The notes below the pieces were generated by a model, which was not told the origin of the DNA, did not search any database, and saw only the letters and a list, made by a program, of their open reading frames with translations. Position numbers and translations under genes: made by a program. 64,000 nt of DNA from Roseobacter sp. (GTDB lineage Bacteria > Pseudomonadota > Alphaproteobacteria > Rhodobacterales > Rhodobacteraceae), in the NCBI GenBank assembly GCA_015665415.1, contig JADFAE010000013.1:215066-279065 (forward strand). Reading direction: 5' to 3'. Below are positions 1-64,000 of this stretch, piece by piece. The number at the start of each line of letters is the position of its first letter. The first letter of the stretch is position 1.

Positions 1-1533
1 GGTGAACCGCACTTGATTTGCGGTGGTTTGACGGTGGATGTAGGTTTCGGAGAAGGGCGCAGAGAGCATTTTTTGTGCGTGGGTTGCGGTGGTCTCGATG
101 AAATAGCCCAGCACATTGTTGTGTTTGATCTTCAGCGTGGTGATGCCGGTGTGTTCAGCGTATTGCTGCTGCATCCCGGCAATGACAGAGCGGCCTTCGT
201 CGCGCAGGGTGCGGGCTTCGTCCAAGTCTGTATTGTAGCCCGACGCGATGAAACCGCCATCGCGGGCCAGCAGCGGTGGTTCTGCAACAAGTGCTGCCTC
301 GAGTAACTCGAGCAGGCTGTCAAATCCGGTGAGATCGGCGGTCGCAGCGGCAATCAGGGGCGGCAGGTCTTCCTCTGCATTTCGTGCGGCAATGGCTTCG
401 GCCTGGGCCAATCCGTTGCGAATTGCGGACAGATCGCGGGGGCCTCCGCGATCCAGCGCCAGACGCGACAGGGCGCGATCCAGATCGGGGGCTTTACGCA
501 GGGCGCTGCGCAGCTCTTCGCACAAAGGATCACGGTCTACAGTGAAATCCAGCGCTGCGAGACGGGCGTTGATAACATCCAGATTACGCGAGGGGCTGGA
601 CATACGCTGCTCCAGCAGGCGGGCGCCGCCCGGCGTGACGGTGCGATCCACCACCGAGAGCAGGGAGCCGACGCGCCCGCCCGAAAGGGAGCGCGTCAAT
701 TCCAGACTGGCGCGGGTGGAGGCATCGATCTGCACCACCCGGTCTTCGGCCTCTTGTTGGGGCGGTTGCAACAGCGGCAGTTTGCCCTTTTGGGTGATTT
801 CCAGATAATCGATCAAAGCACCCATGGCCGAAATCTCGGCGCGGGAAAAGGTTCCGAACCCGTCCAGCGCGGCGACGCCAAACAGGCTACAGATCCGTTT
901 CTCTGACGCGGTGCTGTCAAAACTGGCCTTGCCCAGAGGGGTCAGCGGGATCTTGTATTCATCGGCCAGCGGCGCGGTGGTTTCAAAAGGCGCGCCTTCG
1001 GCAACAATCAGCTCTGAGGGCGCAAGGCGGGCCAGTTCCGGCGACAGGCGCACAGGATTGATCTGCATCACGTGAAAGGCGCCTGTGGAGATATCGGCCC
1101 AGGCCAGGGCGGCGGCGTCGCGCAGTTCGGAATATGAGACCAGGAAGTTATGTCGCCGCGCCTCGAGCAGGGAATCCTCGGTCAGGGTGCCGGGGGTGAC
1201 CAAGCGCACCACATCCCGTTTCACCACCGATTTGGAGCCGCGTTTCTTGGCCTCGGCCGGGCTTTCCAACTGTTCGCCCACGGCGACGCGAAACCCTTTG
1301 CGGATCAGTGACAGCAAATAGCCTTCGGCGGCATGGACGGGGACGCCGCACATGGGGATGTCTTCGCCATTGTGTTTGCCGCGTTTGGTCAGGGCGATGT
1401 CCAGCGCCTCGGCGGCGTTGACGGCATCCTCAAAGAACATCTCGTAGAAGTCGCCCATTCGATAAAAAAGCAGAGCATCGGAATGGGCTGCCTTGATCTC
1501 GAGGTACTGTGCCATCATGGGCGTTACGGTCAT
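1..1533 (-). CDS. mutS: DNA mismatch repair protein MutS (C-terminus beyond left edge)
   Basis: Missing from the ORF track because it runs off the edge. Reverse complement starts ATG at 1533: MTVTPMMAQYLEIKAAHSDALLFYRMGDFYEMFFEDA. It is still open at position 1 (APFSETYIHRQTTANQVRFT), in MutS style. Confidence 0.95.
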   Translation of the reverse strand, partial: MTVTPMMAQYLEIKAAHSDALLFYRMGDFYEMFFEDAVNAAEALDIALTKRGKHNGEDIPMCGVPVHAAEGYLLSLIRKGFRVAVGEQLESPAEAKKRGSKSVVKRDVVRLVTPGTLTEDSLLEARRHNFLVSYSELRDAAALAWADISTGAFHVMQINPVRLSPELARLAPSELIVAEGAPFETTAPLADEYKIPLTPLGKASFDSTASEKRICSLFGVAALDGFGTFSRAEISAMGALIDYLEITQKGKLPLLQPPQQEAEDRVVQIDASTRASLELTRSLSGGRVGSLLSVVDRTVTPGGARLLEQRMSSPSRNLDVINARLAALDFTVDRDPLCEELRSALRKAPDLDRALSRLALDRGGPRDLSAIRNGLAQAEAIAARNAEEDLPPLIAAATADLTGFDSLLELLEAALVAEPPLLARDGGFIASGYNTDLDEARTLRDEGRSVIAGMQQQYAEHTGITTLKIKHNNVLGYFIETTATHAQKMLSAPFSETYIHRQTTANQVRFT

Positions 1534-1600
1534 GCGCGGTCCCCCAGCTAGTCGCAGCACGACATTTACAGTGGCGACCTGAGAAGGAAAACCGGAATAT

Positions 1601-1616
1601 GCCCCTGCACAGGGGC
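1601..1616 (-). terminator. Hairpin after flagellin-like gene
   Basis: GCCCCTG-CA-CAGGGGC perfect inverted repeat just downstream of the minus-strand stop; weak T tract. Confidence 0.4.
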
Positions 1617-1625
1617 GCAGTCAAA

Positions 1626-2483
1626 CTATCTGGTTTGATTCAATTGCAGCAGCCGCTCAGAGGCGGAGTTTGCGATCGACAGCGAGATGACGCCCAGCTG
1701 GTGCTGAACCTCCAAGGCGATCATCCGGGTGGCAACTTCCTCCAGATTGGCATCGGTTAAATTACTGATGCCCATGCGCATGGCGTCAGAGAGTTTGCCC
1801 AGATAGTCATTCTGATCGGAAATTCGACTGGCGCTGGCCCCAAGGGCTGCGGCACCGTCCACGGCATATTGCAAAAAGCCCTCGATTTCACCCAAAGCCG
1901 TCAGCGCAGAGGCACCGTCCGTAATCGTGGTGCGATTGTTGATGTCAAAGCTGGCACTGCCTTCCAAATCCAGGCCGTCCACGCTTAGGGTGGAAAGGAC
2001 CGGGGAGGTGGATCCTTGACGGTCCAATGAGGTGGCAACCGTGAGGGAGGTGCTCCCGTTGCCATCCACATCCGTCCTGAGCAGGTTGACTCCATTGAAC
2101 TGGGACGCGGATATGATGGAGTTGAGCTGTTCAGTTTTCTGCGCCATCTGGGCTTCGATCTTGCCGTGATCCACATTTGCGCCCGTCGCGGTGATGGCCA
2201 GTTGTTTCATCTCAACCAGGATATCTGTGGCGTATTCGGCACCAACGGCGGCAACGGTAACCGTAGCCTCATTGAGAGAGAGGGAGTCGGAAAGCGCCGA
2301 AAAACCGGCCACATCGGCCTGCATGACCTGAGAAATCGCCCAGAGAGCTGCATTATCCTGGGCGGTAGAGATGCTCTTTCCGGTGGCAATTTCTTCCTGC
2401 ACGGTCTCCTGTGCCTGGGTTGTGCCGCCCAGCATTTGCAGTGCCGTCAAGGCCCCACTGTTGGCATTGGTGAACATGATCAC
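1626..2483 (-). CDS. Flagellin-like protein
   Basis: 285 aa. N-terminal flagellin signature (TNANSGALTALQMLGGTTQAQETVQEEIATGKSISTAQDNAALWAISQ) and C-terminal D0-like end (EVQHQLGVISLSIANSASERLLQL). Confidence 0.85.
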   Translation of the reverse strand: MIMFTNANSGALTALQMLGGTTQAQETVQEEIATGKSISTAQDNAALWAISQVMQADVAGFSALSDSLSLNEATVTVAAVGAEYATDILVEMKQLAITATGANVDHGKIEAQMAQKTEQLNSIISASQFNGVNLLRTDVDGNGSTSLTVATSLDRQGSTSPVLSTLSVDGLDLEGSASFDINNRTTITDGASALTALGEIEGFLQYAVDGAAALGASASRISDQNDYLGKLSDAMRMGISNLTDANLEEVATRMIALEVQHQLGVISLSIANSASERLLQLNQTR

Positions 2484-2797
2484 TCTTCCTTGCTGTCACA
2501 TGGGGGAGACTGGATGGTCTCTAACAAAGGGAAAAACCGTCATTCTGACGCGCGGATCTGGCCGTATCTTCCGACACTTTGACCACAAGATGCCATGGTC
2601 TGGCCTGAGGTGTTAAAGCTTGCGAAAGGTTTCTGGCGCTGCGGTGTTGGCAATATGGCGCAAATGTGTCGAAAGCGTCGGCATTTTAGTTGCATTTGTT
2701 TGAAGCACTTCCTTGCAGAAACTGCACTTGCGCGGATTGAGAGGTTGGAAAGCCTGCGATAAGACAGTGCGGACACTGAGGAGGACATTGAGACCCC

Positions 2798-5053
2798 ATG
2801 CCCAAAGCCAAGATTACCGACGAAGAAGCTCTTGCCTTTCACCTGGATCCGACACCAGGGAAATGGGAGATCAATGCCACCGTTCCAATGACCACCCAGC
2901 GGGACCTGTCGCTGGCCTATTCGCCGGGTGTTGCGGTCCCCTGCGAGGCCATCGCGGCGAACCCTGAAACCGCCTATGACTACACCAACAAAGGCAACCT
3001 TGTTGCGGTGATCTCCAACGGGACTGCGGTTCTGGGTCTGGGAAATCTCGGCGCGCTGGGCTCCAAGCCGGTGATGGAAGGCAAATCGGTTCTGTTCAAA
3101 CGGTTTGCCGATGTGAACTCGATCGACATCGAGCTGGACACCGAAGACCCGGACAAATTCATCGAAGCGGTCAAGCTGATGGGCCCGACCTTTGGCGGGA
3201 TCAACCTCGAAGATATCAAAGCGCCGGAATGTTTCATCATCGAGCAAAAGCTCAAGGAAGAGATGGATATTCCGGTCTTCCACGATGACCAGCACGGCAC
3301 CGCGGTGATTTGTGCCGCCGGTCTGATCAATGCGCTGCATATCTCCGGCAAGAAGATCGAAGATGTGCGCATCGTTCTGAACGGGGCAGGGGCGGCGGGC
3401 ATCGCCTGTATCGAACTGTTGAAACGCATGGGCGCGCGGCATGAAAACTGTGTCGTCTGCGACACCAAGGGCGTGATCTACCAGGGCCGTACCGAGGGTA
3501 TGAACCAATGGAAATCCGCCCATGCCATCACCACTGAGTTGCGCACGCTGGAAGAAGCCATGGATGGCGCCGATGTTTTCCTTGGCGTTTCGGTCAAAGG
3601 CGCGGTGACCCAGGAGATGGTTGCCAAGATGGCCGACAATCCGGTGATCTTTGCCATGGCCAATCCAGATCCGGAAATCACCCCCGAAGAGGCCCATGAG
3701 GTGCGCGTCGATGCCATCGTGGCCACGGGGCGTTCGGATTACCCCAACCAGGTCAACAATGTACTTGGGTTTCCCTATCTCTTCCGCGGGGCGCTGGATA
3801 TTCACGCCCGCGCCATCAACGACGAGATGAAAATCGCCTGCGCCCATGCGCTGGCGGCGCTGGCCCGTGAAGATGTTCCGGATGAGGTGGCGCTGGCCTA
3901 TGGGAAATCGCTGACCTTTGGCCGCGATTACATCATTCCGACGCCCTTTGATCCGCGTCTGATCCACCGTATTCCGCCTGCGGTTGCCAAGGCTGGCATG
4001 GACACAGGCGCGGCCCGCCGACCCATCATCGACGTCGAAGCCTATGAAATTGGCCTCAAAGGTCGGATGGACCCCACTGCCTCGATCCTCCGCGGCCTCA
4101 ACGCGCGGGCCCGTTCCGCCCAAAGCCGGATGATCTTTGCTGAGGGCGATGATCCACGGGTGCTGCGCGCTGCGGTCAATTATCAGCGTTCCGGGTTTGG
4201 CAAGGCCCTGGTTGTTGGGCGCGTCGAAGACGTCAAGAGCAAGCTGGAATCAGCAGGCATGGGCGATGCGGTTCGCGAGCTGGAGATCGTCAACGCCGCC
4301 AATACAACGCATTTGTCGACCTACAAGCAATTCCTCTACAAACGTCTGCAGCGCAAAGGGTTTGACCGTCACGATGTGCACCGGATGGCCGCACGCGATC
4401 GCCATGTCTTTTCGGCCTTGATGCTGGCCCATGGCCATGGCGACGGGCTGGTGACCGGGGCCACCCGCAAATCGGCCCATGTTCTGGATCAGATCAACCA
4501 TGTTTTTGACGCCGACCAGAACCAGGGCTCTGCGGGGGTAACAGCGCTGCTGCACAAGGGACGTATTGTGCTGATTGGCGATACATTGGTGCATGAATGG
4601 CCCGATGAAAACGATCTGGCCAATATCGCGGAACATGCGGCAGGTGTTGCCCGCCATATGGGGCTCGAGCCCCGAGTGGCCTTTGTCAGCTTCTCGACCT
4701 TTGGCTATCCGGTGTCGGAGCGGGCGGAAAAGATGCATCTCGCTCCCGCCGTTTTGGACAAACGCGGCGTCAATTTCGAATACGAAGGCGAGATGACCGT
4801 TGATGTGGCGCTCAATGCCGCCGCGCAAGAGGCCTATCCGTTCCAGCGTCTGACCGGCCCGGCCAATATCCTGATTGTGCCCGCCCGACATTCGGCCTCG
4901 ATTTCGGTGAAACTGATGCAGGAAATGGGCGGTGCTACGGTTGTGGGCCCGATCCTGTCCGGCGTGCCCAAGCCGGTACAGATCTGCTCCACCACATCGA
5001 CGGCAAATGACATCCTGAACATGGCGGTTCTGGCTGCCTGTAATATCGGATAA
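2798..5053 (+). CDS. maeB: NADP-dependent malic enzyme (malic enzyme plus phosphotransacetylase-like C-terminal domain)
   Basis: 751 aa; malic enzyme motifs (SPGVAVPCEAI, FHDDQHGTAVI, NGAGAAGIAC) and PTA-like C-terminal half; SD aggagg upstream. Confidence 0.95.
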   Translation: MPKAKITDEEALAFHLDPTPGKWEINATVPMTTQRDLSLAYSPGVAVPCEAIAANPETAYDYTNKGNLVAVISNGTAVLGLGNLGALGSKPVMEGKSVLFKRFADVNSIDIELDTEDPDKFIEAVKLMGPTFGGINLEDIKAPECFIIEQKLKEEMDIPVFHDDQHGTAVICAAGLINALHISGKKIEDVRIVLNGAGAAGIACIELLKRMGARHENCVVCDTKGVIYQGRTEGMNQWKSAHAITTELRTLEEAMDGADVFLGVSVKGAVTQEMVAKMADNPVIFAMANPDPEITPEEAHEVRVDAIVATGRSDYPNQVNNVLGFPYLFRGALDIHARAINDEMKIACAHALAALAREDVPDEVALAYGKSLTFGRDYIIPTPFDPRLIHRIPPAVAKAGMDTGAARRPIIDVEAYEIGLKGRMDPTASILRGLNARARSAQSRMIFAEGDDPRVLRAAVNYQRSGFGKALVVGRVEDVKSKLESAGMGDAVRELEIVNAANTTHLSTYKQFLYKRLQRKGFDRHDVHRMAARDRHVFSALMLAHGHGDGLVTGATRKSAHVLDQINHVFDADQNQGSAGVTALLHKGRIVLIGDTLVHEWPDENDLANIAEHAAGVARHMGLEPRVAFVSFSTFGYPVSERAEKMHLAPAVLDKRGVNFEYEGEMTVDVALNAAAQEAYPFQRLTGPANILIVPARHSASISVKLMQEMGGATVVGPILSGVPKPVQICSTTSTANDILNMAVLAACNIG

Positions 5054-5057
5054 TCAC

Positions 5058-5930
5058 ATGGCGATTTGGAACCTGGGATCAATCAACGCGGATATGGTCT
5101 ATGCCATGCCGCATCTGCCAACAGCCGGAGAAACTCTGGCGGCCACAGGATTGGACCAGTTTCTGGGCGGCAAGGGGGCCAATATGTCGGTCGCTGCCGC
5201 CCGTGCCGGCTCACGGGTGCATCACATCGGGGCGGTGGGTCCCGAAGGTGCCTGGGCCGTTGCGCGTCTGATGGAATATGGTGTTGATACCCGCCGTATC
5301 GCCACGCTGGATCTGCCCACCGGTCATGCCATCATCGCAGTGGAACAGGGTGGCGAGAACCAGATTATCCTGTTCCCCGGTGCCAATCGGCACATCAGCC
5401 GCGATCAGATTGGCCAGGCCCTGTCCGAGGCCGCAGCTGGCGATATTCTGGTGCTGCAGAATGAAACCAACATGCAGGCTGAGGCCGCCGAAATGGCGCG
5501 GGATCTGGGGCTCAGGGTTGCCTATGCCGCGGCGCCTTTCGACGCCGCTGCGGTGCAGGCGGTTCTGCCCTATCTGGATCTGCTCTTTCTCAATGAGGTC
5601 GAGGCGCAGCAGCTGCAGCAGGCAGGTGGAAAGGCCCCACAGGATCTCGGCGTGGCGCATGTCATTGTCACCTTGGGGGCCAAGGGCGCGCGTCACTTTG
5701 ATGGGGGGACCGGGCAGATCACGGATGTTCCTGCTCTTTCTGTCACCCCGGTTGATACCACCGGGGCCGGCGATACCTTTACCGGCTATGTCCTGTCGGG
5801 CCTGGACCGGGGCCTGCCCATGGCGCAGGCCATGGCGCAGGCCGCACGCGCCGGGGCCCTGATGGTCACCCGGAACGGCACTGCAGATGTCATCCCGGAT
5901 CTGAAAGAGGTGCAAGAGGCCCGCTTCTAA
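5058..5930 (+). CDS. Ribokinase / PfkB-family carbohydrate kinase
   Basis: 290 aa; N-terminal GGKGANMSVAAARAG and C-terminal DTTGAGDTFTGYV PfkB motifs. Confidence 0.9.
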   Translation: MAIWNLGSINADMVYAMPHLPTAGETLAATGLDQFLGGKGANMSVAAARAGSRVHHIGAVGPEGAWAVARLMEYGVDTRRIATLDLPTGHAIIAVEQGGENQIILFPGANRHISRDQIGQALSEAAAGDILVLQNETNMQAEAAEMARDLGLRVAYAAAPFDAAAVQAVLPYLDLLFLNEVEAQQLQQAGGKAPQDLGVAHVIVTLGAKGARHFDGGTGQITDVPALSVTPVDTTGAGDTFTGYVLSGLDRGLPMAQAMAQAARAGALMVTRNGTADVIPDLKEVQEARF

Positions 5931-5992
5931 AACACCGATTTTCCGATTTCATTTGGCCAGAAATATCCCGGGGGTGAATTGCGCATGGGGCA

Positions 5993-6015
5993 AGAGGGGG
6001 CTGGCCCCCTCTCTT
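5993..6015. terminator. Bidirectional terminator between convergent genes
   Basis: AGAGGGGG-ctgg-CCCCCTCT perfect stem between ribokinase (+) and msrA (-). Confidence 0.7.
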
Positions 6016-6029
6016 CCTTGAGTATTGGC

Positions 6030-6707
6030 TCAGTACCCCTTGGCAAAGGGCGCGGCATCGCCCCATAGCTGGCGCAGCCGTGCATCCCGGCCGCAGGCCT
6101 GACGGTAGCGTTTGTAGGCAGCGGCCTGGCGTTTGGGCCCAAAGCGGGTGAACACCAGATTGTCCCCCTTGTAATAGTTCTGATGATAGTCTTCGGCGCG
6201 GTAAAAGGTCTGGGCTTGTAAAATGGGCGTGACAATTTCTAGCCCCAGATCTGCCTGGGCCTGGGCCACGGCCTGTTCTGCCAGTGACTTTTCGCCCGCA
6301 TCAGAGACAAAAATGGCGGTGCTGTAGACTGTACCACGGTCACAGAATTGGCCCCCGGCATCGGTGGGGTCAACAGAGCGCAGAAACATATCCAGCAGGG
6401 TTGCGCGGCTGACGCGGGATGGATCATAGGTGATTTCAACCGCTTCAAGATGACCGGTTCCGCCCTTGCCAACCTGCTTGTAGGTTGGGTTCTGGGTGGT
6501 GCCGCCGGTATAGCCCGAGACCGCTTCGATCACGCCCGGTACGCTTTCGAAATCGCTTTCCACACACCAGAAACAGCCGCCCGCTACGGTCAGAGTTTCG
6601 GTTGATTGCGCTTCTACGCTATGGCCACGCAACACAAGAGCCAGCACCATGAATGCGCCCAGGGCGATGGGCTTGGCAATGGGCTTGAGGATCGCAAGGA
6701 TTTTCAT
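6030..6707 (-). CDS. msrA: Peptide-methionine (S)-S-oxide reductase MsrA, exported
   Basis: [12 protein letters not shown] active site; signal-peptide-like N-terminus [34 protein letters not shown] from the internal start at 6707. Confidence 0.93.
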
Positions 6708-6847
6708 GATAGCCTCCGTTTTCACCACCCTGCCGCGCGCGCTTGGGGCTCTCAAGCCGGTGACATCAAATGTCACGTGGAGGTGAGCGTAAGTTATCGA
6801 TTGTAAATTGGATCCAATCCTCATAGCGTGCGGCCAAGGAGGACCCC

Positions 6848-7756
6848 ATGACAGAGAAAATGAGCACGCATCAGGCGACCGAGGATCAACGCAACGAAGA
6901 CATCCTGATCTATCTGAACGGCAAAATTGTCCCCAAGGCAGAAGCGACTGTCAGCGTCTATGACTCAGGCTTCATGTTGGGGGACGGGGTCTGGGAGGGG
7001 TTGCGTCTGTACAACGGGACCTGGGCCTTCGTCGAAGAGCATCTGGACCGGCTGTTTGAAGCGGCCAAATCCATCGATCTGAACATTGGCCTGGATCGTG
7101 AAGGCGTAAGAACTGCCCTTTTAGAGACACAAAAAGCCAATGGCATGACCACGGATGCCCATGCACGTCTGATGCTGACACGCGGGGTAAAAACGCGACC
7201 TTTCCAGCATCCTTCGCTGTCGCAGCAGGGGCCGACCATGGTGATCATCATGGAACATTCCAAGCCCAATTTGCCACGTCCCATTCGCCTGGCGACAGTG
7301 CCGCACCTGCGGGGATTGCCGATGACTCAGGATCCAAAACTGAATTCACATTCCAAGCTGAACTGCATCCTGGCCTGCATTGCCGCCGAAAAAGCCGGGG
7401 CGGATGAAGGGCTGATGCTGGATGTAAACGGCTTTGTGAACACCACCAATGCCTGCAACTTTTTCATCGTGCGCAAGGGCGAGGTTTGGACCTCTACCGG
7501 GGATTACTGCATGAACGGCATCACCCGCCAAAAGGTGATCGACCTGTGCCGCGCCAATGATATCCCGGTGCATGAGCGCAACTATTCTTTGGTCGACACC
7601 TATGGCGCCGACGAGGCGTTTCTGACCGGCACATTTGGAGCACAGACCCCGGTGGGTGACATCGACGGACGCCAGATTGGCAGCGGTGAGATGGGCCCCA
7701 TGACCAAACGCCTGCGCGGGCTTTACAAGGATCTGATCGACAGGGAGTGCAGCTGA
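6848..7756 (+). CDS. Class IV aminotransferase (branched-chain / D-amino acid transaminase family)
   Basis: 302 aa; [17 protein letters not shown] in [19 protein letters not shown]-like region (MNGITRQKV). Confidence 0.9.
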
Positions 7757-8469
7757 TGCGGATCGCGATGTGGTCAGGACCGCGAAACCTATCGACGGCG
7801 ATGATGTATGCCTTTGGCAACCGGGGCGATTGTGCGGTGGTGGATGAGCCCTTTTATGCCAGCTATCTGGCGATGACGGGCCTGGTTCATCCGATGCGCC
7901 AAGAGATCCTCGATAGCCAACCCCAGGACCCGGAGGTGGTGGCTGAGGCTCTGCTTGGCCCGGTGCCGGCTGCCAGGCCCTACTACTATCAAAAGCACAT
8001 GACACAGCACATGATCGAGGGTGTCCCGCGAGAATGGATGCGTGAGGTCTCAAATGTCTTTTTGATCCGCCATCCGGCGCGGGTCATCGCCTCTTATGCG
8101 GCGAAACGGGAAAACCCAACGCTGGAGGATATCGGATTTCGCCAACAGGCCGAATTGTTCAAACAGTGCCAGGATTGGGGCTTGGACCCCATTGTGATCG
8201 ACAGCCACGACATTCGCAAAGATCCCGAGACCAAGCTGGAGCAGCTTTGTGAGGGGATCGGAATGCCCTATTCGCCCAAAATGCTGGGCTGGCCCAAAGG
8301 CGGGCATGCCAATGACGGCGTTTGGGCACAGGTCTGGTATGGGGCGGTTTGGAATTCGACAGGGTTTGCCGGTCCGGAGGCGGCCTTGCCCGACGTAGCT
8401 GAGCCCCTTCAGCCGGTACTGGAGGCCGCAATGCCCTATTATGAGGACATGAAGGCGCAGAAGATCTAA
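7747..8469 (+). CDS. Sulfotransferase-fold family protein
   Basis: P-loop-like MWSGPRNLSTAMMYAFGNRGD and 3'-phosphate-binding-like RHPARVIASYAAKR. GTG at 7747 overlaps the upstream gene; ATG alternative at 7756. Confidence 0.75.
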   Translation: MQLMRIAMWSGPRNLSTAMMYAFGNRGDCAVVDEPFYASYLAMTGLVHPMRQEILDSQPQDPEVVAEALLGPVPAARPYYYQKHMTQHMIEGVPREWMREVSNVFLIRHPARVIASYAAKRENPTLEDIGFRQQAELFKQCQDWGLDPIVIDSHDIRKDPETKLEQLCEGIGMPYSPKMLGWPKGGHANDGVWAQVWYGAVWNSTGFAGPEAALPDVAEPLQPVLEAAMPYYEDMKAQKI

Positions 8470-8473
8470 AGGA

Positions 8474-8507
8474 AAAGGGCTCTGATATGGTCAGAACCCT
8501 TTATTTT
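8474..8507 (+). terminator. Intrinsic terminator
   Basis: AAAGGG(c)TCTGA-tatgg-TCAGA(a)CCCTTT followed by ATTTTT. Confidence 0.85.
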
Positions 8508-8882
8508 TCAACTTTTTGGTGGGCGACAAGTGTACCAGATGCTGGTTGCAGGGCGCTGCGAGCCATCGGCGAGATTCGCCATTGTGGCTTCCGCTGGCCT
8601 TTTGGTGAAGGCTTGGGTTTTACCTGTGTGTTGAGAGCAGTAACGTGCCACGCGCTTGCTTACTGCGCCTTCGGAAACTTCATTTGGGAAGAAGATGATC
8701 TGCATACTGGAATAATACCCAAAGGATTCGATGGGGAATACCAAATGTAATCCACGCTGATCAGCAGGTGCTGGGAAAATGTGCTGGATAAGGGACTGAC
8801 GGCGATCGGCTGCAGCTTGCGGATCAACCGAACATGCTGTCAATGCTGCCGTGATGAGCAGCCCAGTAAGAATACGTTTCAT
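8508..8882 (-). CDS. Small predicted lipoprotein of unknown function
   Basis: 124 aa; MKRILTGLLITAALTACS, a lipoprotein signal peptide with lipobox LTAC. Confidence 0.7.
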   Translation of the reverse strand: MKRILTGLLITAALTACSVDPQAAADRRQSLIQHIFPAPADQRGLHLVFPIESFGYYSSMQIIFFPNEVSEGAVSKRVARYCSQHTGKTQAFTKRPAEATMANLADGSQRPATSIWYTCRPPKS

Positions 8883-8923
8883 GAAAACCTCAATTATTGC
8901 GTGAATATCTGATACAAAAATCT

Positions 8924-8951
8924 CATTATGATTGCTACGATTATCATAATG
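8924..8951. promoter_or_regulatory. Perfect inverted repeat in the AT-rich promoter region of the lipoprotein gene
   Basis: CATTATGAT-N10-ATCATAATG. Confidence 0.55.
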
Positions 8952-8972
8952 CTATCACAAACTGATAGATAT

Positions 8973-9257
8973 TTAGCCGATCAATTTACCCAGCTTCATT
9001 GCGGTGGCCATATCGCCTGAGATCTTGAGTTTGCCCATCATCACCCCGGTCATCGGGTTCAGCTTGCCGGTCAGCAGCTTTACCAGATTGTCCTGGCTGA
9101 TGGCGATGGTGCAATCGGTTTCCCGGTCCTGGGTGCTGGCGGCACCATCTGCCAGGATGATCACGCCATTGTTGCCACAGTCGAACTTGAGCGAGCCGTC
9201 AAAGCTTTTGCCCTGCAAGCCGTCTTGGATTCGATCCGCGATTTCCTGTAGCGCCAT
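8973..9257 (-). CDS. SCP2 sterol-binding domain protein
   Basis: 94 aa single-domain protein: IADRIQDGLQGKSFDGSLKFDCGNNGVI...LLTGKLNPMTGVMMGKLKISGDMATAMKL. Confidence 0.85.
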   Translation of the reverse strand: MALQEIADRIQDGLQGKSFDGSLKFDCGNNGVIILADGAASTQDRETDCTIAISQDNLVKLLTGKLNPMTGVMMGKLKISGDMATAMKLGKLIG

Positions 9258-9377
9258 TGTTCAACTCCCTGACAACCCAAGCCAAGGGGTAAGAGAGCGC
9301 ATTCATCCAGGCAAGCGTGACCGCGGGGAAGGGAAAGGCCCGCTGTCAGAGCGCATCATGTGGTCGGGTAAACTGGG

Positions 9378-9830
9378 TCATGTGATGGCTTGCAGGGTCA
9401 CATCGCAGGGGGTGGCGGCAAAATGCACTGCCAGGATCTCGGCAAAGGCATCAGGCGCGCTGGGTACCGCTGCAAACAGGGTCATGGATGAGCGCAGTTT
9501 CTTGGCGTCGGTAGAGCCAAAGATGTCTTCGGCAGATCTGTCCTGATGCGACAGAACCAATTCACTGACCTCAACCAACCGGGCAAGCAAGACATCATGG
9601 CCCAAATAGGCGGTGGCCTCTGACAGATCCTCAATGCCATAGAGCTGGGCCATATGGGATTGCCCCAGTTCGGCCAGTTGTGGAAACACGAACCACATCC
9701 AATGGCCGGTTTTCTTGCCCGCCTTGAGCTCTGTCAGAACATCCGGCCAGACAGTGTCCTGGGCTTCGACAAACATCTCCAGCTCTTCCGCAAAGTCATC
9801 CTCAAAGAGGTCATCCTCTTGATCGCTCAT
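9378..9830 (-). CDS. DUF1810 family protein
   Basis: FVEAQDTVWPDVLTELKAGKKTGHWMWFVFPQLAELGQSHMAQLYGI pattern; start chosen at MSDQEDD (9830). Confidence 0.8.
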   Translation of the reverse strand: MSDQEDDLFEDDFAEELEMFVEAQDTVWPDVLTELKAGKKTGHWMWFVFPQLAELGQSHMAQLYGIEDLSEATAYLGHDVLLARLVEVSELVLSHQDRSAEDIFGSTDAKKLRSSMTLFAAVPSAPDAFAEILAVHFAATPCDVTLQAIT

Positions 9831-9879
9831 GTTTAACTCCGTCTGCGCTGGTCTTTTGCCGACCCTAGCCCAAGCGGCG

Positions 9880-10917
9880 TTACTGCGCCAGTCGCTGATT
9901 GAATTCCTCAATGTTTCTAATGCGGTCGCGGCTAAGCGGATGGCTGGAGCGCCAGTCGCTCTTGCCGTCATAGGACTTGATTGCCTCGAAAAAGCGTTGC
10001 AGGCCGGTGCTGGAAAAACCGGCCTGTTCAATCAGATGCAGCGCATAGCTATCCGCATCCAGCTCATGTCGACGAGAAAAGGAAAGGTTGATCACCGTCT
10101 GACCTTCCAGAGCGATACTGTCCAGGATTGGCCCGACATCGCCGGCAACCAGTGCGATCAGAAGGTAGATGGACAGGGAGTGATAGAGCTGTTTGAGACT
10201 GTGATTTTCGGCCACATGGCCGATTTCATGGGCCAGAACACCGGCGATCAGATCCGGGTCATCACCAAATTGCGTGACCAGATCGTCGGTCAGGATGAGA
10301 GTGCCCCCGGGCAGGGCCAGGGCGTTTGGACCTGCGCCTGGGAGAGCGCGGAATTTGAGAACGATGTCACGACCTGGCAGATCCACATGGCGCAAAAGCT
10401 GTTGCATCAGTTCTTGCTGTTTTGCGCGCTGGTCCAGCGACAACTTGCTGTCTTTGGCCATGATCAAGTCAAGTGAGGCCAGAGTAGAGCTGTCAATCTG
10501 GCGTACCATATTGTCAGGGGTCATCCAGACCGCCAGAGCCACCAGTACGGGCAGCCCCCACTTCCAGACCATAAAGATGGCGCCAAGGGCGGCGGCAATC
10601 ACCAGGCCAAGACGGGGGCTGAAAATCTCGAAATGACGCAGCAGGCGACTGCTCAGGGGCTCTTGCAGGATGATGGAGACCTGCGGATCTTCGGTTTGAA
10701 ACATCCATTGGTCTGAAAAATGAACATTGCGCGGGCCAGTGCCGACCGGGGCATCAAATCGGACGTCATTGCGAGGCACGCGGGACAGAACCTTGTTGGT
10801 GTCCGGATCTATCAGGTAGATCGTGTCTGGCGTGGCTGTGAGTTCGGCGGTGACAAAGGTAGAGGAGCCGGGCGCAAAGGCCCGACCCCTGACTTTTGAA
10901 TTTGGAGGATGGCTCAA
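9880..10917 (-). CDS. M48 family metalloprotease, membrane-anchored
   Basis: HEIGH zinc motif (GVLAHEIGHVAENHSLKQ) plus N-terminal hydrophobic segments. Confidence 0.88.
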   Translation of the reverse strand: MSHPPNSKVRGRAFAPGSSTFVTAELTATPDTIYLIDPDTNKVLSRVPRNDVRFDAPVGTGPRNVHFSDQWMFQTEDPQVSIILQEPLSSRLLRHFEIFSPRLGLVIAAALGAIFMVWKWGLPVLVALAVWMTPDNMVRQIDSSTLASLDLIMAKDSKLSLDQRAKQQELMQQLLRHVDLPGRDIVLKFRALPGAGPNALALPGGTLILTDDLVTQFGDDPDLIAGVLAHEIGHVAENHSLKQLYHSLSIYLLIALVAGDVGPILDSIALEGQTVINLSFSRRHELDADSYALHLIEQAGFSSTGLQRFFEAIKSYDGKSDWRSSHPLSRDRIRNIEEFNQRLAQ

Positions 10918-11963
10918 ATCGAGAGACCCAGATCGATCCCTTCGATATCCGAATAGGCATCCCCAACCGCATTGGTGTCGCTGATGATCTCACCGGTGAA
11001 CTCTTCCAGAGTGCCATTGGGCAGCAGGGCGGTGTTCTGTGCCATGTAGCGATGCATGCGCACCTGTGCCCAGGGCAGCATCAATCCGGCGGTGCAGATG
11101 ACGGCCAGTGCATTGGTCAGCGCAAGCCATAGCATAGCGCCTGCCGAGATGGTGGAGCGAAAACCGTGTTGCTTGGGGCCCAAAGTGGTCGCCGCATAAA
11201 CGATGTTGCGCAGCATCGTGACGTAGATGATCCCACCCAAAATAAGCACCACCAGAAGAAAGATATATCCAACCGTCATCACGGTGACGATTTCACTTTG
11301 AGAACTAGCACCAGGTGCCTGGGTGAGAGCCATGATGCTGGGGATGACGTAGAACCCGTAGCCAACCATCCCGATAACGCCAAAGACAACCGCTACAAGA
11401 AAGGCCTTGTAGAAAGGGCCAATGGTGCTGTCGAAGTGAAAACGGGTCTTACCCAGGCTGTGCCCATTGATACCAAAGCGCTGGACTGCCCGTTCCAAAA
11501 AGGGGAAGGCGGTGTAAAGGCTGAGGCCGACAAGGATCGGAATGCCCATGTAGACCCGGTAAGCATCCCCGGTTTCCCCATCAAAATTGAACCGCACATT
11601 GCCCCAGCTGCTGTTGCGTGCGTTGAACTTGGCGCTGCGTACAATCAGGATCGGCATGCAGATCAGCACCGCCAGAATGATGACAAGGGCCAGAGGTGGG
11701 GCAAAGGCCGCACTCAGCGCATAGGCAAACAGCGCAGCAATCACGATCAGGCGGCCAATCAGGATTTGTTTGCCAGTGGCGTGATAATCAAAGTTGCGCC
11801 CGGCTACCCAGGTGTTCTGGTAAAAATACTTCTTGGTGCGGACCTTGGCCCAGGCTGAGTAAATTCCCAGGGTGAGAACCGACAACAACAGATTGACGAT
11901 CCAGATACCGAACCACTCACCTGCCTTGCCACGAAATTCAAAATCTTCCTGTGACGACATCAT
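10914..11963 (-). CDS. DUF898 / YjgN family membrane protein
   Basis: Multi-TM; FEFRGKAGEWFGIWIVNLLLSVLTLGIYSAWAKVRTKKYFYQNTWVAG; 4-nt overlap with the M48 gene. Confidence 0.85.
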   Translation of the reverse strand: MMSSQEDFEFRGKAGEWFGIWIVNLLLSVLTLGIYSAWAKVRTKKYFYQNTWVAGRNFDYHATGKQILIGRLIVIAALFAYALSAAFAPPLALVIILAVLICMPILIVRSAKFNARNSSWGNVRFNFDGETGDAYRVYMGIPILVGLSLYTAFPFLERAVQRFGINGHSLGKTRFHFDSTIGPFYKAFLVAVVFGVIGMVGYGFYVIPSIMALTQAPGASSQSEIVTVMTVGYIFLLVVLILGGIIYVTMLRNIVYAATTLGPKQHGFRSTISAGAMLWLALTNALAVICTAGLMLPWAQVRMHRYMAQNTALLPNGTLEEFTGEIISDTNAVGDAYSDIEGIDLGLSI

Positions 11964-12059
11964 AAAACTCCAGAATAACAATGCGACGAGGGGTAATTCT
12001 GAGGTTGAAATCAGTAAAGGTAGCTGTGCCTCTAAGTTGCTCGTATCCTCTGCGTGTTG

Positions 12060-12098
12060 CAAAAAAGGGCCACACCCAATGAGGTGCAGCCCTTTAAA
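12060..12098 (-). terminator. Intrinsic terminator after argG
   Basis: Minus strand AAAGGGCTGCACC-TCATTG-GGTGTGGCCCTTTTTT. Confidence 0.85.
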
Positions 12099-12118
12099 AT
12101 TTCTTTTTCCAGAAGCTC

Positions 12119-13345
12119 TTACTTCTTCAGGCGACGCTCGCGGGCGGCCAACAGCTTCAGACGCAGCGCGTTGAGCTGGATAAAGCCCGCCGCATCGGTC
12201 TGGTCATAGGCGCCGGCATCTTCTTCGAAGGTCACATGGGCCTCAGAGTACAGCGTATGATCGGACCAGCGGCCAACACAGGTGGCAGAGCCCTTGTAGA
12301 GCTTCAGACGGACGGTGCCGGTGACATGGGTCTGGCTGGCGTCGATGGCGGCCTGCAGCATTTCGCGTTCTGGCGAGTACCAGAACCCATTGTAGATCAG
12401 CTCTGCGTATTTTGGCATCAGCTCATCTTTGAGGTGCATCGCGCCGCGGTCCATGGTGATGCTCTCGATACCACGGTGGGCTTCCAGCAGTAGGGTGCCG
12501 CCGGGGGTCTCGTAGATGCCGCGCGACTTCATGCCAACAAAGCGACCTTCAACCAGGTCGAGACGACCACAGCCGTGTTTGCCGCCATATTCATTGAGCT
12601 TGGTCAGGATCGTGGCGGGTGACATCGCCTCGCCATTGATGCTGACGGCATCACCCTTTTCAAAGCCGATTTCGATGAACTCGGGCTCATTTGGGGCGTC
12701 TTCGGGGTTCACGGTGCGCTGATAGACGTAATCGGGAGCCGCGACCGCTGGATCTTCCAGAACCTTGCCCTCAGAGGAGGTGTGCAACAGGTTGGCATCG
12801 ACCGAGAAGGGCGCTTCGCCGCGCTTGTCCTTGGCAACGGGGATCTGGTTCGCCTCAGCGAATTCCAGCAGACGGGTGCGCGAGGTCAGATCCCATTCGC
12901 GCCAGGGTGCGATCACCTTGATGTCGGGGTTCAGCGCATAGGCGGCCAGTTCAAAACGAACCTGATCATTGCCCTTGCCGGTGGCGCCATGGGCGACCGC
13001 ATCGGCACCGGTGGCTTCGGCGATCTCAACCAGACGTTTGGAGATCAGCGGACGGGCAATCGAGGTGCCCAGCAGGTAGAGACCCTCATAGACCGCATTG
13101 GCGCGGAACATCGGGAAGACAAAATCGCGCACAAACTCTTCGCGCACGTCTTCGATATAGATGTTTTCCGGCTTGATGCCGAGCATCTCAGCCTTTTTGC
13201 GGGCGGGCTCCAACTCTTCACCCTGGCCGAGATCGGCGGTGAAGGTGACAACTTCGCAGCCATATTCGGTTTGCAGCCATTTCAGGATGATAGAGGTATC
13301 AAGGCCACCGGAATAGGCCAGCACAACTTTCTTGGGCGCGGACAT
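12119..13345 (-). CDS. argG: Argininosuccinate synthase
   Basis: [25 protein letters not shown]; full-length conserved sequence. Confidence 0.97.
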
Positions 13346-13486
13346 GGAATTTCCTCTCAGGACAGATCGACTGGGCGATAGCCGGTTTCGCACGTGAGGG
13401 CAAGCTTTGCTGGGGTTTTCATTCAAAGCGTGCTCGCTTAGCGTGCGACCAAATTGACGCATTCATTTGAAGGGTAGTTGGGCGCG

Positions 13487-14212
13487 ATGGGCTGGAAGAT
13501 ATTTTCTCACTCGGTGTTTTTGCTGAACCATAATTTGAAGGATGCCCTGCGCATTTCTTCGCCGCTGATTGTGGCCATGGTTCTGAACCTCGTGTTGGGC
13601 GGGGCCATGGCCATCGATAACCTTGAAATTGGGCAATCGCCAAACACGGGGGCGAACCTGTTGCTGCAGCTTCTGACAGGGATTGCCGGTCTGTGGGTTG
13701 CCGTGGCCTGGCACCGATTTGTGCTGCTGGAAGAACACGGTGGCAGCCTGCCGAATTTTCATGGCGCGCGCATGTTATCCTATTTCTTTGTCATTTTGCT
13801 GATGACAGTGGTTCTGGCCGTTGTAGGCGCCGTAGCAGGCGGCGTAGCGGGTATGCTCTTTGGCAGTTTTACACCGCTGTTTTTGGTTGTGCTTCTAGGG
13901 ATAGCTGTTTCAGCGATGTGGATCTTTTACCGTTTGTCTCCCCTTCTACCTGCTGCTGCATTGGGGAAATCCATGGGGGTAAAACAGGCCTGGGAGGCGA
14001 CCTCTCGTATCTCTGGAGCAGTTCTGGCTGCCGCTTTGTTGCTGATCTTTTTCAGCCTTCTCAGTGGCGCTGCCGCAGCCTTGGTCATGTTCCAGGTCAG
14101 CGTTCTGATTGGCGTGGTCATGATAGGTGTTTTGCAATGGGCCTATACCATGGTGGGCATCAGCATTCTGACCACCATTTACGGCATCGCCATTGAAGGC
14201 CGCGATATCTGA
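13487..14212 (+). CDS. Multi-spanning membrane protein (paralogue of next gene)
   Basis: ~242 aa hydrophobic; shares WKI..HS.FLL.HN, W.AVAWHRFVLL, FYRLSP.LPAAA.G and ILTTIYG with 14283..15011. Confidence 0.75.
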   Translation: MGWKIFSHSVFLLNHNLKDALRISSPLIVAMVLNLVLGGAMAIDNLEIGQSPNTGANLLLQLLTGIAGLWVAVAWHRFVLLEEHGGSLPNFHGARMLSYFFVILLMTVVLAVVGAVAGGVAGMLFGSFTPLFLVVLLGIAVSAMWIFYRLSPLLPAAALGKSMGVKQAWEATSRISGAVLAAALLLIFFSLLSGAAAALVMFQVSVLIGVVMIGVLQWAYTMVGISILTTIYGIAIEGRDI

Positions 14213-14282
14213 TCGCCTTTGACCTTCGTCACTCGGTCTTTGGTTAAAGGAGCCAGTTCAAAACCAGTTTAAGGAAATTGCC

Positions 14283-15011
14283 ATGATCAGTTGGAAAATT
14301 ATCGTCCATTCCCTGTTCCTGCTCCGGCATAATTTCAGCGAGGCCTTTCGGGTTTTTGCGCCTTTGGGGGCTGCGATGGGCCTGGGGCTCTATATTGGCG
14401 GGCCGGATCTGATTAGAAGCCTTCATTCTGGTTTCACTGCGCAGGGCTCGATGCATCACGTGATGTTGCTGGTCTGCACCTTTTTTGCGATCTGGGCGGC
14501 GGTCGCCTGGCATCGCTTTGTCTTGCTGCAGGAGCGCGGCGGCGCCTTTCCAGCGTTTCATCCCAGGTTGATGGTGGTCTATTTTGGCAAGAGCCTGTTG
14601 GTGCTGGGCTGCGCGCTTTTTGCCTGCGTGATCATCGGCTTTGTGGTTATCGCCTATAGTCGCCAGGTGGATGTGTTGTTCTTTGCCGGAATGGCAGCGG
14701 CCTGGGCAACGGGGCTGTGGCTGTTTTACCGCCTGTCCCCGGTACTGCCAGCTGCGGCGATGGGCTATCCAATGCGGCTGGAACAGGCCTGGAGAGCCAC
14801 CGCCGGCAAATCGGCCGCACTGTTTCTTGTTGGTTTGCTGCTGATGGTCTGCCATCTGCTGGGCTCGGCCGCGGTGATCATCTTCTTTGCCGAGATCCAC
14901 AGGCTGGTCGGAGCCGGGCTGTTTGTCATGGTGCAATTGATCAGTTTGACCTGGGGGCTGTGCATCCTCACCACCATCTATGGCGTTACGGTTGAAGGCC
15001 GCGAAATCTGA
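14283..15011 (+). CDS. Multi-spanning membrane protein (paralogue of previous gene)
   Basis: 242 aa; tandem paralogue with the same motif set, both ending EGR(D/E)I. Confidence 0.75.
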   Translation: MISWKIIVHSLFLLRHNFSEAFRVFAPLGAAMGLGLYIGGPDLIRSLHSGFTAQGSMHHVMLLVCTFFAIWAAVAWHRFVLLQERGGAFPAFHPRLMVVYFGKSLLVLGCALFACVIIGFVVIAYSRQVDVLFFAGMAAAWATGLWLFYRLSPVLPAAAMGYPMRLEQAWRATAGKSAALFLVGLLLMVCHLLGSAAVIIFFAEIHRLVGAGLFVMVQLISLTWGLCILTTIYGVTVEGREI

Positions 15012-15164
15012 CTAGGCACAACAGGTGCGGCCCCTGCTTCCCTGCGCTTTCTGGCTTTCTGTTGAGCAGCGCTGGACCGGGCGCTCCGGTCGATTTGTGT
15101 ATTCTTCGGTATGCTTTGATTCTGCCCTCTTGCCATGTCGGCGGGCTTGCGCCACTCAAGGGAT

Positions 15165-16391
15165 ATGACTGATTTTATGACCCAGGCCCGTGCGGCCGAG
15201 GCGGCGATGCGCGATGTGTTTCCGCCCACGCCGCTGCAGAAAAACGTGCACTTGTCCGAACGATTTGAGGCCGAGATCTACCTCAAGCGTGAAGACCTGA
15301 GCCCGGTGCGCTCTTACAAGATCCGCGGCGCGTATAACGCCATGCGCAAGCAGGCGGATCAGGCCCTGTTTGTCTGTGCTTCGGCGGGCAATCACGCCCA
15401 GGGCGTCGCCTTCATGTGCAAGCACATGGGCAAGCGCGGCGTGATCTTCATGCCGGTGACCACGCCGCAGCAGAAGATCCAGAAAACCCGGATGTTTGGC
15501 GGCGATAATGTCGAGATCCATCTGATTGGCGACTATTTCGACGATACATTGGCAGCGGCCCAGGATTGGTGCACGCGCGAAGGCGGGCATTTTCTGTCAC
15601 CCTTTGATGATGCGGATGTGATCGAAGGTCAGGCCTCGATCGCGGTGGAAATTGAGGCTCAGCTGGGGCGAGTGCCTGATCACGTCATCCTGCCGGTGGG
15701 CGGCGGTGGTATGTCTGCGGGTGTGACCAGTTGGTTTGGGGACAGGGCGCATTGCTTGTATGTGGAGCCCGAAGGCGGCGCCTGCCTGCGCGCCGCCTTG
15801 AAAGTCGGCAAACCTGTGGCCCTGGATCATGTCGACACCTTTGTGGATGGGGCCGCGGTGGGACGGCTGGGCGCGCTCCCCTTTGAAGCGTTGAAACATG
15901 TGCCGCTGCCGGATGTTCTGGCGCTGTCCGAGGATCGCGTCTGCGCCACCATGATCGAGATGCTGAATGTCGAAGGAATCGTGTTGGAACCCGCCGGAGC
16001 ACTGGCGATTGAGGCGCTGGGCGATGTGCGCTCCTGGATTCGCGGCAAGACGGTTGTCTGCCTCACTTCGGGGGGGAATTTTGACTTTGAGCGTCTGCCA
16101 GAGGTGAAAGAACGCGCCTTGCGATATTCTGGGGTTAAAAAATATTTCCTGCTGCGGTTGCCGCAACGTCCCGGCGCCTTGAAGGATTTTCTCGCGATTC
16201 TGGGACCTGAAGACGACATCGCCCGTTTTGAATACCTGAAGAAATCCGCCCGAAACTTTGGCTCTGTGCTGATCGGGATCGAGACCAAACGCCCCGAGAA
16301 TTTTGTCGATCTGTTTGAACGGCTAGAAGCAGCTGGCATGGCCTATACGGACATCACCAGTGATGAGACCCTGGCCCAGTTCCTGATCTGA
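15165..16391 (+). CDS. ilvA: Threonine dehydratase (ACT-like regulatory C-terminus)
   Basis: LKREDLSPVRSYKIRGAYNAM PLP lysine motif; GGGGMSAG; C-terminal regulatory region. Confidence 0.93.
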   Translation: MTDFMTQARAAEAAMRDVFPPTPLQKNVHLSERFEAEIYLKREDLSPVRSYKIRGAYNAMRKQADQALFVCASAGNHAQGVAFMCKHMGKRGVIFMPVTTPQQKIQKTRMFGGDNVEIHLIGDYFDDTLAAAQDWCTREGGHFLSPFDDADVIEGQASIAVEIEAQLGRVPDHVILPVGGGGMSAGVTSWFGDRAHCLYVEPEGGACLRAALKVGKPVALDHVDTFVDGAAVGRLGALPFEALKHVPLPDVLALSEDRVCATMIEMLNVEGIVLEPAGALAIEALGDVRSWIRGKTVVCLTSGGNFDFERLPEVKERALRYSGVKKYFLLRLPQRPGALKDFLAILGPEDDIARFEYLKKSARNFGSVLIGIETKRPENFVDLFERLEAAGMAYTDITSDETLAQFLI

Positions 16392-16586
16392 GGCTGAAGC
16401 AGGCGCAGTTCGGGTAAGGCCGAGCCGATGCATGGGCTGAGACAAACTGAGGGACAACGCAGACATTTATTCGGTGGCTGATAGGAGGAGGTTGTCGGTC
16501 TCGAGGTCTGCCGAATATAGGTGGTAAATATCTGTAAATAATTAATATTTGAAGGAAGGCACCTCTCTCTCGCGCGCATGACAGTG

Positions 16587-16910
16587 CTATTTCAAGTTCG
16601 GAAGATCCGCCAGAAAACGCTGCTTTGAGGTTTCGAATTTGTCCAGAATTTCGGCCAGATCGACGCCTTGGGCATCGCCCTCAGCAGATTGACGCTCTCC
16701 GATCTGGCAGAGTTGGGAGAAATCTTCAAAGCCCAGATTAAGAGCGCTGCCCTTGAGGAAATGCAGATCCTGTTCCAACTGACTGCGGTCACCGCTGCGC
16801 AGCTTGCCGACCACTTCTTCAACTTCCTCCAGGAATAGCTCGACAACTTCGGAAAAGTCGTCCGGTCCGATTTCGTCCTTCAGTTCCTTTACACGGGGCC
16901 AGTCAATCAT
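16587..16910 (-). CDS. Hpt (histidine phosphotransfer) domain protein
   Basis: HFLKGSALNLGF Hpt motif; small single-domain protein. Confidence 0.85.
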   Translation of the reverse strand: MIDWPRVKELKDEIGPDDFSEVVELFLEEVEEVVGKLRSGDRSQLEQDLHFLKGSALNLGFEDFSQLCQIGERQSAEGDAQGVDLAEILDKFETSKQRFLADLPNLK

Positions 16911-17073
16911 CGTACCGTTCCTATTTCCCTTCAGCATGAGAAGGACTCTTAGGTTGTATGTAGTAAATTTATGGTGAAAAACGGAGATCGAGATAAATTT
17001 TAGAGTTCATAACCTGTTAAAGGTCTATCCCGATAGTGTCTGATGTAACGAGACCAATACAATTTTTGATGAG

Positions 17074-18354
17074 GTGCCGAGGGTGCTGCCAGACAGTTCA
17101 TTGGACAATGAGGAGCACGCCGTGAGCGGGTCGATCAGCCGTGTGTTGGTTGTCGATGATAGCCGTTTGCAGCGGCGTATTCTTGTCGCCTCTCTCAAGA
17201 AGTGGGGATTTGAAGTTGTCGAGGCTGAGAGCGGCGAAGTGGCGATGGAAATTTGCCAGCAGGATCCGCCAGATCTGATCCTCAGCGATTGGATGATGCC
17301 GGGCATGAACGGGCTGGAATTTTGCCAAGCCTTCCGGGAACAATCCAAAGACAATTACGCCTATTTCATTCTGCTGACCTCCAAAAGCGAGAAAAACGAA
17401 ATTGCTGAGGGGCTGGATGCCGGGGCCGATGATTTTCTGACCAAACCGGTCAGTTCGGATGAGCTGCGCGCCCGGATTTCTGCTGGGGAGCGCATTCTGC
17501 GGATGCAGCGAGAGCTGTCTGAGAAAAACCGCATCGTCTCGGATACGCTTGACGAGTTGCAGCGCGTCTACGATGCCATCGACAAGGATCTGATCCAGGC
17601 GCGCAAGATTCAGGAATCGCTGGTGCCTGAACTGTCGCGGGATTTTGGCTCCTCCACGGTCAGCCTGCTGTTGAAGCCCTGTGGTCATATCGGCGGTGAT
17701 CTGGTGGGCATGTTCTGTCCCGGGGTGAACAGGATCGGATTTTATTCCATCGATGTTTCGGGCCATGGCATTACCTCGGCGATGATGACTGCGCGCTTGG
17801 GGGGCTATTTGTCCTCGACCTATTTCGACCAGAATGTCGGGATGGAGCGTAGGTTCAACCGGTTCTATGCCCTGCGCCAACCGGAAGAAGTGGCGCGGTT
17901 GCTGAATGCGCGGCTGATCGCGGATACCGGTATCGAAGAATATTTCACCATGGCCTATTGCATTGTCGACCTGCGCAGTGGTGTGCTGAAGATGGTGCAG
18001 GCTGGCCATCCACATCCGCTGCTGTTGCGTCGGGATGGCAGTGTCGAGTTCCTAGGCAAGGGCGGAGTGCCCATCGGTCTGGTCCCGGATATTGGCTATA
18101 GCCAGGTCGAGGTCAGTCTCGAAAAAGGCGACCGGCTGTTGCTTTATTCCGATGGCTTCACCGAAGCGCGGTTGGAAAATGGCGAAATGCTGGAATCTGA
18201 AGGGTTGCTGGATCTGATCGAGAAATGTGACTCTCGTCAGAGCGGCAAGGAATTCCTGGATGATCTCTATTGGAATCTCACCCAGATCATGTCGCAAGAA
18301 CATGGGCTCGAGGATGATATTTCTGCCACCCTGTTCGAATATGAAGGTCCCTGA
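17074..18354 (+). CDS. Response regulator with PP2C/SpoIIE-type serine phosphatase output domain
   Basis: REC (VLVVDDSRLQRR...LILSDWMMPGMNG...TKP) followed by PP2C (GGDLVG...IDVSGHGITSAMMTARL...LLYSDGFTEA). Confidence 0.92.
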   Translation: MPRVLPDSSLDNEEHAVSGSISRVLVVDDSRLQRRILVASLKKWGFEVVEAESGEVAMEICQQDPPDLILSDWMMPGMNGLEFCQAFREQSKDNYAYFILLTSKSEKNEIAEGLDAGADDFLTKPVSSDELRARISAGERILRMQRELSEKNRIVSDTLDELQRVYDAIDKDLIQARKIQESLVPELSRDFGSSTVSLLLKPCGHIGGDLVGMFCPGVNRIGFYSIDVSGHGITSAMMTARLGGYLSSTYFDQNVGMERRFNRFYALRQPEEVARLLNARLIADTGIEEYFTMAYCIVDLRSGVLKMVQAGHPHPLLLRRDGSVEFLGKGGVPIGLVPDIGYSQVEVSLEKGDRLLLYSDGFTEARLENGEMLESEGLLDLIEKCDSRQSGKEFLDDLYWNLTQIMSQEHGLEDDISATLFEYEGP

Positions 18355-18675
18355 GGTCCCCAACGGCCAGATGTTGGGGGCAAGTTTGCTGCCAAAGAAG
18401 CGCTCTGTGAATAGATCTGCGGAGAAGGTCTCGTAGGGCTCCCGCCAATCGCCAGGTTTTCTAAAGAAAATCTGCTCTTGTTGGGCCTGGCAGCCCGCTG
18501 CGCGGGCTGCGGTCACACAGTATTCTACCTGGTTTCGACAATTTTCTGGTCTTGCTAGGGAAAGCTGCAGCACCACGCTTAGGCGTGGTGCCATGCCCAA
18601 CCCTGTTGAATGGCGTCAGCCATTGCAAAAAGGGGCGGGAGCCATTCGCAGACGGCTCAGTCCGGGCAAACCAGC

Positions 18676-19149
18676 TTAGGCATTGGCAAAATAGCGCAAG
18701 GCAAAACTGCGATCCCCCGAGTTTCCAAGGTTTTTGATGGCTGCACCCGGATCCATCCATAGGGCCTGATGTAGGCTCTCGCTTGGGGGGCCAAGGCGTC
18801 GCACAGGCCGTGCAACGTAGATATGGCAGAGCTTTTCCGCCCAGAGATTATATTCCGGCATGAAGGTATAACGCCGGAAGGCCCCCAGCTTTTTGGGGGC
18901 AGAGATCGACCATCCGGTCTCTTCAAAAACCTCGCGGTGCAGGGCGGGCAGGGGCGATTCTCCGGGATCAATGCCGCCTCCGGGCAGCTGGATCTCGGGG
19001 CCTGGTTCCAACTGACAGGTGACCAGCAGCTGCCCGTTGCGAGGCAAGAGCGCATAGACCCCTGGCCGTAGATGATATTTCTGCCCGCGCCGCGGTTGTT
19101 CGCCAAATCGCTTGATCCCGAATTGTCTGATCACAGACGCCCCCTTCAC
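18676..19149 (-). CDS. NUDIX hydrolase
   Basis: NUDIX box GGGIDPGESPLPALHREVFEETGW. Confidence 0.9.
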   Translation of the reverse strand: MKGASVIRQFGIKRFGEQPRRGQKYHLRPGVYALLPRNGQLLVTCQLEPGPEIQLPGGGIDPGESPLPALHREVFEETGWSISAPKKLGAFRRYTFMPEYNLWAEKLCHIYVARPVRRLGPPSESLHQALWMDPGAAIKNLGNSGDRSFALRYFANA

Positions 19150-19210
19150 TCCAACGCGTAAAATCCTATATAGGCTCGATATGCCAACCTCCGGCGTTTA
19201 AGGAAACCCC

Positions 19211-20200
19211 ATGACTCTTGGATCAAAAATCACATGGGACGATACCGTCCTGCCCTTTCAGCTTGATGCCTCGGATATGCGTGGCCGTGTGGTGCGGCTG
19301 GATTCGGCGCTTGATGGCATCCTGAAACAGCACAATTACCCACCGCAGGTCGAGGCCCTGGTGGCCGAGATGGCGCTGCTGACAGCCCTGATTGGTCAGA
19401 CGATCAAGCTGCGTTGGAAACTGTCGTTGCAGGTGCAGTCCAAAGGACCGGTGCGGATGATCGCCACCGATTATTACGCGCCTCAGACCGAGGGGGAGCC
19501 CGCGCGCATTCGTGCTTATGCCAGCTATGACGCGGAGCGGCTGACGGATGCCGCGCCCTTTGATCAGGTTGGTGAGGGGTATTTTGCGGTGATGGTGGAT
19601 CAGGGCGAAGGCTCCAAACCCTATCAGGGGATTGCGGCCTTGGATGGGCCCTCCCTGTCGGCCTGTGCCGGGGCCTATTTTGCCCAATCCGAGCAGCTGC
19701 CCACTGTCTTTACCCTGAGCTTTGGAAAATCCTCCAGCCCAGGTGTTGCCGAACATTGGCGCGCAGGTGGCGTTATGCTGCAGCATATGCCCAAAGCCTC
19801 ACCTTTTGTTGCCTCGGACAGCGAAGGCAATGGCAGCACCCTGCAGCCTGAGGATCTGCTGGAGGGCGAAGCCGAGGAAAACTGGAATCGCGTCAACACC
19901 CTGCTGAGCACGGTAGATGAGCTGGAGCTGATCGGTCCGTCAATCACCCCGTCCCAACTCTTGCTGCGCCTGTTTCACGAGGAACAGCCACGGGTTTATG
20001 ATGCCCAAGCCGTTCATTTTGGCTGCACCTGTTCTGAGGATCGTGTCCGCCAAAGCCTGTCGATCTATTCGGCCAAGGACATCGCAACCATGACCACCGA
20101 GGACGGGCGCGTCACTGCTGATTGCCAGTTCTGCAGTGCCCATTACGATCTGGACCCTGCGACAGTTGGCTTTGAAGCGGAAACCGCATCGGGTGAGTGA
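19211..20200 (+). CDS. hslO: Hsp33 redox-regulated chaperone
   Basis: 329 aa; C-terminal zinc-binding CxC...CxxC (FGCTCSEDRV...DCQFCSAHY). Confidence 0.93.
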   Translation: MTLGSKITWDDTVLPFQLDASDMRGRVVRLDSALDGILKQHNYPPQVEALVAEMALLTALIGQTIKLRWKLSLQVQSKGPVRMIATDYYAPQTEGEPARIRAYASYDAERLTDAAPFDQVGEGYFAVMVDQGEGSKPYQGIAALDGPSLSACAGAYFAQSEQLPTVFTLSFGKSSSPGVAEHWRAGGVMLQHMPKASPFVASDSEGNGSTLQPEDLLEGEAEENWNRVNTLLSTVDELELIGPSITPSQLLLRLFHEEQPRVYDAQAVHFGCTCSEDRVRQSLSIYSAKDIATMTTEDGRVTADCQFCSAHYDLDPATVGFEAETASGE

Positions 20201-20789
20201 TCTGCGGTCGAAATTGCACCGGGCCCTGTCGGCGCAGGGGGAGGGGTCTTCGGATTTCGACCTCAACCCCGATCTCGCCGTACCGGGCGCGCGCAGGCTG
20301 CGTCCGGCCGGGGTTTTGGTGGCGATTTCGCTGGTCGAAGACAGGCCGCGTGTGATTCTGACCAAGCGCTCATCCGCTCTCAAGCATCATCCCGGCCAGA
20401 TCGCCTTTCCCGGTGGCAAACAGGACGAGTCAGACGCTGATGTCACCGCAGCGGCGCTGCGCGAGGCATGGGAAGAAATCGGTCTGCCACCTGAGCTGCC
20501 AGAGGTGATCGGCCATCTTCCCAGCCATGAGACCGTGACCAGCTTTTTGGTTACTCCGGTGGTGGCGCTTTTGCACGAGGGGTTTGAAATCCGCCGCGAG
20601 GCGGGCGAGGTGGCAGAGGTGTTCTCTGTGCCGCTGTCGCATGTATTGGACCCGGACAATTATATCATAGCGGCGCGCAGTTGGCGCGGCACACGGCGGC
20701 ATTACTATACGGTTCCCTTTGGCCCCTATTACATCTGGGGGGCCACGGCGCGCATGTTGCGCGGCCTGGCCGGAGCGATGGCTGAATGA
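20193..20789 (+). CDS. NUDIX CoA pyrophosphatase-like
   Basis: LTKRSSALKHHPGQIAFPGGKQDESDADVTAAALREAWEEIGL; GTG start at 20193 preferred over the track start 20136. Confidence 0.88.
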   Translation: MSDLRSKLHRALSAQGEGSSDFDLNPDLAVPGARRLRPAGVLVAISLVEDRPRVILTKRSSALKHHPGQIAFPGGKQDESDADVTAAALREAWEEIGLPPELPEVIGHLPSHETVTSFLVTPVVALLHEGFEIRREAGEVAEVFSVPLSHVLDPDNYIIAARSWRGTRRHYYTVPFGPYYIWGATARMLRGLAGAMAE

Positions 20790-21940
20790 CCCAGCTCAAG
20801 CAGCCCTGGTTGGCGGATGCCGGGACGCAAAGCGTCTGTGCGGCCCTGACTGCCCGGGGCGCGCAGGCGCTGTTTGTCGGGGGCTGCGTGCGCAATGCCC
20901 TGATGGGGGTGCCGGTCTCTGACCTCGACATCGCAACGGATGCCACGCCGCAAGAGGTCATGGCGCTGGCCAGGGCGGCGGGGATCAAGGCAATCCCGAC
21001 GGGGATCGACCATGGCACCGTCACCCTGGTGAAAAACCACATCCCGCATGAGGTGACGACCTTTCGCAAGGATGTCGCCACCGATGGACGCCGCGCAGTT
21101 GTCGCCTTTTCCAAGGATATCGCCGAGGATGCCGCGCGGCGTGATTTCACCATGAATGCGATCTATGCCCACCCCGATGGCAGTGTTGTCGACCCGTTAG
21201 GGGGTATGGCGGATCTGCTGGCCCGACGAGTGCGTTTTATCGGCACCGCGCAAAACCGCATTCGCGAGGATTATCTGCGCACGCTGCGGTATTTCCGCTT
21301 TCACAGCTGGTATGGCGATGCGGACATCGGTTTTGATCCAGAGGCCCTGGCGGCCATTGCGGCCAATCTGGAGGGGCTGAGTCAGCTCTCCCTGGAGCGG
21401 ATCACAACTGAACTGCTGAAACTGCTGGCGGCCCCGGATCCGGCACCCTCGGTTGCGGTGATGCGCCAGATTGGCGTGTTGGGGCAGATCCTGCCGGGAT
21501 CCGATGATCGGGCTCTGGCCCCACTGATCCATCTGGAGGCGGCGAATGCGGCAGATTCAATCCGGCGCCTGGCGGCGCTGGGCGGAGAAGATTTGCTGAC
21601 CGGGCTTCGGCTGAGCAAGCAGGACGCGCGAAAGCTGCAGAATCTGCGAGAGGCAGCCACCGGGACCATGTCTGCCGCAGAGCTGGCTTACCGGTTTGAC
21701 GCAGAGGTGGCGCGCAGTGCGGCCTTGCTGCGCGCGGCCTTGCTGGAGCAGCCTGTTTCCCCTGATTTAGAGACAGATTTGGCACGTGGCGCGGCGGCGG
21801 TTTTTCCAATTGTCGCGGCGGATCTGATGCCCGAACTTTCGGGGGCGGCGCTGGGCGCTGCGCTGAAACAGTTGGAGAAAAGCTGGATCTCTTCGGGATT
21901 TTGCCTGACCAAGGCAGAGCTGTTGGATCAGTTGAAATAG
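20786..21940 (+). CDS. cca: CCA tRNA nucleotidyltransferase / poly(A) polymerase family
   Basis: LFVGGCVRNALMGVPVSDLDIATDATPQEV and RRDFTMNAIYAHPDG motifs. Confidence 0.92.
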   Translation: MTQLKQPWLADAGTQSVCAALTARGAQALFVGGCVRNALMGVPVSDLDIATDATPQEVMALARAAGIKAIPTGIDHGTVTLVKNHIPHEVTTFRKDVATDGRRAVVAFSKDIAEDAARRDFTMNAIYAHPDGSVVDPLGGMADLLARRVRFIGTAQNRIREDYLRTLRYFRFHSWYGDADIGFDPEALAAIAANLEGLSQLSLERITTELLKLLAAPDPAPSVAVMRQIGVLGQILPGSDDRALAPLIHLEAANAADSIRRLAALGGEDLLTGLRLSKQDARKLQNLREAATGTMSAAELAYRFDAEVARSAALLRAALLEQPVSPDLETDLARGAAAVFPIVAADLMPELSGAALGAALKQLEKSWISSGFCLTKAELLDQLK

Positions 21941-22036
21941 AGACACAGAAATCCCGCCTGACGGGAGGTTGGAAAAATATGTTGGTGACAGACGGCGAAA
22001 TCTGTGGCTAATTCGGCGACAGCCAAAACTCATGCC

Positions 22037-22124
22037 GGGAGGAATGCGAATGTATTACGGGATCTGGTTCAGCTAAAACCACGTCGCCCGTTTGACCGGG
22101 GGGCCGTGGTACGGCTCTTTGTCT
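22037..22124 (+). promoter_or_regulatory. Putative attenuator leader upstream of ABC exporter pair
   Basis: SD GGGAGGA, ORF ATG TAT TAC GGG ATC TGG TTC AGC TAA (22050-22076), mutually exclusive helices, 7-bp hairpin then TTTGTCT. Confidence 0.5.
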
Positions 22125-22169
22125 GCATATTGCATTCCCTATTTGCTCAAACTTCTGGAGCACCGCTGC

Positions 22170-24008
22170 ATGTTTCGTTTTTTTGAAAATCTCATTGATC
22201 CCTATTGTGACTATCCCCAGACGGATCAGCCGCCGACCCGGCTTTGGCCCTTTCTCAAAGCCTATTGCGCCCCCTTCAAGGCGATATTTGTCCTGACCGC
22301 CATGATGTCGGTGGTGGTGGCCTCGATCGAGATCGGGTTGATCTACTACATGGGGCGGGTTGTTGATCTGTTGTCCGGCTCACCCGAGCAGGTCTGGCAG
22401 GACCACGGCACTGAGCTCCTTCTGGTGGCGCTGTTTATCCTGTTGCTGCGGCCCATTCTGCAGCTCGCGGATGTGCTGCTGCTCAACAACACCATTCTGC
22501 CCAATCTGGGGACGCTGATCCGCTGGCGGGCGCATCGCCATGTGCTGCGCCAATCGGTGTCCTGGTTCGAGAATGATTTTGCTGGCCGGATCGCCAATCG
22601 GATCATGCAGACCCCACCGGCCGCCGGTGAGGTGGTGTTTCAGGTCTTTGATGCCATTGCCTTTTCGCTGGCCTATCTGGTGGGGGCGGCGATCCTGCTG
22701 ACGGTTGCGGATCCCCGTTTGATGGTGCCGCTTGCTATTTGGTTTGTGCTCTACGGGTTTTTGGTGCGCTGGACAGTGACCCGCGTTGGCCCGGCCAGTC
22801 AGGCGGCCTCGGATGCGCGCTCTACCGTGACCGGGCGGGTGGTGGACAGCTATTCCAACATTCATTCGGTCAAGATGTTTGCCCATGATGACCGGGAGCT
22901 GTCCTACGCCAAAGAGGCCATCGAAAAGTCCCGCAGCACTTTTCAGGTCGAGATGCGCATTTTCACGGTGATGGATGCGGTGCTGGTGTTTTTGAACGGG
23001 TTGCTGATTGTCGGCGTGGTCGGCTGGGCGCTGCATCTGTGGATGAGCGGTTCTGCCTCCACCGGGGTGGTGGCGGCGGCGACCGCCTTGACGCTGCGAC
23101 TGAATGCGATGACCGGCTGGATCATGTGGGCGCTGACCTCGTTTTTCCGCCAGTTGGGTGTGGTGGCCGAAGGCATGCAGACCATCGCCCAGCCGATTGA
23201 TTTGGTGGATGCGGCCAAGGCCTCGCCCCTGCAGTTGACCAAGGGCGAGGTCGCCCTGAAGGATCTGTCGCATCACTACGGGCGTGACGCGGGCGGTTTG
23301 GATCAGCTTAACCTCACCATAAAACCGGGCGAAAAGATTGGTTTGGTGGGCCGGTCTGGCGCTGGTAAATCGACTTTGGTGAAACTGCTGCTGCGGTTTT
23401 ACGACCCCGACGCCGGGCAGATCCTGATCGATGGCCAGGACATTGCCGCAGTGACACAGGACAGTCTGCGCAGTCATATCGGCATGGTGCAGCAGGACAG
23501 CGCGCTGTTGCATCGCTCGGTGCGTGACAACCTGCTTTATGGTCGTCCTGATGCCACTGAGACCCAGATCGTGGCGGCGGCGAAACAGGCCCAGGCGCAT
23601 GATTTCATTCTGGATCTGGAGGATCCGCAGGGCAGGCGTGGCTATGATGCCCATGTGGGTGAGCGCGGTGTGAAACTGTCTGGGGGGCAGCGGCAGCGGG
23701 TGACTCTGGCGCGGGTGATCTTGAAAGATGCACCGATACTGTTGCTCGATGAGGCGACATCAGCGCTGGATTCCGAGGTTGAGGCGGCCATCCAAGAGAC
23801 CCTATATGGCATGATGGAGGGCAAGACGGTGATCGCGATTGCACATCGGCTGTCCACCATCGCACAGATGGACCGCATTTTGGTACTGGATCAGGGCCGG
23901 ATCGCGGAACAGGGTCGTCATGAGGATCTGTTGCAGGCGCAGGGGCTATATGCCCAGTTCTGGGCGCGGCAGTCCGGTGGCTTTTTGAACATTGAGGCAG
24001 CGGAATGA
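22170..24008 (+). CDS. ABC exporter, fused permease-ATPase (half 1)
   Basis: TM region then Walker A GRSGAGKSTLVKLLL, LSGGQRQRVTLARV signature, LLLDEATSALD Walker B. Confidence 0.93.
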   Translation: MFRFFENLIDPYCDYPQTDQPPTRLWPFLKAYCAPFKAIFVLTAMMSVVVASIEIGLIYYMGRVVDLLSGSPEQVWQDHGTELLLVALFILLLRPILQLADVLLLNNTILPNLGTLIRWRAHRHVLRQSVSWFENDFAGRIANRIMQTPPAAGEVVFQVFDAIAFSLAYLVGAAILLTVADPRLMVPLAIWFVLYGFLVRWTVTRVGPASQAASDARSTVTGRVVDSYSNIHSVKMFAHDDRELSYAKEAIEKSRSTFQVEMRIFTVMDAVLVFLNGLLIVGVVGWALHLWMSGSASTGVVAAATALTLRLNAMTGWIMWALTSFFRQLGVVAEGMQTIAQPIDLVDAAKASPLQLTKGEVALKDLSHHYGRDAGGLDQLNLTIKPGEKIGLVGRSGAGKSTLVKLLLRFYDPDAGQILIDGQDIAAVTQDSLRSHIGMVQQDSALLHRSVRDNLLYGRPDATETQIVAAAKQAQAHDFILDLEDPQGRRGYDAHVGERGVKLSGGQRQRVTLARVILKDAPILLLDEATSALDSEVEAAIQETLYGMMEGKTVIAIAHRLSTIAQMDRILVLDQGRIAEQGRHEDLLQAQGLYAQFWARQSGGFLNIEAAE

Positions 24009-25852
24009 AGTTAGGCAATTTGATTGATGCGTTTCAGCCCGCCAAGGGCGCCCCGCCGCGACAGTTGGGGGCATTTCTAAACTGGTGCCTGTCGGGTGCT
24101 TGGCCCATGCTGATTGCGGCGGCGGCAGTGTCCGCGCTGGCCGGGGCGATGGAGGCCGGGACCGCCCTTATTCTGGGACTGGTGATCGACACCGCGCTTG
24201 CCAGTGGACCAGAGGCGTTTTTCTCCAGTCAGAACATGCTGATCGTCATTGGCGCGATGGGCTTTTTCCTACTGGTGCGCCCGGTGCTGTTTGGGCTTTC
24301 GGCGGCCGCCAATGCGATTGTTGTGCAGCCGAATGTGAACCCGCTGGTGCTGTCGCGACTGAACACTTGGTCGCTGGGACAATCGGTGCGGTTCTTTGAC
24401 GATGATTTTGCAGGACGCATTGCGCAAAAGCAGATGCAGACCGCCTCTGCTGTGACCTCTGTGGCCACTGAAATGATCAACGTTGTGGCCTTTGCCCTGG
24501 CGTCGCTGGTTGGATCGGTGGCGCTGTTGGGGGCGATTGATTATCGCATCACCCTGCCGTTTCTGGTTTGGTTGGTGGCCTATTTTGCCCTGATCCGCTG
24601 GTTTTTGCCGCGCGTTCGTCAGCGGTCTGGTCGCCGGGCCGGGGCCCGCGCCATGGTCTCGGGCAAGGTGGTGGACACCATCACCAATATCAAAACCGTC
24701 AAACTGTTTGCCCATGCCAGTTTCGAGGAACGCAGCGCGCAGGATTCGATGGCAGAGTTTCGTGGTGCAGCCCTGCATTTTGGTTATCTCGCGGCCTCTT
24801 TCCGGTTCTGCCTGATGTCCCTGGCCGGACTTTTGCCGGTGCTTTTGATCGGATCGACGCTGCTGTTGTGGCAATCAGGGTCGGCCACCGAAGGCGATAT
24901 TGTCGCTGCCGGTGCGGTGTCGATCCGCATTGCACAGATGACCGGCTGGGTCAGTTTCACCCTGATGGCGATCTACTCTAACTTGGGCGAAGTCGAAAAC
25001 GGCATGAAGACCCTTGCCCGCCCGGATAGGGTCGAAGACAGAGACGATTCCAAGGCGCTTACAGTCTCTGAGGGGCAGATCAGCTTCGACTCTGTTGGCT
25101 TTGCCTATGGGCGCGATATTGGCGGTGTGCGCGACCTGAACCTGACGATCAAACCGGGGGAGAAACTGGGCATTGTTGGGGCTTCTGGTGCCGGAAAATC
25201 CACCTTGGTCTCATTGCTGTTGCGGCTGTATGACGGCGAAGAGGGCCAGATCCGGATTGATGGCCAGGACATCGCCGATGTGACCCAGGAAACGCTGCGG
25301 GGGCAGATCGGCATGGTCACCCAGGAAACCGCGATGTTCAATCGCTCGGCCCGCGACAACATCCTTTACGGACGCCCTGATGCCAGCGAAGAAGAGCTGA
25401 TTGCGGCTGCAAAACAGGCAGAGGCGCATGGCTTCATTCTCGAGCTTGAGGACAGCAACGGGCGCGCTGGCTATGATGCCTTTCTGGGTGAGCGCGGCGT
25501 CAAACTCTCGGGAGGGCAACGCCAGCGTATCGCCCTGGCCCGCGCCATTCTGAAAGATGCGCCAATCCTGATCATGGATGAGGCGACCTCGGCGCTGGAT
25601 TCCGAAGTCGAAGCCCTGATCCAAAGCGCGCTGGAACGGGTGATGCAGGGTAAGACGGTTCTGGCCATCGCTCACCGTCTGTCCACGCTGAGCGAAATGG
25701 ACCGGATCGTGGTGATGGATCGGGGCCAGATTGCCGAAAGCGGCAGCCATGCAGAGCTGCTGGCGGCAGGTGGCCTTTATGCGCAGTTCTGGGCTCGTCA
25801 GTCGGGTGGTTTTATCTGCACCGATGAGGAAAGCACAGCCGCTGCCGAGTAA
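24005..25852 (+). CDS. ABC exporter, fused permease-ATPase (half 2)
   Basis: Walker A GASGAGKSTLVSLLL, LSGGQRQRIALARA, LIMDEATSALD; 4-nt overlap with half 1. Confidence 0.93.
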   Translation: MKLGNLIDAFQPAKGAPPRQLGAFLNWCLSGAWPMLIAAAAVSALAGAMEAGTALILGLVIDTALASGPEAFFSSQNMLIVIGAMGFFLLVRPVLFGLSAAANAIVVQPNVNPLVLSRLNTWSLGQSVRFFDDDFAGRIAQKQMQTASAVTSVATEMINVVAFALASLVGSVALLGAIDYRITLPFLVWLVAYFALIRWFLPRVRQRSGRRAGARAMVSGKVVDTITNIKTVKLFAHASFEERSAQDSMAEFRGAALHFGYLAASFRFCLMSLAGLLPVLLIGSTLLLWQSGSATEGDIVAAGAVSIRIAQMTGWVSFTLMAIYSNLGEVENGMKTLARPDRVEDRDDSKALTVSEGQISFDSVGFAYGRDIGGVRDLNLTIKPGEKLGIVGASGAGKSTLVSLLLRLYDGEEGQIRIDGQDIADVTQETLRGQIGMVTQETAMFNRSARDNILYGRPDASEEELIAAAKQAEAHGFILELEDSNGRAGYDAFLGERGVKLSGGQRQRIALARAILKDAPILIMDEATSALDSEVEALIQSALERVMQGKTVLAIAHRLSTLSEMDRIVVMDRGQIAESGSHAELLAAGGLYAQFWARQSGGFICTDEESTAAAE

Positions 25853-25923
25853 AATTGTGTTTCTGGGCGGCGAACGGGGGATTTCACCTTTTTTCGCCGC
25901 CCGGCAGCCGCTATCTAGCGCGG

Positions 25924-27171
25924 ATGACAGATGTAGCCAGAACCACAGCCACAATCACCCGCCTTGGTCATCAGGGCGATGGTGTTGCCCTGGGCCCGCT
26001 TTTTGCGCCCCGTACCCTGCCGGATGAAGAGGTGAGCGGTATTGTCGATGGTAGCCAGCTAACCGATATCCGTATCGAGACCCCATCCGAGCACCGCGTT
26101 CAAGCGCCCTGTCGGCATTACAAATCCTGCGGCGGTTGCCAACTGCAGCATGCCAGCGATGAGTTTGTTGCCGATTGGAAGCTGGAGATCGTCAAAAACG
26201 CGCTCACAGCCCAGGGGCTAGAGGCTGAGTTTCGCCCTATTCACACCTCGCCTGCGCAATCCCGCCGACGTGCGACATTGGCGGTGCGGCGCACCAAAAA
26301 GGGGGCCATGGCGGGCTTTCACGGTCGCGCCTCCGGGGTAATCACGCCAATCCCGGATTGCCTGTTGCTGGATCCTGCGCTGATTGCAGCCATCCCCCTG
26401 GCCGAGGCACTGGCGATGGCGGGGGCCAGCCGCAAGACGCCCCTCTCGGTGACGCTTACTACTTCTGAAACCGGGCTGGATGTGCTGGTGCGCGAGGGCA
26501 AGCCGTTGGACAGCACCCTGCGCGGCACCTTGGCCGCATTGGCAGGCCAACACGGGGTGGCGCGTCTGACCTGGGAGGATGAGCAGGTCGCGATGGAACA
26601 ACCGCCCCTTCAGGCCTTTGGCAGTGCCCGCGTCTGCACGCCGGCGGGATCCTTTTTGCAGGCCACCCGTGATGGTGAGGATGCCTTGCTGGCCTCTGTT
26701 CTCGAAATCACCAAAGGCGCCAAGCGCATCGTCGATCTCTTTGCCGGCTGCGGCACCTTTTCTCTGCCGCTGGCCGCCAGTGCAGAGGTCTACGCACTGG
26801 AGAGCGAACCCGAGATGATCGCCGCGCTGGAGGCCGGGTGGCGCCAGGGCAAAGGGTTGAAAAAGCTCAAATCCGAAGTGCGCGATCTGTTTCGCAATCC
26901 GTTGCTGCCGGAAGATCTCAAACCCTTTGGTGCCTTTTACGAGGCCGCCGTGATCGACCCGCCGCGTGCCGGGGCGGAAGCCCAGGTTGCGCAGCTGGCA
27001 GAGACGCAGATCCCGACCATCGCCTATGTCTCCTGTAACCCGGTGACCTTTGCCCGGGATGCCAAGGTTCTGGTGGCGGCGGGCTACCGCCTCAATTGGG
27101 TGCAGGTTGTTGACCAGTTCAGATGGTCGGCCCATACCGAAGTGGTCGCCAGTTTCACCCTGGATGGCTGA
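25924..27171 (+). CDS. RumA/TrmA-type class I SAM-dependent RNA methyltransferase
   Basis: CRHYKSCGGCQLQH cluster-like Cys motif; IDPPRAGAEAQV; AYVSCNPVTFARD. Confidence 0.9.
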   Translation: MTDVARTTATITRLGHQGDGVALGPLFAPRTLPDEEVSGIVDGSQLTDIRIETPSEHRVQAPCRHYKSCGGCQLQHASDEFVADWKLEIVKNALTAQGLEAEFRPIHTSPAQSRRRATLAVRRTKKGAMAGFHGRASGVITPIPDCLLLDPALIAAIPLAEALAMAGASRKTPLSVTLTTSETGLDVLVREGKPLDSTLRGTLAALAGQHGVARLTWEDEQVAMEQPPLQAFGSARVCTPAGSFLQATRDGEDALLASVLEITKGAKRIVDLFAGCGTFSLPLAASAEVYALESEPEMIAALEAGWRQGKGLKKLKSEVRDLFRNPLLPEDLKPFGAFYEAAVIDPPRAGAEAQVAQLAETQIPTIAYVSCNPVTFARDAKVLVAAGYRLNWVQVVDQFRWSAHTEVVASFTLDG

Positions 27172-27213
27172 TCTCTTGGACCTTTTGTTGCGACTGGATT
27201 TGGAAAGATATCG

Positions 27214-28041
27214 ATGACTGTGACAGCGCGCCTGGCCGGGCTTTTGGAAAATCCCCGTTTTACCCGTTTCATCATGGCGGTGATCATGGTCAATGCCGTC
27301 ACCCTGGGGCTTGAGACCTCTGATGTGGTGATGGCGCGGATGGGCGGGGTGATCCATCTGGCGGATAAAATCTGTCTCGGCATCTTTATCGTCGAGATTC
27401 TGATCAAGCTGTTTGTGCGCCGGTTCAGCTTTTTCCTCAGCGGCTGGAGCCTGTTTGACTTTGTCATTGTTGGTATCGCTCTGGTGCCGGGGGCTCAGGG
27501 CTTTTCGGTGCTGCGCGCGCTGCGGATCCTGCGGGTGTTGCGGGTCATCTCGGTCGCCCCCAGTCTGCGCCGGGTGGTCGAAGGTTTTGTCACCGCGCTG
27601 CCGGGCATGGGCTCGGTCTTTTTGCTGATGGCGATCATTTTCTACATCGGCTCGGTGATGGCGACCAAACTGTTTGGCGATACCTTCCCCGAATGGTTCG
27701 GAACCCTGGGCCGATCCGGCTATTCACTGTTCCAGATCATGACTTTGGAAAGCTGGTCGATGGGAATCGTGCGTCCGGTGATGGAGGTTTTCCCCTACGC
27801 CTGGGGCTTTTTCGTGCCTTTCATCATGGTCACGACCTTTGCGGTGGTGAACCTGCTGGTGGGCCTGATCGTCAACTCGATGCAGGATGCCCATTCGGCC
27901 GAAGAGGGTGAGCGCACCGATGCCTATCGCGATGAGGTCTTGGCCCGTTTGCAGGCCATCGAAGCGCGTTTGCCCGAGAGCCGACCGGTTGATGCGGCGG
28001 CGGATGGGACATCGGGCCGGGTCTCAGACCGCAAGTTGTGA
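27214..28041 (+). CDS. Bacterial voltage-gated sodium channel (NaChBac family)
   Basis: 275 aa; S4 segment LRALRILRVLRVISVAPSLRRVV and selectivity filter TLESWSM. Confidence 0.92.
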   Translation: MTVTARLAGLLENPRFTRFIMAVIMVNAVTLGLETSDVVMARMGGVIHLADKICLGIFIVEILIKLFVRRFSFFLSGWSLFDFVIVGIALVPGAQGFSVLRALRILRVLRVISVAPSLRRVVEGFVTALPGMGSVFLLMAIIFYIGSVMATKLFGDTFPEWFGTLGRSGYSLFQIMTLESWSMGIVRPVMEVFPYAWGFFVPFIMVTTFAVVNLLVGLIVNSMQDAHSAEEGERTDAYRDEVLARLQAIEARLPESRPVDAAADGTSGRVSDRKL

Positions 28042-28100
28042 TTTTGAATTTTCCCCGATTCGGGGTATGGCGCTAAAAACGAGCGAGCAGGACAAGAACA

Positions 28101-28625
28101 ATGGATAGACGGGCATTTGGGTTGAGCGCGGTTGCCAGCCTGGCAGTGGCAGGCTGTAGCGCTCCCAAGCAGGTCAGCCGTTTCAAAGGCTATGACGGGC
28201 CCGAGGTGACCAGCGTTGTGGTCAACAAGGGCGCGCGCAAGATTTACCTGTTGAGCGGCGAAGACATCCTGCGGGAATATGAAATGGATCTGGGTTTTGC
28301 ACCCCTGGGGCCCAAAGAGGTCGAGGGCGATGGCAAGACGCCGGAGGGGCTCTATCAGATCAACCGGCGCAATCCCAACAGCGCCTATCACCTGTCGATC
28401 GGGATCTCCTATCCCAATGCCGAGGACCGGGCCCATGCCCGTGCGTTGGGCAAACGTCCCGGCGGTGAGATCTTCATTCATGGAGAGCCCAATGACGCCA
28501 AGGCCCGCAAACGTGCGGCTCGGGTGTCGGATTGGACCGCTGGCTGCATCGCGGTGAGCAACGAAGAGATCGAAGAGATCTATGCCATGGTCAAGGATGG
28601 CACCGTCATCGCCCTACGGGAGTGA
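28101..28625 (+). CDS. L,D-transpeptidase (YkuD) family lipoprotein
   Basis: Lipobox-like VAGCS; catalytic region FIHGEPN...SDWTAGCIAVSN. Confidence 0.88.
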   Translation: MDRRAFGLSAVASLAVAGCSAPKQVSRFKGYDGPEVTSVVVNKGARKIYLLSGEDILREYEMDLGFAPLGPKEVEGDGKTPEGLYQINRRNPNSAYHLSIGISYPNAEDRAHARALGKRPGGEIFIHGEPNDAKARKRAARVSDWTAGCIAVSNEEIEEIYAMVKDGTVIALRE

Positions 28626-28662
28626 GCTTTGCCTCGTTCCAAGAAACAATCTGAAAAAGAAG

Positions 28663-28687
28663 AAGGGGCCACGCAGGGCCCCTTTTG
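28663..28687 (+). terminator. Intrinsic terminator
   Basis: AAGGGGCC-acgcag-GGCCCCTTTT. Confidence 0.8.
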
Positions 28688-28732
28688 GTTTGAGTATCCG
28701 TGATCAGGATCAGTTGGCCATGACCGGAGTCA

Positions 28733-29227
28733 TCAGTTGGCCATGACCAGGGTCCACCAGATCTTGCCATTGTTTTCCTGGAACCAGGCAAAGCCCATAT
28801 TGATGGCTTTTGGGTCCAGAATCACGGCGCGGGTGGTGGGATCTTCCATCCAGGCGGTCAGGGTCTGCAACTCATTCTCGTAGGTTTCAGAGATGTTTTC
28901 ACCCTGGACCGTGCCTACATAGCCAGTGCGGGCAACCCGGTCCAAAGGCGAGGAGCCATCAGAGCCGAAATGCCAGGGCCGGTTTTGCACCGACATATCC
29001 CGTGAATGGGTGGCGGCGGCGGCGTTGAGCTGGGCATTGAGCTGCACCTGCATGGTTCCCGCTGCCTGACGCAGGGCATTGACCGAATCAATCATCCGCA
29101 GTTGCACCTTGTCGGCATTGCGTATGCGGTAGACGCCCGCGCTGTTGCCACCGGTATCGGTGACTGGCGTACAGGCGGCGGCCAGGGTCAGGGTTGCAGC
29201 CATCAGAATCAGAAATACGCGCTTCAT
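28733..29227 (-). CDS. CAP/SCP domain lipoprotein
   Basis: MKRVFLILMAATLTLAAACTP; LNAAAATHSRDMSVQNRPWHFGSDGSSP...GENI. Confidence 0.85.
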   Translation of the reverse strand: MKRVFLILMAATLTLAAACTPVTDTGGNSAGVYRIRNADKVQLRMIDSVNALRQAAGTMQVQLNAQLNAAAATHSRDMSVQNRPWHFGSDGSSPLDRVARTGYVGTVQGENISETYENELQTLTAWMEDPTTRAVILDPKAINMGFAWFQENNGKIWWTLVMAN

Positions 29228-29393
29228 CTTGTCTCTCGCTTTCTCGCTTACCCATGCACTTATCGTCCCTGTTGCACGGGCGCAAATGCCCCTGCAGAAA
29301 ACTGCCACCCAAACCCATGGTTTGATTTGCGACTGCGGCTTTCCGGTCATATTATTGCCGCCAGCCCGCATCCAAACGCGCAGGATATTTCAG

Positions 29394-30014
29394 ATGACCC
29401 GTATTCCATTTAGCAGCAGCACCCGTCGGCAGTTCCTTGCCGGTTCTGCTGCGATGATTGCCTCGCCCGCCTTGGCGCAAGTGGCGCCAGAACCTGAGGA
29501 AGAACAAGCCTTTGACCCGCTGCGCCCACCACCCGAGCCGGAGCCTCCGGTCAAGCGCAACATCTCGGCCTTCAGGGCCAAACGCTGGGAGCCCTACTTT
29601 GATCATCTGCGCAAAGGGGCGATTCTTGTCGACATCGACAGCCGGGCTTTGCACTACTGGTCCGAAGATGGGAATAACTACCGACTTTTCCCCTCATCGG
29701 TGCCTTTGTCCGACGATCTGACACGCAGAGGACGCACGTCGATCATCCGCAAAGTCGACGGTCCCGGTTGGGCGCCAACGCCAAATATGCGCAAGCGCAA
29801 TCCCGAATGGCCGGCATATATTCCGCCAGGCCCTGATAACCCATTGGGAACACACGCTTTATATCTGGGGTGGAAGTACTACCGCATCCATGGAACCCAC
29901 GATACGCGCAAAATCGGTCGCAAATCTTCCAATGGCTGTATCGGGCTCTACAACCAGCACATCGCGGAACTGTTCTCTTTGACCAAGGTTGGCACTCAAG
30001 TGTTGCTAATTTGA
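29394..30014 (+). CDS. L,D-transpeptidase with Tat-like signal
   Basis: STRRQFLAGSAAMIASPALAQ; YRIHGTHDTRKIGRKSSNGCIGLYN. Confidence 0.88.
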   Translation: MTRIPFSSSTRRQFLAGSAAMIASPALAQVAPEPEEEQAFDPLRPPPEPEPPVKRNISAFRAKRWEPYFDHLRKGAILVDIDSRALHYWSEDGNNYRLFPSSVPLSDDLTRRGRTSIIRKVDGPGWAPTPNMRKRNPEWPAYIPPGPDNPLGTHALYLGWKYYRIHGTHDTRKIGRKSSNGCIGLYNQHIAELFSLTKVGTQVLLI

Positions 30015-30056
30015 CCACATAGCCATTGTGGGAAGGCGGAAAACCGCAACAAGCAA

Positions 30057-30085
30057 TTGCAATTCCGGGGTTTTACTGGTTAGAA
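30057..30085 (+). promoter_or_regulatory. Sigma70-like promoter of small exported protein gene
   Basis: TTGCAA-N17-TTAGAA. Confidence 0.4.
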
Positions 30086-30152
30086 AAAATCACGAGGTAA
30101 GTCTTGGGTGCGCGGATCATTTTTCGGTTCCGCGCTAATTCTGGAGGTTAAC

Positions 30153-30335
30153 ATGAAGAAACTTGTACTCGCAGCCGCTCTGACTGCTGCTGCATCCACC
30201 GCAACTGCCGGCAACCTGGCAGAGCCAATCGTAGAGCCCGTAGTTGTTGTTGAAGAAGCAACCAGCTCTTCCAGCGGCATCCTGCTGCCCCTGCTGCTGC
30301 TCGTCCTGGTTGGCGCAGCTGTTGCAAGCAGCTAA
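30153..30335 (+). CDS. Small exported/membrane-anchored protein, 60 aa
   Basis: SD ctggaggt; MKKLVLAAALTAAASTATAGNLAEPIVEPVVVVEEATSSSSGILLPLLLLVLVGAAVASS (signal peptide plus C-terminal hydrophobic segment); strong terminator follows. Confidence 0.8.
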   Translation: MKKLVLAAALTAAASTATAGNLAEPIVEPVVVVEEATSSSSGILLPLLLLVLVGAAVASS

Positions 30336-30353
30336 TTGCTGTGGACACGAATT

Positions 30354-30387
30354 TAAAAAGGCGGTGGTTTTCCACCGCCTTTTTTAT
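30354..30387 (+). terminator. Strong intrinsic terminator
   Basis: AAAAAGGCGGTGG-tttt-CCACCGCCTTTTTT. Confidence 0.92.
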
Positions 30388-30467
30388 TGCCTGAAGGGAT
30401 CTGATCCAAGACCCGCAAACAAGGTGCAGGCTCATGGCTGGGCCTGGTCGCTACGCCGTGGTCAGGC

Positions 30468-33400
30468 TCAGCCCGTTGTGACTTCGGCCAGGATCCCATC
30501 CAGGGATGTGAGGATCATCTCAACCCCTTCGGTATCGATGGTCAGCGGAGGGCGGATTTTCAGGATATTATCCTTGGGGCCTTCGCTGCCGATCAGAATG
30601 CGATGATCTCGCATCCGGTTCTTCACGTAAGAACAGATCTGCGCCGCCTCAGAGCCATCCGCATGGATCAGCTCCAACCCCAGAAACAGCCCCATGCCGC
30701 GCAGATCGCCAACGCAGGCGTATTTGGCTTCCAGGTCTTTCAGCCCGGCGATCAGATCAGCGCCCATTTGGCGGGCATTCTCCTGCAGCCCCTCGTCGTC
30801 GACGATATCCAGCACTTCCTTGCCCATGCGGCAGGACAGGGTAGAGCCGCCAAAGGTGGAGAAAAACTCTGGCCCTTTGGCAAAGCTGTCAGCGATCGCA
30901 CGGGTGGTAACCAGAACGCCAATTGGGTGACCGTTGCCGATGGGTTTGCCCATGACCACGATATCCGGGCTGGCGCCCTGATGTTCAAAGCCAAAGTAAT
31001 ACTCGCCCAGACGCCCCAATCCGGTCTGCACCTCATCGGCGATGCAGATCCCACCGGCGGCGCGGATCTTTTCATAGACCGCAGGTAGATAGCCCTGCGG
31101 AGGGATGATCTGCCCACCAACGGAGGGAAAGGTCTCGGCGATGAAGCCGGCGATGCCGTGTCCGCGCGCTTGCAGGGCTGCGATGGCTGGGTCGACCAGA
31201 TCAGCAAATCGCTGCGCCCGGTCGGGATCATTGCGCCGATAGCTGCCGCGATAGTCATCCGCCACTTCAACCAGCTCTACCCAGTCAGAGGGGCCAACAC
31301 CGCCTTTGGCGTTGAACTTATAGGCGGAGACATCAATCGCTCCGGTGGTATTGCCATGATAGCCGTGATCTGGCGTCACCATGCCTTTGGCCCCGGTATG
31401 GGCGCGGGCTAGGCGCAGGGCCAGCTCATTGGCTTCGGTGCCGGAGTTCACAAAGAAACAGACCTCCAGATGATCCGGCATTTTCGACAACACCTTGTCG
31501 GCAAAGGCGGTTTGGGCTGGGTGCAGGTAGCGGGTATTGGAGTTCATCCGTTTCAGCTGGTCCGCCGCCACCGCCTGCAGGCGCGGATGGGCATGGCCCA
31601 CGTGCGGTACGTTGTTATAGGCGTCCAGATAGGGGCGGCCCCATTCGTCAAACAGATGATGCTTCCAGCCGCGCAGCAGCATCACCGGATCGGTGTAGGT
31701 CAGGCTGAGATTGCCGCCAAAGTGATCCTTGCGACCCTGGCGGATTTCTTCCTTGTTGGTGGGGGTATAGCGGCATTTCTCATCGGGCAGGTTCAGCAAG
31801 GCAGCCGGGTTGGGGCAGATGGCGCGCCACATATACATCTCGTCCGGGTCGCCAACGCCGGGCCAGTCGGTCTCGATGCCCTGGGTTGTCAGGGCCAATT
31901 GGAAATGCACATGCGGGGCCCACCCCCCGTTCATGCTCGCATCCCCCAAGCGGCAGAATTCGGCCCCTTTTTCGATGTGGTCACCAGGTTTCAAACGGTT
32001 GCAGCACTCAGGGTCGAGATGGCCATAAAGCGTGTAAAAGGGATCTCCTGCCGGCGTCACGTGGCGCAGGATGATCACTCCGCCGTAGTCGAGATGCCCG
32101 GTGCGGTTCTCGACCACAAAGACCTCGCCCGCCAGTGGCGCAAACATCGGGGTGAACTCTGGGGCAAAGGCATCCACCGCCAGATGCACTGTGCGCCGGT
32201 TGCTGGCCTTGTAGGGGCCTTTGCGAAAGGCGGGTTCGGCATAGATCAGCCGGGGCTCGTGGTAATACCCCAGCCAGATCCGGCCCTCGTTTTCGAATTC
32301 TTCACCGACGCGGGCGGCCTCCGCTAGGGGCATGTGGAACGGGTTCTGCGGCCAGGTGGAGTTTTCAACCGAGAGCGAGCCCATCGGAGCATCACCCAGG
32401 TCGCTTCCCATCAGCGGGGCAAAATTGCCGCGCTCGGCTGCCAGCCAGTCCATCACACGGTCAGCGCCATCGACCACCGGCAGATCGCAGGCGGCGCGCA
32501 GCCGGGCCGAGAGCAATCCGGGATGGATCTCCACGCCTTCCAGAAAACGCCAGGCCGGGGCCTGCGAGATGGTCACATAGGGATCATCGGGGTTTTCCAG
32601 GGCCATCAGGGTGGAGTTGACCACGCTGACCGCCAGCCGTGCGCGCAGCAGCGGGTAGACCAGATCGACCTCTTGTGGGGTCAGCGGATAGGCGCCGTGA
32701 TAGCCCGCGACCAGGGCGGCCAGCGCGCCCTCAGGGTCGGAGTGATCCAGCACGATATAGGCGGCAGCAATGGCCAGGTCGCAAATGCGCGGCGCTGCAC
32801 ACATATCGCCCAGATCAATCAGGCCCGAGACACGGCGGGGCTCGGTCAGCTCTCCCGCCACCATGATGTTGTAGTCATTGGCATCATTATGGATCGCCTG
32901 TTTCGGCAGAGCCTGCAGAACAGGCTCTAACTTGGCGAATTCAGTGTCGATTTGCCGTATGAGACTCTGCCGGACGGGATCAGTGATCGAGTCGAGTTCA
33001 GAGCCGATCCAACCCGCTTGCATCAGATCCCATTTGAAATCACGGGTCAGCCCCGGGTGTTGGAAGTCCGCCAGGGCCTTGCCAGCGCCGCCCAGCACTG
33101 CACCAACTTCATGGATCAGCTGCAGCGTCTTTGGAGCACATTCAGCGTAGCATCTACCGGGCAGGCACTCGAGCATCCAGCACAGTCGCTCAGAGCCTGT
33201 TTCGTCGGCAATAGAGAGCATTGCAGAGCCTGCAGAGGTGGCAATCACCCTTGGGCAGGGCAAGTCCGGTGCGGTCTCTGCGATGTGTTGGAAGGCCTGA
33301 ACCTGCATCTCGACCAGGTCAGCCTCGCAGCCGGGGCGCATGGCCTTGAGGATATAGGCGGTGCCATCTGCAGCTTTGGCGCGAAAGTTCAGATCATATT

Positions 33401-33476
33401 CGCCGTCCAGGCGGTGCAGATCTGCGGTGATGCCCCAATGGGTTTTCAGGGCATCCGCCCAATGCTGTAGGTTCAT
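30468..33476 (-). CDS. Three-domain fusion: APH-type kinase + M23/LytM-like domain + class III aminotransferase
   Basis: Kinase HNDANDYN...GLIDLGD; M23 ligand-like HLAVD...HVHF; aminotransferase DHGYHGNTTGAIDVSAYKF, IADEVQTGLGRLG, GKPIGNGHP. Confidence 0.92.
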   Translation of the reverse strand: MNLQHWADALKTHWGITADLHRLDGEYDLNFRAKAADGTAYILKAMRPGCEADLVEMQVQAFQHIAETAPDLPCPRVIATSAGSAMLSIADETGSERLCWMLECLPGRCYAECAPKTLQLIHEVGAVLGGAGKALADFQHPGLTRDFKWDLMQAGWIGSELDSITDPVRQSLIRQIDTEFAKLEPVLQALPKQAIHNDANDYNIMVAGELTEPRRVSGLIDLGDMCAAPRICDLAIAAAYIVLDHSDPEGALAALVAGYHGAYPLTPQEVDLVYPLLRARLAVSVVNSTLMALENPDDPYVTISQAPAWRFLEGVEIHPGLLSARLRAACDLPVVDGADRVMDWLAAERGNFAPLMGSDLGDAPMGSLSVENSTWPQNPFHMPLAEAARVGEEFENEGRIWLGYYHEPRLIYAEPAFRKGPYKASNRRTVHLAVDAFAPEFTPMFAPLAGEVFVVENRTGHLDYGGVIILRHVTPAGDPFYTLYGHLDPECCNRLKPGDHIEKGAEFCRLGDASMNGGWAPHVHFQLALTTQGIETDWPGVGDPDEMYMWRAICPNPAALLNLPDEKCRYTPTNKEEIRQGRKDHFGGNLSLTYTDPVMLLRGWKHHLFDEWGRPYLDAYNNVPHVGHAHPRLQAVAADQLKRMNSNTRYLHPAQTAFADKVLSKMPDHLEVCFFVNSGTEANELALRLARAHTGAKGMVTPDHGYHGNTTGAIDVSAYKFNAKGGVGPSDWVELVEVADDYRGSYRRNDPDRAQRFADLVDPAIAALQARGHGIAGFIAETFPSVGGQIIPPQGYLPAVYEKIRAAGGICIADEVQTGLGRLGEYYFGFEHQGASPDIVVMGKPIGNGHPIGVLVTTRAIADSFAKGPEFFSTFGGSTLSCRMGKEVLDIVDDEGLQENARQMGADLIAGLKDLEAKYACVGDLRGMGLFLGLELIHADGSEAAQICSYVKNRMRDHRILIGSEGPKDNILKIRPPLTIDTEGVEMILTSLDGILAEVTTG

Positions 33477-33546
33477 TGCAATCGTCTCCCCGTCTGCCAA
33501 AATCGGCAGTCCAATATTGGATCCTATTTGGACCGGGGAGGGGAGA

Positions 33547-34593
33547 TTAGTCCAGCCAGCCTTTGAGATTATTCTCGATCACTCCCGCAAGCGCGGCAAT
33601 GTGATCCTCATCATCGTTGAGGCAGGGAATATAGAGGAAACCCTCGCCGCCAGCCTCCTCAAAGCTTTCTTTGATCTCTTCGTTGATCTCTTCCAGGGTT
33701 TCGATGCAATCGGCGGAAAAGGCCGGGGCCATCACCGCGATGTTCTTTTTGCCCTCGCGGGCGAGGGTGGCGACGTGATCGACGGTATAGGGTTTCAGCC
33801 ATTCTTCGGGGCCAAAGACCGATTGGAAGGTGGTGGTGATCTGGGTGTCATCCCAGCCCAGACGTTCGCGCAGCAGGCGCGTGGTTTTCTGACACTGGCA
33901 GTGATAGGGATCGCCCTGCATCAAGTAGCGCTTGGGCATGCCGTGATAAGAGACCACCAAAATGTCGGGGCGTTTTTCGGCTTGTGCATAGGCCTCTTCC
34001 ACCGATCGGGCCAGGGCTTCGATATAGGCGGGTTGGTCGAAATAGGGCTCAATGGTGCGGGCGGCTGGTTGCCAGGTCTCTTTCATCAGGGCGCGGAAGA
34101 ACTGGTCGTTTGCGGTGCCCGAGGTGGCGCCGGCATATTGCGGGTAAAGCGGCACAAACAGGATCTTTTGGCAGCCGGCCTCAACCATGGCGCGGACCTT
34201 GGATTCGGTTGAGGGATTGCCATAGCGCATGCAGAAATCCACCATGACCTGATCGCCGTAGCGCTGGGCCATGACCTGCGCCATCTTGGTGGTCTGGTCT
34301 TTGGTGATGGTCATCAGCGGGCTTTCGCCCTTGTCGTGATTCCAGATCGATTTATAGGCGGAACCAGAAGAAAAGGGACGCTTGGTCAGGATGATCAGCT
34401 GCAGCAGGGGCTGCCATTTCCACGCCGGGTAGTCGATCACCCGCTTATCCGACAGGAATTCACTCAGGTAGCGGCGCATCGGCCAATAGCTATAGTCATC
34501 CGGCGTGCCGAGGTTGGCCAAGAGAATGCCGACTTTCTCGGCCTTGATCTTTGGGTGATCCGCAGGCGCATGGGCGGGGCGGGTGGCGGTCAT
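33547..34593 (-). CDS. hemH: Ferrochelatase
   Basis: GILLANLGTPDDYSYWPMRRYLSEFLSDKRVID...VSYHGMPKRYLMQGDPYHCQCQKT...APAFSADCIETLEEI. Confidence 0.95.
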   Translation of the reverse strand: MTATRPAHAPADHPKIKAEKVGILLANLGTPDDYSYWPMRRYLSEFLSDKRVIDYPAWKWQPLLQLIILTKRPFSSGSAYKSIWNHDKGESPLMTITKDQTTKMAQVMAQRYGDQVMVDFCMRYGNPSTESKVRAMVEAGCQKILFVPLYPQYAGATSGTANDQFFRALMKETWQPAARTIEPYFDQPAYIEALARSVEEAYAQAEKRPDILVVSYHGMPKRYLMQGDPYHCQCQKTTRLLRERLGWDDTQITTTFQSVFGPEEWLKPYTVDHVATLAREGKKNIAVMAPAFSADCIETLEEINEEIKESFEEAGGEGFLYIPCLNDDEDHIAALAGVIENNLKGWLD

Positions 34594-34729
34594 GGAAGAA
34601 TCCAGCATGAAAGAGGCGGTCCTGTATCTGCGGCGAAATCTTAGGTTTGGAAGTAGTGGCGAAAGCACGATTTCACCAGAAGATAAGCTGTTACGGTGGC
34701 AAAGACCAATTGGATCACATTGGCACAGG

Positions 34730-34746
34730 GATAGGGTCACCCTATC
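34730..34746. promoter_or_regulatory. Perfect palindrome upstream of hemH / downstream of methyltransferase
   Basis: GATAGGG-TCA-CCCTATC. Confidence 0.4.
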
Positions 34747-34762
34747 GCCCTGCTGGCGATTT

Positions 34763-35593
34763 CTAGTCCGGCAGTTTGGTTTCCGGCACTTTCAGGGCTT
34801 CGGCCAGGCGGGTCTTGGCGGAACCCGGTCGCAGCGGCTGGGGCTGGCTGTCGGAGGGCGACCATCCCGTAAGGCAGACCAGCTCGAATGTGGCGGGCAA
34901 TTTGCCATTGGGCAGTTCAAAATGCTGGCGATAGATCGCTTCGGTCTGGGCAAACAGGGCGCGCGGGCTGGGATGGCGCATGCGCTGGGTCATGGCGTTG
35001 CCTTCGCCCATGGCGCGCAGCTCTTGCATCAGGTGCAGGCTGTCGCGGTACTGCGCCGTCAAGGGCACCACATCGGCCACCGGCAGGGCAAGGCCCGCCC
35101 GCTGTAACAGCCCGCCCAGATCGCGGATCTCGCCCATGGGTGCAATCCGGGGTGACAAGCCGCCCGAGACTGCGGCTTCGGCTTCGGCCAGGGCGCTGCG
35201 CAACTCATGCAGGGTGCGCCCGCCCAGGGTGATGGCCAGTAGCAAACCGTCCTCTGACAGGGCGCGGCGGCATTGGATCAACTGGCCCACCGGATCATTG
35301 GCCCAATGCAGGGCCATGGCATGCACCACCAGATCATGAGAGCCGGGCGTCAGATCCAGCAGTGTGTCATCGGGCACAATGCGGGCATCTGGAAAGGAAT
35401 CTTGCCAAATATTAGCAAAAGGAGACACGATCGCCGGCTTTGTAAAGGTTCTGTTAACCAGTGTTAAGCGATCCTCAACCTCGTCCCGTGCCAGTTCGTG
35501 AAGGAACAATGCCTCAGGCTGGTGGCGGGCGCGATGGATCGCCAATGCCTGGCGGTCAAACAGTTCTGGCTGTGATTTGGGTGCTTGTGTCAT
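34763..35593 (-). CDS. SAM-dependent methyltransferase (BioC/NDUFAF5-like)
   Basis: 276 aa; DRQALAIHRARHQPEALFLHELARDEVEDRL..., LVVHAMALHWANDPVGQLIQCRRAL. Confidence 0.82.
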   Translation of the reverse strand: MTQAPKSQPELFDRQALAIHRARHQPEALFLHELARDEVEDRLTLVNRTFTKPAIVSPFANIWQDSFPDARIVPDDTLLDLTPGSHDLVVHAMALHWANDPVGQLIQCRRALSEDGLLLAITLGGRTLHELRSALAEAEAAVSGGLSPRIAPMGEIRDLGGLLQRAGLALPVADVVPLTAQYRDSLHLMQELRAMGEGNAMTQRMRHPSPRALFAQTEAIYRQHFELPNGKLPATFELVCLTGWSPSDSQPQPLRPGSAKTRLAEALKVPETKLPD

Positions 35594-35606
35594 GGGGGCT
35601 ATTTAG

Positions 35607-36335
35607 ATGTTGCGAGCGCAGTTTCAAACCGCTGTTTCACTGGTTTATCCGCCCAAATGCCTGGGCTGCGACGAATTGGTGGAGCAGGACTTTGGCCTTT
35701 GCGGCTCTTGCTGGGGGGAGGCGCATTTCATCAGCGGCACCACCTGCGAGGGCTGTGGGCTGCCATTGCCGGGGGATTCGGATGGATATCGAATAGAATG
35801 CGATGAATGCATGTCGATGCCACGCCCCTGGACCCAGGGCAGAGCTGCCCTTTTGTATAAGGACAAGGCGCGCAATCTGGTGATGGCGCTGAAACATGGC
35901 GATCGCACCGATCTGGCAGCGCCAGCCGCCTCCTGGATCGAACGGGCTTCGGGACCGCTGCTGCGGGATAATCCACTGGTCTGCCCGGTGCCGCTGCATT
36001 GGTCGCGGCTCTTGCGACGTCGCTATAATCAATCGGCCCTGTTGGCGGAAAACCTGTCGCGTCAGGCGCGGCTGGATTACTGGCCGGATATGCTGAAACG
36101 GGTCAAGGTGACCCCCAGCCTGGAGGGCAAGACCCGGGCGCAGCGTTTTGCGGCTCTGCGCCGTGCCATCGTGGCACATCCGCGCCATCGTGCGCTGATG
36201 CAGGGGCGGGTGGTGCTGTTGGTGGATGATGTGATGACCTCGGGTGCGACGCTGACCGCCTGCGCCGACGCCTGCCTTGAAGCTGGCGCTGCCGAGGTGC
36301 GGGTTGCGGTCCTGGCGCGGGTCACACGGGCGTGA
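35607..36335 (+). CDS. ComF family phosphoribosyltransferase-like protein
   Basis: N-terminal Cys-rich CLGCDELVEQDFGLCGSCW and PRTase motif VLLVDDVMTSGATL. Confidence 0.9.
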   Translation: MLRAQFQTAVSLVYPPKCLGCDELVEQDFGLCGSCWGEAHFISGTTCEGCGLPLPGDSDGYRIECDECMSMPRPWTQGRAALLYKDKARNLVMALKHGDRTDLAAPAASWIERASGPLLRDNPLVCPVPLHWSRLLRRRYNQSALLAENLSRQARLDYWPDMLKRVKVTPSLEGKTRAQRFAALRRAIVAHPRHRALMQGRVVLLVDDVMTSGATLTACADACLEAGAAEVRVAVLARVTRA

Positions 36336-36418
36336 TGGGCGGGCGTTTCCACTGGCAATGATTGCAATGCGTCCCCATATGGCGCAGAACCTTCGCAACC
36401 AGATCAATGGAGACCTCT

Positions 36419-36676
36419 ATGAAATCGGTCGAAATCTATACGTCGCCGCTATGCGGTTTTTGCCACGCGGCCAAACGCCTGCTGAATCAGAAGGGCGTGG
36501 AATTTTCCGAGGTCGATGTTTTGGCCAATCCCGGACGCAAGCCGGAAATGATCCAGCGCGCCAATGGTGGCTATACCGTGCCGCAGATCTTTATCGGTGA
36601 AACCCATGTTGGCGGCTGCGATGACCTATTTGCACTGGAGCAGGCTGGTAAACTGGATCCGTTGCTTGCCGCCTGA
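36419..36676 (+). CDS. grxC: Glutaredoxin 3
   Basis: VEIYTSPLCGFCHAAKRLL; GGYTVPQIFIGETHVGGCDDL. Confidence 0.93.
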   Translation: MKSVEIYTSPLCGFCHAAKRLLNQKGVEFSEVDVLANPGRKPEMIQRANGGYTVPQIFIGETHVGGCDDLFALEQAGKLDPLLAA

Positions 36677-36706
36677 GGCAAAATATCAATTCAAAGAGAG
36701 ACCCCG

Positions 36707-37537
36707 ATGCGCGCGGCCTTGTTGCAGATCACCTCGAGCGATTCCCCAACCGAAAACCTGGAGACGATCCAGGGCATGATCGCCGAGGCGGTGGCCAATG
36801 GCGCTGGCTTTGTGCTGACACCCGAGGTGAGCAACTGCGTCTCCCTTAGTCGTGCGCATCAGCAAGAGGTGCTGCAACACGAGGAAGACGACTCCAGTCT
36901 GCGCGCACTCTGTGCGAGCGCGGCAGAACATGGCATTTGGCTGTCGCTGGGCTCATTTGGGGTCAAGACGCATGACGATGACGGAAGGTTTGTCAATCGT
37001 CAGTTCCTGATCTCGCCGCAGGGTGAGATCACTGCGCGCTACGACAAGATCCACATGTTTGATGTGGAGGTGACCCCGGAAGAGACCTTTCGCGAATCCG
37101 ACGGCTACCGCCCGGGAACGCGGGCGGTGCTGGCAGAGACTCCGTTTGGTGCCCTGGGTCTGACCATCTGCTATGATCTGCGCTTTGGCCATTTGCACCG
37201 GGCCCTGGCCCAGGCCGGGGCGGAGATCCTGATCGCACCTGCGGCCTTTTCTCCGGTGACGGGTGCGGCACATTGGCATGCTTTGCTGCAGGCCCGCGCC
37301 ATCGAAACCGGCTGTTATGTGCTGGCCGCGGCCCAGACCGGCCGCCACAAAACCAGCCGGGGGGCGGTGCGCAAGACCTATGGGCATTCACTGATCGTGG
37401 CCCCCTGGGGGGAAATCCTGTCCGATGCCGGAGAGGCACCGGGCATAAGTTACGTTGATCTTGATAGGAAAAAAGTGGCAGAAGCGCGCAGGCGTGTGCC
37501 TTCCCTGACCCATGACCGAGAGTTTGACGGACCCTGA
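36707..37537 (+). CDS. Carbon-nitrogen hydrolase (nitrilase/Nit1-like)
   Basis: 276 aa; GLTICYDLRFGHLHRALAQAGAEILIAPAAF, E and K catalytic context. Confidence 0.9.
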   Translation: MRAALLQITSSDSPTENLETIQGMIAEAVANGAGFVLTPEVSNCVSLSRAHQQEVLQHEEDDSSLRALCASAAEHGIWLSLGSFGVKTHDDDGRFVNRQFLISPQGEITARYDKIHMFDVEVTPEETFRESDGYRPGTRAVLAETPFGALGLTICYDLRFGHLHRALAQAGAEILIAPAAFSPVTGAAHWHALLQARAIETGCYVLAAAQTGRHKTSRGAVRKTYGHSLIVAPWGEILSDAGEAPGISYVDLDRKKVAEARRRVPSLTHDREFDGP

Positions 37538-37977
37538 TGGAAGATTCCAATTCCCTGGCAATTTCGCTGTTCAGCGAGATTTTGATGGCAGATCAGCTGG
37601 CGCGCACGCGTCTGGGCAAAGCCCTGCCCAAAGGGATGGAATTGTCGCATTTTTCCGTGCTCAACCACCTGACCCGCACGGGTGTTGAGCGCTCGCCGGC
37701 GCAATTGGCCAAGGCCTTTCACGTGACCCGTGGGGCGATGACCAATACGCTGAGCAAATTGGAAGTGGCTGGCTATATTCATATTCGCCCGGATTGGGAT
37801 GATGCACGACGCAAAATGGTGGCCATCAGCCCGGCGGGCCGCCAGGCGCGGGATGCAGCGCTTGCCAGTATCGTGCCGCTGATTTCCGAGGTGGTGAATG
37901 AGCTGGGCGGGGACCGGGTGCGGGCTGCCCTGCCGATCCTGCGCGAGCTGCGGGTGAAACTGGAAACCACCGCTTGA
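37537..37977 (+). CDS. MarR family transcriptional regulator
   Basis: wHTH: SHFSVLNHLTRTG...LAKAFHVTRGAMTNTLSKLEVAGYIHIRPDWDDARRKMVAIS; 1-nt overlap (TGATGG) with preceding gene. Confidence 0.88.
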   Translation: MEDSNSLAISLFSEILMADQLARTRLGKALPKGMELSHFSVLNHLTRTGVERSPAQLAKAFHVTRGAMTNTLSKLEVAGYIHIRPDWDDARRKMVAISPAGRQARDAALASIVPLISEVVNELGGDRVRAALPILRELRVKLETTA

Positions 37978-38029
37978 AAACTGAGATTCAGGCCTGTTTC
38001 TGGCCTGTGTTTTGGCAAAGACTCGCGCT

Positions 38030-38195
38030 GAAAATTCGAAAGGGGGTGCTCGTTCCAGCACCCCCTTTCCCCATTTGAACCTTCTGTCGTATGTGAGTGG
38101 TGGCAGAACCAAAGCCAGGCTTTGGCGCAGGTTTCAAATGGGGTCGTCCTGAACGGTGTGCGGGGACCGAGGGGACGAAAGGAAAAGTTTAGTAC
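38030..38195 (-). ncRNA. Candidate structured small RNA (strand tentative)
   Basis: Perfect 11-bp closing stem CCCCATTTGAA/TTCAAATGGGG (38069-38079/38133-38143) enclosing two hairpins, a flanking TCGTCC/GGACGA hairpin, and a 12-bp terminator-like hairpin at 38039-38068. Minus-strand promoter-like TTGGTA-N17-TAGATT at 38230..38202. Confidence 0.5.
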
Positions 38196-38302
38196 AAAAT
38201 GAATCTATCCCTTTCGAGCCCCGTTACCAATATGGCAAAAGGTTGCCTACCTATCCTAAAGTCTAGGTGTTCCCGGCGTGGACCGCCGGGTCGCAGCAGG
38301 TT

Positions 38303-39049
38303 TTATGAAGGTTTTACGCTAGCGGTGACATAGTTCACCGACAGATCCCGATCCGAGATCGACCAGTTCCAGCTCAGCGGGTTGAAAACAAAGCCCTTAC
38401 GATCAACGGGAGTCAGCCCGGCCTTGCCCAGCAACTCAAACAGTTCGTCAGGGGTGATGAATTTGTGCCATTCATGGGTGCCGCGTGGCAGCCAGCGCAT
38501 TACAACCTCAGCGCCAAAAATCGCCATGGCATAGCTTTTGGGATTGCGGTTGATGGTTGAGCAGATCTCCAGCCCACCGGGTTTGAGCAGGTCTTTGGTG
38601 GCGGTCAAATAGGTGAGCGGGTCGGCGACATGTTCGACCACTTCCATATTGAGCACCACGTCGAACTGTTCCCCCGCTGCGGCCATATCCTCAGCCGTGG
38701 TATGGCGATAGTCGATCTGCAGACCAGTCTGTTCGGCATGCAGGCGCGCCACCGGTAGATTGCCGGCCGCGGCATCGGCGCCGGTCACCTCCGCCCCCAG
38801 CCGCGCCATGGGTTCACACAACAGACCGCCGCCGCAGCCGATATCCAACAGCCGCAGCCCCTCAAAGGGCTTGGGCTGGGTAAGGTCGCGGTCAAATTCG
38901 GCGGCAATCTGACTGGTGATATAATCCAGACGACAGGGGTTGAGCATATGCAACGGTTTGAACTTGCCGTTGGGGTCCCACCACTCTGCTGCCATTGCTT
39001 CGAATTTTGCGATTTCCGCCGGGTCGACTGTGGATTGAGGCGCTTGCAT
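38303..39049 (-). CDS. ubiG: Ubiquinone biosynthesis O-methyltransferase
   Basis: [48 protein letters not shown]; start at 39049 preferred (SD-like ggagacagga); the ORF extends to 39088. Confidence 0.93.
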
Positions 39050-39099
39050 TCCTGTCTCCGTGTGTTCTTGTGTAGGCTCAGGTTTCATCTAGGTCAGTA

Positions 39100-40080
39100 A
39101 TGGACAAATACTCGGATCAAAAGCGCGCAGTGCATTATCTTTATCCCCCCGTTGATACATTTGATCAGCGGATGCTCGAAGTGGGCCAGGGGCACAGGAT
39201 ATATATGGAGCAATCGGGTAATCCGCGCGGCATCCCGGTGGTGGTTTGCCATGGCGGCCCGGGCGGTGGCTGCAGCCCGGCAATGCGGCGCTATTTTGAT
39301 CCCAAGATCTACCGGGTGATTCTGTTTGATCAACGGGGCTGCGGGCGCTCGCAGCCCCATGCCTCTTGCAAGGACAATACCACCTGGCACTTGGTTGCAG
39401 ATATGGAGGAGATCCGTCGGCAGCTGGAGATCGATGCCTGGGTTGTCTTTGGTGGCAGCTGGGGGGCGACACTGTCGCTGATCTACGCCCAGACCCACCC
39501 CGATCGGGTGACCCAGCTGGTGTTGCGCGGCGTCTTTTTGATGACGAAGGCAGAGCTGGACTGGTTCTACGGCGGTGGCGCTGGGCGCTTCTGGCCGGAG
39601 CCCTGGGCAAAATTTGTTGCCCCTATCCCGGATGCGGAGCGCGGCGATCTGATCGCGGCCTACAACAAGCGTCTGTTTTCCGGCAAAGTCGACGAAGAGG
39701 TCCGATTGGGTCGCAGCTGGTCTGCCTGGGAGAACGCGCTGGCATCGATCCATTCCAATGGCACCTCGGTCGAAAGCCCCGGCGATTATGCCCGCGCCTT
39801 TGCCCGGCTGGAGAACCACTATTTCATCAATGGTGGGTTTCTCGATTTTGACGGTCAGATCCTGGCCAATATGGGGCGCATCTCGCATATCCCCGGCACC
39901 ATCGTTCAGGGGCGCTATGACATGATCTGCCCGCCCTCTTCGGCCTGGCGGTTGAACGAACTGTGGCCAAATGCGGAATTGATCATGGTGCGCAATGCAG
40001 GGCATGCTTTGTCAGAGCCGGGAATCAGCGCTGAGCTGGTGCTGGCCATGGACCGCATTGCCGAGGAACTCTTGCCTTGA
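39100..40080 (+). CDS. pip: Proline iminopeptidase (alpha/beta hydrolase)
   Basis: MEQSGNPRGIPVVVCHGGPGGGCSP; GGSWGATLSLIYAQTHP. Confidence 0.93.
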   Translation: MDKYSDQKRAVHYLYPPVDTFDQRMLEVGQGHRIYMEQSGNPRGIPVVVCHGGPGGGCSPAMRRYFDPKIYRVILFDQRGCGRSQPHASCKDNTTWHLVADMEEIRRQLEIDAWVVFGGSWGATLSLIYAQTHPDRVTQLVLRGVFLMTKAELDWFYGGGAGRFWPEPWAKFVAPIPDAERGDLIAAYNKRLFSGKVDEEVRLGRSWSAWENALASIHSNGTSVESPGDYARAFARLENHYFINGGFLDFDGQILANMGRISHIPGTIVQGRYDMICPPSSAWRLNELWPNAELIMVRNAGHALSEPGISAELVLAMDRIAEELLP

Positions 40081-40922
40081 CCCGTATCGACCGTCGCGCC
40101 CTGTTCACCTCTGGTGCTGCTGCTGCCCTTTTGGCTGCCACCGGCACCTCGCTTGCGGCTTCGCCCCGGGCGGGTGGTGCGCTGCGTCTGGCCTTGCCGC
40201 GTGATGGTGGCCTGCTGGAGCAGGTGGCGCGTGGCGCGGTGTTGGATTGCCTGACAGAAGTGGCCCCGGACGGGGTGCTGCGCGGGGAACTGGCCACCAA
40301 TTGGCGCAGTGTTGAGGGTGCGCGGATCTGGCGTTTTGACCTACGCTCGGACGTTCAATTCCACACTGGCGACCCCTTGCTGGCCTCGGATGTGGTTGCC
40401 GCGTTGCAGGGCCGGTCGGTTGCCGGTGCAGCACTTGCCGAGGTCACGGCCCTGAATGCGCATCAGGTAGAACTGGTTCTGACCCAGGACAATCCGCATC
40501 TGCCCTATCTGCTGGCGGGTGCCGATTATGCGATTGCGCCGCAGGGCCAGGGCGGTCAGCCGCTGGCCCAACTGGTGGGAACCGGCTGTTACCGGGTAGA
40601 GCGCGCCCAGGAAGGTCGGCATTTTCGCGCCACCAAGGTGGCGGGCCACTACAAAGAGGGGCAGGCGGGCTGGGTTGATAGCCTGGAGGTGATCGTCATT
40701 CCCGATCCGGCGGTGCGGGCTGAGGCGCTGCGGGATGGTTTTGTCGATGTTGCGGCGCTGCCGCAGCCACAAGAGCTGCTGAAACGTGGCGGTTTCCGCT
40801 ATCACCCCTCAGCCGAAGACATGGCCCTGGCCAGCCGATCCGATGTGGGCATTCCCCGTGTGGTTGGCCGTCAGGCGGCGCTGGATGATGGCCGTATTTC
40901 TGAACGCTGGTGGCGCCTCTAG
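40077..40922 (+). CDS. Short family-5-type ABC substrate-binding protein
   Basis: 281 aa; Tat-like RIDRRALFTSGAAAALLAATGTSLAA; WRSVEGARIWRFDLRSDVQFHTGDPLLASDVV is the family-5 SBP N-terminal lobe. Confidence 0.8.
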   Translation: MTRIDRRALFTSGAAAALLAATGTSLAASPRAGGALRLALPRDGGLLEQVARGAVLDCLTEVAPDGVLRGELATNWRSVEGARIWRFDLRSDVQFHTGDPLLASDVVAALQGRSVAGAALAEVTALNAHQVELVLTQDNPHLPYLLAGADYAIAPQGQGGQPLAQLVGTGCYRVERAQEGRHFRATKVAGHYKEGQAGWVDSLEVIVIPDPAVRAEALRDGFVDVAALPQPQELLKRGGFRYHPSAEDMALASRSDVGIPRVVGRQAALDDGRISERWWRL

Positions 40923-41002
40923 CGCTCTGTTTGGGGTGGCGGTTTTTGGGCCCAGCCGTTGCCTCTTGGGCGAACTGAACTGAAGGGTTGCAGATTCGCA
41001 GC

Positions 41003-41097
41003 AAGGGGCGTATATGCCAATTCAACAGCGGCGTGTTGAGCTCTGGTTCAAGACACCACCGGATTAGTTCAACGGGCCGCGCGCCCGTTTTTTTGTG
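41003..41097 (+). promoter_or_regulatory. Putative attenuator leader of rimP-nusA-infB operon
   Basis: SD aagggg; ORF 41014-41067 [17 protein letters not shown]; alternative helices; terminator AACGGGC-cgcgc-GCCCGTT TTTTT. Confidence 0.6.
41071..41094 (+). terminator. Intrinsic terminator upstream of rimP
   Basis: AACGGGC-CGCGC-GCCCGTT followed by TTTTT. Confidence 0.9.
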
Positions 41098-41146
41098 TCC
41101 TCAAAAGACGCAGAGTCCAAAGCCCAACCCGATTGTGGGAAGTCAA

Positions 41147-41737
41147 ATGACCAACGACCTGATTGCCAAAGCTGCGATTGACCGCCGCCTCGCTGAGCTT
41201 CTGATCCCGGTGATCGAAGACCTCGGCTATGAGCTGGTGCGCATTCGCCTGATGTCTGGCAAAGTCACCACGCTGCAGATCATGGCCGACAAGCCCGATG
41301 GCGGCATCGAAGTGGATGATTGCGCTGCAATCTCCAATGCCGTCAGCGCGACACTGGATGTTGAGGATCCGATTCTGGATACCTTTACGCTGGAAGTCTC
41401 CAGTCCTGGGATCGACCGGCCCCTGACCCGGCTCAAAGACTTTGACATGTTCGAAGGCTATGAGGCCAAACTCGAAACCGAGGAGCTGGTTGGCGGACGT
41501 CGCCGCTTTAAGGGCGAGCTGGCCGGCACCGAAGAAGATGAAGTTCTGATCAATATCGAGGATCAGGGCCAAACCGTTACCATCGGTCTGAAATTTGATT
41601 GGCTCTCGGATGCCAAGCTGGTTTTGACCGATGATCTGATCACGGAAATGCTGCGTCAGCGCAAAGCTGCCGGCACATTGAACGAAGATGCATTCGACGA
41701 GATCGAGGCCGAAGGGTCCGAAGAGGAGAACAAGTAA
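41147..41737 (+). CDS. rimP: Ribosome maturation factor RimP
   Basis: [22 protein letters not shown]...[18 protein letters not shown]; followed by nusA. Confidence 0.95.
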
Positions 41738-43362
41738 TGGCTATCACCTCTGCAAACCAGCTTGAGCTGTTGCAAACTGCTGAAGCTGTGGCGCGCGAAA
41801 AGATGATCGACCCCGGTCTGGTGGTTGACGCGATGGAAGAAAGCCTCGCCCGGGCGGCCAAGAGCCGCTACGGCAGCGAGATGGACATCCGCGTGTCGAT
41901 CGACCGCAAGACCGGCAAGGCGACCTTTACCCGCGTGCGTTCGGTTGTTGAGGATGAGGCGCTGGAAAACTACCAGGCCGAAATGACCGTCGAGCAGGCC
42001 AAGCAGTATATGGCCGACCCGCAGGTGGGTGACACGTTTGTCGAGGAAGTGCCTCCGGTGGAAATGGGCCGGATCGCGGCGCAATCGGCCAAGCAGGTCA
42101 TCCTGCAGCGGGTGCGCGAAGCAGAGCGGGATCGCCAGTTCGAAGAGTTCAAGGACCGCAACGGCACCATCATCAACGGTCTGGTCAAGCGCGAAGAATA
42201 TGGCAATGTCATCGTTGACGTGGGCGCCGGTGAAGGCATCCTGCGTCGCAACGAAAAGATCGGCCGCGAAAGCTATCGCCCCAATGATCGTATCCGTTGC
42301 TTCATCAAGGATGTGCGCCGCGAGCCCCGTGGCCCGCAGATCTTCCTGAGCCGGACCGCGCCTGAGTTCATGGCCGAGTTGTTCAAGATGGAAGTGCCGG
42401 AAATCTATGACGGCATCATCCAGATCAAGGCGGTGGCCCGGGATCCCGGTTCGCGTGCCAAGATTGCCGTGATCTCCAATGATGGCTCGATTGATCCTGT
42501 CGGGGCCTGTGTTGGTATGCGCGGCTCGCGCGTGCAGGCTGTGGTCAACGAGTTGCAGGGTGAAAAGATCGACATCATCCCATGGAACGAAGATCAGCCC
42601 ACTTTCCTGGTGAATGCTCTGCAGCCTGCAGAAGTCTCCAAGGTGGTTCTGGATGAAGAAGCCGGCAAGATCGAAGTTGTGGTTCCCGAAGAGCAGCTGA
42701 GCCTGGCGATTGGCCGTCGTGGTCAGAACGTACGTCTGGCCTCGCAGCTGACCGGTCTCGACATCGACATCATGACCGAAGAAGAAGAATCGGCGCGTCG
42801 CCAGAAGGAATTCGAAGCCCGCACCGGTCTGTTCATGGAAACTCTGGATCTGGACGAGTTCTTTGCTCAGCTTCTGGTCTCCGAAGGCTTCACCAACCTC
42901 GAAGAGGTGGCCTATGTGGAGCTGGACGAGCTTTTGGTCATCGACGGTGTTGATGAAGCCACGGCAGGTGAGCTGCAGGCCCGTGCCCGTGACCATCTGG
43001 AAGCCAAGGCCAAGGCGGCGATCGATGCGGCCCGCGCATTGGGGGCCGAGGACAGCCTGATCCAGTTCGACGGTCTGACCCCGCAGATGATCGAGGCGCT
43101 GGCCAAGGATGAGATCAAGTCGCTGGAAGATTTTGCGACCTGCGCCGATTGGGAGCTGGCCGGTGGCTGGACCTCTGACAACGGTGAGCGCGTCAAGGAT
43201 GACGGTATTCTCGAACCCTTTGGGATGAGCCTGGAAGAGGCGCAGACCTTGGTGATGACCGCACGGGTCATGCTGGGTTGGGTCGATCCTGATGATCTGA
43301 TCAGCGACGAAGACGCAGCAGAAGATGTCGCCGAAGAAGGCGAAGAGGACGCCGGAGCATAA
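41737..43362 (+). CDS. nusA: Transcription termination/antitermination factor NusA
   Basis: 541 aa; GACVGMRGSRVQAVVNELQGEKIDIIPW; S1/KH organisation. Confidence 0.97.
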   Translation: MAITSANQLELLQTAEAVAREKMIDPGLVVDAMEESLARAAKSRYGSEMDIRVSIDRKTGKATFTRVRSVVEDEALENYQAEMTVEQAKQYMADPQVGDTFVEEVPPVEMGRIAAQSAKQVILQRVREAERDRQFEEFKDRNGTIINGLVKREEYGNVIVDVGAGEGILRRNEKIGRESYRPNDRIRCFIKDVRREPRGPQIFLSRTAPEFMAELFKMEVPEIYDGIIQIKAVARDPGSRAKIAVISNDGSIDPVGACVGMRGSRVQAVVNELQGEKIDIIPWNEDQPTFLVNALQPAEVSKVVLDEEAGKIEVVVPEEQLSLAIGRRGQNVRLASQLTGLDIDIMTEEEESARRQKEFEARTGLFMETLDLDEFFAQLLVSEGFTNLEEVAYVELDELLVIDGVDEATAGELQARARDHLEAKAKAAIDAARALGAEDSLIQFDGLTPQMIEALAKDEIKSLEDFATCADWELAGGWTSDNGERVKDDGILEPFGMSLEEAQTLVMTARVMLGWVDPDDLISDEDAAEDVAEEGEEDAGA

Positions 43363-43392
43363 GGCTCCGGGGGTCCGAACAGGAGAAGCAAC

Positions 43393-44013
43393 ATGGGTCG
43401 CGCAGGCGCCAGCAAATTTCGCGAAGACGGTGCGGAGCGCAAGTGCATCGCAACCGGTGAGGTTCAGCCCAAGCAGGGGCTGATCCGCTTTGTGATGGGG
43501 CCAGAGGCCCAGGTTGTGCCGGACGTCTTTGGCAAATTGCCAGGGCGCGGGGTCTATGTGACAGCCAGCCGTGAGGCGCTGGAGTTGGCGGTAAAGAAGA
43601 AACTCTTTGCCCGCGGCTTCAAGGTTCCGGTCACGCTGCCAGCGGATCTGGTGAATGAGGTGGAACGTCAGACGCTGCGCCGTCTGGTGGATTTGCTCAG
43701 CCTGGCCCGTAAATCGGGCGATGCGGTGGGTGGATATGAAAAGGTCAAGGATTGGCTAGGTAAAGAACACGCCACAGTTCTGATTCAGGCAAGCGATGGA
43801 TCAGGGCGCGGCAAATCGAAATTAAGTACCCCTCATCGGGGAAATTTCATCGGCTGCCTCACCGCAAATGAGCTGGGGATGGCATTTGGGCGTCAAACTG
43901 TGATACATGCGGCGCTCGCCTCTGGTGGACTCAGCAAACGTGTTGTAGACGAGGCGCAACGGTTGCAGGGTCTGCGCGAAATGGTGGGCGGCAGCGGCCG
44001 CACAGAAGGATAA
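43393..44013 (+). CDS. YlxR (DUF448) family RNA-binding protein with L7Ae-like C-terminus
   Basis: [49 protein letters not shown]; located between nusA and infB. Confidence 0.9.
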
Positions 44014-44021
44014 AGAGCTTT

Positions 44022-46529
44022 ATGAGCGATAGTGACGGCAAAAAGACCTTGGGTCTACGTGGCGGCGGTTCCCGGCCTGGGAACGTAAAACAGAGCTTTA
44101 GCCATGGGCGGACCAAGAATGTCGTGGTGGAAACCAAGCGCAAACGCGTTGTGGTCCCCAAGCCGGGTGGCAACAAGGGCGGCAATGCTGCTCCTGCGAC
44201 TGACGGATCGCGTCGGCCTGCCGGGATTACCGATGCAGAGATGAGCCGCCGCCTGAAGGCGTTGCAGGCTGCCAAGGCCCGTGAGGTCGAAGAAGCGGCC
44301 AAACGTGCGGCGGAAGAGAAAGCCCGCGAAGAGGATCGTGCCCGCCGTCGTGCCGAGGCCGAAACCAAAGAACGCGAGCAGCGCGAGGCCGAAGAAAAGG
44401 TTCGCCTGAAGGCCGAAGAAGAAGAGCGCAAGAAGCGTGAAGCTGCAGATGCGGCCAAACGTTCGGCAGAAGCTGCTGACAGCAAAAAGGCAGCTCCTGC
44501 TGCTGCGGGTGGCGCCGCCGCCGCGCCACGCGGTCCTGCCTCCAAGCCCGCGCCTGCACAGACGCCTCGCAAATCCGATCGCGAACGCGAAGAGCGTGGC
44601 CGCAGCAACAAGGGCCGTGCCGGCGATGACAACCGTCGTTCCGGTAAGCTGACTCTGGGCCAGGCCACCGGTGGTGCGGGCAACCGTCATCGCTCGATGG
44701 CCTCGATGAAGCGTAAACAAGAGCGCGCGCGTCAAAAGGCGATGGGCACTGTTGAGCGCGAAAAGGTCTTGCGTGAAGTGCAGCTGCCCGAGGCGATTGT
44801 TGTCTCCGAGCTGGCAAACCGGATGTCCGAACGTGTTGGTGCGGTTGTCAAATCGCTGATGAACATGGGCATGATGGTGACACAGAACCAGACCATCGAT
44901 GCCGATACCGCGGAATTGATCATCGAAGAGTTCGGCCACAAGGTGGTTCGGGTTTCCGATGCTGACGTGGAAGACGTGATCAACGTCGTGGAAGACAAGG
45001 CCGAAGACCTGAAGTCCCGTCCGCCGGTGATCACCATCATGGGCCACGTGGACCACGGTAAGACGTCGATTCTGGATGCCATCCGCAATGCGCGTGTTGT
45101 GGCAGGCGAGGCCGGCGGCATCACTCAGCACATCGGCGCCTATCAGGTGACCACCGAAAGCGGCACCGTGCTCAGCTTCCTGGATACGCCGGGCCACGCG
45201 GCCTTTACCTCGATGCGCTCGCGTGGGGCTCAGGTGACGGATATCGTGGTTCTGGTTGTGGCGGCGGATGATGCGGTCATGCCGCAGACCATCGAAGCCA
45301 TCGCCCACGCCAAGGCGGCCGAAGTTCCGATGATTGTTGCGATCAACAAATGCGACAAGCCTGCGGCTGATCCGATGAAAGTGCGCACCGATCTGTTGCA
45401 GCACGAAGTCATTGTGGAAGCGATGTCCGGTGAAGTGCAGGACGTTGAAGTTTCGGCACATACTGGCCAGGGTCTGGACGAGCTGCTGGAAGCCATTGCG
45501 CTGCAATCGGAAATTCTGGAACTCAAAGCCAACCCAGAGCGCGCTGCCCAGGGGGCTGTGATCGAAGCCCAGCTTGATGTTGGTCGCGGACCGGTTGCCA
45601 CTGTTCTGGTTCAGAACGGCACCCTGCGTCAGGGCGATATCTTTGTTGTTGGTGAGCAATACGGTAAGGTCCGTGCGCTGATCAACGACAAGGGCGACCG
45701 CGTTGAAGAAGCTGGTCCCTCGGTTCCGGTCGAGGTTCTGGGTCTCAACGGCACACCCGAAGCGGGCGATGTGCTGAACGTGACCGAGACCGAAGCGCAG
45801 GCGCGTGAAATCGCCGAATACCGCGCTCAGGCTGCCAAGGACAAACGCGCTGCTGCTGGTGCTGCCACCACGCTTGAGCAGCTGATGCAGAAGGCCAAAG
45901 ACGACGAAACCGTCTCTGAGCTGCCGATCCTGGTCAAAGCCGACGTGCAAGGCTCTGCTGAAGCCATCGTTCAGGCGATGGAAAAGATCGGCAACGACGA
46001 AGTCCGCGTGCGGGTGCTGCATTCCGGTGTGGGTGCCATCACCGAGACAGACATCGGCCTGGCCGAAGCCTCCGGTGCACCGGTCATGGGCTTTAACGTT
46101 CGTGCCAATACTTCGGCGCGCAACACTGCCAACCAGAAGGGCGTAGAGATCCGCTATTATTCGGTGATCTATGATCTGGTCGACGACGTGAAAAAGGCCG
46201 CTTCTGGTCTGCTCAGCGCCGAGATCAAGGAAAACTTCATTGGCTACGCCCAGATCAAGGACGTCTTCAAGGTGTCCAACGTTGGCAAGGTTGCCGGCTG
46301 TCTGGTCACCGAAGGTGTTGCACGCCGCTCGGCGGGTGTACGTCTGCTGCGCGACAACGTGGTGATCCACGAAGGCACGCTGAAGACCCTGAAGCGCTTC
46401 AAGGACGAAGTTCCCGAAGTCCAGTCCGGTCAGGAATGTGGTATGGCCTTTGAGAACTACGAAGATGTCCGCGCAGGCGATGTCATCGAGATCTTCGAGC
46501 GTCAGGAAGTCGAACGTTCGCTCGACTAA
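44022..46529 (+). CDS. infB: Translation initiation factor IF-2
   Basis: 835 aa; [30 protein letters not shown]. Confidence 0.98.
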
Positions 46530-46547
46530 GACACTGTGAAATATTTG

Positions 46548-46584
46548 AAAAAGCCCTGGCCTTTGCGCCGGGGCTTTTTGTTTT
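46548..46584 (+). terminator. Intrinsic terminator after infB
   Basis: AAAAAGCCCTGGC-ctttgc-GCCGGGGCTTTTT GTTTT. Confidence 0.92.
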
Positions 46585-47377
46585 CCGGGTGTTTGTTTGG
46601 TGGGCTATCGCTGGTGGTGATCGTGTAGAGGCCAGGCCTTAGGGGAATTCTGCATCCCCGCCCATTTCGTAGTCTTTTCTCAGAATTTTGGGGACTGAGG
46701 TGGGGTGGGGGCCTGGTCCTGCTACGCTGGCCTTATATCATGGAATGGCCAGATCAAGTGCCACGCTTTGGTATGGTAGGCGGGGCATTGGGATGGATTG
46801 GGCTGAAAATTAGACTGTGGTCTGACTGTGGTGGCCAGTGAGTTGGGCAGTGGGGCAGCTTGCTGGTGAAGATCGTGCCTTGGAATTCAGGCCTGAAAAC
46901 CAGATCGCTCAACCAGGCGGGACAAATAGGCCCAACAGAGAGAGGGGCAGCCTGTGGCTGCCCCGTTCCGTGAGTGAGTGGTGGTCTTTCTGCACGTCGG
47001 CGGTGTTTCTATTGGGTCTTGTCGCCGCGCGTGCGGAGTACTGCCTGATCAGGTTGCGCCTGTATGATCCTGCCGAGGATCTGTCTTGGCCTCCCGGGGA
47101 GAACAGGAAGCCGTTGCAGATCCTCTCAGGGGTAGAACTGCTGCGACCAGTTTGTTCGTACTTCGTCCAGACTCTGCCCAAATGGTTAACAAAACCTTTC
47201 CAAGCAAGCCGGGGAAGGCAGTTTTCTGTAGATTTTTTGGAATTTCTCGTAGGTTATACAGGGTATTTCTACCAGATATTGTGGGTGATCCCATCTGTTC
47301 CGTCTGGGACTGCAGCAGCGAGGCCGGCCTGAAAGTCGGCCCCTGTGTTTAACCGGAATCTCTGTGTGAGGCCGGGA

Positions 47378-47776
47378 TCAGAGCCAGTCGCGCAGGATCG
47401 GAATCAGCGGGATATCAGCTGCAGGCATGGGGTAGTCACGCAGGTTTTGCGCACGCACCCATTTCAGCTGCTGGCCTTCCTGTGCCTGGGGAATACCCTC
47501 CCATTTGCGGCAGGCAAACAGAGGCATCAACAAATGAAAATCATCGTAGCTGTGGCTGGCAAAGGTCAGTGGCGCCAGGCAGGAGGACCAGGTGTTGATG
47601 CCCAACTCCTCCTGCAATTCACGCACCAGGGCGGCTTCGGGGGTTTCACCCGGCTCCACCTTGCCGCCGGGAAACTCCCAGAGACCGGCCATGGATTTGC
47701 CCTCTGGACGCTGCGCCAGCAGCACTCGCCCTTCAACATCGATCAAGGCAACGGCGGAGACCAGAAGGGTATTCAT
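47378..47776 (-). CDS. mutT: 8-oxo-dGTP diphosphatase MutT (NUDIX)
   Basis: LLAQRPEGKSMAGLWEFPGGKVEPGETPEAALVRELQEELGI. Confidence 0.92.
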   Translation of the reverse strand: MNTLLVSAVALIDVEGRVLLAQRPEGKSMAGLWEFPGGKVEPGETPEAALVRELQEELGINTWSSCLAPLTFASHSYDDFHLLMPLFACRKWEGIPQAQEGQQLKWVRAQNLRDYPMPAADIPLIPILRDWL

Positions 47777-48999
47777 GACCGATAGTCCGCGTTGATGGTG
47801 ATGTACTGGTGGGTCAGATCGCAGGTCCAGACGGTGCAGATGCCATCGCCGAGGCCCAGATCCACCTTGAGGATGATCTCATCGCGGGTCATCTGCGCTG
47901 CGCCGTCTTCTTCGCGGTAGTCGGGGGAGACCCAGCCTTTTTCGGCCACCAGCACCTCGCCAAATGAGATCGACAGCAGATCGCGATCTGCGGCAGCACC
48001 TGATTTACCGATGGCCATGACAACGCGCCCCCAATTGGGGTCTTCCCCTGCGATGGCGGTTTTCACCAGCGGCGAGTTGGCAATCGCCAGCCCATGCACC
48101 TTGGCGTCGCTATCTGAGGCTGCACCGGTGATCTGAATCTCGACAAATTTGGTCGCGCCTTCGCCGTCCCGCACCACCTGATGGGCAAGATCCAGCATGA
48201 CGGCTTCGAGTGCCTGCGAAAATTCGGCATTGCCGGTGGCATCCACCCCTGAGGCACCAGTGGCACAAAGCATCAGGCTGTCAGAGGTCGAGGTGTCGCT
48301 ATCGACCGTGATGCAATTGAAGGTGCGATCACAAATCCGGCTCAGCTCTGCCTGCAGGGCGGTCTGCTCCACGCGGGCATCGGTGAAGATATAGACCAGC
48401 ATGGTGGCCATATCCGGCGCGATCATGCCGGACCCTTTGGCGATCCCGGCGATCTCGATGGTCTGGCCCTCGATGGTGACCTGGGCAGAGGCTCCTTTGG
48501 CAAAGGTATCGGTGGTCATGATCGCATTGGCGGCGGGCTCAAGGGCGTTTTGGTCCAGGCCTGCGTTCAGGCTTTGGATCTGGGCGATGATGCGATCATG
48601 CGGCAAGGGCTCACCGATGACGCCTGTCGATGCGGTAAACACGCGAGCCGTGGGCAGATCGGTGATCTTGGCCACGGCACTGGCGATCTCATCGACCGAT
48701 GTCTGACCATAGTGTCCGGTAAAGGCGTTGGAATTGCCGGAGTTCACCAGGATGGCTGCGCCAGCGGAAGTCTCGCCCCCGAGCTTGGCCTGGCAATCGC
48801 GCACCGGGGCCGAACGGGTTTGTGAGCGGGTGAAGACCCCAGCAACGGCAGTACCGGGATCCATCACCGCAAGCATGACGTCATCGCGGCCCTGGTATTT
48901 GACCCCGGCGGCCCCGGCGGCAAGGCGCAGGCCCTTGATTGAGGGCAGTGCGGGAAAGGCGCTGGGGGCCAGCGGTGAGCGAGGCAAGCTGTCAGCCAT
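47773..48999 (-). CDS. argJ: Bifunctional glutamate N-acetyltransferase/amino-acid acetyltransferase
   Basis: 408 aa; SGNSNAFTGHYG, AKGSGMIAPDMATMLVYIFTDA. Confidence 0.96.
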   Translation of the reverse strand: MADSLPRSPLAPSAFPALPSIKGLRLAAGAAGVKYQGRDDVMLAVMDPGTAVAGVFTRSQTRSAPVRDCQAKLGGETSAGAAILVNSGNSNAFTGHYGQTSVDEIASAVAKITDLPTARVFTASTGVIGEPLPHDRIIAQIQSLNAGLDQNALEPAANAIMTTDTFAKGASAQVTIEGQTIEIAGIAKGSGMIAPDMATMLVYIFTDARVEQTALQAELSRICDRTFNCITVDSDTSTSDSLMLCATGASGVDATGNAEFSQALEAVMLDLAHQVVRDGEGATKFVEIQITGAASDSDAKVHGLAIANSPLVKTAIAGEDPNWGRVVMAIGKSGAAADRDLLSISFGEVLVAEKGWVSPDYREEDGAAQMTRDEIILKVDLGLGDGICTVWTCDLTHQYITINADYRS

Positions 49000-49001
49000 G
49001 G

Positions 49002-49853
49002 TCAGTTCCTCACCAGGCTGAGATCGCGCAGGATGGCGGGGTCGAGATCTTCGATCTCAGGGCGTTCGATGACGGCAGAGGCGGTGAGATCGCTGACGCG
49101 GGCCTCAACGGCAGCATCCTGCAATTCCTGGGTCAGGGCACCGCGTACCTCCTCAAAGGAAGGGGCGGCTGTCTTGCGACGTTCCTTCAACAGGATCAGA
49201 TGCCAGCCGAACTGCGTCTCAACCGGGGCCGAAATCTCACCAGCGCGCATGCCCAAAACCGCCTCTTCGAACTCAGGCACCATGCGGCCCTTGGTGAACC
49301 AGCCGAGATCACCGCCATTGGGGCCAGATGGCCCGGTGGAGCGTTCTTTGGCCATGATGGAAAAATCGGCACCGGTGTCCAGCTCCGCCTTGATTTCGAG
49401 GGCGTCTTCCTGGCTCTCGACCAGGATATGGGCGGCGTTGAATTCATCTCCACCATCGCCATCAGAATATTTGTCGTCATAGGCCTGGCGCAGGGAGGCT
49501 TCGTCGCTGGCGGCTTTCATCACCGTTTCGATCACATTGGCGGCCAGCAGGGCACGGGATTCGTTTTCGATCGCCAGTTTGACATAATGGGGCACGCCGC
49601 CATGCAGCTCCTGCTTGAGCGCGGTCTGCTGCACCAGTTGATCGAGAATGGCATTGTAGAGCACATCATCGGGCAGTTGCTTGTATTGTTCGGGCAGGCT
49701 GTCGCGGGCCATGATCATGTGACCCAGCGTGATGTCCTCGCCATTGACGGTCGCAATCACCGTATTGGCATGTGGCGCGGCCAATGCAGGCAGCGGCAGG
49801 ACCAGCAATGCAGCCACTGCGGCACCTTGCAAAAAAGTGAGACCTTTGCGCAT
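49002..49853 (-). CDS. Parvulin-type peptidyl-prolyl isomerase, exported
   Basis: Signal peptide MRKGLTFLQGAAVAALLVLPLPALAA; rotamase core AAHILVESQEDALEI...GPNGGDLGWFTKGRMVPEFEEAV. Confidence 0.92.
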   Translation of the reverse strand: MRKGLTFLQGAAVAALLVLPLPALAAPHANTVIATVNGEDITLGHMIMARDSLPEQYKQLPDDVLYNAILDQLVQQTALKQELHGGVPHYVKLAIENESRALLAANVIETVMKAASDEASLRQAYDDKYSDGDGGDEFNAAHILVESQEDALEIKAELDTGADFSIMAKERSTGPSGPNGGDLGWFTKGRMVPEFEEAVLGMRAGEISAPVETQFGWHLILLKERRKTAAPSFEEVRGALTQELQDAAVEARVSDLTASAVIERPEIEDLDPAILRDLSLVRN

Positions 49854-49892
49854 TGAATTCTTCCTATTGCAGGGCCGCGAAGGGGCGCGGCG

Positions 49893-49921
49893 TTGACACT
49901 TATTTTCCGGACCCTTATCTC
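49893..49921 (+). promoter_or_regulatory. Sigma70-like promoter upstream of secA
   Basis: TTGACA-N17-TATCTC. Confidence 0.6.
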
Positions 49922-50030
49922 CCGAGGAGGCCTGGGGAAGGACCGTCGTTTCCCCCATTGTTTATGGGTTGCGACCACGGCGGGCAAGCCTGCCCGACAT
50001 CAGGACTATTTGAGGAACGCTGGAGAACAC

Positions 50031-52730
50031 ATGCTGGGTATCGGAACACTCGCCAAAAAGGTTTTCGGGACACCGAATGACCGCAAGATCAAGGCGACAC
50101 GGCCGCTGGTTGCAGAAATCAATGGGCTGGAAGAGACGTTCGAGAAACTCAGCGACGAGGATCTCAAGGCCAAGACCGAAGAGCTGCGCGGGCGCGCGCA
50201 AAAGGGCGAAAGCCTGGATGCGCTGCTGCCCGAAGCCTTTGCCAACGTGCGGGAAGGCGCGCGCCGGGCCCTGGGCTTGCGTGCGTTTGATACCCAGTTG
50301 ATGGGCGGCATCTTCCTGCATCAGGGCAATATTTCCGAGATGAAGACCGGTGAGGGCAAAACCCTTGTGGCGACCTTCCCTGCTTACCTCAACGCGCTGA
50401 CCGGCAAGGGCGTGCATGTGGTCACGGTGAACGAATACCTGGCCAAGCGCGACAGCGAATGGATGGGCAAGGTCTTTGCTGCGTTGGGTATGACCACGGG
50501 CGTGATCTGGTCTGGTCAGCCTGACGAGGAAAAGATGGCGGCCTATGGCAGCGATGTCACCTATGCCACCAATAATGAGCTGGGCTTTGACTATCTGCGG
50601 GACAATATGAAGCCCTCGCTGGATCAGGTGTTCCAGAAGCAGCATAACTTTGCCATCGTCGATGAAGTTGATTCCATCCTGATCGACGAAGCGCGTACCC
50701 CGCTGATCATCTCCGGCCCGGCTGAGGACCGTTCTGAGCTATACCTCTCCATCGACAAGGTAATTCCGCTGTTGTCGGATGAGCATTGCGAACTGGACGA
50801 AAAGACCCGCGGCGTCACCTTTACCGAAGAGGGCAACGACTATCTCGAGCGATTGCTGCTGGAGCAGGGGCTGTTGCCAGAGGAGGCCTCGCTCTACGAT
50901 CCCGAAAGCACCACCGTGGTGCATCACGTGAACCAGGCCCTGCGCGCGCATAAACTGTTCCAGCGCGACAAGGACTATATCGTGCGCGACGGCGAAGTGG
51001 TGCTGATCGACGAATTCACTGGCCGGATGATGGCCGGTCGGCGTCTGTCCGAGGGTCTTCACCAGGCCATCGAAGCCAAGGAAGACGTCAAAATCCAGCC
51101 GGAGAACACCACGCTGGCTTCGGTCACTTTCCAGAACTATTTCCGCCTCTATGACAAACTGTCTGGCATGACGGGTACTGCCCTGACCGAGGCTGAGGAA
51201 TTTGCCGAGATCTACGGGCTGGGGGTGGTCGAAGTGCCCACCAATCGCCCAATTGCCCGTCTCGATGAAGATGACCAAGTCTATCGCACCGGAATGGAAA
51301 AATACCGGGCGATGATCGAAGAGACCAAGAAAGCGCATGAAAAGGGCCAGCCGGTTCTTTTGGGCACCACTTCGATCGAGAAATCCGAACTGCTGAGCGA
51401 GCTGCTCAAGCAGGAAGGCATCAAGCACAACGTGCTGAATGCCCGCCACCACGAGCAGGAAGCGCAGATTGTTGCGGATGCCGGCCGATATGGCGCGGTG
51501 ACCATTGCCACCAACATGGCCGGTCGCGGCACCGACATCAAACTGGGCGGCAATGTCGAATTCAAGGTGCTGGAGGCCATCGCCGCCGAACCTGAGGGCG
51601 ATCACGAAGCCATCCGCAGCAAGATCGAAGAGGGCCATGCCGCTGACGAAGACGCGGTGAAACAGGCCGGTGGTCTGTTTGTCATGGCCTCTGAACGTCA
51701 CGAGAGCCGCCGTATCGACAACCAGTTGCGCGGACGTTCCGGTCGTCAGGGTGACCCTGGTCGCACCGTATTCTACCTCAGCCTCGAAGATGATCTGATG
51801 CGGATCTTCGGCTCTGAGCGTCTGGAAAAGGTCTTGTCTTCACTGGGAATGAAAGAAGGCGAGGCGATCATTCACCCCTGGGTGAACAAATCTCTGGAAC
51901 GCGCCCAGGCCAAGGTTGAAGGTCGCAACTTTGACATGCGTAAGAACGTGCTCAAGTTTGACGATGTGATGAACGACCAGCGTAAGGTGATCTTTGGCCA
52001 GCGCCGCGAGATCATGGCGGCTGAGGATTTGTCCGAAATCGTGGGTGATATGCGTCACGAGGTGGTCGATGAGTTGATCGATCAATATATGCCGCCCAAG
52101 ACCTATGCGGATCAGTGGGATATCGAGGGCCTGCACGCTGCGGTTCTGGAAAAGCTGAGCATGGATGCGCCGGTGGCCGAATGGGCCGCCGAAGAAGGCG
52201 TCGATGATGAGCATATGTCAGAGCGTCTGTGTGAAGCCAGCGACCAGATGATGGGTGAAAAGGCCGCCGCCTTTGGTCCCGAAAGCATGCGCAACATCGA
52301 AAAGCAGGTCCTGCTGCAGACCATCGACGCCAAATGGCGCGAACATCTGCTGACGCTGGAGCATCTGCGCTCGGTGGTGGGATTCCGTGGCTATGCGCAG
52401 CGCGACCCGCTGAATGAGTATAAGAACGAAAGCTTTCAGCTGTTTGAGACCATGCTTGATTCGCTGCGCGAAGACGTGACCCTGCAGCTCAGCCGGGTCC
52501 GCCCGATGAGCCAGGAAGAGCAACAGCAGATGCTGGCTGAAATGGCGGCCCGACAGGCGGCCATGCAGCAGATGGCGCTGGGCTCTGCACCCGAGCAGGC
52601 CAACCCCGAAGATGCGGCCCCCGGATTTGTCGAGGATGATCCCGCAACCTGGGGCAACCCCTCGCGCAATGACAAATGCCCCTGTGGGTCTGGCAAGAAG
52701 TTCAAACACTGTCACGGGCGTCTGGCCTGA
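50031..52730 (+). CDS. secA: Protein translocase ATPase SecA
   Basis: [21 protein letters not shown]-terminal [14 protein letters not shown] zinc motif. Confidence 0.98.
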
Positions 52731-52780
52731 GGGCTCCAAACCAGGGCGGTGAGCGCCGCCACAAAATGATCTGAAAAATG

Positions 52781-52809
52781 ACCCCGGCCTTTGGCTGGGG
52801 TTAATTTTT
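52781..52809 (+). terminator. Intrinsic terminator after secA
   Basis: ACCCCGGCC-ttt-GGCTGGGGT TAATTTTTA. Confidence 0.85.
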
Positions 52810-52984
52810 ATGCGCTAGCCTTTGGCCTGCAAATGCAGGTTTGCAGCAGCCGAACAGGCAGCCTTCGCCTCAAATTGCATGTAAATGCCTGAATTTCTTC
52901 AGCTGGAGGCCGCAATCTGGCCGCCATTTTCACATCTACTCTGAAGGCCCAAGTCAGGTTTGAATTTTGGTTTTGGAGGGTGAA

Positions 52985-53920
52985 ATGTTGAACAAACGCA
53001 TGATTCTTGTAAGCGCGGCAACTGCGGCCTGCGCGCTGGGAATTGGGTTTCTGATGCAGCCCTCCACCTCATTGCCGTCCTCAACGGCGGCGGCCCTGGG
53101 GGATGGGGTGCCGCAGGATCCAGCGGTACCAGCGCCACTTGCGATCGAAAAAATCACTCTGACATCGGCCAATCAAACTGCAGCGCAAACACAGCCTGCT
53201 TTGGGTCTTGATCCGGGCGGGCAGCAGGCCCCGGCTGCGGGCTGTGCCATGCAGGCCCGTGCGACGGCGCATCCCGGTGCGCTGGTGGCCCTCTATATAG
53301 CCGCGCCTTGTCGCGCAGGAGAGCGGATCACCCTGCACCATCAGGGCATGATGGTGACAGAAACTCTGGACGCAGAGGGCAGTCTGGACCTGCTGGTGCC
53401 GGCGCTGGCCAGCACGGCCGTCTTTATCATCGAGCCCAGCCTGACATCGCAGAGCCAATCGACCGGTGCGGTGGCCCAGGTTGAGGTGCCGGATATGGCA
53501 GAGGTGGACAGGGTGGTGTTGCAATGGGGCGGCAACAGCGGGTTTGAGATCCATGCCCGCGAATTTGGGGCCCAGTATGGCGCGCTTGGCCATGTCTGGC
53601 ATGGCGCGGATCAAGTCGGCAGTGCGGGTGCCGGGCAGGTGATGCAGCTGGGCGATGCCGGTCAATTGGCACCGCGACTGGCTGAGGTCTACAGTTTCCA
53701 GCGCAGCGCCGCCGAGGTCTCAGGTGTGATCGAGATCAGCGTCGAGACGGAGATCTCAGAGATCAATTGTGGCCGGGATATTTCTGCGCAGACCCTGCGG
53801 ATATCCGGGGATCAGGTGCAAACACGCGATTTGACCCTGTCGATGCCGGATTGCACCGCGACAGGTGACTTTCTGGTGTTGAATAATTTGGTGGAAAATC
53901 TGAAAATCGCCGCCAAGTGA
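52985..53920 (+). CDS. Exported protein of unknown function
   Basis: Signal-anchor-like MLNKRMILVSAATAACALGIGFLMQ; no family recognised with confidence. Confidence 0.7.
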   Translation: MLNKRMILVSAATAACALGIGFLMQPSTSLPSSTAAALGDGVPQDPAVPAPLAIEKITLTSANQTAAQTQPALGLDPGGQQAPAAGCAMQARATAHPGALVALYIAAPCRAGERITLHHQGMMVTETLDAEGSLDLLVPALASTAVFIIEPSLTSQSQSTGAVAQVEVPDMAEVDRVVLQWGGNSGFEIHAREFGAQYGALGHVWHGADQVGSAGAGQVMQLGDAGQLAPRLAEVYSFQRSAAEVSGVIEISVETEISEINCGRDISAQTLRISGDQVQTRDLTLSMPDCTATGDFLVLNNLVENLKIAAK

Positions 53921-53944
53921 TTTGCGATCCATTCAGGAACTCTC

Positions 53945-55501
53945 ATGTTAGATTTTCGTGTGGCGATCTGCGCCGCACTTTTACTTTTTGGTGCTCCTCA
54001 CACCGTTTCGGCGCAGGATGTCACCCTGTCGTCGCCTGATGGCGTGGTGGAGATTACCGGTAACCTCTTGGGGTTCGACGGAGAATTCTACCGGGTTGAG
54101 ACCAAGTTTGGCGAGTTGACGCTGGATGGCTCCGGGGTCAGCTGCGAAGGGCCGGGCTGCCCCAGCCTGTCGGATTTTGTCGCTGAGGTCACACTGTCGG
54201 GCTCTGCCAATATGGCCGAGGTGCTGCTGCCTGCGCTGATCGAAGGCTTTGCGCTGCGCAATGGCTACAAAACCCGCCGCGAGGCTATGGCGGGCGGTGA
54301 TTTCGACTATCTGCTGCTGCGCGACCCGGGGCGTCCGGTGGCGCGGTTTTCCTTTCTGGTCAGCACCACGGATGCGGGTTTTGTCGATCTCATCGCGCAA
54401 GAGGCCGATATCGTCATGGCCCTGCGTGAAATCCGCACCACTGAGCAAGAGGCGGCCCGCGCCGCAGGCAGGGGTGATCTGACCACCGTGCTGCGCAGTC
54501 GGGTGGTGGCGCTGGATGCCCTGGTACCGGTGGTCTCGCCCGAAAACCCGGTGCGCCGGATATCGCTGCCAGATCTTGCTGCGGTGTTTTCGGGAGAGAT
54601 CGACAATTGGCAGGCCCTGGGCGGAGTGGATGCGCCCATTGCGCTGCATCTTCCGGTTCCGGGATCCGGGCTGACCCAGGCCTTTGAGGATCGGGTCCTG
54701 GGGGCCGCTGGGATGCAGATGTCGCCGGATCTGCGATTTCATGAGCGCGGTGACCGATTGGTGCGTCGGGTTGCCACCGATCCCTTTGCCATCGGGATTG
54801 CCAGTTTTTCCAATACCGGAACGGCGCAGATGCTGAGTTTGACCGGGAGCTGCGGCTTTGATCTGCGCGCCAATCGGCGGGCGATCAAGACCGAGGACTA
54901 TCCTTTGACCGCGCCAATGTTCCTGTATTTGCCGCAGCGCCGCCTACCCAAGGTGGCACGGGATTTTCTTGCCTATGTGCGCGGACCCGGAGCGCAGATC
55001 GTGATCCGGCGGGCAGGTTTCGTGGATCAGGCCCCGGAGAAGATTTCGATCAATGTCCAGGGGGACCGGCTGGCCAACGCGATCCTGGCGGCAGGGTCTG
55101 AGGTCAAGCTGAGTGAATTGCAGCATGTGCTGAGCACCTTGTCCGGGTTTCGCCGTCTCAGCAGCTCGTTTCGATTTGAAGCGGGATCGGCCCGTCCAGA
55201 CGCCCAGTCGCGCAGCAATATCGAGCAATTGGCCCGCGCTCTCGAGACCGGGCTTTATGATGGCAAGGTGCTGAGCTTTGTTGGCTTTTCCGATGGGGAA
55301 GGGGCTGCCGCAGCCAACCGCAAGATCGCCTTGAAACGTGCCGAAGGTGTGCGGGATGCCGTCCTGGCTGCGGCTGAGACCGTCAGCCTGGGGCGGGTGG
55401 AGCTGCAGGTAGCAGGCTTTGGCGAGGCCTTGCCGATGGCCTGTGATGACAGTGATTGGGGCCGTCAGGTCAATCGCCGGGTTGAGGTCTGGGTTCGGTA
55501 A
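53945..55501 (+). CDS. Periplasmic PstS-like binding protein fused to OmpA-type peptidoglycan-binding domain
   Basis: 518 aa; signal peptide; DLAAVFSGEIDNWQALGG...FEDRVLG (phosphate-binding-like); C-terminal FEAGSARPDAQSRSNIEQLARAL...VGFSDGEGAAAANRKIALKRAEGVRDAV...NRRVEVWVR. Confidence 0.85.
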   Translation: MLDFRVAICAALLLFGAPHTVSAQDVTLSSPDGVVEITGNLLGFDGEFYRVETKFGELTLDGSGVSCEGPGCPSLSDFVAEVTLSGSANMAEVLLPALIEGFALRNGYKTRREAMAGGDFDYLLLRDPGRPVARFSFLVSTTDAGFVDLIAQEADIVMALREIRTTEQEAARAAGRGDLTTVLRSRVVALDALVPVVSPENPVRRISLPDLAAVFSGEIDNWQALGGVDAPIALHLPVPGSGLTQAFEDRVLGAAGMQMSPDLRFHERGDRLVRRVATDPFAIGIASFSNTGTAQMLSLTGSCGFDLRANRRAIKTEDYPLTAPMFLYLPQRRLPKVARDFLAYVRGPGAQIVIRRAGFVDQAPEKISINVQGDRLANAILAAGSEVKLSELQHVLSTLSGFRRLSSSFRFEAGSARPDAQSRSNIEQLARALETGLYDGKVLSFVGFSDGEGAAAANRKIALKRAEGVRDAVLAAAETVSLGRVELQVAGFGEALPMACDDSDWGRQVNRRVEVWVR

Positions 55502-55650
55502 AGCGCGGTGCTCTCCCGCAGCAGGCGGGCGCTCCCGCGGCTTTTGAGATCCTCAAGAATGATTCAAAGCGCCTTGGGCCGGGCGCCGCTGGCGCGGCGC
55601 GGAAATGCTAGTAGCCGATGCTGTGGGCAAATACCTCGGAGGTGGGCGTA

Positions 55651-56427
55651 TCAGAGCAGCCCTTCGGCACGAAAGCTCAGCTCTGCCGCGCTGCCGATGA
55701 TGAGATGGTCGTGCAGGGTGATCCCAAGGGGCGTCAGTGCCTGGTTCACCCGCTGAGTCATGTCGATATCCCCATCTGAAGGGGTTGGGTCCCCCGAGGG
55801 GTGATTGTGCACCAGGATCACTGCGCTGGCATCCAGCGCCAGCGCGCGTTTGGCCACTTCACGCGGGTAGACCGGCACATGATCGACGGTGCCCCGGGCC
55901 TGTTCTTCATCGGCGATGAGGCAGTTCTTGCGATCCAGAAATAGCACCCGGAAATGTTCGGTGGCGCGATGGGCCATGACGGTGTGGCAATAGTCCAGCA
56001 GCGCATCCCAACTGGAGATCACCTGGCGCTGCATCACCTTGGCCCGGGTCAGCCGCTGGGCAGCAGCTTCCAGCAGTTTGAGATCCGTCACCACTGCCTC
56101 GCCGACCCCCTTGACCTGCAACAGTCGCTCCGGTGCGGCGCTGACCACCCGGGCAAAATCGCCAAATTGCTTCAACAGCCTATGGGCCAGCGGTTTGACA
56201 TCCTGTCGTGGCAGGGAGCGAAACAGCAAGAGCTCCAGCAACTCGTAGTCAGGCATCGCCGCAGCTCCACCATCGCGAAAGCGTTGGCGCAGGCGCAGGC
56301 GGTGGTCCTTGATGTAAGAAGGCAGGCGCGCAGAATTCAGCGCTCCAGAAGGCGCTGGCGCCTGCGCCAGAACTTCGTCCGAGAACAGTGGCAGCGTCCC
56401 GTTGCCACCTGCCTTGTTGCCCGTCAT
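55651..56427 (-). CDS. radC: RadC family (JAB/MPN domain) protein
   Basis: ELLELLLFRSLPRQDVKPLAHRLL; ILVHNHPSGDPTPSDGDIDMT. Confidence 0.92.
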   Translation of the reverse strand: MTGNKAGGNGTLPLFSDEVLAQAPAPSGALNSARLPSYIKDHRLRLRQRFRDGGAAAMPDYELLELLLFRSLPRQDVKPLAHRLLKQFGDFARVVSAAPERLLQVKGVGEAVVTDLKLLEAAAQRLTRAKVMQRQVISSWDALLDYCHTVMAHRATEHFRVLFLDRKNCLIADEEQARGTVDHVPVYPREVAKRALALDASAVILVHNHPSGDPTPSDGDIDMTQRVNQALTPLGITLHDHLIIGSAAELSFRAEGLL

Positions 56428-56577
56428 TTGATGCCCCTTCCCAAAAGGTGCGACCGGAAGAAGGCTAGACAGGAATTGGAGGCGGGCAAAAGAAAAGCGC
56501 CCAAAATGGAGCTTTTTTGTGCTGAGGTAGCGGAGCAAAGGCGAACTCAAGCGCCGGATCACAAAACACAGTGCGTG

Positions 56578-56895
56578 TTAAGGACTGTTTTGCCGAATCG
56601 AATTGTAGAAGCCGTTCCAGCTTTCAGGTTCTGGGAATTCTCTTTCAAACCTGTGCTGTTGATCCTGAGACAGGCGAGAGAACCATATTCGGAAACTCAC
56701 CATAAAGTCCTCACCACTCCCCATGCGCCAACCCATAGACGCCCGCTCATAGCCCGGATTGATGACCCATGGTGGCTTTGCTCCGCAATCTCCAAAAACC
56801 TGATCAATAGCCGAATCCCTTTTTGAGGAGGCCCTGTTCAGGATCTCCATCAAGGTTTCATTGCCATCTTCTGGCCGCCACAGATTTTTCGACAT
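56578..56895 (-). CDS. Hypothetical protein, 105 aa
   Basis: MSKNLWRPEDGNETLMEILNRASSKRDSAIDQVFGDCGAKPPW... after dnaJ; no recognisable domain. Confidence 0.5.
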   Translation of the reverse strand: MSKNLWRPEDGNETLMEILNRASSKRDSAIDQVFGDCGAKPPWVINPGYERASMGWRMGSGEDFMVSFRIWFSRLSQDQQHRFEREFPEPESWNGFYNSIRQNSP

Positions 56896-56914
56896 CAGAA
56901 GGTCTCCCACACGA

Positions 56915-56938
56915 GAAAACGCCCCAAATATGGGGCGT
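56915..56938 (-). terminator. Terminator-like hairpin
   Basis: ACGCCCCA-AATA-TGGGGCGT; minus strand continues TTTTC. Confidence 0.65.
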
Positions 56939-57007
56939 CTTCCGGTAGTTTTCAATCTGTCGTTTTTTTGAGGGCATAAGTTGCCTGGGCTCCGCCCGTT
57001 CGGCGCT

Positions 57008-57030
57008 GAAACGATCCACTGGATCGTTTC
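57008..57030. repeat. Perfect palindrome, possible REP-like element
   Basis: GAAACGATCCA-C-TGGATCGTTTC, 12 nt beyond the dnaJ stop; single copy in window. Confidence 0.45.
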
Positions 57031-57041
57031 CTGAACACGCC

Positions 57042-58205
57042 TCACCCCTTCATGCCGTCCCAGAAGCCTTTGACGGAGGAAAAGAAGCTGCGGGATTCGG
57101 GGTTGGTTGCATCCTCGGAGAGGTCCTCGAATTCGCGCATGATTTCTTTTTGTCGGGCTGTCAGTTTGACCGGGGTTTCCACCGCCAGTTCGATGAACAT
57201 GTCGCCCACGCCGCCACCGCGCAGGGCGGGCATGCCCTTGCTGCGCAGACGCATCTGGCGGCCGGATTGGCTGCCTTCGGGGATCTGCACGCGACCGCGG
57301 CCACCGTCGATGGTGGGCACCTCGATGGCGCCCCCTAGGGCAGCCTTGGCCATGGAGACAGGCACGCGGCAGTAGAGGTTGTTGCCATCGCGTTCAAACA
57401 GGTCATGTGGTGCGACTTCGACAAAGATGTAGAGATCGCCCGGAGGGCCACCACGCATGCCGGCCTCACCTTCGCCAGCCAGGCGAATGCGGGTGCCGGT
57501 TTCCACACCTGCGGGGATATTCACCGACAGGGAGCGGTCCTTTTCGACACGTCCATGACCCTGGCAGGATTTGCAGGGGTTCTTGATGATCTGACCCAGA
57601 CCGGAACAGGTCGGGCAAGTGCGTTCAACGGTAAAGAAGCCCTGCTGCGCGCGCACCTTGCCCATGCCGGAACAGGTGGGGCAGGTGGTGGGCTCAACCC
57701 CGCCTTCGGCGCCGGACCCGTCACAAGAGCTACAGGCGACCGAGGTGGGCACTTTGATGGTCTTGTGCAGTCCCGAGAAGGTCTCCTCTAGGCTGACACG
57801 CAGATTGTAGCGCAGATCGGCCCCGCGAGAGGCGCGCTGGCGTCCACCGCCTGCCTGACCACGGCCACCCATGAAATCGCCAAAGAGGTCGTCAAAAACA
57901 TCGGAGAAGGCCGAGGAAAATTCTCCGTTTCCGCCGCCCATGCCACCGGGACCACGACCGCCGCCGCCGCCCATGCCGTTTTCAAAGGCGGCATGACCAA
58001 AGCGGTCATAGGCGGCTTTTTTCTCGGCGTCTTTTAGAACTTCATAGGCCTCATTGGCCTCTTTGAACTGCGATTCTGCTTCCGGGTTATCGCTGTTCCG
58101 GTCAGGATGCAGTTCCTTGGCCTTCTTGCGAAAGCCCTTTTTGATCTCATCAGCGCTGGCCGCTTTGGCCACTCCGAGAACATCGTAATAATCGCGTTTC
58201 GACAT
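57042..58205 (-). CDS. dnaJ: Chaperone DnaJ
   Basis: J domain [32 protein letters not shown]; four CxxCxGxG repeats. Confidence 0.98.
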
Positions 58206-58236
58206 CGGTTTACCCCTGCTGCCTCAACGACAACGA

Positions 58237-58258
58237 GCCGGTCCGTGGTCGGACCGGC
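58237..58258 (-). other. Intercistronic hairpin between dnaK and dnaJ
   Basis: GCCGGTCCG-TGGT-CGGACCGGC, 9-bp perfect stem without T tract. Confidence 0.7.
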
Positions 58259-58282
58259 CCGCCGAGGCCAAGTGTTCAGACC

Positions 58283-60202
58283 TTAGCGTTTGTCGCCGTC
58301 CAGATCTTCGAATTCGGCATCAACGATGTCGTCATCACCAGGCGCACCAGCTTCGTCAGCTGCGGACGGCTCATCGCCTGCCTCATCCTGTGCGGCCTTG
58401 TAGATCGCCTCACCTAGACGCATGGCAGCCTCTGTAACGTTCTGCACGCCTGCCTTGATTTTCTCGGCAGTCGAATCTTCTTTTTCGAGATCGTCACGCA
58501 GCGCGGCCAAGGCCAGCTCAATGGCTTCGACAGTGGAAGGATCCACCTTGTCGCCATGCTCTTCGACGTGCTTTTCGGTCGAGTGGATCAGGCTTTCAGC
58601 CTGGTTGCGGGCTTCGATCAGCTCGCGACGCTCTTTATCCGCCTCGGCGTTTTCTTCAGCATCCTTGACCATCTGGTCGATGTCGGAGTCCGACAGACCG
58701 CCAGAGGCCTGAATGGTGATGACCTGCTCTTTGCCGGTGCCCTTGTCCTTGGCCGAAACCGAGACGATGCCGTTGGCGTCGATGTCAAAGGTGACTTCGA
58801 TCTGCGGCAGGCCACGCGGTGCCGGTGGGATATCCTCGAGGTTGAACTGGCCCAGCATCTTGTTGTCAGCCGCCATTTCGCGCTCACCCTGGAACACCCG
58901 GATAGTCACAGCCGACTGGTTGTCTTCGGCGGTCGAGAAGACCTGAGACTTTTTGGTCGGGATGGTGGTGTTGCGGTCGATCAGGCGGGTGAAGACACCG
59001 CCCAGAGTTTCGATGCCCAGGGACAGCGGGGTCACGTCGAGCAGAACAACGTCTTTTACGTCGCCCTGCAGAACGCCGGCCTGAATGGCGGCACCCATGG
59101 CAACCACTTCGTCAGGGTTCACGCCTTTGTGGGGCTCTTTGCCAAAGAATTTGGTGACCTCTTCGATCACTTTTGGCATCCGGGTCATACCACCAACCAG
59201 AACGACTTCGTCGATATCGGAGGCAGAGAGACCTGCGTCTTTCAGAGCGGCAGCACAGGGCTTCATCGAAGCTTTGATCAGATCGTTGACCAGGCTTTCC
59301 AGCTTGGCACGGGTCAGTTTCATGACCATATGCAGCGGCTGGCCCGAGGCGGGATCCATCGAGATGAAGGGCTGGTTGATTTCGGTCTGGCTCGAGGAGC
59401 TGAGTTCGATCTTGGCTTTTTCAGCGGCTTCTTTCAGACGCTGCAGGGCCATCTTGTCTTTGGTCAGATCAACGCCGTGCTCCTTTTTGAACTGGTCCGC
59501 CAGGTAGTTGACGATACGCATGTCAAAGTCTTCACCGCCCAGGAAGGTGTCGCCGTTGGTCGATTTCACTTCGAACAGACCGTCGTCGATTTCCAGGATG
59601 GTCACGTCGAAGGTCCCACCACCAAGGTCATACACCGCGATGGTCTGGGTTTCTTCCTTGTCGAGACCATAGGCCAGCGCAGCCGCTGTGGGCTCGTTGA
59701 TGATCCGCAGCACTTCCAGACCGGCGATCTTGCCGGCGTCTTTGGTGGCCTGACGCTGGGCGTCGTTGAAATAGGCCGGAACCGTGATCACCGCCTGGGT
59801 TACTTCTTCACCCAGGTAGGACTCTGCGGTCTCTTTCATTTTGCCCAGGATGAAGGCAGAGATCTGCGACGGGGAGTATTTCTCACCCTTGGCTTCGACC
59901 CATGCATCACCATTGCCGCCGTTGATCAGCGCAAAAGGCAGGTTCTTTTTGTCTTTTTCCAGATCGGCATCGTCAAACCGGCGACCGATCAGGCGCTTGA
60001 CACCAAAGACGGTGTTGTCCGGGTTGGTGACAGCCTGGCGTTTGGCGGCTTGGCCAACCAGACGCTCGTCGTCGGTGAAAGCGACGATCGAGGGGGTTGT
60101 GCGCGCGCCTTCGGCGTTTTCGATCACGCGCGGCTGCGAGCCATCCATGATGGAAATGCAGGAGTTGGTTGTTCCGAGGTCGATCCCGATAACTTTGCTC
60201 AT
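58283..60202 (-). CDS. dnaK: Molecular chaperone DnaK
   Basis: [21 protein letters not shown]; full-length Hsp70. Confidence 0.99.
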
Positions 60203-60310
60203 GTTTGATCCCTTTTACTTACTAAGGCGATTACCCGCGGCCCGAACCCGTTTTGGCATCCTGGCCCCGATTTAGTTGCAGAAGGCTATGCACCGCACTG
60301 CGTCACGGCG

Positions 60311-60340
60311 TATATAGGGAGCAGTAATTGCCCCTGCAAG
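60311..60340 (-). promoter_or_regulatory. dnaK promoter, RpoH-like overlapping sigma70-like
   Basis: Minus strand CTTGCA-N15-CCCTATAT; the same DNA reads TTGCAG-N17-TATATA. Confidence 0.5.
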
Positions 60341-60414
60341 CGTCAGAACGCATCGAGAAATGCGATTCACCGCGCTTTTTTGCACGGGATTTGGTTAAGA
60401 ACGGAATAATCACC

Positions 60415-61017
60415 ATGAACGTGCTGCGATTGCGCGGATTTGAGATCTACAAGGGGCATTTGGGCGCAGAGGGGCAACGCACATTGGTTGAGGCCCTGAG
60501 GCCTGTTTTGAAAGCCGCGCCGCTGTTTCGGGCCACCATTCCCGGAGGGGGCAAGATGTCGGTGCGCATGACCTCGGCCGGGGACTATGGCTGGTTTGCT
60601 GATGAAAGCGGGTATCGCTACGTGGAGACCCATCCCAAGGGTGCGCCCTGGCCGGAGATTCCGCCGATGCTGCTGGATCTCTGGCAGGAGGTCACCGGGA
60701 TTGATCGCCAACCTGAATCCTGTCTGATCAATTATTACGATGGCGACGCCAGAATGCGGGTGCACCAGGATCGGGATGAGGCGGATTTTTCCTATCCGGT
60801 GGTGTCGATCAGCCTGGGCGATGACGGGTTGTTTCGCTTTGGTGGCAAACAGCGCAGCGACAAGGTCGATTCAATCTGGATCAACTCTGGTGATGTCGTG
60901 GTGATGGGCGGGGAGGCGCGGCTGGCCTATCACGGGGTGGATCGGATCCGGTTTCAGTCTTCACGGCTGTTGCCAAAGGGCGGACGACTCAATCTGACAT
61001 TGCGGATGGTGACCTGA
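60415..61017 (+). CDS. alkB: AlkB family 2OG-Fe(II) dioxygenase
   Basis: NYYDGDARMRVHQDRDEADFSYPVVSISLGDDGLFRFGG; HxD...H...R facial-triad context. Confidence 0.92.
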   Translation: MNVLRLRGFEIYKGHLGAEGQRTLVEALRPVLKAAPLFRATIPGGGKMSVRMTSAGDYGWFADESGYRYVETHPKGAPWPEIPPMLLDLWQEVTGIDRQPESCLINYYDGDARMRVHQDRDEADFSYPVVSISLGDDGLFRFGGKQRSDKVDSIWINSGDVVVMGGEARLAYHGVDRIRFQSSRLLPKGGRLNLTLRMVT

Positions 61018-61055
61018 TTTTCAAACCAGTGGGGCCTGTACTGAGGCAAGGCGCC

Positions 61056-61877
61056 TTATCGGCGCGCGTTCCAGCTGATGGAGACGTGGCGGCGGGTATA
61101 GAACTCGCCCATCAGTCCGATCATCACCAGCGCTACAGCGATCCATGCCGCATATTCCCAGCTGCTGTAATGTGGGTTGTAGTTGATGAAGACGTAGCCC
61201 CGCGCCTGATCGATGCAGTGAAACAGCGGATTCCAGTCAAACATCGCCAGCATGAAGCTAGGCAGGGTATTGGCTAGGAACATCTTGCCCGAGGCAATCA
61301 TGTTGGCGCGTTGATAAATGGTGGTCAAAATGCCGACAAATCCGGGTGCCCAGGGTTTGATCACCAGAAACACCAGACCAACAGCGGCCCCGGTGATCCA
61401 GGACAGCAGGACCATACCATAGGCCTGGATCGGTTGTTCGATCACCAGCGGCGTAAAAGCCACATGGTAGACGAACAGGATGAGAAACAGCGATACCGTC
61501 TGGATATAAAGCGACCCCAGCGCGGCCGAGAGGATCGCGATCATGGTGTTCATGGGCGCGTGTTGCATCATCGGGCTGGCAGGGCCTTCGGCACCAGCCA
61601 CAGCGCCCACGGTTTTGGTATGGGTCAGGAACAGAAAGATCCCGGACATCACGTAAAGCAGAAAATCACCGCGAATGGCTGAGCCCCTGAGCCCGAGCAC
61701 CGCAAACATCACATAAAAAAGGGCGACGAACATGACCGCCTGCATGATGTTCATGCCCAGGGCGATCAGGGCATTGTTGTGTTTGGAGCGAACACTGCGG
61801 ACAATAGAGTGGTAAACCACTTCGAATATCGAGATGGCACCGGACAACCACGTCTGCTGTTTGCGCAACTGAAACAT
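61056..61877 (-). CDS. ABC-2 type (polysaccharide export-like) permease
   Basis: 273 aa multi-TM; DWNPLFHCIDQARGYVFINY typical of KpsM/Wzm-like permeases. Confidence 0.82.
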   Translation of the reverse strand: MFQLRKQQTWLSGAISIFEVVYHSIVRSVRSKHNNALIALGMNIMQAVMFVALFYVMFAVLGLRGSAIRGDFLLYVMSGIFLFLTHTKTVGAVAGAEGPASPMMQHAPMNTMIAILSAALGSLYIQTVSLFLILFVYHVAFTPLVIEQPIQAYGMVLLSWITGAAVGLVFLVIKPWAPGFVGILTTIYQRANMIASGKMFLANTLPSFMLAMFDWNPLFHCIDQARGYVFINYNPHYSSWEYAAWIAVALVMIGLMGEFYTRRHVSISWNARR

Positions 61878-62037
61878 TCTGCCTGTGATCCGTTTTTGTG
61901 ATCGTTGTGTGAAATGTCACCTTGGGACCAAATAGCCCGGGCAAGGTGCAAATGGACTTCTTGCTGATCCATGCTCAAGTCACCATAAGGGGGCAGAGGC
62001 AAATTTTCAATTAACCCTTTCGGGTGGGAGTGGTTGT

Positions 62038-62835
62038 GTGACCTACGAAGAGCTTATTCCAGTGATCCGTCGTCTGGCGATCGAAGCCGGCAGCAAGATC
62101 ATGGAAATTTACAATTCCGACGATTTCGATGTGAAGGTGAAATCTGACGATAGCCCGGTGACGGCCGCGGATGAAGCAGCGGATGCGCTGATCTCGGCTG
62201 GCCTGCGTGCTGCTTTTCCGGATGTCTTGTTGGTGACAGAGGAACAGGCCGATTCGCATAAGGCACAGGGCGACACTTTCCTGATTGTGGACCCGCTGGA
62301 TGGCACCAAGGAATTCATCCACCGCCGTGGCGATTTCACCGTCAACATCGCGCTGGTAGAACAGGGCGTGCCCACCCGTGGCGTGGTCTATGCGCCCGCC
62401 CGTGAGCGCATGTTCTTCACGCTGGCTGATGGCTCCGCTGTCGAAGAGACCGGGGCCTTTGATCCGGCGGTGATCGGCGCCACCAGCCCGATCCGGGTTG
62501 CCAGCAGCGACAATAGCGCGCTGATGGTGGTGGCCTCCAAGTCGCACCGCGATCAGGCGACCGAGGATTACATCAACAAATACAGTGTCAAAGACAGCAA
62601 GAGTGCCGGGTCTTCGCTGAAGTTCTGCCTGGTAGCCACCGGTGAGGCGGATATCTATCCCCGTGTTGGCCGTACTATGGAATGGGACACCGCCGCCGGT
62701 CACGCAGTGTTGTCCGGGGCCGGGGGCAAAGTTGTCCGTTTTGACGACCATTCCCCGCTGATCTATGGCAAGGACGGCTATGCCAATCCCTTCTTTATTG
62801 CCTATGCTCCTGATGTTGAACTGAAAGAAGCCTGA
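62038..62835 (+). CDS. cysQ: 3'(2'),5'-bisphosphate nucleotidase (inositol monophosphatase family)
   Basis: GTG start; SDDSPVTAADEAAD, IVDPLDGTKEFIHRRGDFTVNIALVE, MEWDTAAGHAVL. Confidence 0.93.
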   Translation: MTYEELIPVIRRLAIEAGSKIMEIYNSDDFDVKVKSDDSPVTAADEAADALISAGLRAAFPDVLLVTEEQADSHKAQGDTFLIVDPLDGTKEFIHRRGDFTVNIALVEQGVPTRGVVYAPARERMFFTLADGSAVEETGAFDPAVIGATSPIRVASSDNSALMVVASKSHRDQATEDYINKYSVKDSKSAGSSLKFCLVATGEADIYPRVGRTMEWDTAAGHAVLSGAGGKVVRFDDHSPLIYGKDGYANPFFIAYAPDVELKEA

Positions 62836-63635
62836 TGTCTGTTCTGATTGTCATTCCGGCCCGCTACGCCTCCACCCGTTACCCCGGCAAACCCCTTGTG
62901 GAACTAACCGGAGCAGAGGGCGACAAACGCACCTTGATCGAACGCTCCTGGCGGGCGGCCTGTGCGGTTGGCGGTGTTGATCGGGTGGTTGTGGCAACAG
63001 ATGATGATCGTATCCGCCGCGCCGCCGAGGGCTTTGGTGCCGAAGTGGTGATGACCTCGGAGGCTTGTGCCAATGGCACCGAGCGCTGCGCCGAGGCTCA
63101 TGCGGCACTGGGCGGCGGCTATGAGGTTGTGGTCAACCTGCAAGGCGATGCGCCATTGACGCCGCATTGGTTCATCGAGGATCTGGTGGCGGGGCTGCGC
63201 TCTGCCCCCGGCATGGGGTTGGCGACGCCGGTGCTGCAATGTGACGGTGCCACGCTCAACAGCCTGTTGGCGGATCGCGCCGCCGGTCGGGTTGGTGGCA
63301 CTACGGCGGTTTTTGGCAGCGATCACGGCGGGCTCTATTTCTCCAAGGAGGTCATTCCCTTCTGCGCCGAGACATTCGAGGATGAGGCCAAGACCCCGGT
63401 CTTTCACCACGTCGGCGTCTATGCCTATCGCCCGGATGCTTTGGCCAGTTACCCCAGTTGGCCCACGGGTCCGCTGGAGCAGCTCGAAGGGCTTGAACAA
63501 CTGCGCTTTTTGGAAAACAGCCGCCGCATTCTCTGTGTTGAAGTCGAGGCGCGCGGTCGTGAGTTTTGGGAATTGAACAATCCCGAAGACGTGGCCCGTA
63601 TCGAAGCCATGATGGTGAAGATGGGCGAGAAATAG
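62835..63635 (+). CDS. kdsB: 3-deoxy-manno-octulosonate cytidylyltransferase
   Basis: IVIPARYASTRYPGKPLVEL; VVNLQGDAPL; HHVGVYAYRPDAL. Confidence 0.9.
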   Translation: MSVLIVIPARYASTRYPGKPLVELTGAEGDKRTLIERSWRAACAVGGVDRVVVATDDDRIRRAAEGFGAEVVMTSEACANGTERCAEAHAALGGGYEVVVNLQGDAPLTPHWFIEDLVAGLRSAPGMGLATPVLQCDGATLNSLLADRAAGRVGGTTAVFGSDHGGLYFSKEVIPFCAETFEDEAKTPVFHHVGVYAYRPDALASYPSWPTGPLEQLEGLEQLRFLENSRRILCVEVEARGREFWELNNPEDVARIEAMMVKMGEK

Positions 63636-63638
63636 CCC

Positions 63639-63672
63639 AGATTGTAGCGATCGAGCTACAATCTTCGCCCTC
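63639..63672 (+). terminator. Hairpin after kdsB
   Basis: AGATTGTAGC-gatcga-GCTACAATCT, 10-bp perfect; followed by tcgccctcttt. Confidence 0.6.
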
Positions 63673-63876
63673 TTTGCTACGGAGGAGTTGAGCAGGATCA
63701 CGAAGAATTTGTATTTTTCAGCTATCCTGTATCGCGAGGATCATGCAGTCAGGCAGACCATACATTCGATGATGGCCAGTCTGGTTCAATCTAAGAAAAA
63801 TTGCCGCCTTAAATATGAGCGGCACCCTTGAAGCAGATGAGCAGGCCCCGTGAGGCAGAACAAATGAGTGAGACCC

Positions 63877-64000
63877 ATGCGTAAAAAAGTAACAAAGGCG
63901 ATATTTCCGGTTGCGGGTCTGGGGACGCGGTTTTTGCCTGCGACCAAATCGGTGCCCAAGGAAATCATGACCCTGGTTGACCGCCCGCTGGTGCAATATG
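63877..64000 (+). CDS. galU: UTP-glucose-1-phosphate uridylyltransferase (cut by right edge)
   Basis: [41 protein letters not shown]. Confidence 0.95.

Follow-up and report, generated by a model that had tools for sequence, protein, structure and literature searches.

The window, by which we mean the whole 64,000-nucleotide stretch of DNA that was analysed, comes from a relative of Pseudophaeobacter and Phaeobacter, and its closest RimP proteins are 92–96% identical. Pfam confirmed rimP, nusA and infB, which an earlier note made from the sequence alone had already placed behind a putative leader, and additionally identified ylxR in the same operon. The conserved unit ahead of these genes is an RNA of about 75 nt with its own promoter, built from a near-invariant CAACAGCGGC start, a hairpin that we call P1, the motif CCACCGG and a terminator of the form CGGGC...GCCCG-U7. 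The features are collected in Table 1. Between leader and rimP the window has a spacer of 52 nt (41095-41146), which is much shorter in most genera; this spacer holds a AACCCGATTGTGG unit that occurs twice in some close relatives (e.g. L031, L034, L035). Behind infB, a terminator-like hairpin on the forward strand (46558-46580) possibly marks the end of the operon. Elsewhere in the window, positions 61161-61313 (+) strongly match the Rfam model of Cis2_sRNA (RF02645, 120.5 bits, E=2.4e-24), which is known as an sRNA of Ruegeria, and the match is antisense to an ORF (61056-61877, −) that by eye resembles an ABC transporter permease.

Table 1. Features of the rimP leader and of the operon behind it (positions in the window).
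Feature	Position	Strand	Evidence and details
-35 element TTGCAG	40988..40993	+	CTTGC conserved in 148 aligned leaders, 1.3–1.9 bits per base
-10 element TATATG	41011..41016	+	TATAT conserved; relatives mostly have G or C as the sixth base
Predicted transcription start	41022..41024	+	predicted position, at the conserved CAACAG
Conserved 5' segment CAACAGCGGC	41023..41032	+	residues 2-10 invariant in A1 (67 distinct sequences)
P1 hairpin (anti-antiterminator)	41030..41057	+	pairs 41030-41031/41056-41057, 41033-41034/41053-41054, 41036-41041/41046-41051
Alternative antiterminator helix	41028..41080	+	pairs 41028-41032/41076-41080, 41034-41041/41067-41074, 41042-41047/41058-41063
Intrinsic terminator AACGGGC-CGCGC-GCCCGTT + T tract	41071..41094	+	consensus scan and alignment; GGGC...GCCC rimP-leader signature
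rimP	41147..41737	+	Pfam RimP_N 1.2e-24; first gene of the controlled operon, ATG 41147
nusA	41737..43362	+	Pfam NusA_N 2.5e-33, KH_5; proposed source of the feedback signal
ylxR	43393..44013	+	Pfam YlxR 1.4e-24
infB (IF2)	44022..46529	+	Pfam IF-2 5.8e-42

While the earlier note saw no strong promoter upstream, we found a conserved one, in which TTGCAG and TATATG are separated by 17 nt. Across 148 related leaders no stretch upstream of the leader is better conserved than this promoter, and the spacing between promoter and leader is kept as well. The first five bases of the -10 box carry 1.4–2.0 bits each and the middle of the spacer mostly less than 0.3 bits, and in 147 of the 148 leaders CAACAG follows 5–9 nt past the -10 box. 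The same order was seen in 80 rimP upstream regions sampled from named genomes, namely CTTGCA or a close variant, a variable spacer, a TATA-type -10 box and then the leader. A generic promoter scan missed the element because the last base of its -10 box is not T.

For the RNA itself we compared 67 distinct leaders (alignment A1, with 34 invariant columns) and, more broadly, 96 leaders (A2); the fit to the structure of a covariance model gives A2 some bias towards P1, and A1 had no such fit. RNAalifold on A1 predicts P1 together with the terminator. P1 is paired in 93.7% of the cells of A1, with two-sided changes in 8 of its 10 pairs, and in 89.3% of the cells of A2, where all 10 pairs show such changes and the observed values were reached by none of 500 shuffles. 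Sliding the P1 partner by one column in A2 lowers the pairing from 89% to about 50%, and on a DNA tree of rimP-nusA we count ten pair-keeping double changes on single branches, which together involve seven pairs. Covariation, for which the earlier note had suggested testing upstream of rimP, is present in P1. The 5' pairing that the note had drawn, UGUUGAG (41034-41040) with UUCAACA (41021-41027), uses strings that are indeed there, yet the covarying partner of 41036-41041 is 41046-41051; the UUCAACA pairing is not the conserved one because it would draw on bases that lie at the predicted start site or ahead of it. The apical loop of P1 reads UCCA[AC] in 47 of the 96 A2 leaders (e.g. L080, L136, L176) despite a varying stem, a hint at recognition by a protein or an RNA. 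A pairing of this loop (UCCAA) with the rimP Shine-Dalgarno region (UUGGA), attractive by eye, was dropped, since it is no better than in randomly re-paired genomes (p=0.99).

The terminator sits exactly where the earlier note had put it and was also called by the consensus scan. Its stem is paired in 98.5–99.8% of cells across the sets; the core is invariant in A1, and in A2 (98.5% paired) two pairs show two-sided changes. It has the features of the terminators of rimP-leaders, lying within 4–130 nt of rimP and consisting of CGGGC-CGCGC-GCCCG followed by T7.

In the main lineages a second predicted fold competes with these two hairpins. In it, the 5' strand of P1 pairs with the 5' arm of the terminator, so that it is mutually exclusive with P1 plus terminator, and in the window it is the minimum free energy (MFE) structure of the whole leader (−28.7 kcal/mol, versus −23.0 kcal/mol for P1 plus terminator). 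The downstream pairing with AGUUCAACG (41066-41074), which was proposed earlier as a means to sequester the terminator 5' arm, is real and even longer than claimed, with 19 pairs that join 41028-41047 to 41058-41080. When the growing transcript is folded, P1 forms the MFE core at prefixes of 32 to 53 nt and is the top structure at about 35 to 53 nt; the long helix wins at 56 nt, before the 3' arm of the terminator exists. In the folding model the leader of the window hence has the anatomy of an anti-antiterminator (P1), an antiterminator and a terminator; because the antiterminator is the more stable state there, termination as the default would rest on folding kinetics.

The comparison of relatives gives the following picture of this antiterminator. 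Its outer helix is paired in 92.3% of the cells of A1, and 47 of 96 leaders, where about 5 are expected, pair their 5' part with the terminator arm more strongly than their shuffled versions do (p<0.05). The CGC of the terminator loop is invariant in A1 though it is unpaired in the terminator, which is expected if it pairs with GCG of the 5' segment in the antiterminator. Pair changes in A2 show no clear excess over shuffles, and the tree has only about four cases in which a double change within one branch preserves a pair; the GC core is nearly constant, which leaves no scope for covariation. For the most divergent genera the antiterminator is not predicted. On the sequence comparison, support for the antiterminator stays below that for P1. 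P1 and the terminator are family-wide, and the antiterminator is a property of the main lineages.

A covariance model built from A1 was searched against the Rhodobacteraceae genera and the rest of the class. It matches 274 of the 298 Rhodobacteraceae genera, or 250 of 263 when only genomes of good quality are counted, and outside the family it finds weak matches in a few genomes of the class. RimP is encoded directly downstream in all 74 strong-hit loci examined (L110-L141, L159-L200), a number that includes a few repeats of genomes already sampled. The rimP start codon follows less than 30 nt past the leader end in 79 of 88 loci, usually after 8–29 nt, where the distances are approximate, as the leader end was set at the GTG after the T tract and the start codons were picked by similarity. 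Second copies elsewhere in the genome were sought and discarded: in 14 of 15 genomes the rimP copy scores 65–99 bits, and all other matches are weak (≤27 bits) and none is near rimP. Among nine genomes without a model match in which rimP was located, three (L217-L219) keep a diverged promoter, the CAACAGC start, a P1-like hairpin and a GGGCC terminator, and most of the other six have a GC-rich terminator-like hairpin ahead of rimP. In two members of a diverged clade, L217 and L218, we noticed by eye that the 5' CAACAG could base-pair with a CUGUUG located at the terminator loop, possibly an alternative antitermination register; as a clade feature it was dropped, for it is absent from the other members. 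In other alphaproteobacterial families, a GGGC...GCCC hairpin with a T run lies ≤220 nt upstream of rimP in 18 of 28 loci, given as a raw count with no shuffled control.

Attenuators of this type are already known. For the rimP-leader, which they called the most ubiquitous attenuator, Naville and Gautheret (2010) reported an unusual terminator, GGGc...gCCC, and named NusA as the best candidate effector (PMC2965389). Our leader shares with it the GGGc...gCCC stem with U tract at 4–130 nt upstream of rimP-nusA-infB, and NusA feedback was proposed there too. In its general published form the rimP-leader lacks a larger conserved element and an antiterminator is not visible, and the form of Gammaproteobacteria that does have an antiterminator carries two tandem terminators (PMC2965389). 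The leader studied here differs from the general form in its conserved promoter, in the covariation of P1 and, as far as the main lineages are concerned, in its antiterminator. In B. subtilis, as Mondal et al. (2016) are summarised in PMC12288461, NusA regulates its own synthesis by stimulating termination in the 5' leader. There, as in our case, termination in the operon's own 5' leader would control entry into nusA; the likeness is one of terminator type, with the NusA dependence shown in B. subtilis and presumed here. In E. coli metY-rimP-nusA-infB, the terminators t1/t2 likewise stand ahead of rimP and the operon is subject to control by the NusA that it encodes, but the tRNA gene metY and several promoters precede rimP (PMC6511841), where we see a structured leader of about 75 nt.

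We therefore regard it as probable that the element is a transcription-attenuation leader of rimP-nusA-ylxR-infB, of the rimP-leader kind and with its own sigma-70 type promoter, and that NusA is the most likely controller. That a putative attenuator stands ahead of this operon is well supported by sequence and comparison, which back the promoter, P1, the terminator, the tie to rimP and, for the main lineages, the competing fold; the start site, termination in vivo, the switch and NusA as its signal are inferred. RNA polymerase would start at about 41022-41024, and P1 would fold first and leave the terminator free, so that many transcripts would end after about 72 nt. If P1 is opened, or if the polymerase dwells near nt 56–60, the 5' segment could invade the terminator 5' arm; the terminator would then fail and rimP-nusA-infB would be transcribed. 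Abundant NusA would stimulate termination at the leader hairpin and thereby close a negative feedback loop. Such feedback is the most likely function of the leader by analogy, because of the published rimP-leader, B. subtilis and E. coli precedents.

The earlier note had explained the same features by translation. It proposed a leader peptide of 17 residues (ORF 41014-41067, behind an SD-like AAGGGG at 41003-41008), on which ribosomes would pause at a Pro-Pro-Asp-stop and block the terminator 5' arm. All these strings are present, and the ORF with its PPD-stop is found in the window and near relatives (L030, L031, L034-L036, L038), but only there. The proposed ATG (41014-41016) makes up the second half of the -10 box, and AAGGGG falls within the spacer between the two promoter elements; with transcription predicted to start at about 41022-41024, the ORF would not be transcribed intact. 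Moreover, the variation at the sixth -10 position is that of a promoter rather than that of a start codon. In 81 sequences, compared for the conserved short ORF and PP motif that this idea calls for, the ATG is absent from 26, the frame stops before the terminator in 28 and runs beyond it in 27, so that start codon, frame, peptide and PPD all fail to be conserved and the ORF is no more than chance. We consider a leader-peptide attenuator extremely improbable and, as judged from these sequences, a translated leader peptide has no role in the attenuator. What stands of the earlier interpretation is a premature-termination leader before rimP, kept across Rhodobacteraceae, with competing helices able to sequester the terminator 5' arm; the peptide, the pause and the ribosome-mediated control do not. 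The note's own caveat, that the terminator could just serve the preceding solute-binding-protein gene while rimP has a separate promoter further down, describes an arrangement that we find improbable. The terminator does lie about 150 nt after that gene and may end its transcript too, but a conserved promoter separates gene and hairpin, and a covarying structure precedes the terminator. In addition, the gap of 8–29 nt in most genera leaves no room there for a second promoter, so that rimP expression must pass the terminator, whether from the leader promoter or from further upstream.

Two further explanations keep the terminator and the promoter and differ in what the RNA does. The terminated RNA of about 72 nt could be a trans-acting small RNA, with or without attenuation of rimP. 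For this speak its own promoter, the conserved 5' end, the conserved CCACCGG and the strong terminator with seven T, as well as a precedent in the same family: UpsM, the 206-nt 5' leader sRNA of mraZ in Rhodobacter, has evidence for action in trans (PMC5089854). Like our leader it stands in Rhodobacteraceae with a strong terminator before a core operon, no separate gene start site and a possible alternative fold; it belongs to another operon and is a longer RNA, and the two are likened by these features and not by homology. Against this, the P1, antiterminator and terminator pairings explain most of the conserved segments, and the element is single-copy and always tied to rimP in the examined loci, unlike a typical free-standing sRNA, so that we deem a trans-acting role rather unlikely. 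Similarly doubtful to us is that the same two-state attenuator senses a signal other than NusA, such as RimP, a ribosomal assembly protein or temperature, with a ligand binding P1 or its loop. The apical loop conserved in about half of the 96 leaders would fit a ligand, and the E. coli operon is cold-induced (PMC6511841). Against it, the precedent for NusA is more direct, and from 37 to 5 °C the two states remain, with little change, about 6 kcal/mol apart, whereby we rejected cold sensing by simple energetics.

In summary, the NusA-responsive attenuator that we favour is of the known rimP-leader kind, and what is new is its structured, family-wide form in Rhodobacteraceae. We found no earlier report of the leader in this family in the literature (open-licence papers). 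Rfam release 15 (4227 models) gives no match over the leader at gathering score; the best permissive same-strand match is SorX (E=1.3), whose 12.7 bits fall short of the gathering score of 46.6, and the leader hence defines an RNA family without a match in that release. One may tentatively speculate, as a possibility short of an even chance, that P1, the conserved 5' end and the apical loop form a dedicated receptor that recognises NusA, RimP or an assembly intermediate and so decides between terminator and antiterminator; the Rhodobacteraceae would then have a protein-sensing attenuator class of their own, added to a rimP-leader terminator that is itself more widespread. In the literature cited here, self-control of NusA via an operon leader is known from B. 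subtilis and E. coli. Compact and present in about 92% of the sampled Rhodobacteraceae genera, this leader combines a covarying hairpin with an explicit competing fold, and it makes it possible to test how a single operon balances transcription-elongation against translation-initiation factors.
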